From Marivirga sp. ANT-B6 (GTDB taxonomy: Bacteria > Bacteroidota > Bacteroidia > Cytophagales > Cyclobacteriaceae): DNA of 42,861 bases. Positions 1 to 42,861 of the stretch are shown one piece after another. Location of the stretch: NCBI GenBank assembly GCA_001683905.1, contig LXQK01000054.1:1-42861 (forward strand). The letters are read 5' to 3'. Each line of letters opens with the position of its first letter. The first letter of the stretch is position 1. A program made the position numbers and the translations under genes. A model generated the notes under the pieces. It made no database searches, had not been told where the DNA came from, and saw only the letters and a list, made by a program, of their open reading frames with translations.

Positions 1-1
1 A

Positions 2-82
2 GATGCTGTTCACGGTTCTGATTCTGATGAAAATGCTGCACAGGAAGGCAGTTTCTTTTTCTCAGCATTTGAAAGAGTTTAA
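2..82 (+). CDS. ndk: Nucleoside diphosphate kinase, C-terminal end (partial)
   Basis: The first 26 codons of the window form an open frame that ends at TAA 80-82 and reads DAVHGSDSDENAAQEGSFFF and then SAFERV. The HGSD motif is the signature around the catalytic phospho-histidine of nucleoside diphosphate kinase, which moves the gamma phosphate between NTPs and NDPs in the cytoplasm. The spacing from the active-site His to the stop fits the end of this family of about 140 residues. The rest of the gene lies before the window. A terminator follows directly. The family call is firm despite the short fragment. Confidence 0.85.
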   Translation, partial: DAVHGSDSDENAAQEGSFFFSAFERV

Positions 83-113
83 GTAGCTACTATTAGGTTT
101 ACCCTGACAGATG

Positions 114-158
114 AACCCGGTATGTCTAACGCTAAGTTGGCTGTACCGGGTTTTTTTT
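114..158 (+). terminator. Rho-independent terminator of ndk
   Basis: A 9-bp perfect inverted repeat, AACCCGGTA (114-122) and TACCGGGTT (144-152), is followed by a run of T. It begins about 30 bases after the ndk stop codon. The T run lies only on the plus-strand side, so it serves ndk. Confidence 0.85.
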
Positions 159-160
159 AC

Positions 161-250
161 GTGAGGGATTGTAGTGGAAAGCCCGCAGCGGGGAGGGTGT
201 GCAGCTGCCGGACTTGGAATGTAAAGCCCGACCCGCAGGGGCACGCCCAG
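161..250. repeat. GC-rich structured intergenic element with two AAAGCCCG copies
   Basis: After the AT-rich ndk terminator the composition turns sharply GC-rich. The stretch holds two AAAGCCCG copies (about 178-185 and 221-228), a small CCCGC/GCGGG hairpin and a final GGGGCACGCCC. From memory, similar blocks starting GTGAGGGATTG and carrying paired AAAGCCCG motifs occur between genes in many Bacteroidetes genomes. I could not confirm this here. It ends just before the stop codon of the minus-strand flippase-like gene, so it could form the 3' end of that transcript. Function unknown. Confidence 0.5.
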
Positions 251-251
251 A

Positions 252-1328
252 TTAAGCCTGTGAGATATCGGACGCTTTTGGTTTTTTCTTGAAAAATACT
301 CGCTTAATCCATCTGGGAAGGAATATCGCTCCTAATATCAGGTACGGGTAATAGGACATCATGCGCCAGAAAATGTTGGTAACGAAGGTGTAGTCGCCTA
401 GAAAACTATTGAAAAATTGGGTAAAGAAGAACTCGGCGGTACCACTGCTGCCGGGCGTAGGTGAGGCGAGCATCAATATCCACATCACGATTTGGCGGGA
501 AAATATGAGCATATGTTCGCCCAGGTTGACATCGGTAAAGGCAGAAATCAGGCAGTTGAGCATGATATAACGCGCCGACCATATAAAGATGGTTGATGCA
601 ATAATTTTGGTCCAGTACGTTTTGCCCTTGCCTTTCAATTGGGAAGAAGCCCATATTACTTCGTTGCCATGCTCATACGCAGCATATCGCCACCGCCTCA
701 GGAACTTGATAGAGGTGAGGCGGATTAAAATCCATTTAAAAGCGCGCGGCCTGAAAAAGAGGGCAAATGCCATGATGAAAGTGTAAATGCCTATAAGTGT
801 ATAGCTGAAAATAAAGATATACTGGAGGCTGTTGCCCAGGCGTGACTCGATGCCTATAATGTTAGGGAAGATATCGCCCTGGGTAAAAAGGATCACCAAC
901 GGGGCGGCGATTACAAAAAACATATTGTCTAAAATCGCAGTGAGCATTACATAGGCAAGTGATTTGCCTAAGTTGATACCTTCTTTGAGCAAGATAAAAG
1001 CAGCTACCGCGGTACCGCCAACTACGGATGGGGTGACGGCGGAGGCAAATTCCCATAAGATGATGACGTAAATACTGCTGCCCCACGAGAGGCTTTTGTC
1101 GGTAAGGGTGCGTATTCTATAGATGTAGCCGATATCGCGGGCCAGTAAGACGGCAAAGGCGAGGATGACGGAGGTGGTACGGGCATCAAATATCAATCGG
1201 AGCTTGTCGACGGTTAGGTCGGGGTCGCTGTAGAAGAGGTAGAAAACAATACCTAGCCCAAAAAGCACAGGAATCCATACTTTGTTGGGGTTCAACGTCT
1301 TAAATATTTTCTTTGAATCCAGATCCAT
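252..1328 (-). CDS. Flippase-like membrane protein (lysylphosphatidylglycerol synthase TM family)
   Basis: This is a multi-pass inner-membrane protein of about 358 residues with roughly eight hydrophobic segments. The conserved core SAVTPSVVGGTAVAAFILLK and a later SPTPGSSGTAEFFF match the UPF0104 / lysylphosphatidylglycerol-synthase transmembrane family (PF03706). Members without the soluble synthetase domain, as here, are annotated as flippase-like, and their substrates are mostly unknown. I chose the ATG at 1328 because it overlaps the scpA stop codon as TAATG, a classic coupling arrangement. A longer in-frame start at 1364 would overlap scpA by 37 bases. The tail is lysine-rich and cytoplasmic-looking. 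Confidence 0.8.
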   Translation of the reverse strand: MDLDSKKIFKTLNPNKVWIPVLFGLGIVFYLFYSDPDLTVDKLRLIFDARTTSVILAFAVLLARDIGYIYRIRTLTDKSLSWGSSIYVIILWEFASAVTPSVVGGTAVAAFILLKEGINLGKSLAYVMLTAILDNMFFVIAAPLVILFTQGDIFPNIIGIESRLGNSLQYIFIFSYTLIGIYTFIMAFALFFRPRAFKWILIRLTSIKFLRRWRYAAYEHGNEVIWASSQLKGKGKTYWTKIIASTIFIWSARYIMLNCLISAFTDVNLGEHMLIFSRQIVMWILMLASPTPGSSGTAEFFFTQFFNSFLGDYTFVTNIFWRMMSYYPYLILGAIFLPRWIKRVFFKKKPKASDISQA

Positions 1329-2077
1329 TAACTTACCAAGGCGCCCTCTTTTCTCACTATCCAAAAATTATTAAATCCCAATCCTATTTTTAATGTAATG
1401 AGCTGGAGCTGGAGTAGTTCGAGTATGGCAAGGAAATTATAGATCACCGCCATTCTGACCGGGTCCATGGCGATAACATTTTCGAAAGAGACAGGCTTAT
1501 TATTTTCCATGAGCTGAAGAATAAATTCTTTCTGCCCGGCGATGGTATAGGGGTATTGAATAACGGTATGCACGGGCCTGTTTTGCTCAAGTTCATATCT
1601 TTTGATGACCCGCTGATATACCCGCAGGAGCTTATAAAGATCCATATCTTGAAGTTCTGACTCTATATCGGTCACTTGGGCCAATGCTATAATTTCCTGT
1701 GCTACGTTGCCGCGCATTTCTTTTTGCATCCTTGCCTCCTCCAGGTTTGCGAGGTCCTGTACCACGGCTTTGTACTTTTTATACTCCAGCAGGTGCATTA
1801 CCAGTTCTTCGCGCGGATCAATTTCGTTGCCCAGGTCGTCCAGTACCGGACGCGGCAAAAGCATTTTAGCCTTGATGCGCATCAGGGTAGCAGCTACTAA
1901 AATAAATTCGCTTGCCACCTCGATATTGAGTTGCTCCAAATGGCGCAAGTAGTCAAAAAATTCCCTGTTGATCTTAGCAATGGGAATATCGTAAATATCC
2001 AGCTCGTCTCGCTCGATAAAAAAGAGCAGTAGGTCGAAAGGTCCTTCAAAAAGAGGTAATTTTATTTCGAAACTCAA
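1328..2077 (-). CDS. scpA: Segregation and condensation protein A
   Basis: This 249-residue protein is the kleisin subunit of the bacterial condensin complex. It bridges SMC heads with ScpB and helps compact and segregate the chromosome. The N-terminal signature LPLFEGPFDLLLFFIERDEL and the following DIYDIPIAKI are diagnostic of ScpA, as is the ASEFILVAATLMRIKAKMLL helix. The C-terminal winged-helix part is present, and the length is normal for the family. No scpB lies next to it in the window. The gene is divergent from dxs across a 176-bp AT-rich gap and is coupled to the downstream membrane protein by TAATG. Confidence 0.93.
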   Translation of the reverse strand: MSFEIKLPLFEGPFDLLLFFIERDELDIYDIPIAKINREFFDYLRHLEQLNIEVASEFILVAATLMRIKAKMLLPRPVLDDLGNEIDPREELVMHLLEYKKYKAVVQDLANLEEARMQKEMRGNVAQEIIALAQVTDIESELQDMDLYKLLRVYQRVIKRYELEQNRPVHTVIQYPYTIAGQKEFILQLMENNKPVSFENVIAMDPVRMAVIYNFLAILELLQLQLITLKIGLGFNNFWIVRKEGALVS

Positions 2078-2277
2078 AGAAAATGCCTATAATGTAAAAG
2101 AATTAATCCAGACTACGCTTTGCATCCTGCCAAATATATTACTTAATAAACTAATTAAATAAAGTGTTATTGAAAAATAATGTAATTTTACGAAATGTTA
2201 AGATGTGAATATTCAAATGTACTGGGTGAACATTTGAGATTTTATTTTGTTATGTGCGTATTAAAAAAACTCCTACC

Positions 2278-4194
2278 ATGTTAATAAAGCCCGGCGAATT
2301 ATTAGCCAAGATTAACGCTCCTGAAGACTTACGAAAATTAGACCAAACCCAGTTGGTGGCCCTTTCCGGAGAGCTGCGGCAGTTTATCATTGACAATGTT
2401 TCTATCTATGGCGGTCACTTTGGTGCCAGCCTGGGTGTAGTTGAGTTGACGGTGGCTTTGCATTATGTTTTTAATACGCCTGAAGATCAGTTGGTGTGGG
2501 ATGTAGGCCACCAGGCGTATGGGCACAAAATTCTTACCGGCCGACGGGACACCTTTCATACAAACAGAATGTATAAGGGGCTGTCGGGTTTTCCAAAACG
2601 AAGTGAAAGTGACTATGATACTTTTGGTGTCGGCCATTCTTCCACGTCGATATCGGCGGCCCTGGGCATGGCTGTAGCCTCTCACTTAAAAAATAATAAA
2701 ACCAAACAACATATCGCGATCATTGGTGATGGGGCCCTTACCGGAGGGATGGCTTTTGAGGCTATGAACCATGCCGGCGTATCCAATTCCAATGTGCTGA
2801 TTATATTGAATGACAACTGCATGTCGATAGATCCAAATGTAGGCGCACTGAAAGATTACCTTACCGATATCACCACCTCACAGACTTACAATAAATTTAA
2901 GGATGAAGTTTGGCATGTATTGGGTAAGATCAGCAAGTTTGGCGTCAGTGCGCAAGATATTGTCTCGAAGATGGAGGCAAGTATCAAGACTTTCCTATTA
3001 AAACAAAGCAACCTTTTTGAATCGTTGAACCTGCGGTATTTTGGCCCTATCGATGGCCATGATGTCAATCATTTGGTGAGCGTGCTGAATGACCTCAAAC
3101 ATATACCAGGCCCAAAAATACTGCATTGTATCACTAAAAAAGGCAAAGGATATGCGCTGGCAGAAAAAGACCAGACCAAATGGCACGCGCCGGGTAAATT
3201 TGATAAACTGACCGGCGAGATCCGAAAGAAGATATATGATATGCCGCAGCCACCCAAATACCAGGATGTATTTGGCCACACCATTGTGGAGCTGGCGAAA
3301 GCCAATGACAAAATCGTGGGTATCACGCCTGCCATGCCTTCTGGCTCCTCTCTGAATATTATGATGAAGGAAATGCCCGACCGCGCCTTTGATGTGGGCA
3401 TTGCCGAACAGCATGCGGTAACGTTTTCGGCTGGTATGGCAACTCAGGGCTTGATCCCTTTTTGCAATATTTACAGTACCTTCATGCAGCGGGGTTACGA
3501 TCAGGTGATTCATGACGTATGTATGCAGCGCTTGCCTGTTATCTTTTGCCTCGACAGGGCAGGATTTGCCGGGGCCGATGGCCCTACGCACCATGGAGCA
3601 TATGATATCGCCTTCATGCGCTGTATACCGCATATCGTAGTTTCTTCACCGATGAACGAATCGGAGCTCCGTAACCTGATGTATACCGCACAACTGCAGA
3701 AAAAAGATGCGTTTTGCATCCGGTATCCACGGGGTGAAGGTGTGATGCCGGTTTGGAAGACACCAATGGAAGAAATAGAAGTGGGTACAGGAAGAAAAAT
3801 CTGTGATGGGGAGGAAGTAGCTATTTTGACGATAGGACATATCGGAAATTATGCTGTTGAGGCTTGCAATATGCTGGCTAACGAGGATTTCTATCCTGCA
3901 CATTATGATATGCGATTTGTAAAGCCGTTGGATACAGCTTTGCTCCATGAAGTCTTTAGCAAATATACCAAAGTCATCACGGTAGAGGATGGGTGCCTCA
4001 TGGGCGGTATGGGAAGTGCTATTCTGGAGTTTATGGCCGACCATCAATATTCGGCTACTGTAAAAAGGCTGGGTATACCCGATAAAATTGTTGAGCATGG
4101 CGAGCAGCTGGAACTACATAAGGAATGTGGGTTCGATCCTGCAGGCATAGCCAGTGCAGTCCGCCAATTATTAGGTGACCAAGTTTTAAAATAA
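2278..4194 (+). CDS. dxs: 1-deoxy-D-xylulose-5-phosphate synthase
   Basis: This thiamine-diphosphate enzyme joins pyruvate and glyceraldehyde 3-phosphate to form DXP, the first step of the MEP isoprenoid pathway. Visible motifs include GGHFGASLGVVELTVALH, DVGHQAYGHKILTGR and the ThDP/metal motif GDGALTGG with a later NDN. FDVGIAEQHAVTFSAG carries the activating Glu. From the ATG at 2278 the protein is 638 residues, the normal size. A GTG at 2254 would add eight residues (MRIKKTPT) that are not typical of the family, so I prefer 2278. The gene is monocistronic, with a hairpin terminator after it. Confidence 0.95.
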   Translation: MLIKPGELLAKINAPEDLRKLDQTQLVALSGELRQFIIDNVSIYGGHFGASLGVVELTVALHYVFNTPEDQLVWDVGHQAYGHKILTGRRDTFHTNRMYKGLSGFPKRSESDYDTFGVGHSSTSISAALGMAVASHLKNNKTKQHIAIIGDGALTGGMAFEAMNHAGVSNSNVLIILNDNCMSIDPNVGALKDYLTDITTSQTYNKFKDEVWHVLGKISKFGVSAQDIVSKMEASIKTFLLKQSNLFESLNLRYFGPIDGHDVNHLVSVLNDLKHIPGPKILHCITKKGKGYALAEKDQTKWHAPGKFDKLTGEIRKKIYDMPQPPKYQDVFGHTIVELAKANDKIVGITPAMPSGSSLNIMMKEMPDRAFDVGIAEQHAVTFSAGMATQGLIPFCNIYSTFMQRGYDQVIHDVCMQRLPVIFCLDRAGFAGADGPTHHGAYDIAFMRCIPHIVVSSPMNESELRNLMYTAQLQKKDAFCIRYPRGEGVMPVWKTPMEEIEVGTGRKICDGEEVAILTIGHIGNYAVEACNMLANEDFYPAHYDMRFVKPLDTALLHEVFSKYTKVITVEDGCLMGGMGSAILEFMADHQYSATVKRLGIPDKIVEHGEQLELHKECGFDPAGIASAVRQLLGDQVLK

Positions 4195-4234
4195 CCTGGA
4201 TCACCTCTTCGCCATCCTGTTACTTCATGTTAAG

Positions 4235-4268
4235 TCAATCCTTTTTTTTGAGGGTTGATTTTTTGTTT
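4235..4268 (+). terminator. Probable terminator after dxs
   Basis: The arms TCAATCC (4235-4241) and GGGTTGA (4252-4258) can pair, with one G-T pair. They are followed by TTTTTTGTTTT and lie 40 bases after the dxs stop codon. Confidence 0.6.
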
Positions 4269-4315
4269 TCAATAAAACTAATTCCTACACGTTTACATTT
4301 ACTACTCTTTATTAT

Positions 4316-6499
4316 ATGAAGCTTATTAATATATTAATTTTAGTGGGTACATTATCCTTTACCCATTTGTCTGCGCAGCAGCAACCTATCGAGCTGGAGA
4401 CGATTTATGCCGACGACGCCTTTTCTGAGAAATCTGTATATGGCGTCAACTGGATGAAAGATGGCAGGTACTACACGGCGTTGAAAAACGGTGAAATTAT
4501 AAAATACGCCATTACTACCGGAGAAACTGTAGAGACGATCGTTTCGGGTACTGCGTTGGTACCACAGGGCTCCCAAACACCCATAAAGATCAGTGGTTAT
4601 TCCTTTAGTCCATCCGAGAACCAGCTTCTGATCAGCGCAGAGAAAGAAAGCATTTACCGACGATCATCGAAAGCATACTTTTATGTATATGACATGCAGA
4701 AAAAGCGCCTCGTCAAGCTTGCTGAAGGCGGTAAGCAGTCGTATGCCACATTTTCTCCAGACGGGACCAAAGTTGCTTTTGTCAGGGATAATAACTTGTA
4801 CTATGTAAGTCTTGCCGATATGCAACTACACCAGGTGACCACCAGTGGCAAGGTAAACGAAATTATCAATGGTAGTGCGGATTGGGTATACGAGGAAGAA
4901 TTTTCTATGGCACAGGCCTTCGAGTGGTCACCCGATGGAAAGAACCTCGCCTATTTCACTTTTGATGAGACCAATGTGCCGGAATACAATATGCAATTGT
5001 GGGGTGAGCTATATCCAAGAGACTACGTCTACAAATATCCTAAAGCTGGGGAGAAAAACGCTACGGTCAGCATTACTGTATTCCATTTAGATGAGAAAAA
5101 AAGTGTCCCCATTGATCTGGGAGACGAATCTGACGTTTATATTCCCCGCATATACTGGACAACCGTTCGAGGCCTTTTATCGATCATCAAGATCAACCGG
5201 CTACAGAATAAGCTGGAGATATACCACGCGGATGTCAACAATGGCAAAGCCAAAAGAATCTTGTTGGAAGAAAGCGAAACATATGTAGACCTGGATTATA
5301 ATGATAATCTTCAGTATCTAAAAGACGGTAAATCCTTTATTAGAACCAGTGAGAAAGATGGCTATAAGCATATCTATCATCACAGGATGGACGGTACGCT
5401 GCTGAAGCAGGTAACAAAGGGAAAGTATGAAGTAACCAGCTTGGTGGGGATCGATGAGCAAAGAAATTTGATTTACTATGTATCCACCGAGGACGCTCCG
5501 ATTCAGCGCCAGCTTTTTTCCATCAAATTGAGCGGAAAGGGCAAGCAGAAGCTAACGCTTCAGGAAGGCGTTCATAATATTAATATGAATCCGGACTTTA
5601 CGTATTTTATCGATTCCCATTCTTCTTCCGAGCATCCGCTGCAGGTAACGTTACACCGGGCCCCTACCGGCGAAATGATTAAAGTGTTGGAAGATAACCA
5701 GGCCTTGAAAACCAGGTTAGATCAATATAATTATCAAACGAAAGAATTTTTCGACTTTGAAATTGGCGATGGCACCCTATTGCATGGCTATATGATTAAG
5801 CCGCCGACCATGGATGCGTCTAAGAAATATCCTGTGCTAATGTATGTATATGGGGGGCCTGGGTCTCAGCAGGTAATGGACCAATGGGGAGGCACCAGGG
5901 AGGCCTGGTTTAACCACCTGGCACAGCAAGGGTATATCGTTGCGTGTATCGATAACCGTGGTACAGGAGGAAGGGGCAAAGCGTTTAAACATATCACATA
6001 TGCTCAGCTCGGAAAATATGAAGTGGAAGACCAAATAGCCGGAGCAAAATATCTGGGTTCGCTTCCTTATATTGATGCAGACAGGATAGGGATTTGGGGC
6101 TGGAGCTATGGCGGATACATGTCTTCGCTGGCATTAATGAAGGGTGCCGATGTATTTAAAGCAGCAATAGCAGTCGCGCCTGTAACAAATTGGAGGTTTT
6201 ATGACACAATATATACAGAAAGATATTTAAAAACCCCACAGGAAAACCCCGGTGGATATGATGATAATTCGCCTGTCACACATGTCGATAAGTTGAAAGG
6301 AAGCCTATTACTTGTCCACGGTACAGGTGACGACAATGTACATTTTCAAAATGCTGTAGCACTGGAAGATGCTCTCATTGCAGCGGGCAAACAGTTTCAA
6401 ACCTTCTATTATCCCAACAGAAGCCATGGAATCTCCGGTGGCAACACTTCCCTGCACCTTCACCAAATGATGACCAGGTTCATTCTAAATAACTTATAG
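4316..6499 (+). CDS. Dipeptidyl peptidase IV family serine peptidase (S9B)
   Basis: This secreted prolyl dipeptidase of 727 residues removes Xaa-Pro dipeptides from peptide N termini. A signal peptide (about residues 1-20, ending LSAQQ) points to the periplasm. Residues about 40-480 form the beta-propeller, including DWVYEEEFS, the double-Glu motif that binds the substrate amino terminus. The C-terminal alpha/beta hydrolase domain has the nucleophile Ser597 in GWSYGGY, Asp672 in HGTGDDNVHF and His704 in NRSHGIS, so the triad is complete. It stands alone, with a strong terminator behind it. It probably serves peptide nutrition, as in Porphyromonas and other Bacteroidetes. Confidence 0.93.
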   Translation: MKLINILILVGTLSFTHLSAQQQPIELETIYADDAFSEKSVYGVNWMKDGRYYTALKNGEIIKYAITTGETVETIVSGTALVPQGSQTPIKISGYSFSPSENQLLISAEKESIYRRSSKAYFYVYDMQKKRLVKLAEGGKQSYATFSPDGTKVAFVRDNNLYYVSLADMQLHQVTTSGKVNEIINGSADWVYEEEFSMAQAFEWSPDGKNLAYFTFDETNVPEYNMQLWGELYPRDYVYKYPKAGEKNATVSITVFHLDEKKSVPIDLGDESDVYIPRIYWTTVRGLLSIIKINRLQNKLEIYHADVNNGKAKRILLEESETYVDLDYNDNLQYLKDGKSFIRTSEKDGYKHIYHHRMDGTLLKQVTKGKYEVTSLVGIDEQRNLIYYVSTEDAPIQRQLFSIKLSGKGKQKLTLQEGVHNINMNPDFTYFIDSHSSSEHPLQVTLHRAPTGEMIKVLEDNQALKTRLDQYNYQTKEFFDFEIGDGTLLHGYMIKPPTMDASKKYPVLMYVYGGPGSQQVMDQWGGTREAWFNHLAQQGYIVACIDNRGTGGRGKAFKHITYAQLGKYEVEDQIAGAKYLGSLPYIDADRIGIWGWSYGGYMSSLALMKGADVFKAAIAVAPVTNWRFYDTIYTERYLKTPQENPGGYDDNSPVTHVDKLKGSLLLVHGTGDDNVHFQNAVALEDALIAAGKQFQTFYYPNRSHGISGGNTSLHLHQMMTRFILNNL

Positions 6500-6537
6500 T
6501 ATTACTTTTATGTGTTAAAATGTATCTATACCAGATC

Positions 6538-6572
6538 AAGAGCGCTTCGAATCAAAAAGCGCTCTTTTTTTT
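6538..6572 (+). terminator. Rho-independent terminator after the DPP IV gene
   Basis: The arms AAGAGCGCTT (6538-6547) and AAGCGCTCTT (6557-6566) pair perfectly and lead into a T run. This is a canonical terminator 39 bases past the stop. The rest of the 287-bp gap up to 6786 is AT-rich and shows a GTTAACC/GGTTTGTTAACC near-repeat around 6691-6720 but no gene. Confidence 0.88.
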
Positions 6573-6786
6573 AAAGTTTTTTACTAAAAATATAATAGAT
6601 GTAATAAATTTCTTTATATCGTCATATTTTAACTACAATGATTCCAGAAAAATTGTAGAATTTAGTGGTTACTTTATTAGAGTATAAAGTATTAACCTAT
6701 AAGTAATGGTTTGTTAACCAGTGAAACGGCCGAAACAACCCCTTGCGAATAGAGAAAACATTTTTAGACACAATTAATATTTAATC

Positions 6787-7548
6787 ATGATTCAGGATTT
6801 ACCAACCACATTTATTGAAAAGATTAACTTCTGGGGTATGAGAGGTTTTTATGTATTCCTCACTTTGGGCGTTATCATCTTGTTGTACCATTTGGCTAAG
6901 CTGGTATTTACCGGTGATAAAAAGGCCAGATACGATTTTATCAACTTAAACGAGATAAAATTTTTATGGTTAGCCAGCCTTTCTTTTATCGTAGCTGCAG
7001 GATTATACTATAATTTTCAAGCTGTAGAGAAAGAATTTTTCAGTTTCGTTATCAAAATTTTAGTTACGTCAATGGTGGGTACATTGATAGGGGTTGTGAT
7101 TAATAACCTCTTGAAATTCTACTATCCCTTCTTCATTGAGAAACGGCTGAAAAAGCTACGATATTCTCCAAGAATATCCCCTAAAACTGGTAAGCCTATG
7201 AAGCTTTTGAGTGAGCAGGATGAAGACGTTTATCTTGATGAAGGTATGCAGGCTGAGGAAAATTTATTTTCTGTAGATTATGATGTTTGGATCGATGAGG
7301 AAACCATGTTTACCAGAATTGAAAAATACATCGGCCATTTGCATGCTAATAAGTGTGGTGAGTGTAATTACCAGACTTTGATGGTGACCAAGGAAGAAAT
7401 CATAAAATCACCTTCTACTGTAGAAGGCGGAGAGTTACTTAAATTCTATAAGTGCTCGTTCTGTAACCATAAGCAAAAGAAAGCTTTCAAAATTGCAAAA
7501 TTAAGGGAGAAGCCTGAGCTGGTAAGACATCCTTTAGCTACGTCGTAA
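6787..7548 (+). CDS. Unknown membrane protein with C-terminal zinc-ribbon-like domain
   Basis: This 253-residue protein is not one I can assign to a named family. Three hydrophobic segments lie at about residues 20-41, 58-76 and 88-110. After an acidic linker, a soluble tail carries two CxxC pairs (Cys190/Cys193 and Cys223/Cys226) spaced about 30 residues apart, as in a zinc ribbon. The topology would anchor a small metal-binding domain to the inner membrane. It has its own upstream AT-rich region and converges on the aldehyde dehydrogenase gene. Codon use resembles the neighbours. The function is unknown. A regulatory or assembly role is possible but is only inference. Confidence 0.75.
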   Translation: MIQDLPTTFIEKINFWGMRGFYVFLTLGVIILLYHLAKLVFTGDKKARYDFINLNEIKFLWLASLSFIVAAGLYYNFQAVEKEFFSFVIKILVTSMVGTLIGVVINNLLKFYYPFFIEKRLKKLRYSPRISPKTGKPMKLLSEQDEDVYLDEGMQAEENLFSVDYDVWIDEETMFTRIEKYIGHLHANKCGECNYQTLMVTKEEIIKSPSTVEGGELLKFYKCSFCNHKQKKAFKIAKLREKPELVRHPLATS

Positions 7549-7564
7549 TTTTAGCATTTAAACC

Positions 7565-7616
7565 GCATAAAGCACTAAGACCAACTTGAGATCAAGTTGG
7601 TCTTAGTGCTTTATGC
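7565..7616. terminator. 25-bp perfect hairpin between convergent genes
   Basis: Arms 7565-7589 and 7592-7616 are perfectly complementary over 25 bp with a 2-base centre. The hairpin sits between the unknown membrane gene (+) and the aldehyde dehydrogenase gene (-). Its right arm contains the last codons and the stop of the dehydrogenase. There is no clear T run on either side, so termination in both directions is inferred from the position and the very stable stem. Confidence 0.6.
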
Positions 7617-9045
7617 ATATATTCTTAGACTCCGTAAAAAACTGCAAAGCTTCGAAACCGCCTTCTCTACCAATGCCCGATTGCTTTACCCCTCCAAAGG
7701 GCGTCCGCAAATCCCTTAGCAGCCAGCAATTTACCCAAACAATTCCAGCATCTAACTGCTGTGCCACCTGATGTGCTTTTTGCACATTGAGCGTCCAAAT
7801 GTTTGCTGCTAAACCATAAGGCGTGCTGTTGGCATCATGCAGAACCTCTTCCATCGTGTCGAAGGGCATGATGGAAACGACTGGTCCGAATATCTCTTCC
7901 TGATTACAACGGCAGTCATAAGACAACCCTTCTATCACCGTAGGCAAGATAAAAAAACCACCTGCATGCTCCTTTTCCATAAGGTGCCGCTTACCTCCTA
8001 TCAATATATTTCCTCCTTCTTCCTTCGCCAGCTGGATATAATCCATCACTTTTTGCGCATGAGCCTCAGAAATCACAGCTCCAATAAAGGTATCAGGATG
8101 CAATGGGTCACCGATCGAAAGCTGGGCGACTTCCTGAAGAAACGCCCGCTTAAATTTTCCGTAAATTTTCCTCTCCACAAAAATGCGAGAGCCGCACAGG
8201 CAAATCTCACCCTGGTTCAGGAAGCTCGACCTGACGGTGTTTTTTACAGCTTCATCAAAATCACAATCAGAAAAAACAATGGTGGGATTCTTTCCGCCCA
8301 GCTCCAGGGAAAGTCTTTTAAGCATCGGTGCAGCTGTTACTGCTATTCTTTTTCCTGTAGATGAGCCTCCTGTAAAAGATATCAAAGGGACCTCAGGATG
8401 CTCCACAATCGCTTGCCCGGCCTTTGCACCCAATCCATGGACAATATTCAGTACCCCCGCTGGCATGCCTGCCTGAATACATAATTCAGAAAACAAAAAG
8501 GCTGTCATGGGTGCCAGCTCCGAAGGTTTTGCCACCACACAGTTTCCCGCAGCCAGGGCGGGGGCTATTTTCCAGGTGAAAAGATAAAGCGGCAGGTTCC
8601 AGGGCGAAATACACCCAGCTACGCCTACTGGCCGATGTACTGTATAATTGGTCGCTAGGCCTTCCATGGGGTGAGCACTGGAGGCAAAGTGCAAGATAGC
8701 CGTTGCATAGAACCGCAGGTTCACCGATGCTCTTGCGATATCCATGTGCTTAGCAAGGGCTAGTGGTTTCCCGGTATCGATACTTTCAGCAAGCGCCAGC
8801 TCGTCCACATGGCTATCTACTAAATCCGCCAGGCTGAGTAAAAAGTCTGACCTTTTTTCGGCTGGCAGTCCCGCCCAGGCTGGAAAAGCGCGCCTGGCGG
8901 CATCCACAGCGTCGGCGACATCGCGCGCATCAGAGTCAGGGATTTTAGCATATACCTCACCTCTGGCAGGGTTGATATTATCGAGGTATTCACCTGATAC
9001 GGGTGGTTTAAGGGTACCGTCGATATAGTTGAGAAGGATTTTCAT
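7603..9045 (-). CDS. 2-aminomuconate 6-semialdehyde dehydrogenase (ALDH family)
   Basis: This 480-residue NAD-dependent aldehyde dehydrogenase has the oxyanion Asn150 in ISPWNLP, the NAD motif FTGGSSTGKR, the general base Glu248 in LELGGKNP and the nucleophile Cys282 in NQGEICLCGSR. The GEICLC pattern matches the ALDH8A1 / 2-hydroxymuconic-semialdehyde dehydrogenase group. Together with the ACMS decarboxylase encoded across the divergent promoter, the likely reaction is oxidation of 2-aminomuconate semialdehyde to 2-aminomuconate. It is the last gene of a three-gene minus-strand operon, 6 bases after the M19 gene. Other muconic semialdehydes remain possible substrates. Confidence 0.85.
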   Translation of the reverse strand: MKILLNYIDGTLKPPVSGEYLDNINPARGEVYAKIPDSDARDVADAVDAARRAFPAWAGLPAEKRSDFLLSLADLVDSHVDELALAESIDTGKPLALAKHMDIARASVNLRFYATAILHFASSAHPMEGLATNYTVHRPVGVAGCISPWNLPLYLFTWKIAPALAAGNCVVAKPSELAPMTAFLFSELCIQAGMPAGVLNIVHGLGAKAGQAIVEHPEVPLISFTGGSSTGKRIAVTAAPMLKRLSLELGGKNPTIVFSDCDFDEAVKNTVRSSFLNQGEICLCGSRIFVERKIYGKFKRAFLQEVAQLSIGDPLHPDTFIGAVISEAHAQKVMDYIQLAKEEGGNILIGGKRHLMEKEHAGGFFILPTVIEGLSYDCRCNQEEIFGPVVSIMPFDTMEEVLHDANSTPYGLAANIWTLNVQKAHQVAQQLDAGIVWVNCWLLRDLRTPFGGVKQSGIGREGGFEALQFFTESKNICIKH

Positions 9046-9051
9046 CTTTTT

Positions 9052-10050
9052 TTAAGACCAATGGTGCTGCATAAACTGCAAGACATTTCGATAACATAAT
9101 CCTTCCAAAGCCGGAAGCTTCACGGCCCGGTTTTCCAGACCTTGCAAGACAGCAGGATATTTTCCAGCATCCTCATGTTCTTCAAAGAACAGAGGAATGC
9201 GACTGTGGTCAGCAAAGTCATGGTGATAGAAAAAATCAGCTCCAAAGCACAATCCTGTGCCTTCACCTTGCTGCAGGCCGTACATTATATGATCATAGAG
9301 CCTATCAGGCCTCGCATCGTGTACGTAGGCCCTTAGGAAGTTGATGCCTATTAATCCCTTTCTTGTTATGATCTCATGTACGATTTCATCCGGCAAATTC
9401 CTTGCATGGTGATGGATGCTGCGAAAATTTGAATGGCTGGCAATCACCGGAAGATGTAGTCCTTTCTGATCGATATAATTCAGGATATCGAAGGCTAATG
9501 CATCACTGGTATGGGCAAGATCTATCGCTATCTGTCTTTTATCCAGGTATTCAAGCAGGTATTTTCCATCATCTTTAAGTCCACATGAAGCATAGTTTCC
9601 ACCACCAAACCGATTTTCTCCATGATGTGTAAAACTGATGTAGAAGATCCTGCCCAGGTTTTGGAGCATATTCTCTAGTTTCCTGAGGCCATTGTCCAGG
9701 CTTTCTTTTTCTTCACAAAATCCGGAAGCATTTTCGATAGCCGCTATCACACCAATGACACTTTGTTGTCCAAGATCTGTGACATCCCCTAAATCGTGGA
9801 TTTGCCTGACATGCTGTGCGTGGTCTTCGAGTAAGGCCGAAAATTGCTGGGTTTGGTTGAACGCTTTAAGGGTACTGCCAGACTCCACGGTAGCATAAAT
9901 TGCCATCACCTGTGCCTTTACATTTCCATTGAGCAAATGAGGTAATGCACACCCGATCTCCGGATTCAAAAAGCTGGCTTGCGGTACCGATGAAAGATAA
10001 GAAAGCAGATCGCAGTGGAGGTCGAAAACGGGTAAGTTGTAAGAATTCAT
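9052..10050 (-). CDS. M19 family (renal dipeptidase-like) metallohydrolase
   Basis: This 332-residue TIM-barrel zinc hydrolase is related to membrane dipeptidase. The metal ligands expected for M19 are visible: His12 and Asp14 in DLHCDLL, Glu106 in AAIENASG, His180 in DLAHTSD and His206 in ASHSNFR. Asp272 in FGADFFYHH matches the catalytic aspartate. No signal peptide is seen, so it is probably cytoplasmic, unlike the secreted relatives. It lies 10 bases after the SDR gene and 6 before the dehydrogenase gene, inside the kynurenine cluster. Its role there is not known. Hydrolysis of a dipeptide, or of a pathway amide such as N-formylkynurenine, is conceivable but unproven. Confidence 0.85.
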   Translation of the reverse strand: MNSYNLPVFDLHCDLLSYLSSVPQASFLNPEIGCALPHLLNGNVKAQVMAIYATVESGSTLKAFNQTQQFSALLEDHAQHVRQIHDLGDVTDLGQQSVIGVIAAIENASGFCEEKESLDNGLRKLENMLQNLGRIFYISFTHHGENRFGGGNYASCGLKDDGKYLLEYLDKRQIAIDLAHTSDALAFDILNYIDQKGLHLPVIASHSNFRSIHHHARNLPDEIVHEIITRKGLIGINFLRAYVHDARPDRLYDHIMYGLQQGEGTGLCFGADFFYHHDFADHSRIPLFFEEHEDAGKYPAVLQGLENRAVKLPALEGLCYRNVLQFMQHHWS

Positions 10051-10060
10051 AAGCTATTTT

Positions 10061-10849
10061 TTATAAGCATGCAGTTCGTCCCCCGTCTACGGGCAAATTA
10101 ATGCCGTTGATGTAGGCAGCTGCCGGCGAGGCTAAAAATGCCACAGCGACAGCAACTTCTTCAGCAGAGGCGAATCGGCCTGCAGGAATTTCCGCGATCA
10201 TTGCTGCGGCTACTTCATCGCGCGACTTTCCAGCTTTTTCGGCTTTATTGGCTATGAGCGACTCCAGCCGCCCCGTTTCTGTAAAACCCGGCAAAACATT
10301 GTTGATGGTAATACCGAAAGGTGCTAATTCCAATGACAAGGTCTTGGCCCAGCTCGCAACCGCGCCCCTGATGGTATTGGAAACCCCTAAACCCGGTAGC
10401 GGTGTTTTTACAGAAGTAGAAATAATATTAATGATCCTCCCGAAATGCTCCTTTTTCATCAATGGTACAATTTCCTGTACCAATATCTGGTTACAAATCA
10501 AGTGATTGGAAAATGCCTGCAAATACGCCTCTGTTTCAGCTTCTAAAGCTTTCCCGGCGGGAGGCCCTCCTGTATTGTTAATCAGGATATCAGCCGCCTT
10601 CCCTTGCGCAAGATAATTTTGTACCGTTAGCTTTAATTGCCCGGGTTCACTGAAGTCAGCTACAAGGATATCGTGCTGCTGACCCGAAGAGGTGTTTAAG
10701 CCAGCTTTTACTGCTTCGAGCTTTTGTTGATTCCTGGCTATCAGCGTTATTCCAGCGCCTAAAACAGCTAGCTCCTCTGCTATAGCCTTTCCAATGCCCT
10801 GTGTGCTCCCACAAACGATGGCTCTCTTTCCGCTTAAGTCTATATTCAT
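10061..10849 (-). CDS. Atypical short-chain dehydrogenase/reductase (SDR) lacking Tyr-Lys
   Basis: This 262-residue Rossmann-fold protein is the first gene of the minus-strand kynurenine operon. From the ATG at 10849 it shows the nucleotide-binding motif GSTQGIG (residues 14-20), the NNTGG variant of NNAG (91-95) and the active-site Ser region NIISTS (about 144). Where classical SDRs have YxxxK, this protein reads SNTIR, which places Ser157 and Arg161 at the Tyr and Lys positions. The C-terminal LPVDGG is normal. A second ATG lies directly upstream at 10852, and an in-frame start at 10882 is less likely. Dehydrogenase activity cannot be assumed. It may bind a nucleotide without classical catalysis. 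Confidence 0.85.
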   Translation of the reverse strand: MNIDLSGKRAIVCGSTQGIGKAIAEELAVLGAGITLIARNQQKLEAVKAGLNTSSGQQHDILVADFSEPGQLKLTVQNYLAQGKAADILINNTGGPPAGKALEAETEAYLQAFSNHLICNQILVQEIVPLMKKEHFGRIINIISTSVKTPLPGLGVSNTIRGAVASWAKTLSLELAPFGITINNVLPGFTETGRLESLIANKAEKAGKSRDEVAAAMIAEIPAGRFASAEEVAVAVAFLASPAAAYINGINLPVDGGRTACL

Positions 10850-10894
10850 CATACATGTTTTACAAAAGTCTGATCCTGCCAACCAAAACTGATG

Positions 10895-10920
10895 ATGGCA
10901 TTTAAATATGGCATTTAAAT
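10895..10920. promoter_or_regulatory. Tandem 13-bp repeat in the divergent promoter region
   Basis: ATGGCATTTAAAT occurs twice back to back (10895-10907 and 10908-10920), each copy holding the palindrome ATTTAAAT. It lies 46 bases upstream of the SDR start codon, between the two kynurenine operons. It could be an operator for a regulator of the cluster. An Lrp-type regulator such as KynR of Pseudomonas is a precedent, but no regulator gene is present here. Confidence 0.45.
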
Positions 10921-11016
10921 AACAACAAAAAATTTCCCGACTATCATACTGAAGGTCGTATTGTTTGTTGATAGCCGCTATGTCTTAATGCGGTGTTCGG
11001 TAAATATACAAATTGA

Positions 11017-11024
11017 TACCTTTG
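11017..11024 (+). promoter_or_regulatory. Candidate -7 box for the hydroxyanthranilate operon
   Basis: TACCTTTG matches the Bacteroidetes -7 consensus TAnnTTTG exactly and lies about 100 bases before the 3-hydroxyanthranilate dioxygenase start. No clear TTTG -33 box is visible at the right spacing, so this is tentative. Confidence 0.35.
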
Positions 11025-11127
11025 ATTTTTTAAAGCTTCCTATAAAGTGTCGATTTTTTGTTAAATTTAGCTGTTACTAAAACATTTTAATGCCTCAACA
11101 TTTTAACCGATTAAATTTCTTTCAAAT

Positions 11128-11646
11128 ATGGCGATCAGGAGACCTTTTAATTTTAGATCTTGGATAGATGAAAACAGGCATCTGCTCAAACCACCGGTTG
11201 GTAATCAGCAGGTGTATAAAGGCAATGATGATTTTATTGTCATGGTAGTAGGCGGCCCCAACAGCCGCAAAGATTATCATTTTAATGAAACGGAAGAATT
11301 TTATTATCAGGTAGAAGGAGATATTGTGTTGAAAATCGTCGAAGATGGCAAACCTGTAGATATTCCTATCAAAGAGGGAGAAATCTTCCTTCTACCTGGC
11401 AAGGTGCCTCATTCGCCCCGCCGCCCCGCCAATACGGTTGGTCTGGTGATGGAGACTTACCGCCATGAAGGTGCACAGGATGGATTTCAATGGTATTGCG
11501 AAAACTGTGGCTACAAGCTCTATGAAGAGTATGCCTATATTACTGATATCGTCACCCAGCTACCCCCCATTATGAACAATTTCTTTAATTCTATTGAAAA
11601 AAGAACCTGCGACAATTGCGGTACAGTGATGGAAAAGCCGGCATAA
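11128..11646 (+). CDS. nbaC: 3-hydroxyanthranilate 3,4-dioxygenase
   Basis: This 172-residue cupin enzyme opens the ring of 3-hydroxyanthranilate to give 2-amino-3-carboxymuconate 6-semialdehyde (ACMS). The iron ligands fall at the positions known for the Cupriavidus enzyme: His51, Glu57 and His95. The substrate-binding arginines Arg47 and Arg99 also match. The C-terminal rubredoxin-like iron site of bacterial members is complete: Cys124, Cys127, Cys161 and Cys164. It is the first gene of the plus-strand kynurenine operon, 48 bases ahead of the ACMS decarboxylase gene. The call is very secure. Confidence 0.96.
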   Translation: MAIRRPFNFRSWIDENRHLLKPPVGNQQVYKGNDDFIVMVVGGPNSRKDYHFNETEEFYYQVEGDIVLKIVEDGKPVDIPIKEGEIFLLPGKVPHSPRRPANTVGLVMETYRHEGAQDGFQWYCENCGYKLYEEYAYITDIVTQLPPIMNNFFNSIEKRTCDNCGTVMEKPA

Positions 11647-11694
11647 GATGAAGCATCGGAGATATTGAGAAACTTGATAGGTAAACGATAAGAT

Positions 11695-12747
11695 ATGTCA
11701 GCAACAGACCCTATTGCCATGGACCGCATGTTTAAAGTAGATATACACACCCATATTTTGCCAAAAAACTGGCCAAATCTGCGTGAAAAGTATGGCTACG
11801 GCGGTTTCATCAGGCTGGAGCATCACAAACCATGTTGTGCCCGGATGATGATGGATGATAAATTTTTCAGGGAGGTGCAGGACAACTGTTGGGATCCGAA
11901 GCAGCGCATGCATGAATGCAATACGACAGGGGTGGATGTACAGGTATTGTCTACCGTACCGGTGATGTTTAGCTATTGGGCCAATAGCCACCATGCCCTC
12001 GACCTATCTAAAATGCTCAACGACCATATTGCCGGCGTAGTGGCAGACTATCCTGACCGCTTTTTAGGGCTGGGAAACTTGCCCATGCAGGCTCCCGATC
12101 TGGCGATAAAAGAGCTTGAAAGATGTGTGAAGGAGCTAGGGTTGTCAGGTATACAAATTGGCACCCATGTAAATGAATGGAACCTGGAAGCGCCTGAGCT
12201 TTTTCCTATTTTTGAAGCTGCGCAGGACCTTGGTGCCTCAATATTTGTGCATCCCTGGGATATGATGGGAAAAGATGATATGCCTAAATACTGGCTTCCA
12301 TGGCTGGTAGGCATGCCTGCTGAAACGGCAAGAGCAATATGCTCCATGATATTTGGTGGCGTCTTCGAAAAATTGCCCCGGCTGCGTGTAGCCTTTGCTC
12401 ATGGTGGTGGCGCTTTTCCAGCAATAGTAGGCCGAGTGCAACATGGCTACCATGTAAGACCCGATCTTTGTGCAGTAGATAACCATGTAGAACCTCTCGC
12501 TTATCTGGGGCGTTTTTATTTCGATACGCTGGTACATGATCAAAACCTATTGCATCAGATTGTTAATTTAATGGGTGCTGATAAGATTGTATTAGGTAGC
12601 GACTACCCGTTTCCGTTAGGGGAAGAGGTGCCTGGAAAGCTTGTTGAGGCCTCTTCCTTAGACCATCAGACGAAAAAAATGATTTTAGGTTCCAATGCTT
12701 TGGATTGGCTTGGGCTTCAACAAGAAATATTTAAATCCAGATTTTAA
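11695..12747 (+). CDS. nbaD: 2-amino-3-carboxymuconate-6-semialdehyde decarboxylase (ACMSD)
   Basis: This zinc amidohydrolase-superfamily enzyme decarboxylates ACMS to 2-aminomuconate semialdehyde, steering flux away from quinolinate and NAD. Zinc ligands are visible in DIHTHILP (HxH), in FVHPWDMMG (His) and in [10 protein letters not shown] (Asp). The catalytic His is in FAHGGGAFP. From the ATG at 11695 it is 350 residues. In-frame ATGs at 11719 and 11728 would bring the N terminus closer to the usual start, MFKVDIHTH, and 11728 may be the true start. It sits between the dioxygenase and kynureninase genes, exactly as the pathway requires. Confidence 0.94.
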
Positions 12748-12766
12748 CCTAATTAATAACTGATGA

Positions 12767-14059
12767 ATGAATTATAAAGCCAGTGAAGCTTTTGCTATAG
12801 AACAAGATCAGCAGGATCCGCTTAAAGACTTTAGGAAAAAATTTTTTATACCTCAGATTGAAGGAAAAGACTGCATTTATTTCTGCGGCAATTCGCTTGG
12901 GCTTCAGCCCAAAATAACGCGTATGTACATCGATGAAGAGCTACAGGTTTGGCAAAATTTAGGCGTTGATGGGCATTTTGCGTCAAAAAATCCCTGGGTG
13001 ACATACCAGAAGTTGCTCAAAAAGCCACTCGCCGCTTTGGTAGGGGCGCAGGAAGGTGAAGTTGTTGCTATGAATAACCTTACCAGCAACCTCCACCTAA
13101 TGCTGGTCTCCTTTTACAGGCCAAAAGGTGGGAGGTATAAGATAATCACAGAAGCGGGAGCTTTCCCTTCGGACCAGTATGCGCTGGAAACACAGGTGAA
13201 ATTTCATGGCTATGCCCCGGATGATGCCATTATAGAGCTAGTCCCAAGACCGGGTGAAGTTACGTTAAGGACCGAAGACATCCTTGCCGCCATCGAGCAG
13301 CATGGCGATGATGTAGCGTTGGTGATGATGGCAGGAGTGCAATACTATACCGGCCAGTGGTTTGACCTAGATAGTATTACAGCGACCAGTCACAGGGTAG
13401 GTGCGGTTGTTGGCTTCGACCTGGCCCACGCCATTGGTAATGTGCCACTACAGCTTCATGCATGGGGCGTTGATTTTGCTGTGTGGTGTACTTATAAATA
13501 TCTAAACGCGGGTCCGGGGAATGTGGGGGGCGCTTTTGTGCATGAAAAACATGCTACAGCGCCAGATCTGCCCCGCTTTGCGGGTTGGTGGGGGCACGAT
13601 GAAGCAGAGCGTTTTCTGATGCAAAAGGGTTTTAAGCCCATGGAAGGAGCCGATGGATGGCAGTTAAGCAATGCCAATATTTTACCTTTGTCAGCGCAAA
13701 GGGCGTCCTTAGATTTATTTATGGAGGCGGGAATGGATAAGGTACGGAAGAAAAGTCTTTTACTCACGGGCTACCTCGCCTATCTACTTCAGGAATTGAA
13801 GCAGGAAAAAGACCATTTCCATGTCATTACGCCCGACAATCCAACCGAAAGAGGGTGCCAGCTATCCATATCCATTGATCACGGTGGAAAAAAAATATTT
13901 GAAGCTATTGCAAGAGAAGGCGTTATAGCCGATTGGCGCGAGCCACAGGTCATCAGAATTGCCCCGGCCCCCCTTTATAATACTTTTGAGGAGGTTTATC
14001 GTTTTGCTGTGCTTTTCTCTAAAGCTTTACATGCCATTGAATCGAAAGTAGGATTTTAA
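12767..14059 (+). CDS. kynU: Kynureninase
   Basis: This 430-residue PLP enzyme cleaves kynurenine or 3-hydroxykynurenine to (3-hydroxy)anthranilate and alanine. Family signatures include YFCGNSLGLQPK near the N terminus, MNNLTSNLHLMLVSFYRP and the PLP lysine Lys244 in WCTYKYLNAGPG. GWWGHDEAERF and the C-terminal RIAPAPLYNTFEEV are also typical. It starts 19 bases after the ACMSD gene and is followed after 10 bases by kynurenine 3-monooxygenase. With the monooxygenase next door, 3-hydroxykynurenine is the likely substrate. Confidence 0.96.
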   Translation: MNYKASEAFAIEQDQQDPLKDFRKKFFIPQIEGKDCIYFCGNSLGLQPKITRMYIDEELQVWQNLGVDGHFASKNPWVTYQKLLKKPLAALVGAQEGEVVAMNNLTSNLHLMLVSFYRPKGGRYKIITEAGAFPSDQYALETQVKFHGYAPDDAIIELVPRPGEVTLRTEDILAAIEQHGDDVALVMMAGVQYYTGQWFDLDSITATSHRVGAVVGFDLAHAIGNVPLQLHAWGVDFAVWCTYKYLNAGPGNVGGAFVHEKHATAPDLPRFAGWWGHDEAERFLMQKGFKPMEGADGWQLSNANILPLSAQRASLDLFMEAGMDKVRKKSLLLTGYLAYLLQELKQEKDHFHVITPDNPTERGCQLSISIDHGGKKIFEAIAREGVIADWREPQVIRIAPAPLYNTFEEVYRFAVLFSKALHAIESKVGF

Positions 14060-14069
14060 ATGCATCAAT

Positions 14070-15449
14070 ATGGCGAATAAGCGTGCTTCTTTAGAATCTA
14101 TTACGCTATTAGGTGCTGGCCTGGTAGGTTCACTGCTGGCTATATACTTAAAAAGAAAAGGGTATCATGTAACTGTATTTGACAAACGACCCGACCTACG
14201 CAAAACTGGGGAAGTTGGTGGAAGGTCTATTAACCTGGCCCTGAGCCGGCGTGGCTACCGGGCGCTGGAAGAAGTAGGGCTGGCTGGAGAAGTACAAAAA
14301 CTCATGCTTCCCATGAAGGGGCGCATGATGCACGATGAAAAAGGAAATCTTACCCATCAGCCTTATGGCAAAGAGGGCCAGGTGATCAATTCCATCTCCC
14401 GGGGGAGGCTTAATGACTTACTTGTTACAGAAGCGGAAAAATTAGGTGTCAAAATAAATTTTGGAGAAAAATGTATTGATGTAGACCTGAAGGCAGCCAG
14501 GGTACAGCTTGAAAACAGTGCAACGGGGGCAGTCTCTAAAGTAACCTCCGATATTGTCATTGGTACTGACGGCGCTTTCTCCGCACTACGCAATGTGATG
14601 CAAAAGGAGGACAGATTCAACTATTCGCAATACTATCTGGAACATGGGTACAAGGAAATAAGCATTCCTCCTACGGCAAGCGGAGACTTCGCGATGGATC
14701 ATCAATCGCTGCATATCTGGCCACGCGGCAAATTTATGTTGATTGCTTTACCTAATCTGGATAAAAGCTTTACATGCACCTTATTTTTCCCTTTTTCTGG
14801 CCAGCCCTCTTTTGAATCTTTACATAACGAAAAGGAATTAGTGGCTTTTTTCCAAAGCACATTTCCCGATATCCTGGCCTATATGCCGGACTTAGCCGGT
14901 GAATACTTCAAAAATCCTACCTCCTCTCTTGTCACCATAAAATGCTATCCGTGGTCCAGCCACGGAAAGACCTTGATATTGGGAGATGCTTCTCATGCTA
15001 TTGTGCCCTTTTATGGGCAAGGGATGAACGCGGGCTTCGAGGACTGCCGCATTCTCAATGAAGTAATAGAAGAGCAAGATGGGGACTGGCCTGCGATCTT
15101 TGAAGCTTTTCAAAAACAAAGAAAACCGGATGCCGATGCTATTGCGACGCTGGCTTTTCAAAATTTTATTGAGATGCGTGATAAGGTAGCAGATCCGGAT
15201 TTTCTACTCAGCAAAAAAATAGAGGCCAGGCTGCACCAGCTATTCAGCACACGCTGGATACCACAGTATTCGATGACGACGTTTAGCGACGTTCCTTATG
15301 CGGAAGCCCTGGCCATAGGGCAGCAACAATCGGCAATCATGGAAAGGGTGATGAAGACCCCCAATATAGAAGTGACATGGGAGCAACTTGATTTTGAGGC
15401 TATCGTCAATGCATTAGACCAACGCAAAATCACCTTAAAAACTCAATAA
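14070..15449 (+). CDS. kmo: Kynurenine 3-monooxygenase
   Basis: This 459-residue FAD-dependent hydroxylase uses NADPH and oxygen to turn kynurenine into 3-hydroxykynurenine. The N-terminal FAD motif is LLGAGLVGSLLAIYLKRKG, followed by RSINLALSRRGYRAL, typical of KMO. The DG motif VIGTDGAFSALR and the second FAD motif GDASHAIVPFYGQGMNAGFE are present. The C-terminal tail has no long hydrophobic helix of the mitochondrial type. It is the last gene of the plus-strand kynurenine operon. Its final 7 bases overlap the end of the convergent outer-membrane protein gene. Confidence 0.95.
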   Translation: MANKRASLESITLLGAGLVGSLLAIYLKRKGYHVTVFDKRPDLRKTGEVGGRSINLALSRRGYRALEEVGLAGEVQKLMLPMKGRMMHDEKGNLTHQPYGKEGQVINSISRGRLNDLLVTEAEKLGVKINFGEKCIDVDLKAARVQLENSATGAVSKVTSDIVIGTDGAFSALRNVMQKEDRFNYSQYYLEHGYKEISIPPTASGDFAMDHQSLHIWPRGKFMLIALPNLDKSFTCTLFFPFSGQPSFESLHNEKELVAFFQSTFPDILAYMPDLAGEYFKNPTSSLVTIKCYPWSSHGKTLILGDASHAIVPFYGQGMNAGFEDCRILNEVIEEQDGDWPAIFEAFQKQRKPDADAIATLAFQNFIEMRDKVADPDFLLSKKIEARLHQLFSTRWIPQYSMTTFSDVPYAEALAIGQQQSAIMERVMKTPNIEVTWEQLDFEAIVNALDQRKITLKTQ

Positions 15450-16195
15450 ATCTGATAGAATAGACTTGCCTGAAAGTAATTAATCCAGGTAAAATTATAG
15501 ACTTCGTCGCTATCCGATCCTCCCTCCAGAACCCTGTATCCTACTTTTACGCCAGCATTTTCGTTGATATGTATAGGAACAGCCAGTTGAAGGTCAAAAG
15601 CACGCCCGAAAGGGGTGGCCAGGGCATCGCCTTCAAGCAAAATACCCCATATCTTACTATGCCGGTATTGCGCTAACAGATTTAATATTGGCACAAAGCC
15701 CACATTAGATCTTCTCGAAGACACACCGTTCTGCTCTACCTCAATATATGCATCCCTGATTTTTGCCGTGAGCCCAGCACCAAAGCGCCACGTAGACGTA
15801 CTTACAAAATCGTACCTGTAGGTAATCCTGTAGGAGTTAAATCGGTAATCCAACTTCGTCGGCAGCCCGGCGCTAAATTCTTCTTCATCAAAAAGAATAG
15901 GCACTTCGAAGGATCCATTATAGCGGACAGTTAATGGCGCAAATAAAGCGATGATATGATGCCGGTTGTTGATGGTGTATCCTCCCCTGACCCTATAGGC
16001 AAAGGACGTTTCCTGGTCAAAGGAATTATCAGCAGCATCGAAAAAATCTCCCCCTTCCCCCGGGATACGAATCTTATTGTACCGCGTCGTAGTAAAAGCC
16101 CCTTCTACTTCACCCAGCAGCTGACCAAAAGCCGGTGCTGAGGCAAAACTTAAAAAGATGATCAGGACGAAAGGAATTGGGCTTGATGAATTCAT
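15443..16195 (-). CDS. Outer-membrane beta-barrel-like protein of unknown function
   Basis: This 250-residue protein has a signal peptide ending APAFGQ. Alternating polar/hydrophobic strands rich in Tyr, Arg and Phe follow, and the chain ends in an aromatic residue (SLFYQIY), the usual signal for barrel insertion. I do not recognise a named family with confidence. Strands such as SYRITYRYDF and KVGYRVLEGG suggest about 10-12 beta strands. The gene is convergent with kmo and overlaps it by 7 bases, so the two are not co-transcribed. Any link with tryptophan catabolism is only positional. Confidence 0.75.
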   Translation of the reverse strand: MNSSSPIPFVLIIFLSFASAPAFGQLLGEVEGAFTTTRYNKIRIPGEGGDFFDAADNSFDQETSFAYRVRGGYTINNRHHIIALFAPLTVRYNGSFEVPILFDEEEFSAGLPTKLDYRFNSYRITYRYDFVSTSTWRFGAGLTAKIRDAYIEVEQNGVSSRRSNVGFVPILNLLAQYRHSKIWGILLEGDALATPFGRAFDLQLAVPIHINENAGVKVGYRVLEGGSDSDEVYNFTWINYFQASLFYQIY

Positions 16196-16299
16196 ATCAC
16201 CTCAACTTCTTTAATAAAAAAAAGTTAACGGTTTATTCAACCTAAGTCATAATGCGCGGATCGTATGTGCCAAAAATTAGCTTTCAAAAATACGTCGCC

Positions 16300-17049
16300 T
16301 TAGGTAATGGTATTTTCGTTGATTTTATTTTTTAGCTCGACTGGAGTTCCCTTTTTCCGCACTTTCATGTTTAATAGCTCCACAGAAAGGGAGAAGAATA
16401 TGGCGAAATAGATGTAACCTTTCGGCACATGTGCATGGAAGCCTTCAGCCAAAAGCAATACGCCGATTAACAATAAGAATGACAAGGCAAGCATCTTTAA
16501 TGTAGGGTGTTTGTGTATGAAATTGGCAATAGTACCTGCTGAGGCAATCATGACGCCTAAAGATATGACCACTGCGACAACCATGATCCACACATTATCT
16601 ACCAATCCAATGGCAGTAAGGATTGAGTCAAAAGAGAAGACAACGTCTAACAAAATAATCTGTATGATAGCCGCCTGAAAGGTTAAAGTGGCGAGGTTTT
16701 TATCGCCATGCATCTCTCCCTCCAGCTTTTCATGGATTTCTACGGTACTCTTATATATCAGAAATAGTCCACCTCCCATTAAAATCAAATCCCGCCCCGT
16801 TACGCCAAATTCCAAGATGGTAAATAGTGGCTTATTCAATCCTATCAGCCAACTGATGGCAAACAATAACGCAACCCTGATAATCAAGGCAAGACTTAAA
16901 CCGATAATTCTGGCTTTTTCCTGTTGTTCTTTTGGAAGCCTTCCTGTTAGAATAGATATAAAGATGACATTATCGATCCCGAGGACAATTTCCATGAGGG
17001 TTAACGATAAAAAACTGATGAGGCCACTTAAAGAAAGTAAATCTTCCAT
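16300..17049 (-). CDS. TerC family integral membrane protein
   Basis: This 249-residue multi-pass protein shows TerC family signatures: LTLMEIVLGIDNVIFISIL near the N terminus and LLDVVFSFDSILTAIGL in the middle, with acidic residues inside membrane helices. TerC and its relatives are linked to tellurite resistance, manganese export and metalation of secreted proteins. About seven hydrophobic segments are visible. The N terminus, MEDLLSLSGLISFLSLTLME, is typical of the short form without CBS domains. The gene is monocistronic, with AT-rich gaps on both sides. Confidence 0.9.
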   Translation of the reverse strand: MEDLLSLSGLISFLSLTLMEIVLGIDNVIFISILTGRLPKEQQEKARIIGLSLALIIRVALLFAISWLIGLNKPLFTILEFGVTGRDLILMGGGLFLIYKSTVEIHEKLEGEMHGDKNLATLTFQAAIIQIILLDVVFSFDSILTAIGLVDNVWIMVVAVVISLGVMIASAGTIANFIHKHPTLKMLALSFLLLIGVLLLAEGFHAHVPKGYIYFAIFFSLSVELLNMKVRKKGTPVELKNKINENTIT

Positions 17050-17108
17050 AAAAAATAATTGATAAATTACGCTAAATTAAAAAATAGTTTAAGATTACTA
17101 TAAAAACG

Positions 17109-17708
17109 CTATAAATTAAAATTATAACGAATCCCTATAGCAGCCTGCATGCGTAGCCGTAGCGGATTATCAATAATTTCGGCAAATAGGCTAAGCTCTG
17201 CAAAGGCTGACAGCGGTGCGTTCATAATATTGTACTCCAGCCCAATAATTCCTTCCGGACCGATATCAAAATTCGTGAGCTCATCAGATCCAAATGTACC
17301 TGCGGCAGGTCCATCTACAATTAAATAGTCGTACCTCACGCCCATTAACCTGATTTGACCGCCAAAACCATAATACCAGTCCATACCCGGCGTAAGTTGA
17401 GAAAAGTCCTTATGGTATAAATAATGCACCTGAATGGCTACAGCATAGTTCACGTTGTAACCGTTGTAGCGAAAGTTATCGTACTTGGATTTTTTTCTAA
17501 ATGTGTTTCTATGATAGGCTCCATAGAAGCCGACGTTGGTAGAACCAAGGTTAAACTCCAGTGCACAGTCAGCGGGTAAATATCTTTTATAGGTAATGCC
17601 TAATGGATCGCCAAGCCTAATACCTATACCCGTTGTATAGCTTTGGCCTAAGGTTGCTGTGAGATTACAGCAAAAAATAACTAGTATTAAAAAAAGTGAT
17701 CTTTTCAT
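17109..17708 (-). CDS. Small outer-membrane protein of unknown function
   Basis: This 199-residue protein has a signal peptide (about residues 1-22, ending ATLGQ). The beta-rich remainder contains GIGIRLGDPLGITYKRYL and several glycine/tyrosine strands, and it ends with GIRYNFNL, a terminal pattern of outer-membrane barrels. It begins 14 bases after the ABC exporter gene and is probably the last gene of the thiolase-truA-ABC operon. The length suits an eight-stranded barrel. No named family is certain. Confidence 0.78.
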   Translation of the reverse strand: MKRSLFLILVIFCCNLTATLGQSYTTGIGIRLGDPLGITYKRYLPADCALEFNLGSTNVGFYGAYHRNTFRKKSKYDNFRYNGYNVNYAVAIQVHYLYHKDFSQLTPGMDWYYGFGGQIRLMGVRYDYLIVDGPAAGTFGSDELTNFDIGPEGIIGLEYNIMNAPLSAFAELSLFAEIIDNPLRLRMQAAIGIRYNFNL

Positions 17709-17722
17709 ATGAATAACAAACG

Positions 17723-19501
17723 TTATCGGGTAACTACTTCTTTATACTGCATTTTATGCAATTGTGCATAAAACCCGTTCAGCGCAAGCAGCTCTTCATG
17801 GGTGCCTTGTTCCTTTACTTCACCCTTGTCCAATACAATGATTCGATCGGCCTTTTGGATGGTCGATAACCTATGAGCGATTACAATGGAAGTTCTTCCT
17901 TTCATCAATTTTTCAATAGCGGCCTGTATCATTTCCTCTGTCTCGGTATCAACTGAAGAAGTAGCTTCATCCAAGACGATGATCTTAGGATCGTACACCA
18001 TTGCCCTCACAAAGGATATCAGCTGCCGCTGCCCCACTGATAATGTAGAGCCTCTTTCCATGACATTGTAATCATACCCACCAGGCAATTTTTCTATAAA
18101 CTTGCTGGCTCCTACAAGTTCTGCAGCATGAGCAATCTTCTCCTGGGTGATGTTGTCATTCCCTAATGAGATATTCTGCGAAATTGTATCCGAAAATAAA
18201 AACACATCTTGTAGTACCACGCCGATGTTACTGCGCAAATGATCTAAATCAAATTCAGTTAAAGTTGTTCCATCGATACTTATATTTCCTTGTCGAATAT
18301 CATAAAAACGACTTAAAAGGTTAATAATTGATGACTTACCAGCCCCTGTAGCACCTACCAACGCGACCGTTTCTCCTGCCTTTACTTCAAATGAAATATC
18401 CTTGAGCACATATTGATCATCGACATAAGAAAACCATACATTTTTAAATACCACATCGCCACGGAGTTTCGGGGGAGCGAAGGTGCCGTTGTTAGGAATA
18501 TGTTCCTTATTGTCCAGCAATTTCAGGATCCTGTCGCTACTGACAATGCCAAGTTGCAAGGTGTTAAATCGATCAGCAATCATCCGAATAGGGCGAAAAA
18601 ACATTTGGATGTACATGATAAAGGCAATGAGTATGCCTAGTGTAACATCTTCCACCAGTACGTTTTTGGCTCCATACCATACCACCAGCCCTATACCCGC
18701 CGCTTGTATCACCTCAGCCACGGGAAAATAAATAGAATAGTAAAGCACAGACTTTAAGTTTGCCCTTTTATGTTCCTGGTTAATTTCTTTAAATCGCTCA
18801 TATTCTTTCTCCTCGCTATTAAAAATCTGCACGATACTCATTCCGGTAATATGCTCCTGAACAAACGAATTTAGATTGGAAACGGCAGTCCGTACATCAT
18901 TGAATGCCACTTTGATTTTTTCTTTAAAGATATAGGTTGTCAGAAACAGAAATGGCAGGGTCGAAAGGATGACGAGGGTAAGCTCCCAATCGGTATAGAA
19001 CATGAGAGCAAGGATGAATATCAGCTGGAGCAAGTCTCCCGCCATGGCAGCCAATCCTTCACTAAATACATCCGACAATGTTTCTACATCTGAGACGTTT
19101 CTGGTTACCAGCCTTCCTATGGGCGTATTGTCAAAAAACTTTAGCCGCAATTGTAGCAGGTGCTTATATAGTTTGATTCTAATATCCCTGATGATATATT
19201 GGCCCAACCAGCCTGAGAAATAGGTATGCAGATACTGTACGATAGCCTGCAACACCAAAAGGGCGACCATGATCAGTGTCAGATTCACCAAGCCACCAAA
19301 ATTTCCTTCCAGGATATAATTATCGACTGTAATCTGGATCAGGTAAGGCCGTAATGGTGTAAGTACAGCCAGCAATAGCGTGAGAAAAATCAGCAGATAG
19401 AATTTGCCAATATAAGGTTTGGCAAACTTCATAAGCCTTTTTAATACACTTAAGTCAACTATTTCTCCGCTATTTGTTTCTTTATCCAAGATCTTTGTCA
19501 A
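17723..19501 (-). CDS. ABC exporter, fused permease and ATPase (MsbA-like)
   Basis: This 592-residue half-transporter would act as a homodimer or heterodimer in the inner membrane. Residues about 35-320 form six membrane helices. The ATPase domain has Walker A GATGAGKSS, a Q loop in LQDVFLF, the signature LSVGQRQ (a variant of LSGGQ), Walker B IIVLDEATSSVD and the switch His in IAHRLSTI. The substrate is unknown; lipids, drugs or peptides are typical. The start codon is TTG at 19501, overlapping the truA stop as TTGA, which suggests translational coupling. No second half-transporter gene lies next to it. Confidence 0.92.
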   Translation of the reverse strand: MTKILDKETNSGEIVDLSVLKRLMKFAKPYIGKFYLLIFLTLLLAVLTPLRPYLIQITVDNYILEGNFGGLVNLTLIMVALLVLQAIVQYLHTYFSGWLGQYIIRDIRIKLYKHLLQLRLKFFDNTPIGRLVTRNVSDVETLSDVFSEGLAAMAGDLLQLIFILALMFYTDWELTLVILSTLPFLFLTTYIFKEKIKVAFNDVRTAVSNLNSFVQEHITGMSIVQIFNSEEKEYERFKEINQEHKRANLKSVLYYSIYFPVAEVIQAAGIGLVVWYGAKNVLVEDVTLGILIAFIMYIQMFFRPIRMIADRFNTLQLGIVSSDRILKLLDNKEHIPNNGTFAPPKLRGDVVFKNVWFSYVDDQYVLKDISFEVKAGETVALVGATGAGKSSIINLLSRFYDIRQGNISIDGTTLTEFDLDHLRSNIGVVLQDVFLFSDTISQNISLGNDNITQEKIAHAAELVGASKFIEKLPGGYDYNVMERGSTLSVGQRQLISFVRAMVYDPKIIVLDEATSSVDTETEEMIQAAIEKLMKGRTSIVIAHRLSTIQKADRIIVLDKGEVKEQGTHEELLALNGFYAQLHKMQYKEVVTR

Positions 19502-20244
19502 TAATGATATAATGATGCAGGGTAGGTAACTCCCGTCAGGAATAAACCGCCAGCTGGTACGGAAATACCTGCCTTTCTCCGATCCTTACTTGCAATTATT
19601 TCCTTGAACTCCGCTAATGAAGTTTTCCCCGAACCCACCTCAAGCATAGTGCCCACCATGGCACGCACCATACCACGTAAAAATCTGTCTGCACTAACGT
19701 AAAATATAAGCAAATCGTTTTGAATCAACCACTCTGCTTTTTGAATATTACAAATAAATGTTTTCACATCGGTTTTCACCTTGCTGAAAGATTCGAAATC
19801 CTCAATCTGAAGTAAAAACGCCGCGGCCTCATTCATGGCTACGATATCCAACGGCTTGGTATAATAATAGCTAAGATTAAACAAAAAGGGGCTTTTCTTT
19901 TGTATAATCCTGTATTCATAGCTTCTCTCGATGGCATCGTAGCGGGCGTGCGCATCGGCTTTGACCCGACGCATCGTGTTTACAACAATATCGGTGGGCA
20001 GTAAACAATTCAATTTATGCGTGCAGATGCCTTCATCCAGTATATCGGGCGTGTCAAAATGTAGAATTTGCTGCTCTGCATGCACCCCTGTGTCTGTTCT
20101 TCCGCTTCCAATTGTGTCAATTTCCCCTTGCAAGACTACTGCCAGGGCATCATTGACTACCGACTGTACCGACACAGCATTTTTCTGAATCTGCCAGCCA
20201 TGGTATTTTGTACCCTTATACGCTATGTCTAGAAAGTAGCGCAA
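19498..20244 (-). CDS. truA: tRNA pseudouridine(38-40) synthase
   Basis: This 248-residue enzyme converts uridines 38-40 in tRNA anticodon arms to pseudouridine. The N terminus, DIAYKGTKYHGWQIQ, and the catalytic Asp51 in GSGRTDTGVHA are diagnostic of TruA. RFLRGMVRAMVGTMLEVG is the conserved C-terminal motif. The gene starts 3 bases after the thiolase stop and overlaps the ABC exporter start by 4 bases, so the genes look co-transcribed. Confidence 0.96.
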   Translation of the reverse strand: MRYFLDIAYKGTKYHGWQIQKNAVSVQSVVNDALAVVLQGEIDTIGSGRTDTGVHAEQQILHFDTPDILDEGICTHKLNCLLPTDIVVNTMRRVKADAHARYDAIERSYEYRIIQKKSPFLFNLSYYYTKPLDIVAMNEAAAFLLQIEDFESFSKVKTDVKTFICNIQKAEWLIQNDLLIFYVSADRFLRGMVRAMVGTMLEVGSGKTSLAEFKEIIASKDRRKAGISVPAGGLFLTGVTYPASLYHY

Positions 20245-20247
20245 TAT

Positions 20248-21465
20248 CTACTGTGCTGCCTCAGCAAGGTTTTCGTAAATCACAGCGGCACCTTGCCCTA
20301 CTCCTACGCACATGGTAGCAAGGCCATATTTCGTGTTACTGTTCTTTTTCATCTCATGCAGCAAAGTAGCGGTTATTCTTGCCCCACTTGCCCCCAATGG
20401 ATGGCCAATGGCAATGGATCCCCCGTTTACATTAACAATATCCTTGTTAAGTCCTAGCTCATCGATACAAGCAATGGCCTGTGCTGCAAACGCCTCGTTC
20501 ATTTCTACAAGATCCAGATCTTGTAACGAAATGCCGGCTCTTTTTAATGCTTTTTCGGTCGCGGGAACGGGGCCTATACCCATGCAGTCCGGGGAAACAC
20601 CCGCAACAGCCATGGACACGATACGCGCCATCGGCGTTAAGCTATACCTTTTAAGGATCTCCTCACTAACAATCAGGCATACCGCTGCGCCGTCATTAAT
20701 ACCAGAAGCATTGCCGGCCGTAACTGTACCGCCTCCCTTAAAAGCCGGTTTAAGTGATGCTAATTTTTCCAAAGTTGACAGACGTGGATGTTCATCTGCG
20801 TCGAAAAGCAACGTGTTGTTCTTGGGTTGCGGAACCTTTACAGGAATGATTTCATCCTTGAATTTACCTTTCTCAGCAGCCTTATTGTATTTTAATTGCG
20901 TAGCGTGGGCAAACTCGTCTTGCCTTTCCCTCGATACCTTCCACTTTTCGGCTACATTCTCTGCCGTCTCACCCATCGAATACGGATTGTATATTGCCGC
21001 CAGCGCAGGATTGATGAACCTCCACCCTATGGTGGTATCATACGACGCTACGTTTCTGCTGAAAGCAGTGTCAGCTTTTGCCGTCACAATAGGCGCACGC
21101 GTCATACTTTCCACACCACCGGCTATATATACTTCACCCTCTCCCAACATTAAAGCCCGCGAGGCGTCCATAATGGCTTGCAGGCCCGAGGCGCAAAGTC
21201 GATTAACCGTTGCCCCAGCTACATTGACAGGCAGCCCTGCCAATAACGCGGCCATTCTGGCGACATTTCTGTTATCTTCCCCCGCCTGGTTGGCCGCACC
21301 TATAATAACATCTTCTATTAAAGCTTTATCGATTGCAGGATTTCTTTCCAATAACCTGGATATGGCATAAGCAAGCAGGTCATCCGGCCTTACTGTAGAC
21401 AAGCTCCCTCCATATTTTCCAACAGGCGTTCTGATGACATCTAAAATATAGGCTGATTTGATCAT
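20248..21465 (-). CDS. Acetyl-CoA C-acyltransferase, 3-oxoadipyl-CoA thiolase-like
   Basis: This 405-residue thiolase cleaves a 3-oxoacyl-CoA with CoA to acetyl-CoA and a shortened acyl-CoA. Catalytic residues are visible: Cys91 in NRLCASGLQA, the His in GGSIAIGHPLGASGAR and the Cys in MCVGVGQGAAV. The stretches ANQAGEDNRNVARMAALLAG and DTTIGWRFINP resemble the 3-oxoadipyl-CoA thiolases PcaF and PaaJ more than fatty-acid FadA. The precise substrate cannot be fixed from sequence alone. It heads an operon with truA, the ABC exporter and a barrel protein. No other phenylacetate or protocatechuate gene is in the window. Confidence 0.88.
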   Translation of the reverse strand: MIKSAYILDVIRTPVGKYGGSLSTVRPDDLLAYAISRLLERNPAIDKALIEDVIIGAANQAGEDNRNVARMAALLAGLPVNVAGATVNRLCASGLQAIMDASRALMLGEGEVYIAGGVESMTRAPIVTAKADTAFSRNVASYDTTIGWRFINPALAAIYNPYSMGETAENVAEKWKVSRERQDEFAHATQLKYNKAAEKGKFKDEIIPVKVPQPKNNTLLFDADEHPRLSTLEKLASLKPAFKGGGTVTAGNASGINDGAAVCLIVSEEILKRYSLTPMARIVSMAVAGVSPDCMGIGPVPATEKALKRAGISLQDLDLVEMNEAFAAQAIACIDELGLNKDIVNVNGGSIAIGHPLGASGARITATLLHEMKKNSNTKYGLATMCVGVGQGAAVIYENLAEAAQ

Positions 21466-21578
21466 TTTTTATCGACTAGTGCATGGATAGAACAAAAAAT
21501 CGAGGAAATTTATTCAAGCGAATCATATTTTTCCTGAATAGTTCTTAATTTGCACTGCAATTTAATTTTTTAATGATC

Positions 21579-22079
21579 ATGATACAAAGGGTTCAATCTA
21601 TATTTCTCTTTTTTGTTGCCGTATGCATGTTACTTGTATTGTACTTTCCCCTTTGGGAAAAGGTGAGTGTAGAACAGCAGGAGGTAGCAAAGCTTACAGC
21701 TTACTCTCTTACCCATTATGCCATTGATACTACAGACGAAAATATCCCCCCAAAGATCATCGGTACCAAAATGACGGTCGCTATTGCCATACTTGCTATC
21801 CTTGCCGCCATTACAGCCATCACTTCTATATTCCAGTATAAGAACAGGCTGACGCAGATGAAACTAGGTGCCCTAAACTCATTGTTTATGGCTGCTACAC
21901 TAGGATTTGCCTTGTATTATGTGACCTACACGGGGGAATCGCTTGTGGAACCCCAGGAACAAGGCGCTTATAAACTAGGCTTCTTTTTACCTGCTATCGC
22001 TTTAGTGTTAAACACCCTTTCAAACAGATTTATCCGGAGAGATGAAAACCTTGTGCGTTCGGTAGACAGAATCAGATAA
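21579..22079 (+). CDS. DUF4293 family membrane protein
   Basis: This protein of about 166 residues has four predicted membrane helices and the N terminus MIQRVQSIFLFFVAVCMLL, which is typical of DUF4293, a family confined to Bacteroidetes. The function is unknown. An ATG two codons upstream (21573) is an alternative start; I chose the one giving the usual MIQR beginning. The first extracytoplasmic loop is short and polar (about residues 28-60). The gene is divergent from the thiolase and convergent with the NifU-domain gene, with a terminator between the latter two. Confidence 0.85.
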   Translation: MIQRVQSIFLFFVAVCMLLVLYFPLWEKVSVEQQEVAKLTAYSLTHYAIDTTDENIPPKIIGTKMTVAIAILAILAAITAITSIFQYKNRLTQMKLGALNSLFMAATLGFALYYVTYTGESLVEPQEQGAYKLGFFLPAIALVLNTLSNRFIRRDENLVRSVDRIR

Positions 22080-22105
22080 AACTGCCATCCTGCCAGTAGC
22101 TATTT

Positions 22106-22152
22106 AAAAAAGAGAAGTCTGACCACATGATGTAGTCAGACTTCTTTTTTGA
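22106..22152. terminator. Terminator between DUF4293 and NifU-domain genes
   Basis: The arms AGAAGTCTGAC (22113-22123) and GTCAGACTTCT (22135-22145) pair perfectly. A T run follows on the plus strand, and an A run precedes the stem, giving a T run on the minus strand. It probably works in both directions. Confidence 0.88.
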
Positions 22153-22166
22153 AAGCCATTATTTCT

Positions 22167-22763
22167 TTATATTCCTTCCGCCTCTACAGACTGTACTTCG
22201 GGTAACATTCTCTTTAAAAGATTCTCAATGCCTGCCTTTAAAGTAATCGTAGAGGAAGGACAACCGCTGCAAGATCCTTGTAAAAGCACCTTAACCACCC
22301 CATCTTTGAAAGAATGAAAGGAAATAGCACCCCCATCCTGCTCTACGGCAGGGCGGATGTATTCTTCCAATATGCTTTTGATCTTCATATCAATCTCACT
22401 GTCATTCTCGTTAAATGGTGCTTGTTCCGGCGCTATCTTAGTGATTAAGGGCTTACTATCTTCCAGATATTGCTTGATAAAGGTCTTGATTTCGTCCTGC
22501 ACCTCATACCAATCTATTGCCTCTTTTTTGGTAACAGTAATAAAGTTACTCATGAAAAATACTCGCTCTACAAACGGAAACTGGAATAGCGCCTGGGCAA
22601 GCGGCGAATTCTCGCTGCTCGCAAGGTCAGGGAAATCAAAATTGGTACCTTCAGGCACCAACATAAAATTGGCTACAAATTTTAAGGAGTTAGGATTGGG
22701 GTTCGCCTCCAGGTAAAGGTTTACATATCGCTTGTCCTGATTTGTAGTAGATTGCGTTTTCAT
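22167..22763 (-). CDS. NifU family iron-sulfur cluster scaffold
   Basis: This 198-residue protein has an N-terminal Nfu_N domain (NLYLEANPNPNSLKFVANFM, about residues 13-32). A C-terminal NifU-like domain carries the cluster-binding pair in GSCSGCPSSTITLK. It would accept or carry 4Fe-4S clusters and pass them to target enzymes. I chose the ATG at 22763 because the longer frame from 22847 adds 28 residues with no family resemblance. The gene is divergent from the fatty-acid hydroxylase upstream. RPAVEQDGGAISF is the conserved lead-in to the cluster domain. Confidence 0.93.
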   Translation of the reverse strand: MKTQSTTNQDKRYVNLYLEANPNPNSLKFVANFMLVPEGTNFDFPDLASSENSPLAQALFQFPFVERVFFMSNFITVTKKEAIDWYEVQDEIKTFIKQYLEDSKPLITKIAPEQAPFNENDSEIDMKIKSILEEYIRPAVEQDGGAISFHSFKDGVVKVLLQGSCSGCPSSTITLKAGIENLLKRMLPEVQSVEAEGI

Positions 22764-22909
22764 TTTATTGAATTTTGATAAATTTGATAAAGAGGACAAC
22801 AAGGTTGCCACTTCCGTGAAATTACAAATATATAACAACAACCCCACTATTTCGTTCCTTCGCGATATTTCGACTCAGGCAGCGCAAATTATTTAAAGAA
22901 TGGTTTTGA

Positions 22910-23539
22910 CTACCCCTTTTTAGGCGTAGTCCTGAAAATGTAATCCCACAAAGGAGAAGATACGCCAAAAGCTACGTCGTGGTTTTTATAATGGTGGATG
23001 CCATGATGTACCCATAGGACTTTTAAGAAATTCTTGGGTGGAGGAAAGGCATGAACCGCATAATGAACAAACAAGTAAGAGGAATATCCTATCAGAAAGC
23101 CTGGTAAAAAGGCAAAAGCCAGATTTCCCATCACCAGTTTAAACAATATGAGCAGGACAAATGATACGGGAAGGCTAATAATAGGAGGCATAGCCAACCG
23201 ATCTTTGTCTTTAGGAAACTCGTGATGGATACCATGCATGTTATACTGTATTTTTTCCTTCATTTCCGTATCAGGAATCATATGAAAGACGTATTTATGC
23301 ACAAGGTACTCTAAAAGTGTGAAGGCAATGAAACCCACAAAGAATAATCCCACGATTGGAAGCCAGTGAAGTCCAATTTCTATTGCCGACCAATACAACA
23401 ATATTGTTGATACAATCAAGAAAATGGTTATAGGAATACTAATATGGTTTCTACTTAACCTTTCAATCCAAGGGTTTTTAAATAAGACTTTAGTACCCTT
23501 ATGATGTATTTTTCCGGAGTCTTTTATGTTACTATTCAT
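22910..23539 (-). CDS. Fatty acid hydroxylase / sterol desaturase superfamily protein
   Basis: This 209-residue integral membrane di-iron enzyme has the histidine boxes of the superfamily: HKYVFH (in LEYLVHKYVFH), HGIHHEFP, HYAVHAF and HHGIHHY. Four or so membrane helices lie between them. The short size and box order resemble fatty acid 2-hydroxylases without a cytochrome b5 domain. 2-Hydroxy fatty acids in the sphingolipids or other lipids of Bacteroidetes are a plausible product. Carotenoid hydroxylation is a less likely alternative. The gene stands alone. Confidence 0.88.
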   Translation of the reverse strand: MNSNIKDSGKIHHKGTKVLFKNPWIERLSRNHISIPITIFLIVSTILLYWSAIEIGLHWLPIVGLFFVGFIAFTLLEYLVHKYVFHMIPDTEMKEKIQYNMHGIHHEFPKDKDRLAMPPIISLPVSFVLLILFKLVMGNLAFAFLPGFLIGYSSYLFVHYAVHAFPPPKNFLKVLWVHHGIHHYKNHDVAFGVSSPLWDYIFRTTPKKG

Positions 23540-23654
23540 GATAATACCTTAAAAAAAAGCTTCTAAACTTCAACACAAACTTATACCATTTAAAAAGAAA
23601 AGGTATCATTTTTCTGTAAAATTAGCGTCAAATATTCCTTTTACGTAAATCTAC

Positions 23655-24809
23655 CTATCCCATGGACGGTGCTTTCACTTTTTGCAGTCTATTATTTAGT
23701 ATTTTTTCATAGTATGCTTCGTACAAAGGAAGAATCGCTGTAACGTCAAATTGTTTAGCACGCTCCAAGGCGTTTGATTTAAAAGTTGGTAAATTGGCCT
23801 CAGCGAGAATATGCAGGGATTTTTCTATCATATCGTCTACATCACCAATGTCACTTACAAAGCCGGTAACCCCATTGATATTCAATTCAGGCAATCCTCC
23901 GGCATTGGATGAAATTACCGGTACCTCGCATGCCATGGCTTCCAAAGCTGCCAGCCCAAAGCTTTCTTTTTCCGAAGGCATAAGAAATAAGTCTGCCACA
24001 GACAGCACTTCCTCCACGGCCTCTAGTTTGCCTAGAAAGCGCACATCATCACATATACCTAGCTCCCGGCACAGGCCTTCTGTTTTAGTTCTTTCAGGAC
24101 CGTCACCAACGATGAGCAATTTTACAGGGATTTTCTTTCTTAAACCGAAGAATATCTTCACCACATCGTCGACTCTTTTCACCTTCCTAAAGTTGGAAGT
24201 ATGAACGATAAGCTTTTCGCCATTAGGACAAATTGCGGTCTTAAAATGATCTTTCTTTTGCTTTTTAAATCTCTCCAGGTCAATAAAGTTTGGAATCACC
24301 TCTATTTCCCTATGAATTTTGAAATGCTGATAAGTGTCCTTTTTCAAATCGTCCGACACCGCCGTAACACCATCTGATTCATTGATACTGAATGTTACCA
24401 CGGGCTCATAGGAGGGGTCTTTACCAACTAAGGTAATATCCGTACCATGCAAAGTGGTGACCACCGGTATTTCTATTCCTTCCGTCTTTAGGATTTGTTT
24501 GGCCATAAATGCAGCCGAAGCATGAGGAATGGCATAATGCACATGCAATAAATCTAATTTTTCGTATTTCACGACGTTTACCATCTTGCTGGCCAGGGCC
24601 AGCTCATATGGTGGGTACTGAAATAAAGGATACGTACGTATATCTACTTCATGATAGAATAAGTTGGTGTTGAAAAAATCTAACCTGGTGGGTTGTGAAT
24701 ATGTGATAAAATGTACCTCATGACCATGTTTAGCCAACGCTTTACCCAATTCTGTGGCTACCACACCGCTTCCGCCAAAGGTGGGATAACATACAATTCC
24801 TATCTTCAT
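23655..24809 (-). CDS. bshA: N-acetyl-alpha-D-glucosaminyl L-malate synthase
   Basis: This 384-residue GT4 glycosyltransferase joins UDP-GlcNAc to L-malate, the first step of bacillithiol synthesis. BshA signatures are clear: IGIVCYPTFGGSGVVATELG at the N terminus, HVHYAIPHASAA, TTLHGTDITLVG and HTSNFRKVKRVDDV. The donor-binding motif PSEKESFGLAALEAMACEVP lies near residue 280. Bacillithiol is the main low-molecular-weight thiol in many Bacteroidetes. No bshB or bshC lies beside it, which is common. The gene is monocistronic. Confidence 0.94.
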   Translation of the reverse strand: MKIGIVCYPTFGGSGVVATELGKALAKHGHEVHFITYSQPTRLDFFNTNLFYHEVDIRTYPLFQYPPYELALASKMVNVVKYEKLDLLHVHYAIPHASAAFMAKQILKTEGIEIPVVTTLHGTDITLVGKDPSYEPVVTFSINESDGVTAVSDDLKKDTYQHFKIHREIEVIPNFIDLERFKKQKKDHFKTAICPNGEKLIVHTSNFRKVKRVDDVVKIFFGLRKKIPVKLLIVGDGPERTKTEGLCRELGICDDVRFLGKLEAVEEVLSVADLFLMPSEKESFGLAALEAMACEVPVISSNAGGLPELNINGVTGFVSDIGDVDDMIEKSLHILAEANLPTFKSNALERAKQFDVTAILPLYEAYYEKILNNRLQKVKAPSMG

Positions 24810-24953
24810 TTTTTAGACATTAATTTTATAGTCGTCTTAAAAAAACAGTTTTTTTAATCTCACACGAGGATGCTATGATTAAAAATCTCCTCATGCAACG
24901 GGAGTCAATTGCTACCATCTCGTTAAAATACTTACGTCTTTACTGTTAAAAGC

Positions 24954-27908
24954 CTACTTTAGTGACTTTTCAAAACTCCACATGGCTTCATAAATCACGT
25001 GCTGGATTCTTGTACGTATATTGTTTTTACTTAGTTTATTATTATTTACATCGGGATAGATACGATTGGATAAAAAGATAAAAACCAAGTCAAATTCAGG
25101 GTCTACCCAAACGGCTGTACCACTAAATCCTGTATGTCCAAAAGTCTTTGAAGAGGCATAGCTCGATGTAGGACCATTCGCTTTTTCAAGGTCTGGCTTA
25201 TCCCAGCCCAGTCCTCTCCGGCTTTTGTCGCCGGCTTTTTGAGAAAACCGGTTGATCGTGCCAGGAATAAAGTAGCGCATGCCCCCATAAAGCCCATCTT
25301 GCAGGTTCATCTGAAACAATATAGCCAGGTCATTGGCATTGCTAAATAAACCGGCATGGCCTGCTACTCCCCCGAGTACAGCAGCATTTTGATCGTGAAC
25401 CACACCCGTTAAAAGCGCATTTCTGAAGTAGTTGTCATTCTCAGTCGGTGCAATTCTATCTTGTGGAAATTTGCATAATGGCTGGTAGGTAAGCGTTTTC
25501 AAACCGAGAGGGGCATAAAAATTTTCCTCCAAAAAATCTTCTATCGGCTGGTTAAGCACCCTTTCGGCCATTTCCTTTAACATCATAAACCCGAGGTCGC
25601 TATATACAAAGTCGTAGTCCTTGCTTTTCTTCTTTTTCTCCAGCAAGGGAGAATTGATGACCCACTTCCAGACGGAATCCGGTAGGTCGGGCCGGGCATA
25701 TAGCCCAGGACCTAATTGAAGATTAAAGTTGGAATTCGACTGTACACTATAGAATGTTGGGTTGAGGCCACTATTGATGAGGGTATTTTGCCAAAAGGCA
25801 ATATAAGGCCTTAAACCCGCCTGGTGCGCAAGTACATCGCGGACCACCATATCTTTTTTGTTGGTTCCCCTGAGCTCTGGCAAATAGGTCGCTACTTTCT
25901 CATCGAGGTTGATTAGCCCCTTTTCTTCCAGAAACATGATCGTTTGTAACGTTCCGGACACTTTCGATACAGATGCGATATCATAAATGGTTTCATTATC
26001 TACAGGCTGCTTCTTATCATACGTATAATAGCCATAGGATTTTTGCAAAATCACCTCCCCTTTTCGCGCTACCAATATCTGACAACCTGGCATTGCTCTA
26101 TCCAGGATCGCCTCATGCACGATTCTGTCAATGTTTTTCAATACCCTGCTATCCAACCCCACATCTTCAGGAGCGGAGTAGGCAAGTCGGCCAAGGGCTG
26201 CCGTCTGCTGCCCCATCCCTGCCATCATACTTTTGGATGCCGACACCGGCAGGGTGCCATCAGCTCTCAGACCACCGAAAATCACCTGCGGCACAAGGCG
26301 CCACGCCATTGGATCATCCTCATAGGCAAGCACGATGTTTTTGAATTGCTCGAAATATTTTAAGCTGTAAGCATTGCCGAAGATACAAACGATCAGTTTG
26401 GTCTTTTCATTAAGCGACCGTAGGAAAATCAACTGTTCTTCTTGAAGACCAAAATTCCTGTTGCCGTTATTATTCATGCCATGGATATTAACGACAACGA
26501 CTTTGTAAGTCCTCAGCCGCGACATCAGATCGGTATAATAGGACAGGTCGGTGATATCTTTTGGTAATTTATAATGGGTAAACCTTGCATAGTTGCCCAG
26601 GACATCCTGGAAATCATTGTCGACATCCAAACCGATACTTAAGGAGGCAAATGTAACGGTATCATAAACCTGTATAGGAATGAGATTGCCACCATTGCGC
26701 ACCACGGTGATCGCTCTTTCATAAAGTTTTTGTTTTACCAGGGTAGCCATCGGGCTGTTTAACTTGCTCACCAGGTTATCGGTAAATACCGGCTGGTATT
26801 TGTTGAGTCCCGCCCAATATTTCGCGCCCAGGATTTTCTTTACACTTCGGGCAAGCCGCTCACTTGTAAGCGCTCCTGTCTGCAGCGCCTCGCGCATTTT
26901 TTTTACGGCTAACGGTACATTTTCCGGGAACAGCAGAACATCGTTACCAGCAAGTATGGCCATCAGTTCCAGGTCGCCAGGTTTATGATATTTGGTGACG
27001 CCTTTCATATTCAACGCATCAGTAAATATCAGCCCCTCAAATCCCATCTCTTCCTGCAGTAAATCTGTCACCACATTGGAAGATAGCGTGGAAGGAAGGT
27101 TAGCTCGGGGCTCCAGCGCAGGAATATTAATATGGCCCACCATTACGCTTAACAAGCTGTCATCCATCAATTTTTTAAAAGGATAAAGTTCTACCTGTTT
27201 GAGCCTTTGCAGGCTGTGGTTGATGACGGGCAGGGTGGTATGTGAATCATCTTTGGTATCGCCATGACCCGGAAAATGCTTGGCATTAGCTATAATGCCG
27301 TTGTCCTGCAGGCCCTTCATATAAGCTATACCTTTTTGGGTAACTTTATCCCGGTTCTCTCCAAAAGAACGATTACCGATGACGGGATTATCTTTATTAC
27401 TATTTACATCTACCACCGGGGCAAAATTAATATGCATGCCCATTAATTTGAATTGCCTGGCCACTTCGGCACCCATATTATAGATAAACTGGTTATCGGC
27501 TATGGCGCCCAGGGCCATTTGCTTGGGATAGCTGATGGTACTATCCAGCCGCATTCCCAAACCCCATTCTGCATCCATGGCAATAAACAATGGGGTTTTG
27601 GAAACCTTTTGATATCTATTGGTCAAATGTGCCTGCCGCAAAGGGCCACCCTGAAAAAAAATGAGCCCTCCAATATGATACGCTTTGATTTGATTTTCTA
27701 TCTCCGCATAATGTTTTTCCTGCTTATCAGAATATGCAGCAACCATCATCAGCTGCCCTATACGTTGGTCATCGGTAAGCTTATCATATACGCTATCTAC
27801 CCATAATTTCTGTTTCCTGTAATCAATATTTTTATATAATTTTTGGGAAAATACATCTATCTGATTGGAAATACACAAAAGGATAATCAAGCAAACTTTT
27901 TTAAACAT
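24954..27908 (-). CDS. Glycoside hydrolase family 3 / beta-lactamase-like fusion protein
   Basis: This 984-residue exported protein has a signal peptide (about residues 1-21, ending FSQ). The N-terminal GH3 domain resembles beta-N-acetylglucosaminidase NagZ: KHFPGHGD at 210-217 with Asp221-Ser222-His223, and the nucleophile Asp297 in FTDALNMKG. A GH3 C-terminal domain follows (about 400-560). The last 400 residues are a class C beta-lactamase / penicillin-binding domain with SxxK at Ser646-Lys649 (ASVSK), a YSD motif and HTG near the C terminus. The combination suggests a role in peptidoglycan turnover or recycling in the periplasm. It is divergent from the mutL operon. Confidence 0.92.
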   Translation of the reverse strand: MFKKVCLIILLCISNQIDVFSQKLYKNIDYRKQKLWVDSVYDKLTDDQRIGQLMMVAAYSDKQEKHYAEIENQIKAYHIGGLIFFQGGPLRQAHLTNRYQKVSKTPLFIAMDAEWGLGMRLDSTISYPKQMALGAIADNQFIYNMGAEVARQFKLMGMHINFAPVVDVNSNKDNPVIGNRSFGENRDKVTQKGIAYMKGLQDNGIIANAKHFPGHGDTKDDSHTTLPVINHSLQRLKQVELYPFKKLMDDSLLSVMVGHINIPALEPRANLPSTLSSNVVTDLLQEEMGFEGLIFTDALNMKGVTKYHKPGDLELMAILAGNDVLLFPENVPLAVKKMREALQTGALTSERLARSVKKILGAKYWAGLNKYQPVFTDNLVSKLNSPMATLVKQKLYERAITVVRNGGNLIPIQVYDTVTFASLSIGLDVDNDFQDVLGNYARFTHYKLPKDITDLSYYTDLMSRLRTYKVVVVNIHGMNNNGNRNFGLQEEQLIFLRSLNEKTKLIVCIFGNAYSLKYFEQFKNIVLAYEDDPMAWRLVPQVIFGGLRADGTLPVSASKSMMAGMGQQTAALGRLAYSAPEDVGLDSRVLKNIDRIVHEAILDRAMPGCQILVARKGEVILQKSYGYYTYDKKQPVDNETIYDIASVSKVSGTLQTIMFLEEKGLINLDEKVATYLPELRGTNKKDMVVRDVLAHQAGLRPYIAFWQNTLINSGLNPTFYSVQSNSNFNLQLGPGLYARPDLPDSVWKWVINSPLLEKKKKSKDYDFVYSDLGFMMLKEMAERVLNQPIEDFLEENFYAPLGLKTLTYQPLCKFPQDRIAPTENDNYFRNALLTGVVHDQNAAVLGGVAGHAGLFSNANDLAILFQMNLQDGLYGGMRYFIPGTINRFSQKAGDKSRRGLGWDKPDLEKANGPTSSYASSKTFGHTGFSGTAVWVDPEFDLVFIFLSNRIYPDVNNNKLSKNNIRTRIQHVIYEAMWSFEKSLK

Positions 27909-27976
27909 AAGGGCGTTACCAATTTATGATAAGAGTAAAATAAAATTTAATATTGTACAATTGAAGCTTTAAATTT

Positions 27977-28321
27977 ATGAAGATACCTTCTCTTAGCCCA
28001 ATTCCAAAGTATAAAAGATTTCATATAACACCGAGATATTACGATCCGGTGAAGGACGAAATAGCGCAAAGAACATCGCGTATCAAACAAGAAATGGATC
28101 AGCGGGATATAGAACCGGGTAACACCACCTTCTCCGGCGCATTTAACAGGCACCGGAGAGAAGACAAGCAAGCTAACATGTTGACGGTGTTAATTGTGTT
28201 ATTGCTGACAAGTTTTTTTACGGGATATCTCTTTTATGGAAATAACGTATTTTATCTTTTTTTAATATTATTTCCGGCTTACATTTTTTATAGGATAAAG
28301 GTGTCTTCCAGACCTAAATAA
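27977..28321 (+). CDS. Small membrane protein of unknown function upstream of mutL
   Basis: This 114-residue protein has a basic, soluble N-terminal half (ITPRYYDPVKDEIAQRTSRI) and two hydrophobic segments at about residues 68-85 and 90-107. I recognise no domain. It ends 5 bases before the mutL start and is likely the first gene of the mutL-rhomboid operon. From memory, small proteins of this layout occur beside mutL in other Cytophagales, but I could not check this. The clean start, normal codon use and tight spacing support a real gene. Confidence 0.75.
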   Translation: MKIPSLSPIPKYKRFHITPRYYDPVKDEIAQRTSRIKQEMDQRDIEPGNTTFSGAFNRHRREDKQANMLTVLIVLLLTSFFTGYLFYGNNVFYLFLILFPAYIFYRIKVSSRPK

Positions 28322-28326
28322 TCTGA

Positions 28327-30177
28327 ATGACAGATATTATCCAGCTTTTGCCCGATGCTATAGCAAACCAGATCGCCGCAGGTGAGGTCGTACAACGGCC
28401 GGCATCAGTTGTGAAAGAATTGATGGAAAATGCGATAGATGCCAAAAGCACTCACATACAAGTAATCATTAAAGATGCTGGAAAGTCACTTATACAAATA
28501 ATTGACGATGGTATGGGCATGTCTGAAACAGATGCCAGGATGAGCTTTGAAAGGCATGCCACGTCGAAAATCAGGAAATCTGAAGACCTTTTTACGATCA
28601 GAACCATGGGCTTTAGGGGCGAAGCGCTTGCCTCTATTGCTGCTGTTGCCCAGGTGGAAATGAAAACCAGGAGGGAGCACGAAGAGTTGGGCGTCCTTTT
28701 GCAGATTGATGGGTCTACTTTTAAACAGCAGGAACCAGTGGCCTGCCCCAAAGGCACGTGCATCAGCGTAAAAAATCTCTTCTATAACGTGCCTGCACGC
28801 CGCAACTTCTTAAAATCAAACCCCGTAGAAATGCGGCACATCATTGATGAATTTCAAAGGATAGCGCTGTCCAATCCGGAGGTCTCATTTGCTTTGTTCC
28901 AAAATGATATGGAGGTTTACCAGCTGCACGCCGGTAAATTAAGCCAACGCATTGTAGCCATTTTCGGCAAGAATTACCAGGAGCAGCTGGCTGCCTGTAC
29001 GGAAGAGACCCAGCACCTGGCTGTGAAAGGGTATATTGGAAAGCCCGAGTTTGCCAAAAAAACCAGGGGTGAGCAATATTTTTTTGTTAACAACAGGTAT
29101 ATCAAAAACCATTACCTGCACCACGCTGTACTGAACGCGTACGAAGGCTTAACTGCAGATGACAGCCATCCGTTTTACGTATTATTTATTGAACTGGATC
29201 CTAAACATATCGATATCAATGTACATCCTACCAAAACTGAGATAAAGTTCGATGACGAGCGTACCATCTACTCGATCATCAGGGCGGCGGTAAAACAGGC
29301 CCTGGGAGCACATAATATTACCCCTTCACTGGACTTTGAGCATGACATCAACCTGTATGCCCTAACTAACCTGGACAAGCAGGACCAGGGGAGAGCACAG
29401 ACGCGAAATTATGAACAATTTCGGCCCGATGCACGCCAACAAGAGAATACTAAGCATTGGGAACGGCTTTATGAGGAGAACTTTTTACAGGCATCCCACC
29501 ATCAGGAAGGCGTAAACAAAATTAAGGGGCAAGATTATTCACTTACTTTCGACAGTGCCGCCAACCATATTTCAACACCGGAGGCCTTGCTTCCTCGGGG
29601 GCAACAAGCCGAAGCTAGCAGTACTTTTCAGCTTCACCAGCGCTATATCATTACGCAGGTGAAGTCCGGGATGATGCTTATCGATCAACAGGCGGCACAT
29701 GAGCGAATATTATATGAAAAGTATGCCGTTGCACTTCACCGAAAATCCGGCGCCTCACAGCAGTTCTTATTTCCCCAGACCATAGAACTAAATCCTGCCG
29801 ACTACACCCTTGTTATGGAGATGGAGGAAGACATCAAGGCTTTGGGATTTAATTTTAATATATTTGGGAAAAATACGCTTATTATCAATGGTGGTCCTGC
29901 AGACTACGCCGGAGGCAACGAAAAGGAGCTTTTTGAAGGTTTAATTGAGCAATTCAAACGAAATAAACAGGAATTGACCCTCGATAAACGAGAAAACCTG
30001 ATCCGATCTATTGCCAGAAAGTCAGCCTTAAAACCCGGACAACCTTTGGCCGTAAAGGAAATGAGGGTTTTGATAGATCAATTATTTGGATGTGAAAATC
30101 CTAATTATGCGCCGAATGGCCAGGTTATTTTCGTTATTTTGGATTTCAATAAGATCGCCAACTTTTTTAATAAATAA
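28327..30177 (+). CDS. mutL: DNA mismatch repair protein MutL
   Basis: This 616-residue mismatch-repair ATPase couples MutS recognition to downstream repair. The N-terminal GHKL ATPase is complete: Glu31 and Asn35 in ELMENAIDA, DDGMGM, and TMGFRGEALASI. The linker is at about residues 340-420. The C-terminal domain keeps a DQQAAHERILYE motif (from Asp453), a variant of the endonuclease motif DQHA(x)2E(x)4E. The downstream metal-site motifs look altered: the ACR-like site reads IARKSA (Arg564 in place of Cys), and CPHGRP is replaced by CENPNYAPNG. The gene lies between the small membrane protein and two rhomboid genes. Confidence 0.95.
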   Translation: MTDIIQLLPDAIANQIAAGEVVQRPASVVKELMENAIDAKSTHIQVIIKDAGKSLIQIIDDGMGMSETDARMSFERHATSKIRKSEDLFTIRTMGFRGEALASIAAVAQVEMKTRREHEELGVLLQIDGSTFKQQEPVACPKGTCISVKNLFYNVPARRNFLKSNPVEMRHIIDEFQRIALSNPEVSFALFQNDMEVYQLHAGKLSQRIVAIFGKNYQEQLAACTEETQHLAVKGYIGKPEFAKKTRGEQYFFVNNRYIKNHYLHHAVLNAYEGLTADDSHPFYVLFIELDPKHIDINVHPTKTEIKFDDERTIYSIIRAAVKQALGAHNITPSLDFEHDINLYALTNLDKQDQGRAQTRNYEQFRPDARQQENTKHWERLYEENFLQASHHQEGVNKIKGQDYSLTFDSAANHISTPEALLPRGQQAEASSTFQLHQRYIITQVKSGMMLIDQQAAHERILYEKYAVALHRKSGASQQFLFPQTIELNPADYTLVMEMEEDIKALGFNFNIFGKNTLIINGGPADYAGGNEKELFEGLIEQFKRNKQELTLDKRENLIRSIARKSALKPGQPLAVKEMRVLIDQLFGCENPNYAPNGQVIFVILDFNKIANFFNK

Positions 30178-30183
30178 AAACCA

Positions 30184-30975
30184 ATGTTTAATAACCTGAC
30201 GCCCATGGTGAAAAATTTGCTTATATTGAATATAGGCATTTTTCTGGTACAGTGGGTTCTCAACGTAGACTTCCCGGAAATTCTGGGGCTCCGGTATATT
30301 TTTTCCGACTACTTCGAGCCTTACCAGCTTTTTACACATATATTCATTCATGCAGGAGGATGGCACCTCTTTAGCAATATGTTTGCGCTTTTCATTTTTG
30401 GACCGCTTCTAGAACGTGTATGGGGTTCTAGCAAATTTCTCGTCTTTTTTCTGATCACAGGGTTGGGTGCCAGTATGTTATATTCTGCCATCAATTTTTA
30501 TGAAGTTCGGAAGGTAGAAGTAGCCACTGAAAGGTATATCGAGAGCCCGAATCCTGATCAATTCAGGTCTTTAGTTACAGAGCATGCCTCTTATGCCAAG
30601 CGGCAACTGGCAGAGTTTATCGAAGGTTACGAGAACAACCCCGAAAATCCAACCAATATTGCGACGAGCAGATCCTATGCCCGGCAGATCTATGAGGGCA
30701 AGGCTAATATCCCCATGGTGGGTGCGTCCGGTGCAGTTTTTGGCATACTCATGGCTTTTGGCATGCTTTTTCCTAATATGGAACTAATGCTTTTGTTTCC
30801 ACCAATACCCATCAAAGCAAAATATCTTGTCATGTTTTATGGGCTATACACCATTTATATGGGCATAGAACGTGTGCCAGGTGACAATGTGGCTCACTTT
30901 GCCCACCTGGGTGGTATGTTATTTGCATTTATTCTTGTCAAATTCTGGAAGGGAAATGGCAACCAATATTATTAA
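30184..30975 (+). CDS. Rhomboid family intramembrane serine protease (first of two)
   Basis: This 263-residue polytopic protein has the rhomboid catalytic dyad: Ser in MVGASGAVFGIL (GxSG) and His in VAHFAHLGGMLFAF. The HAGGWHLFSNMFALFIFG segment is the conserved helix-2 region. An unusual hydrophilic insertion of about 75 residues, rich in Glu, Arg and Tyr, lies between the second and third membrane helices (about residues 100-175). It starts 7 bases after mutL. Rhomboids cut single-pass membrane proteins within the bilayer; the substrate is unknown. Confidence 0.92.
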   Translation: MFNNLTPMVKNLLILNIGIFLVQWVLNVDFPEILGLRYIFSDYFEPYQLFTHIFIHAGGWHLFSNMFALFIFGPLLERVWGSSKFLVFFLITGLGASMLYSAINFYEVRKVEVATERYIESPNPDQFRSLVTEHASYAKRQLAEFIEGYENNPENPTNIATSRSYARQIYEGKANIPMVGASGAVFGILMAFGMLFPNMELMLLFPPIPIKAKYLVMFYGLYTIYMGIERVPGDNVAHFAHLGGMLFAFILVKFWKGNGNQYY

Positions 30976-31002
30976 CTATCATAAAGAAAATTTTTTATCG
31001 CA

Positions 31003-31905
31003 ATGAATGGAGGAGGAATCTTAGAAGATTTTAAAAACGCTTTTAACAGGCCACAAAATGCACTCTTGCAGATCATCATGATCAACCTGATTGTGTTCCT
31101 GGTGTTATTGGTGCTGGAAGTGGTGTTAACCCTTTCCGGAGCAGCCAATATACATGCCATGATCGTCAACCAGCTCACGCTACCATCGTCGCTGGATACG
31201 TTTATATTTCAACCCTGGACCATCTTCACCTACTTCTTTACCCATACCGGGTTCTTTCATATTTTATTCAATATGCTGTTCCTTTTCTGGTTTGGCAGGA
31301 TTATCGCAGAATATCTCGGTAGCGACAGGGTTTTAAGTCTATACATACTGGGTGGGCTGGCAGGTGGTATTTTTTATATTCTTATCTACAATATTCTACC
31401 ATTTTTTGCCGACCAGGTAGCTCATGCCAAAATGCTGGGCGCATCGGCAGGTGTATATGCAGTGGTCGTTGGTGCTGCCACGCTGTATCCGAACTATACG
31501 TTTTTCCTACTTCTGATCGGCCCGGTTAGGATTAAATACATTGCTTTATTTTACGTCATCGTGTCCTTTGCCGGAACCACCGGCATGAACGCCGGCGGTA
31601 ACCTGGCCCACCTTGGCGGAGCCCTATTGGGATATATGTTTATTCGACAGATTCAAAAAGGAAATGATCTGGGAGCTCCAGTGATAAAATCGTTGGATTT
31701 TTTACAAAGTTTCTTTGTACGAAAGCCACATATCAAGGTAACCTATAGCAGCAAAGCGGGGCCAAAGAAACCAGTTAAGCCGGCTAAAGGACAAACGAAA
31801 CAGGAAGAAATCGATATTATCTTAGATAAAATATCTGCCTCAGGATACGAGAGCCTTTCCAAGGAAGAAAAGCAAAAGCTTTTTAATGCCAGTAAGAATA
31901 ATTAG
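31003..31905 (+). CDS. Rhomboid family intramembrane serine protease (second of two)
   Basis: This 300-residue protein has the helix-2 motif TGFFHILFNMLFLFWFG, the nucleophile in MLGASAGVYAVV (GASAG rather than GxSG) and the His in GNLAHLGGALLGYMF. About 60 C-terminal residues after the last helix are lysine-rich and soluble (SKAGPKKPVKPAKGQ), ending in a helical segment of the kind seen in other Bacteroidetes rhomboids. It starts 27 bases after the first rhomboid. The two proteins are clearly not recent copies of each other. Confidence 0.92.
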   Translation: MNGGGILEDFKNAFNRPQNALLQIIMINLIVFLVLLVLEVVLTLSGAANIHAMIVNQLTLPSSLDTFIFQPWTIFTYFFTHTGFFHILFNMLFLFWFGRIIAEYLGSDRVLSLYILGGLAGGIFYILIYNILPFFADQVAHAKMLGASAGVYAVVVGAATLYPNYTFFLLLIGPVRIKYIALFYVIVSFAGTTGMNAGGNLAHLGGALLGYMFIRQIQKGNDLGAPVIKSLDFLQSFFVRKPHIKVTYSSKAGPKKPVKPAKGQTKQEEIDIILDKISASGYESLSKEEKQKLFNASKNN

Positions 31906-31951
31906 CCGTTTACACCGATGCTGTGATCGCCATCTTTTACCTTAGATCAGA

Positions 31952-33001
31952 CTATTTCTGCCTTACCGCCAGCTGCCCACAGGCTGCATCAATGTCTTTG
32001 CCGCGGCTTCTTCGCACATTTACAGTTATGCCCCTGTTTTCTAGATATCGGGTGAAAAGATCCAGTTTGTCTTCATCGCTTTTTACAAAATCTGCCTCCG
32101 CAATTGGATTATATTCTATGATATTGATCCTGCTGGGAATCTGCTTCATAAAACGGTAAAGCTCTTCGGCATCCTGTAAGGAGTCGTTGAAGTTGTAGAA
32201 CAAGATATATTCGAGTGTAATCCTATTTCTGGTCTTTTGGTAAAAATATTGTAAGGCTTCCTGCAGTGCCTCCAGCGTATTGGTTTCATTAATCGGCATA
32301 ATTTGGTTCCGCTTCACATCGTTGGCGGCGTGAAGCGACAAAGCCAGGTTAAACTTCACCTCGTCATCGCCTAACTTCTTGATCATCTTAGCAATTCCGG
32401 CAGTAGAAACCGTAATTCTTTTTGGCGACATCCCCAGCCCTTCCGGCGAGGTAATCATCTCAATACTCTTCAATACATTGGCATAATTTAACAGGGGTTC
32501 GCCCATACCCATATATACGATATTGGTCAGTGGCGCCTGATACCGGGTTTCGGCCTGATTTCGTATATGTACCACCTGGTCATAAATTTCTGCGGCGTCG
32601 AGATTGCGCTTTCTTTCCATATATCCCGTTGCACAAAACTTACAGGACAAAGAACAGCCTACCTGCGATGACACACAGGCTGTCATTCGGTCTTCTACAG
32701 GAATCAGTACGCCCTCTACAATGTTGGTATCGAAAAGTTTAAAGGCAGACTTAATAGTACCATCATTACTAACCTGCTGCTCGTCTAGCGATACAGGAAG
32801 AATAACAAAGGTTTCTTTAAGCAATTCTCTTGTTTTTAGCGAAAGATTGGTCATCTGGTCGAAGCTCCAGGCGGATTTTTTCCATAACCATTCATAAATC
32901 TGTTTGGCCCTAAAAGGTTTTTCTCCTGAAGCCACTAGAAACTCCTGAATCTGGGCCAGGGTGAGCTTCCTGATGTCTTTTTTTATCGCGGCAGTAATCA
33001 T
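31952..33001 (-). CDS. rlmN: Dual-specificity 23S rRNA (A2503)-C2 / tRNA (A37)-C2 methyltransferase
   Basis: This 349-residue radical-SAM enzyme adds a methyl group to C2 of A2503 in 23S rRNA and of A37 in some tRNAs. The CxxxCxxC cluster motif is in GCSLSCKFCATGYM. The conserved C-terminal Cys that carries the methyl group is in DAACGQLA. RKLTLAQIQEFLVASGEKPF and RAKQIYEWLWKK form the RNA-binding N terminus. The gene converges on the second rhomboid with a 46-base gap. Confidence 0.95.
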   Translation of the reverse strand: MITAAIKKDIRKLTLAQIQEFLVASGEKPFRAKQIYEWLWKKSAWSFDQMTNLSLKTRELLKETFVILPVSLDEQQVSNDGTIKSAFKLFDTNIVEGVLIPVEDRMTACVSSQVGCSLSCKFCATGYMERKRNLDAAEIYDQVVHIRNQAETRYQAPLTNIVYMGMGEPLLNYANVLKSIEMITSPEGLGMSPKRITVSTAGIAKMIKKLGDDEVKFNLALSLHAANDVKRNQIMPINETNTLEALQEALQYFYQKTRNRITLEYILFYNFNDSLQDAEELYRFMKQIPSRINIIEYNPIAEADFVKSDEDKLDLFTRYLENRGITVNVRRSRGKDIDAACGQLAVRQK

Positions 33002-33380
33002 GTCACAAAGATACTATTTATTTTATACGTCTCAGAATATGCTGATGCAGTTGATCATGATATTGTATGCAAGCCATCCACACAAGATAACCAGCATATG
33101 CTGCTAACAAAAATTACTGGAAAAATAGTTCGCTGCCCCGCAATGTCGGAAGGTCGATGAACCCTGGCGCCAAGAACAGCATAACGATAACCAAATTAGT
33201 AAAAATAAATAGCCTTATCTACAGTACTTTAATTGTAAATAACATCCCCGAATGGCCTGAAGGAGGTGAAAATTAACTTTTTTGGTTTTAATTAACTACC
33301 TTCACAAGCATCAACAAATTTTTCGGTGCTTACTAATTTTTCACTAAGTCATCGTCTCCTTGAAAGAAGGATTAAAGAAA
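33002..33380. other. Long intergenic region upstream of the methyltransferase pair
   Basis: About 380 bases without a convincing gene. It holds the 12-bp palindrome CAGCATATGCTG (33092-33103) and an isolated AAGGAGGTGA (33260-33269). That sequence is a perfect complement to the 16S rRNA tail but has no start codon at a useful distance. Base composition is mixed. It probably contains promoters for rlmN and for the methyltransferase operon. Confidence 0.5.
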
Positions 33381-34103
33381 ATGAAATTATCGAAATTATT
33401 ACGGCGCGTTGTCAAATCAGTATTTTCCAGAAATGCCGCTCAGCGTGCTCCATCAACGGGTAGCATTAATTTTGGTGATTTCCGCAGGCTCACGCCTTTT
33501 AGCAGGCATTTTGGTTTTGACCGAGGTGGGCCGGTAGATCGTTATTATATTGAGAATTTCCTTGCGCAAAATGCTTCGGACATCCAGGGTCGCGTTTTAG
33601 AAATCAAAGACGCGTATTATACAGAACGATACGGCCAGGAGCGTGTGACACAATCAGATATCCTGGATATTGACAAAGACAATCCTTTGGCTACCATTAT
33701 TGAAGATTTAGCCACTGCCCATAACATACCATCCGATACCTATGATTGTGTGATATTAACCCAGACACTTCTTCTGATTTATGATGTAAAGGCAGCCATG
33801 GCACATACGCACCGCATTTTAAAACCAGGAGGGATCATGCTGGCTACAGTTCCAGGGATTGTTCAAATGGACTATAAGGCGCTCGGAGACACCTGGTACT
33901 GGTCATTTACAGCGGCCTCATGCAATAAGCTTTGCAAGGAATTTTTTGCTGATCATCAAGTGGAAGTAACATATCATGGCAATGTGCTGGCTTCAGCCGC
34001 TCAACTATTTGGGGTTTCTGCAAAGGAACTGCGGAAGGAAGAATTAGACCATTTAGATCCTGACTACCAGATGCTTATTACCATGAGAGCCGTCAAAAAG
34101 TAA
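33381..34103 (+). CDS. Class I SAM-dependent methyltransferase (type 11 domain)
   Basis: This 240-residue protein has a degenerate SAM-binding region: GRVLEIKDAYYTERYG aligns with motif I, then DILDIDKDNP, then TYDCVILTQTLLLIYDV and HRILKPGGIMLATVPG. The last is typical of Methyltransf_11 enzymes. I chose the ATG at 33381; a TTG at 33360 would add seven residues. Such proteins often occur with glycosyltransferases in surface-glycan loci, but here only an FkbM methyltransferase follows (24 bases later). The substrate is unknown. Confidence 0.85.
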   Translation: MKLSKLLRRVVKSVFSRNAAQRAPSTGSINFGDFRRLTPFSRHFGFDRGGPVDRYYIENFLAQNASDIQGRVLEIKDAYYTERYGQERVTQSDILDIDKDNPLATIIEDLATAHNIPSDTYDCVILTQTLLLIYDVKAAMAHTHRILKPGGIMLATVPGIVQMDYKALGDTWYWSFTAASCNKLCKEFFADHQVEVTYHGNVLASAAQLFGVSAKELRKEELDHLDPDYQMLITMRAVKK

Positions 34104-34127
34104 TAACCTGGTACTAAAATTTCTATC

Positions 34128-34910
34128 ATGAATATTCCATATCAATTTAAAAGAGCAAAGTCTCATTATCGGAAGTTTGGCGTCGAAGGGTTAAAGTTTC
34201 TATACAATAGAATGCAGAAAAAGAACCAGCCACTGGAAATAACATTGGCCGGATTACACAAACCATTGATTTTGCGAAATAATACGACTGACATACCCAC
34301 CTTCTATCACGTATTCTCTCAAAAGGAATATGAAATGGACTACCACCTGGATCCGGAGGTAATCGTCGACTGCGGCGCAAATACGGGCCTGGTCTCATTA
34401 TTTTATAAGAAGAAATTCCCTAAGGCGACTATTATTGCTATAGAACCTGAACCTACCAATTTTGATTTGTTAAAACAAAATACAGCCGCCTACGAAGATA
34501 TACATTGCCTGAATTGTGGCATTTGGAATAAAACAGCCTTCTTAGAGATACATGATCATGGTCTGGGTAAATGGGGCTTTATGACCGAAGAAGTGGCTGA
34601 TGAAACGGAACACACCATCAGGGCGATTTCTATTGAGCAAATCATGCAACAGTTTAAGCTTAGCAAAATCGATATTCTGAAAATCGATATCGAGGGTTCT
34701 GAAAAGGAAATGTTTGAGAAAAGCTATGAAAAGTGGCTTCCCCATGTGAAAGTGATCGTAATAGAGCTTCATGACAATATGCGACCAGGCTGTGCCCAGG
34801 CTTTTTTTAAAGCCATGAGCGGCTATGAGTTTACCCTGGAGCTCCATGGCCATAATATTGCCTGCTTTATGCAAGAAACCCAACATGGGAATCATGCCTT
34901 AAGCACATAG
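34128..34910 (+). CDS. FkbM family methyltransferase
   Basis: This 260-residue SAM-dependent O-methyltransferase has the FkbM domain in order: VIVDCGANTGLVSLFYKKKF (SAM-binding motif I), IIAIEPEPTNFDLLKQN and KIDILKIDIEGSEKEMF, whose IDIEGSE is the family hallmark. FkbM-type enzymes methylate hydroxyl groups of polyketides, sugars or lipids. It forms a two-gene unit with the preceding methyltransferase. No glycosyltransferase gene is nearby. The target may be a surface glycan or lipid, but this is inference. Confidence 0.9.
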   Translation: MNIPYQFKRAKSHYRKFGVEGLKFLYNRMQKKNQPLEITLAGLHKPLILRNNTTDIPTFYHVFSQKEYEMDYHLDPEVIVDCGANTGLVSLFYKKKFPKATIIAIEPEPTNFDLLKQNTAAYEDIHCLNCGIWNKTAFLEIHDHGLGKWGFMTEEVADETEHTIRAISIEQIMQQFKLSKIDILKIDIEGSEKEMFEKSYEKWLPHVKVIVIELHDNMRPGCAQAFFKAMSGYEFTLELHGHNIACFMQETQHGNHALST

Positions 34911-35029
34911 CGGAACATATAATTTATAGACTCCCAACTATTTGACGTGTATTGTAATCAATCAAATTGATTTTCTTAACTTACAATTTTCAACCAGCTT
35001 CGTACCGGAGGAAGTACACCTTGTAATGT

Positions 35030-37357
35030 ATGGAAAAAGACAGCGAAAAAATAGATCTCCTGCTCAACAGGCTCGAGGTACTGTTACACAGGCAGGAAGC
35101 CTTTAATGCAGAGCTTACCGCAGTTAAGCTTGAGCTTGATTCTTTAAAATATTTTGCACCTTCTTCGACGCAAGCCGAGGAGGTAGGCCCTGATGAAGCT
35201 GCTCCCGTTGCAATGGTGCCAGAGCCAACGCATCCCCTTGTAGACATAAACCCTGATCGCGCACTGTCGTCAAAGGATCAGGGGAAACCGGCTCCAACAA
35301 AAAAAACAGACTTTGAGAAGTTCATTGGTGAAAACCTGATCAGTAAAATCGGCATCGCCATTACCGTACTTGGTGTAGGCATAGGTGCAAAATATGCCAT
35401 TGACAATAACATGATTAGTCCGCTGACCAGGGTAATATTCGGCTACATGATGGGCATTGGCCTGATGGCATTTTCTTTAAAACTAAAAAAGAATTACGCC
35501 AGTTTTAGCGCAGTCCTCCTGAGCGGTGCTATGGCCATTATGTATTTTATTACCTATTTCGCCTATGCGTATTATGCTTTGTTTCCTCAAACCATGGCTT
35601 TCGGACTTATGGTATTGTTTACGCTCTTTACAGTGTATGCTGCCATTCAATATGATCAAGCCATCATTGCCCATATCGGCCTGGTCGGTGCCTATGCCGT
35701 TCCGTTCTTTCTAAGCGATGGCTCTGGCAAAGTGGCTATCCTTTATGCTTATATGGCCGTTATCAACACGGGAATTTTGACTGTAGCTTTTAAGAAATAC
35801 TGGAAGTCGCTATACTATGCTTCGTTTGTTTTGACCTGGCTTATCTATAGCGTGTGGTTTTTTTCTTCATTTAGTGTACAAACTCACTTTACCCTCTCGC
35901 TTATCTACCTTGTTGTTTTCTTTTTTATCTTTTATGCTACTTTTCTTGCTTATAAGATTGGCAGACAGGAAAAATTCAACAGGAGCGATGTCATTATGTT
36001 GATGATCAATGCGTTTCTCTTTTTCGGGATCGGCTATCAAATATTGGATAGCCACGAAGCTGGCACCTACTTTCTCGGACTTTTTGCCTTAGTAAACGCA
36101 GTCATACATGCAGGCGTAAGCCTGGTAATTTATAGGCACCAAGGAGCAGATAAGAATTTATTTTATTTTGTCGTGGGCCTTGTCATGGTATTTATCACAC
36201 TTGCCATTCCAATTCAGCTGGATGGTAGTTGGGTCACCTTGTTATGGGTAGGTCAGGCAGCTTTGCTTTTTTGGATAGGTAGAACGAAGGCAGTTTCAAT
36301 GTATGAGAAGCTTGCGTATCCATTGATGCTTTTGTCTTTCTTCAGCATACTGCATGACTGGTCGGTAAACTACGGAGGCTATTTCCCCGATCAGCCAGAG
36401 ACGTATATCCCCATTCTTTGGAATATCAATTTTCTGGTTTCACTTATTGTAGTTGCTGGCTTCGCATTTATCGCATACCTCAATCATACCACCGCCGTGG
36501 CACCAGGTTTTACCGATAGCAAGGTGCTATACACGATCATAAGATATATCATTCCTATTCTCTTTCTTATTGTTCTATACAAGGCTTTTGAGTTAGAAGT
36601 AGCATCTTACTGGAGCCAAAAATATTTAGCCTCTGAGATCAAGGGGGACATCAATACATCGAATTATGCATTGCTATATTTCAAAAATATATGGACTTTA
36701 AATTACACCATGTTCTTTTTGTTCATATTGTCGGTGGTGAATTTGCGGTGGATAAAAAGCCAGCAGCTATCTTACCTGAATCTGGGGTTGAACGTACTCG
36801 TACTGGTGGTCTTTCTGGCGCAGGGTCTTTTGGAATTAAGCAGCCTTAGAGAAATTTATCTCGGCCAGTCACCTGAAGACTACTACCCAAGGGGTGCCTT
36901 TTATATTTGGATCCGCTATGTCACCTTTATTTTTGCGGCGTTTCTGGTCATGTCCATTTATGCCTATATCAGGCAGGAATTTGCAAAGCCAGAATACAAA
37001 GTTGCTTTCGACTTGCTTTTTCATGCTACCATCCTTTGGGTTATCAGCAGCGAATTGCTTCACTGGATGGATATCCTCGATTTCAACGGGGCGCTGAAAC
37101 TTGGACTGAGCATATTATGGGGCATCTATGCACTCTTACTGATTGCACTAGGAATTTTGCACAGAAAAAAACATCTACGAATAGGGGCGATTATACTGTT
37201 TGCTACTACACTCGGCAAATTGTTCCTATACGATATCGCCTCGCTTGATACTATTTCAAAAACAGTGGTATTTGTCTCGCTGGGAATTTTGTTATTAATC
37301 ATTTCCTTTCTCTACAATAAGTACAAACACAGAATCTCCAATGAAGTTGAAGTGTAG
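35030..37357 (+). CDS. DUF2339 multi-pass membrane protein
   Basis: This 775-residue protein starts with a coiled coil (about residues 1-40, heptad-like LLLNRLEVLLHRQEAF) and a polar linker. The motif FEKFIGENLISKIGIAITVL introduces the membrane part, as in DUF2339 proteins. Some 20 or more hydrophobic helices follow to the C terminus. The function is unknown; large DUF2339 proteins are widespread in Bacteroidetes. A conserved YDIASLDTISKTVVFVSLGI near the end is typical. The gene is monocistronic and convergent with the WG-repeat gene. Confidence 0.88.
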   Translation: MEKDSEKIDLLLNRLEVLLHRQEAFNAELTAVKLELDSLKYFAPSSTQAEEVGPDEAAPVAMVPEPTHPLVDINPDRALSSKDQGKPAPTKKTDFEKFIGENLISKIGIAITVLGVGIGAKYAIDNNMISPLTRVIFGYMMGIGLMAFSLKLKKNYASFSAVLLSGAMAIMYFITYFAYAYYALFPQTMAFGLMVLFTLFTVYAAIQYDQAIIAHIGLVGAYAVPFFLSDGSGKVAILYAYMAVINTGILTVAFKKYWKSLYYASFVLTWLIYSVWFFSSFSVQTHFTLSLIYLVVFFFIFYATFLAYKIGRQEKFNRSDVIMLMINAFLFFGIGYQILDSHEAGTYFLGLFALVNAVIHAGVSLVIYRHQGADKNLFYFVVGLVMVFITLAIPIQLDGSWVTLLWVGQAALLFWIGRTKAVSMYEKLAYPLMLLSFFSILHDWSVNYGGYFPDQPETYIPILWNINFLVSLIVVAGFAFIAYLNHTTAVAPGFTDSKVLYTIIRYIIPILFLIVLYKAFELEVASYWSQKYLASEIKGDINTSNYALLYFKNIWTLNYTMFFLFILSVVNLRWIKSQQLSYLNLGLNVLVLVVFLAQGLLELSSLREIYLGQSPEDYYPRGAFYIWIRYVTFIFAAFLVMSIYAYIRQEFAKPEYKVAFDLLFHATILWVISSELLHWMDILDFNGALKLGLSILWGIYALLLIALGILHRKKHLRIGAIILFATTLGKLFLYDIASLDTISKTVVFVSLGILLLIISFLYNKYKHRISNEVEV

Positions 37358-37386
37358 CTTATTTTTAGGATTGGTGATTTCTAAAG

Positions 37387-37462
37387 CGCTAAGGCGCAAA
37401 GAAATACTTGGCGTCTCTGCGGCTTTGCGTGAAAAAGATTATGGCACGCTAAGGCGCAAAGA
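37387..37462. repeat. Repeat cluster with CGCTAAGGCGCAAAGA units
   Basis: CGCTAAGGCGCAAAGA occurs at 37387-37402 and again at 37447-37462, exactly 60 bases apart. Between them lies GCGTCTCTGCGGCTTTGCGTG, whose CTTTGCG can pair with CGCAAAG of the first unit. From memory, CGCAAAG/CTTTGCG blocks like these recur between genes in many Bacteroidetes and other environmental genomes, with no known function. The block lies between convergent genes and could act as a terminator or protein site. Confidence 0.6.
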
Positions 37463-37555
37463 TATACTATAAGATTGAGCCACCTTTTTTCTGGGGAGAA
37501 GACATATCCAAGGCGTTTCCGACTATAATGCGGCACAGCAAGATATAAGCTATAG

Positions 37556-40186
37556 TTAATCGCAAACGATTTCGTACAATTCAGACATGATAAACGCCTG
37601 CCTGCGGAGTAGCTTTCCCTGGCCGTCGTAGTAAATGCCAACAGAAATATTTTCTTCCTCCGCCGCCTTTTCCGCAAAAAATATCATTTCATCACCTGCC
37701 CCCAAATTTACAATATCTTGAAAAGTTGGAGCAATCACTTCCCCATCCTCGCTGCTCAATATACCGTATTGGCCATTTTTATATATCGAAATGATTGTTG
37801 CATCTTTATGCCGTCCCAGCAGGGTATAGCTTTCGATATCCTCGTACAAAATTTCACGCGTATTAATATCAACCAAGTGCCAAAGCCCGTTTTTTTGAGC
37901 CAACGCAACCGAATCTGTCCAGTACCTGATATCATCATAAGAAAATGGAATCAGGCTTTTGTCGTTTCCATCAATCACTCCCCACTTGTTCTTTTTCCGG
38001 GCTGTAAAAGTTGCGTTTCCATATGGCTGTAGCATGACGTCATATTGAGGACTTATTGTCACATTCGTTTCGGCATTAAACAGACCGAATTTAGTGCCTA
38101 TCAGTGTAGAAATATAGCCTTGATTGTAGTTGGCAATGCCGTCATAGCGCATCGGAAGCAGCGTTTTACCTTGATAATCAATCAAACTTTTTCTACTACC
38201 CCGCTCTACCACAAGGTGTTTGGGGCTTAATGCATTTACAGTGGTATACATCCCTGACAGTATTTCTTCGCCCAAATAGTTGTAAATTCTTTTGAAACCT
38301 TGCTTATTAGCGGCAAGGAAAAATTCCATTTGTACTGTATCAGTATCCAGCGATGGCGATCTTAATAGCTGCACAAGGTAATCATACCCTTTGATATTCA
38401 CCTGTATGCCATTAAAAAATAACGCTGAGGTGACATCATCCTGAAAAAGTAAAGCAACATTGGCACTCAGCAAACGAATGGAGTCATATTGAAAAGAGGG
38501 AAAAATGGCGCCTTGATGGCCCATTATTCCCCATAGTGCGCCTTTCTTGAGACCCATCCAATTCTTATTAAACATGGCTTCCTGGTACGGTTCATCAGCA
38601 AGTGGCACGAGGTTTTCGTCATACAGCACAAACCCATTACTTTTTTCAATAAGCCAGCCATATTTCACATGATAAATATGGTGCGCATCGTTCGGGATTA
38701 CCGGCTTTAGCTGATGGTCGAGTACTGTTTCCAGGTTGCCATCAAAAGCTTGCATAAAACCATCGGCAATCAAAGCAACTTCATCATAGGAAAATTGCGC
38801 CAAATGCGGCTTTTGGTTGACTTTTTCTTCCAATTGGCGAGCATTCGTTATTGCCAGTTTTTGATTTTTTTCAAGTATGATAAATTCATCTTCCGCATAA
38901 ATATCATGATATTCGGGAGGAAGTATATCCCGGCCGCTGATGGTTTTCAGCCCAAAAAGCCCATTGTTGAGAAACCTGATAAACTGGTCGTTGATCAATG
39001 AAATATCGTCAAAAACAGGTTGCAGGATTATATAACCCGCTTTATGCACCAATCCGTAATGATCTCCTTTTTGAATCTTCAACAAACCCATCCCGAGGTC
39101 AGTAACGGTATCAAATGGCCCTGTGTAGATTACACTACCTGTGCGGCTTATGATCTGGCTCCGCGGCGATGTAATTACTAAATAATCTTCTCCTATACCT
39201 CCACATTTGTAGGCCTCCGGTATGGTGGTAAAAGTCGGTGGTATCAATACTTTACCCTGACTATCCATAAAGCCAAAGCGGTCATCTTCGAGAATAGGGA
39301 ACACTGGGTGGCGCTGGCTTGCCACCGCTGCAGCTAAGGAGTCGCCTCCCGGCAGATGTCTATAATTCTCAATAAATTCCTGCGCTGTCTTTTGCTGGGT
39401 GTACTTATAGAAAAGCTTATCAGAAGCTCGTTTAGCAAAGCGGCTTCGCGGGTACTGCGCGATAAAGCCCAGGTAACTTTTTATGGCATTATCCGCTGTC
39501 GAAATCTGGAAAATATGTTTCTCAGCTTCTTCACGGTAAGGTGTAGCGGGGTAGTCCTTTAGGAATTGGATATAGCTGGCCAGCGTTTTCGACTTGGTTT
39601 TGCTTTCAAATAGCAGAATATCATACAATTCCTTTGCATCTCGAAGCTCAGCCGCGTCCGGATATGTTTCCATAAAAAGTTTATAACTTTCATAGGTGTT
39701 GATCCGTGTTGCCTCTGCAAAAGCAATGGCATTGCGCCGTTCTATGGCTTCTACTACCTGGTCGGCAGTCGGATAGCGCGACAGAAAATTGTTATAAGCA
39801 TCAATATCATGCTCCGTCGCAGCACGTTGGAATGCGAGGCTATCAAGCTTTTCTTTTTGTTGCACCAGATCCAGGCTATCAATAGCTGCTTTATCCAGCT
39901 TCTTTAGTGTCTTTTCTTCTGCCAGTTCGAAGGCCTTCAGCGATTGTAACGCGAAGAGGTAAGCGGTATCTAAACTTTGCTTTTCAAAAGCAGGATCGTT
40001 GTATAACCGAGAAAATAAGTAGAGGGCACCCGGGTTAATGCTGTCCTTTTCCAGGATTTTAGTAAGCTTTTTTTCCACCCTGTCAAACTTCTCTTTCTCC
40101 AGCAATTTTGCCTGGCGCCGCAGGGGGCCGGCACATGCCGCCAGCATGAACAAGGTGATTAGCAAAAGGTAGGGTTTGTCTTTCAT
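37556..40186 (-). CDS. WG-repeat lipoprotein with TPR-like N-terminal region
   Basis: This 876-residue protein has a lipoprotein signal: MKDKPYLLLITLFMLAAC with the lipobox LAAC, so it is probably anchored in a membrane facing the periplasm. Residues about 20-270 are helical and TPR-like with repeated SYKLFMETYPDAAE and SYIQFLKDYPATPY style units. The rest consists of WG-type beta repeats of about 30-40 residues, such as GYIILQPVFDDISLIND and KWGVIDGNDKSLIPFSYDDI. I chose the ATG at 40186; a longer frame to 40228 lacks a proper signal. WG-repeat proteins are probably binding scaffolds. The ligand is unknown. Confidence 0.85.
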   Translation of the reverse strand: MKDKPYLLLITLFMLAACAGPLRRQAKLLEKEKFDRVEKKLTKILEKDSINPGALYLFSRLYNDPAFEKQSLDTAYLFALQSLKAFELAEEKTLKKLDKAAIDSLDLVQQKEKLDSLAFQRAATEHDIDAYNNFLSRYPTADQVVEAIERRNAIAFAEATRINTYESYKLFMETYPDAAELRDAKELYDILLFESKTKSKTLASYIQFLKDYPATPYREEAEKHIFQISTADNAIKSYLGFIAQYPRSRFAKRASDKLFYKYTQQKTAQEFIENYRHLPGGDSLAAAVASQRHPVFPILEDDRFGFMDSQGKVLIPPTFTTIPEAYKCGGIGEDYLVITSPRSQIISRTGSVIYTGPFDTVTDLGMGLLKIQKGDHYGLVHKAGYIILQPVFDDISLINDQFIRFLNNGLFGLKTISGRDILPPEYHDIYAEDEFIILEKNQKLAITNARQLEEKVNQKPHLAQFSYDEVALIADGFMQAFDGNLETVLDHQLKPVIPNDAHHIYHVKYGWLIEKSNGFVLYDENLVPLADEPYQEAMFNKNWMGLKKGALWGIMGHQGAIFPSFQYDSIRLLSANVALLFQDDVTSALFFNGIQVNIKGYDYLVQLLRSPSLDTDTVQMEFFLAANKQGFKRIYNYLGEEILSGMYTTVNALSPKHLVVERGSRKSLIDYQGKTLLPMRYDGIANYNQGYISTLIGTKFGLFNAETNVTISPQYDVMLQPYGNATFTARKKNKWGVIDGNDKSLIPFSYDDIRYWTDSVALAQKNGLWHLVDINTREILYEDIESYTLLGRHKDATIISIYKNGQYGILSSEDGEVIAPTFQDIVNLGAGDEMIFFAEKAAEEENISVGIYYDGQGKLLRRQAFIMSELYEIVCD

Positions 40187-40512
40187 GGTCATCAACAGCA
40201 GCACAAAATTAACAATAATCGTTCCCAATCGCGCATAAATACCTAATTTTAAGAAAAGTAATGATTTCTTATTTTGTATCTCTTACGCGTGCCGCCTCTT
40301 TGCTATTAAATATTGGGTTGCTTTTTCATTATGCAATAGACGTGCAAACCAGGGTTCTTTTTACTTAATGGAACGCTGGACTTCCAATTTGATAGTCGTA
40401 TTGAATCCGTAGCATTTTATTTTTCTATTGTGCATCGCAAATACCACCAAAACAAGCGCATGCATATGAAATAAATGCCAATAAAAGCAGCCTCCCACTT
40501 TTAGAAATTTAA
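40187..40512. other. Intergenic stretch before the hipBA remnant
   Basis: About 325 AT-rich bases without a convincing gene. The 3' part (from about 40462) is open in the hipB frame up to TAA 40510-40512 and may be the eroded beginning of hipB. It should also contain the promoter of the WG-repeat gene. No repeat or RNA was recognised. Confidence 0.5.
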
Positions 40513-40755
40513 TATATAAAGACGGGCGAAAACATAAAACTCGCGCGGAAAAGAAGAAAGCTTACTACGGCTCAAGTTGCTGAAAGGGCCGATATTGTTA
40601 GAAGTATGCTATATCTTATAGAGAAAGGTGATCCCAGCGTGGGTATTGGTGCATACTTTAATGTAATGCGGGTATTAGGCCTGCAGGAAGATTTCCTAAA
40701 ACTTGCTGCTGACGATGCATTTGGAAGAAAACTACAAGATTTAGCACTGTTATAA
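40513..40755 (+). pseudogene. HipB-like XRE antitoxin, start lost
   Basis: The frame from 40525 reads GENIKLARKRRKLTTAQVAE and then RADIVRSMLYLIEKGDPSVG, a complete helix-turn-helix of the HipB antitoxin type. It ends GRKLQDLALL at TAA 40753-40755. There is no ATG, GTG or TTG between the in-frame TAA at 40510-40512 and the start of the HTH. The usual N-terminal 10-15 residues before GENIK are missing or interrupted. An intact HipB would repress the operon and neutralise HipA. Translation from a non-standard codon is possible but unlikely. It is followed after 7 bases by a truncated hipA. Confidence 0.75.
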
Positions 40756-40762
40756 TAAAGAA

Positions 40763-41014
40763 ATGGCAACTGGAAAATCAGACATATACGTTTATGCGCA
40801 TTGGCAAGGGATGCCAGAGACTAAGATGATAGGAGTTCTAGCGGCACATCATGCCGAAGGGAAGAAAGCTTTCAGTTTTGAATATGATAGGGATTGGATA
40901 AAATCAGAACAGCAACTACTATTAGATCCAGACATCCAATTCTATGCTGGTCCACAGTACCCGAATAATAAAGATAACTTTGGGGTCTTCTTAGATATTA
41001 TACCAGATACTTGA
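40763..41014 (+). pseudogene. HipA-like toxin, N-terminal fragment only
   Basis: Residues 1-83 match the N-terminal subdomain of HipA family kinases: IYVYAHWQGMPETKMIGVL, GKKAFSFEYDRDWI and NNKDNFGVFLDIIPDT. In intact proteins of this type the next residue is Trp (DTWGR); here the codon is TGA. The following codons (CAG CGC TTG) keep a hint of the GRL continuation, but homology then stops. The kinase core of roughly 300 residues is missing. It is therefore a dead toxin. The gene pair is a decayed type II toxin-antitoxin system next to tRNA-Pro. Confidence 0.8.
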
Positions 41015-41223
41015 CAGCGCTTGGCAATCACGCTGCAAAATACGCCTGGTCATCACTCTTAAAGGCAACGGCAGAGTGGGTGGCCGGGGCGATTATCTTT
41101 GTTAAAGTGATAGCCGATTTCGTTTATCTGCTCACCATCGACAGTAGATCCGAAAAGGACGCTTTATATAATTTGCTGCAAGTATTTAATTTTAAGAGAT
41201 TTGGTAGACTACAAGAAATATAG
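41011..41223 (+). CDS. Orphan reading frame, possible tail of a deleted gene
   Basis: This frame of about 70 codons starts TTG at 41011, overlapping the hipA stop, and reads TALGNHAAKYAWSSLLKATA, a hydrophobic stretch (VAGAIIFVKVIADFVYLL) and KDALYNLLQVFNFKRFG. It is not HipA-like and matches no family I know. The lack of a good start and its position at a probable deletion junction suggest the 3' end of a lost gene. It might equally be non-coding. Confidence 0.35.
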   Translation: MTALGNHAAKYAWSSLLKATAEWVAGAIIFVKVIADFVYLLTIDSRSEKDALYNLLQVFNFKRFGRLQEI

Positions 41224-41245
41224 TTACAAAAAAAAGCTTTTACTG

Positions 41246-41277
41246 TTGACAGAGCGCTACAAAAATGAGTATTATTG
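41246..41277 (+). promoter_or_regulatory. Promoter of tRNA-Pro
   Basis: TTG (41246-41248, in GTTGAC) and TATTATTG (41270-41277, one base from TAnnTTTG) are 21 bases apart, close to the Bacteroidetes -33/-7 layout. They lie 11 bases before the tRNA gene. Confidence 0.55.
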
Positions 41278-41287
41278 CAGCATATTT

Positions 41288-41361
41288 CGGGGTGTAGCGC
41301 AGTCCGGTAGCGTACTTGCATGGGGTGCAAGGGGTCGTGGGTTCAAATCCCGCCACCCCGA
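41288..41361 (+). tRNA. tRNA-Pro (anticodon GGG)
   Basis: The full cloverleaf folds by eye. The acceptor stem CGGGGTG pairs with CACCCCG, and the D arm has GCGC/GCGT. The anticodon stem is CTTGC/GCAAG with loop ATGGGGT (anticodon GGG). The T stem is GTGGG/CCCGC with loop TTCAAAT. The discriminator is A, and CCA is not encoded. It is 74 nt long and resembles the E. coli proline tRNAs. A terminator hairpin follows. Confidence 0.93.
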
Positions 41362-41369
41362 CGAATAGA

Positions 41370-41395
41370 GGGGGTTTTTACCCCCTTCTTTGTTC
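41370..41395 (+). terminator. Terminator after tRNA-Pro
   Basis: GGGGG (41370-41374) and CCCCC (41381-41385) form a short GC stem around TTTTTA, followed by TTCTTTGTT. It lies 9 bases after the mature tRNA. Confidence 0.75.
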
Positions 41396-41683
41396 TAGCG
41401 TGAACACAATCTGCACACAACTAGTATCTATCAGTACTATTTTGCACACAAAAAAGCCCTGTAATCTTCAGTTTTTCGATAAATGCATCTTAAATGTCGC
41501 TTTCTCAAAAAAATCTAGGCTGTAGGAGGCTGGTTTGTTTTTGAACCTGTTCTTTAAAGCGGATTTAAAATTACAGTGAATCAAAACAATTTGTCCCGTT
41601 GAATAATCTTTCCCATTGAAATATTACATATAATTGCAAATTAAAACAAAAGATATTATGTTGGTATCTTTAATCACCACCTC
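41396..41683. other. Gene-free stretch between tRNA-Pro and the IS982 remnant, with GCACACAA-like repeats
   Basis: About 290 bases without a credible gene. Three related octamers, GAACACAA (41402), GCACACAA (41413) and GCACACAA (41444), lie just after the tRNA. Repeats of this sort beside a tRNA 3' end can be arm-binding sites of a tyrosine integrase, but no integrase gene is present. The rest is AT-rich. The end of the insertion sequence must lie here or in the coding tail; I could not identify an inverted repeat. Confidence 0.4.
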
Positions 41684-41841
41684 TTATCTTAATTCTTGAA
41701 TTTCAAACCTAAACTTGGATAAACAGTTAACACGTCGATGGGAAACTAATCGGTTAAAAGCTGTTATTGTAGAAATTATATTTATGAGAAAGTTATTTAT
41801 GCTCCTGTGCCTACTGTGCTCAAGTTGACAAATATTCTTCA

Positions 41842-42221
41842 GTTCATCATTAACAGTCTCAATAACTGATCTTTTCCTTAATAAAATCTTGTCTTCCAAT
41901 GTCATGAGGCTGTTTTTCATGTTTCGTCTGATATTTGTGAACAGGTGGATGCCTTTTTGGAAAAGCATCTCGAAAAGGGAGGATGAGATATATCCTTTAT
42001 CGGCAAAAAGCTTCCCGAAAATATTTTTTGACATATCTTTGATGATTTCCTCCTTACGGTCGTCTACATTGCCTTTGGTCAGGGAAAAACCAAGAATTTC
42101 CCCCATATCATTGATGATAATGTGCAGTTTAAAGCCAAAGAACCATCTCATGGTACTTTTCCCCACAGTTGCCACATCTTTAAAAACCTTGTTTCTCTTT
42201 ATCCTTTTGTTTTTACAGACC
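41842..42221. repeat. 380-bp tandem duplication, copy 1 (promoter-distal)
   Basis: This copy is collinear with 42222-42601 at an exact offset of 380 bases and differs from it at about 14 positions by eye. On the minus strand it encodes the transposase segment from VCKNKRIK to ETVNDE and joins the true C-terminal part. Because 380 is not a multiple of three, the duplication shifts the frame. Confidence 0.93.
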
Positions 42222-42601
42222 GTTCATCATTAACAGTCTCAATAACGGATCTTTTCCTTAATAAAATCTTGTCTTCCAATGTCATGAGGCTGTTTTTCAT
42301 GTTTCGTCTAATATTGGTAAACAGGTGGATACCTTTTTGGAAAAGCATCTCGAAAAGGGAGGATGAGATATACCCTTTATCGGCAAAGAGCTTCCCGAAG
42401 ATATTTTTTGACATATCTTTGATGATTTCCTCCTTCCGGTCGTCTACATTGCCTTTGGTCAGGGCAAAACCAAGAATTTCCCCCATATCGTTGATGATAA
42501 TGTGCAGTTTAAAGCCAAAGAACCATCCCATGGTACTTTTTCCCACAGTTGCCACATCTTTAAAAACCCTGTTTCTCTTTATCCTTTTGTTTTTACAGAC
42601 C
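42222..42601. repeat. 380-bp tandem duplication, copy 2 (joined to the transposase N-terminal part)
   Basis: This copy matches 41842-42221. The match ends sharply: bases 41841/42221 and 42222/42602 already differ. Only two of about 14 differences change an amino acid (G to R after KSTM, and A to S before LTKGNV). Confidence 0.93.
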
Positions 42602-42861
42602 CTTACTGGCGTGGAGTCGATAAATGAAATACCGGTACAACTACCTAACCCACGGTTGTTTAAACAAAATCATAGGTACCGCAACTTTGGGTTTTAGTTC
42701 AACGAACCTATTGTAGGAAACAAGCCCAGTAAATTCGCTTTTAAGGTGCTTGCACACGTAGCTCAAATAGAAGTGCTTAAAGCACCGGTACCCGCCCAAG
42801 TGAAAAAAGACCAAAATGGTCATAATTTCGCTATCGGAGAGTTTAGAAGGCCTCCTGCGTT

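Follow-up and report, generated by a model that had tools for sequence, protein, structure and literature searches.

A cytoplasmic M19 dipeptidase-like hydrolase beside the kynurenine pathway genes of Marivirga: probably a travelling companion rather than a missing step

Several M19 enzymes of solved structure resemble the protein described here. Human renal dipeptidase (DPEP1; PDB 1itq) is a GPI-anchored surface enzyme, unlike our protein, which has no signal-like N-terminus. DPEP1 and Sco3058 (3id7, 3s2j) share its fold, and their binuclear-site residues align with its own at an identity of 20-22%. Lmo2462 from Listeria monocytogenes (3lu2, 3neh) is the best structural match to the model of our protein (Z 40.1, rmsd 1.9 over 299 residues), and it is also a short M19 protein of ~310 residues, with a dipeptide mimic in 3neh. 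Its identity is however only ~25%, it lacks the motifs NR.GGG and FGADFFY of our protein's subfamily, and it has TWN where Bacteroidota members of the subfamily have THH. Two enzymes of the kynurenine pathway also invite comparison. ACMSD (Amidohydro_2) belongs to the same amidohydrolase superfamily as M19 and is found in the same cluster, but it is encoded by a separate gene. KynB, which catalyzes the formamidase step, is also a binuclear zinc amidase but has a different fold and belongs to a different family (PF04199); its metal ligands are given as His50, His54, Asp56, and His60 (PMC4243253). In our search of the open-access PMC literature, no paper turned up that describes an M19 gene within a kynurenine cluster.

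The window analyzed is a stretch of 42,861 nucleotides from Marivirga sp. ANT-B6 (contig LXQK01000054.1), in which the M19 gene is an intact reading frame with an ATG start (Table 1). It is separated by 10 bases from an SDR gene and by 6 bases from an ALDH gene, in keeping with the original prediction of no more than 10 bases on either side. The gene had also been described as embedded in a kynurenine operon. It does lie in the kynurenine cluster, but it belongs to a minus-strand group (SDR-M19-ALDH) that is divergent from the plus-strand run HAAO-ACMSD-KYNU-KMO. The same order, SDR-M19-ALDH, is found with 3-base gaps between mechanical ORFs in two Roseivirga MAGs (L008, L073) from outside our sample of 193 genomes, and this tight packing in all three places suggests one transcript. 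A mislabelled ACMSD was ruled out, as the M19 protein matches only PF01244 and the Amidohydro_2 gene is a separate one. The SDR is conserved together with ALDH near HAAO, whether or not ACMSD is visible (window, L121-L125, L127-L129, L131-L133); a reductase has no expected place in the RidA route.

Table 1. Features of the Marivirga locus around the M19 gene (positions in the window).
Feature	Position	Strand	Basis
M19-family dipeptidase-like hydrolase, 332 aa	9052..10050	-	PF01244; structure model
SDR (short-chain dehydrogenase/reductase), upstream of M19	10061..10849	-	Pfam adh_short_C2; ATG at 10849 chosen, mechanical ORF reaches 10882
ALDH (aldehyde dehydrogenase), downstream of M19	7603..9045	-	best NCBIfam match is 2-hydroxymuconic semialdehyde dehydrogenase, below cut-off
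Intergenic region, divergent groups on either side	10850..11127	.	presumed to hold the promoters of both groups
HAAO (3-hydroxyanthranilate 3,4-dioxygenase)	11128..11646	+	PF06052; NF009763 over cut-off
Amidohydro_2 protein, taken as ACMSD by cluster position	11695..12747	+	PF04909 (E 2.5e-48); no NCBIfam match
Kynureninase (KYNU)	12767..14059	+	TIGR01814 over cut-off
FAD monooxygenase, taken as KMO (kynurenine 3-monooxygenase) by cluster position	14070..15449	+	PF01494; best NCBIfam match is VioC, below cut-off

The sequence places the protein in the M19 family. Peptidase_M19 (Pfam PF01244) spans residues 5-328 with an E-value of 3.8e-43 (148.3 bits vs a cut-off of 26), and the match covers profile positions 5-318 of 319. 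It is the only Pfam family found, with neither PF04199 nor an alpha/beta hydrolase family among the results, and no NCBIfam family, TIGR03035 included, matched at E <= 0.001. The protein carries H12, D14, E106, H180, H206, R217, and D272, together with H142. The first seven do not vary in any of the 30 aligned relatives and face the H/D/E/H/H/R/D of 1itq in the profile alignment. We take H12, D14, E106, H180, and H206 to be equivalent to the binuclear zinc ligands of M19, so that the earlier claim that all expected metal ligands are present holds, and H142, R217, and D272 presumably correspond to the substrate-side His, Arg, and Asp of dipeptidases. The position of H142 is occupied by Trp in the six Chlamydiae rows of the 30-relative alignment, which also contains two subfamily-specific invariant motifs, NR.GGG and FGADFFY. 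Judged by hydropathy, the N-terminus is not signal-like: the best 12-residue value is 1.03, compared to 2.29 for an S9 protein encoded in the same window, and the signal peptide or lipoprotein signal of exported or membrane M19 enzymes such as DPEP1 was not found. The absence of a signal peptide had been predicted, and the cytoplasmic M19 enzyme in the kynurenine cluster is real. A second M19 protein in the same genome (C215, L079) is of the classical type, with a lipoprotein-like N-terminus.

The structure model agrees with this assignment. Calculated from 30 sequences (the window and related loci), it has a mean pLDDT of 95.1 and a pTM of 0.93. All 17 of its top structural matches belong to M19 (Z 36.1-40.1; next match 17.2), as expected of an M19 TIM barrel, and none exceeds 26% identity. 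A profile search of the PDB with the M19 protein returned only M19 dipeptidases or amidohydrolases (16 distinct sequences). M19 membership of the 332-aa protein is therefore firm, unlike its exact substrate. Dipeptide hydrolysis is our best guess at its chemistry because, besides the uniform M19 matches, three of the 17 hold dipeptide mimics (3neh, 3ly0, 3s2j). The substrate of the subfamily may nevertheless differ, since its identity to solved M19 enzymes is only about one quarter and it has invariant motifs of its own. These proteins define a poorly characterized cytoplasmic M19 subfamily that is common to Bacteroidota and Chlamydiae.

The reading that we favor, with moderate confidence, is that of a cytoplasmic M19 dipeptidase for general dipeptide turnover, which stands beside tryptophan catabolism as an old arrangement and performs no step from tryptophan to 2-aminomuconate. 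By analogy with the family, the TIM-barrel protein would bind two zinc ions via H12, D14, E106, H180, and H206, and R217 would hold the C-terminal carboxylate of a small dipeptide while its amide bond is attacked by a metal-bound hydroxide. The gene is probably a travelling companion of the cluster and not a missing pathway step, because the cluster stands without M19 and M19 stands without the cluster. Comparative genomics here parts passenger from pathway in both directions, and the case cautions that one tightly packed gene is insufficient to infer a pathway step.

M19 orthologs are found in 27 of the 193 sampled genomes of the order (at least 243 bits; next match 54), and a scan of genome contigs yielded 78 M19 loci, of which 55 include HAAO. 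The original prediction proposed a check of synteny in other Cytophagales. M19 lies within 2.1 kb of HAAO in all ten M19-carrying genomes of the window's family, but it adjoins HAAO in none of the 17 other M19-carrying genomes of the order, though 14 of these have HAAO. Outside the window's family the gene occurs in unrelated contexts, and relatives in Chlamydiae and Saprospiraceae have other surroundings. Among 20 chosen genomes with M19 relatives, HAAO exceeds the cut-off in six (0/9 Chlamydiae, 1/6 Saprospiraceae or Lewinella, 5/5 others) and does not in 14; three further sub-threshold matches were left uncounted. M19 is more frequent in genomes with both HAAO and TDO (23/125) than in the others (4/68; p 0.017), but this comparison takes no account of phylogeny and we do not count it as proof.

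The M19 tree has 94 rows; left out of it were L068 (short), L079 (paralog), L080 (window copy), and L013, L014, and L032 (identical to L120, L118, and L119, respectively). The adjacency label changes seven times on this tree vs a shuffled mean of 29.7, and shared descent accounts for part of the adjacency signal; the order among the window, Roseivirga, Nafulsella, and Cyclobacteriaceae is not resolved on it. In the Cyclobacteriaceae clade HAAO is next to M19 in 50 of the 51 assessable loci, and KYNU is near HAAO in 37 of 49. The exceptions to adjacency in this set are L011, which has KYNU and no HAAO match, and L072, at a contig edge. In Cesiribacter (L078), HAAO and M19 are on separate contigs. 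Such constancy at HAAO (10/10; 50/51) is more than is expected of a bystander, and it is the one feature that pure bystander status does not explain.

The cluster is also found without M19. HAAO regions were compared in the eight M19-less genomes of the window's family and in 12 others. SDR, ALDH, HAAO, KYNU, and KMO occur together in seven of the eight (L121-L125, L127, L128). SDR and ALDH adjoin directly in three of the seven; in the other four (L121, L122, L123, L127) they are separated by one or two long proteins of ~680-710 aa, one of which was scanned and contains OmpA and PD40 domains. Among the 12 others, four genomes from another family (L129, L131, L132, L133) show the arrangement SDR-ALDH//HAAO without M19, each with an ortholog elsewhere in the genome. 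Thus, the slot between SDR and ALDH varies.

The distribution of RidA, searched in the 193 genomes with the L135 protein encoded beside ALDH and near HAAO, completes this picture. RidA is present in the window's genome and in all eight M19-less genomes of its family, and absent from the other nine, where M19 is still beside HAAO; the window's genome is the sole one of the 18 to have both. The RidA protein of the window's genome (G000:C79) is 70% identical to one beside ALDH and HAAO elsewhere, and it fits the 2-aminomuconate deaminase step. No ALDH or ACMSD match was found within the fetched regions of the named Algoriphagus-type loci, and SDR is likewise absent from the fetched regions of Algoriphagus-type genomes; the degradative branch seems to have been lost in the nine RidA-less, M19-carrying genomes. 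Within the window's family, the presence of M19 and that of the lower branch thus oppose each other: M19-less genomes keep RidA and, in seven of eight, SDR and ALDH, and M19 is kept where RidA is absent. The packing of the window's M19 between SDR and ALDH, which belong with ACMSD and RidA, would suit an enzyme acting on another lower-pathway amide, imine, or conjugate, for instance an alternative 2-aminomuconate deaminase. We consider this extremely improbable: RidA would serve the deaminase step in the window's genome, M19-less members of the family keep SDR and ALDH (7/8) and RidA (8/8), and nine M19 genomes retain M19 without RidA. The deaminase candidate itself was rejected, given that RidA is in the genome and that its presence opposes that of M19 within the family. 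On the favored reading, M19 stands between SDR and ALDH as an old arrangement of the lineage, which the two Roseivirga MAGs share. The degradative neighbors would have been lost in the Algoriphagus/Belliella group, with M19 left beside HAAO; in other genomes of the window's family M19 would have gone and the rest stayed.

It had been suggested that M19 hydrolyzes N-formylkynurenine or another pathway amide, and formamidase activity deserves separate treatment. All 18 genomes of the window's family carry HAAO and TDO, and none of them has a KynB-like match (TIGR03035, E <= 1e-20), which 26 of the 193 genomes do. The curated TIGR03035 cut-off was exceeded by 0/193 genomes and by 0/14 control genomes, and E <= 1e-20 was chosen instead. 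The window's genome (82.66% complete) encodes a single PF04199 protein, scoring 63 bits vs an arylformamidase cut-off of 223. It reads N-T-G-T-Y-I-D-C-P-F-H at the positions of the four KynB ligands, with Asn and Tyr replacing His50 and His54, and thus lacks two of the metal ligands named for KynB (PMC4243253). The TDO regions of 17 members of the family, surveyed by clustering and protein lengths with one neighbor scanned, contain no obvious formamidase. A separate formamidase gene co-regulated with the cluster, together with no activity on pathway amides, had been named in advance as what would refute the suggestion, and no convincing separate formamidase came from the KynB-type and TDO-neighbor searches. 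These results expose a gap: HAAO and TDO occur throughout the sampled family, yet no known bacterial-type formamidase was found.

M19 could be imagined to fill this gap as the non-orthologous replacement of KynB, a third kind of formamidase in the KynB-less Cytophagales of the window's family, with another enzyme acting in the M19-less members; its retention at HAAO even where the degradative branch seems lost would agree with such a role. However, a required kynurenine-pathway enzyme is expected wherever the pathway is present. Of the 125 genomes with HAAO and TDO, 102 have no M19, which shows that it is not a required formamidase; PF04199 is found in 86 of the 125, and 29 carry neither of the two. 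The occurrence of M19 does not significantly complement that of PF04199 (Fisher p 0.21), and M19 is also carried by five genomes that have a KynB-like protein. Within the window's family, eight of 18 genomes have HAAO and TDO without M19, and five of these also lack PF04199. As the eight have no KynB-like match either, they must use something else. The cluster persists without M19 in seven of the eight, and M19 orthologs occur where HAAO is absent. The protein itself belongs to neither established type: it is not a PF04199 protein with the His50, His54, Asp56, and His60 reported for KynB (PMC4243253), and its model has the M19 fold, not that of an alpha/beta hydrolase with the Ser-His-Asp triad of eukaryote-type formamidases. 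Moreover, the aryl formamide to be cleaved in N-formylkynurenine would be distant from the carboxylate, which is not the case in an M19 dipeptide. We regard formamidase activity of M19 as very unlikely, and the suggestion of a pathway amide as substrate is not supported; a pathway role for M19 is improbable. Beside TDO, a divergent acyl-CoA dehydrogenase is found in 16 of the 17 regions of the window's family (L083-L097, L099). In the one example scanned, the glutaryl-CoA dehydrogenase model is the best NCBIfam match, although below its cut-off. This arrangement hints that tryptophan may be routed through glutaryl-CoA.

A dipeptidase might still be dedicated to the pathway without catalyzing one of its steps. 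Such a feeding enzyme would act on imported dipeptides to free tryptophan or other amino acids, and it would share its regulation with the catabolism of tryptophan and with the synthesis of NAD from it. It would account for the stable adjacency of M19 and HAAO, including where RidA is absent, and for the tight SDR-M19-ALDH packing in the window and the two Roseivirga MAGs. A secreted-looking S9 dipeptidyl-peptidase encoded at 4316-6499, with similar proteins in 7/20 other HAAO regions, points the same way, but S9 is also present where M19 is elsewhere or absent. M19 orthologs in HAAO-less genomes also speak against a dedicated enzyme, as does the Algoriphagus/Belliella M19, which by eye seems to have a promoter-like block of its own, and there is no sign of tryptophan as a substrate residue. 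We consider dedicated feeding a tentative and rather unlikely alternative to general dipeptide turnover.

Other genes and loci encountered in the survey are of separate interest. The S9 protein is also found in L001, and its seven HAAO regions are L128-L133 and L139. In 46 of the 52 assessable Cyclobacteriaceae loci M19 is followed by a conserved protein of ~205 aa (L006:11021-11638 and relatives), for which there was no Pfam or NCBIfam match. One genome encodes an enolase-superfamily protein (MR_MLE; L120:5836-6846) ~2 kb past M19, which we take to be possibly a dipeptide epimerase. Another locus, L069, is labelled Bryobacterales; its M19 is of the Algoriphagus type, has an unusual 5' part, and nests in Algoriphagus on the tree. 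This contig is probably misbinned or chimeric.
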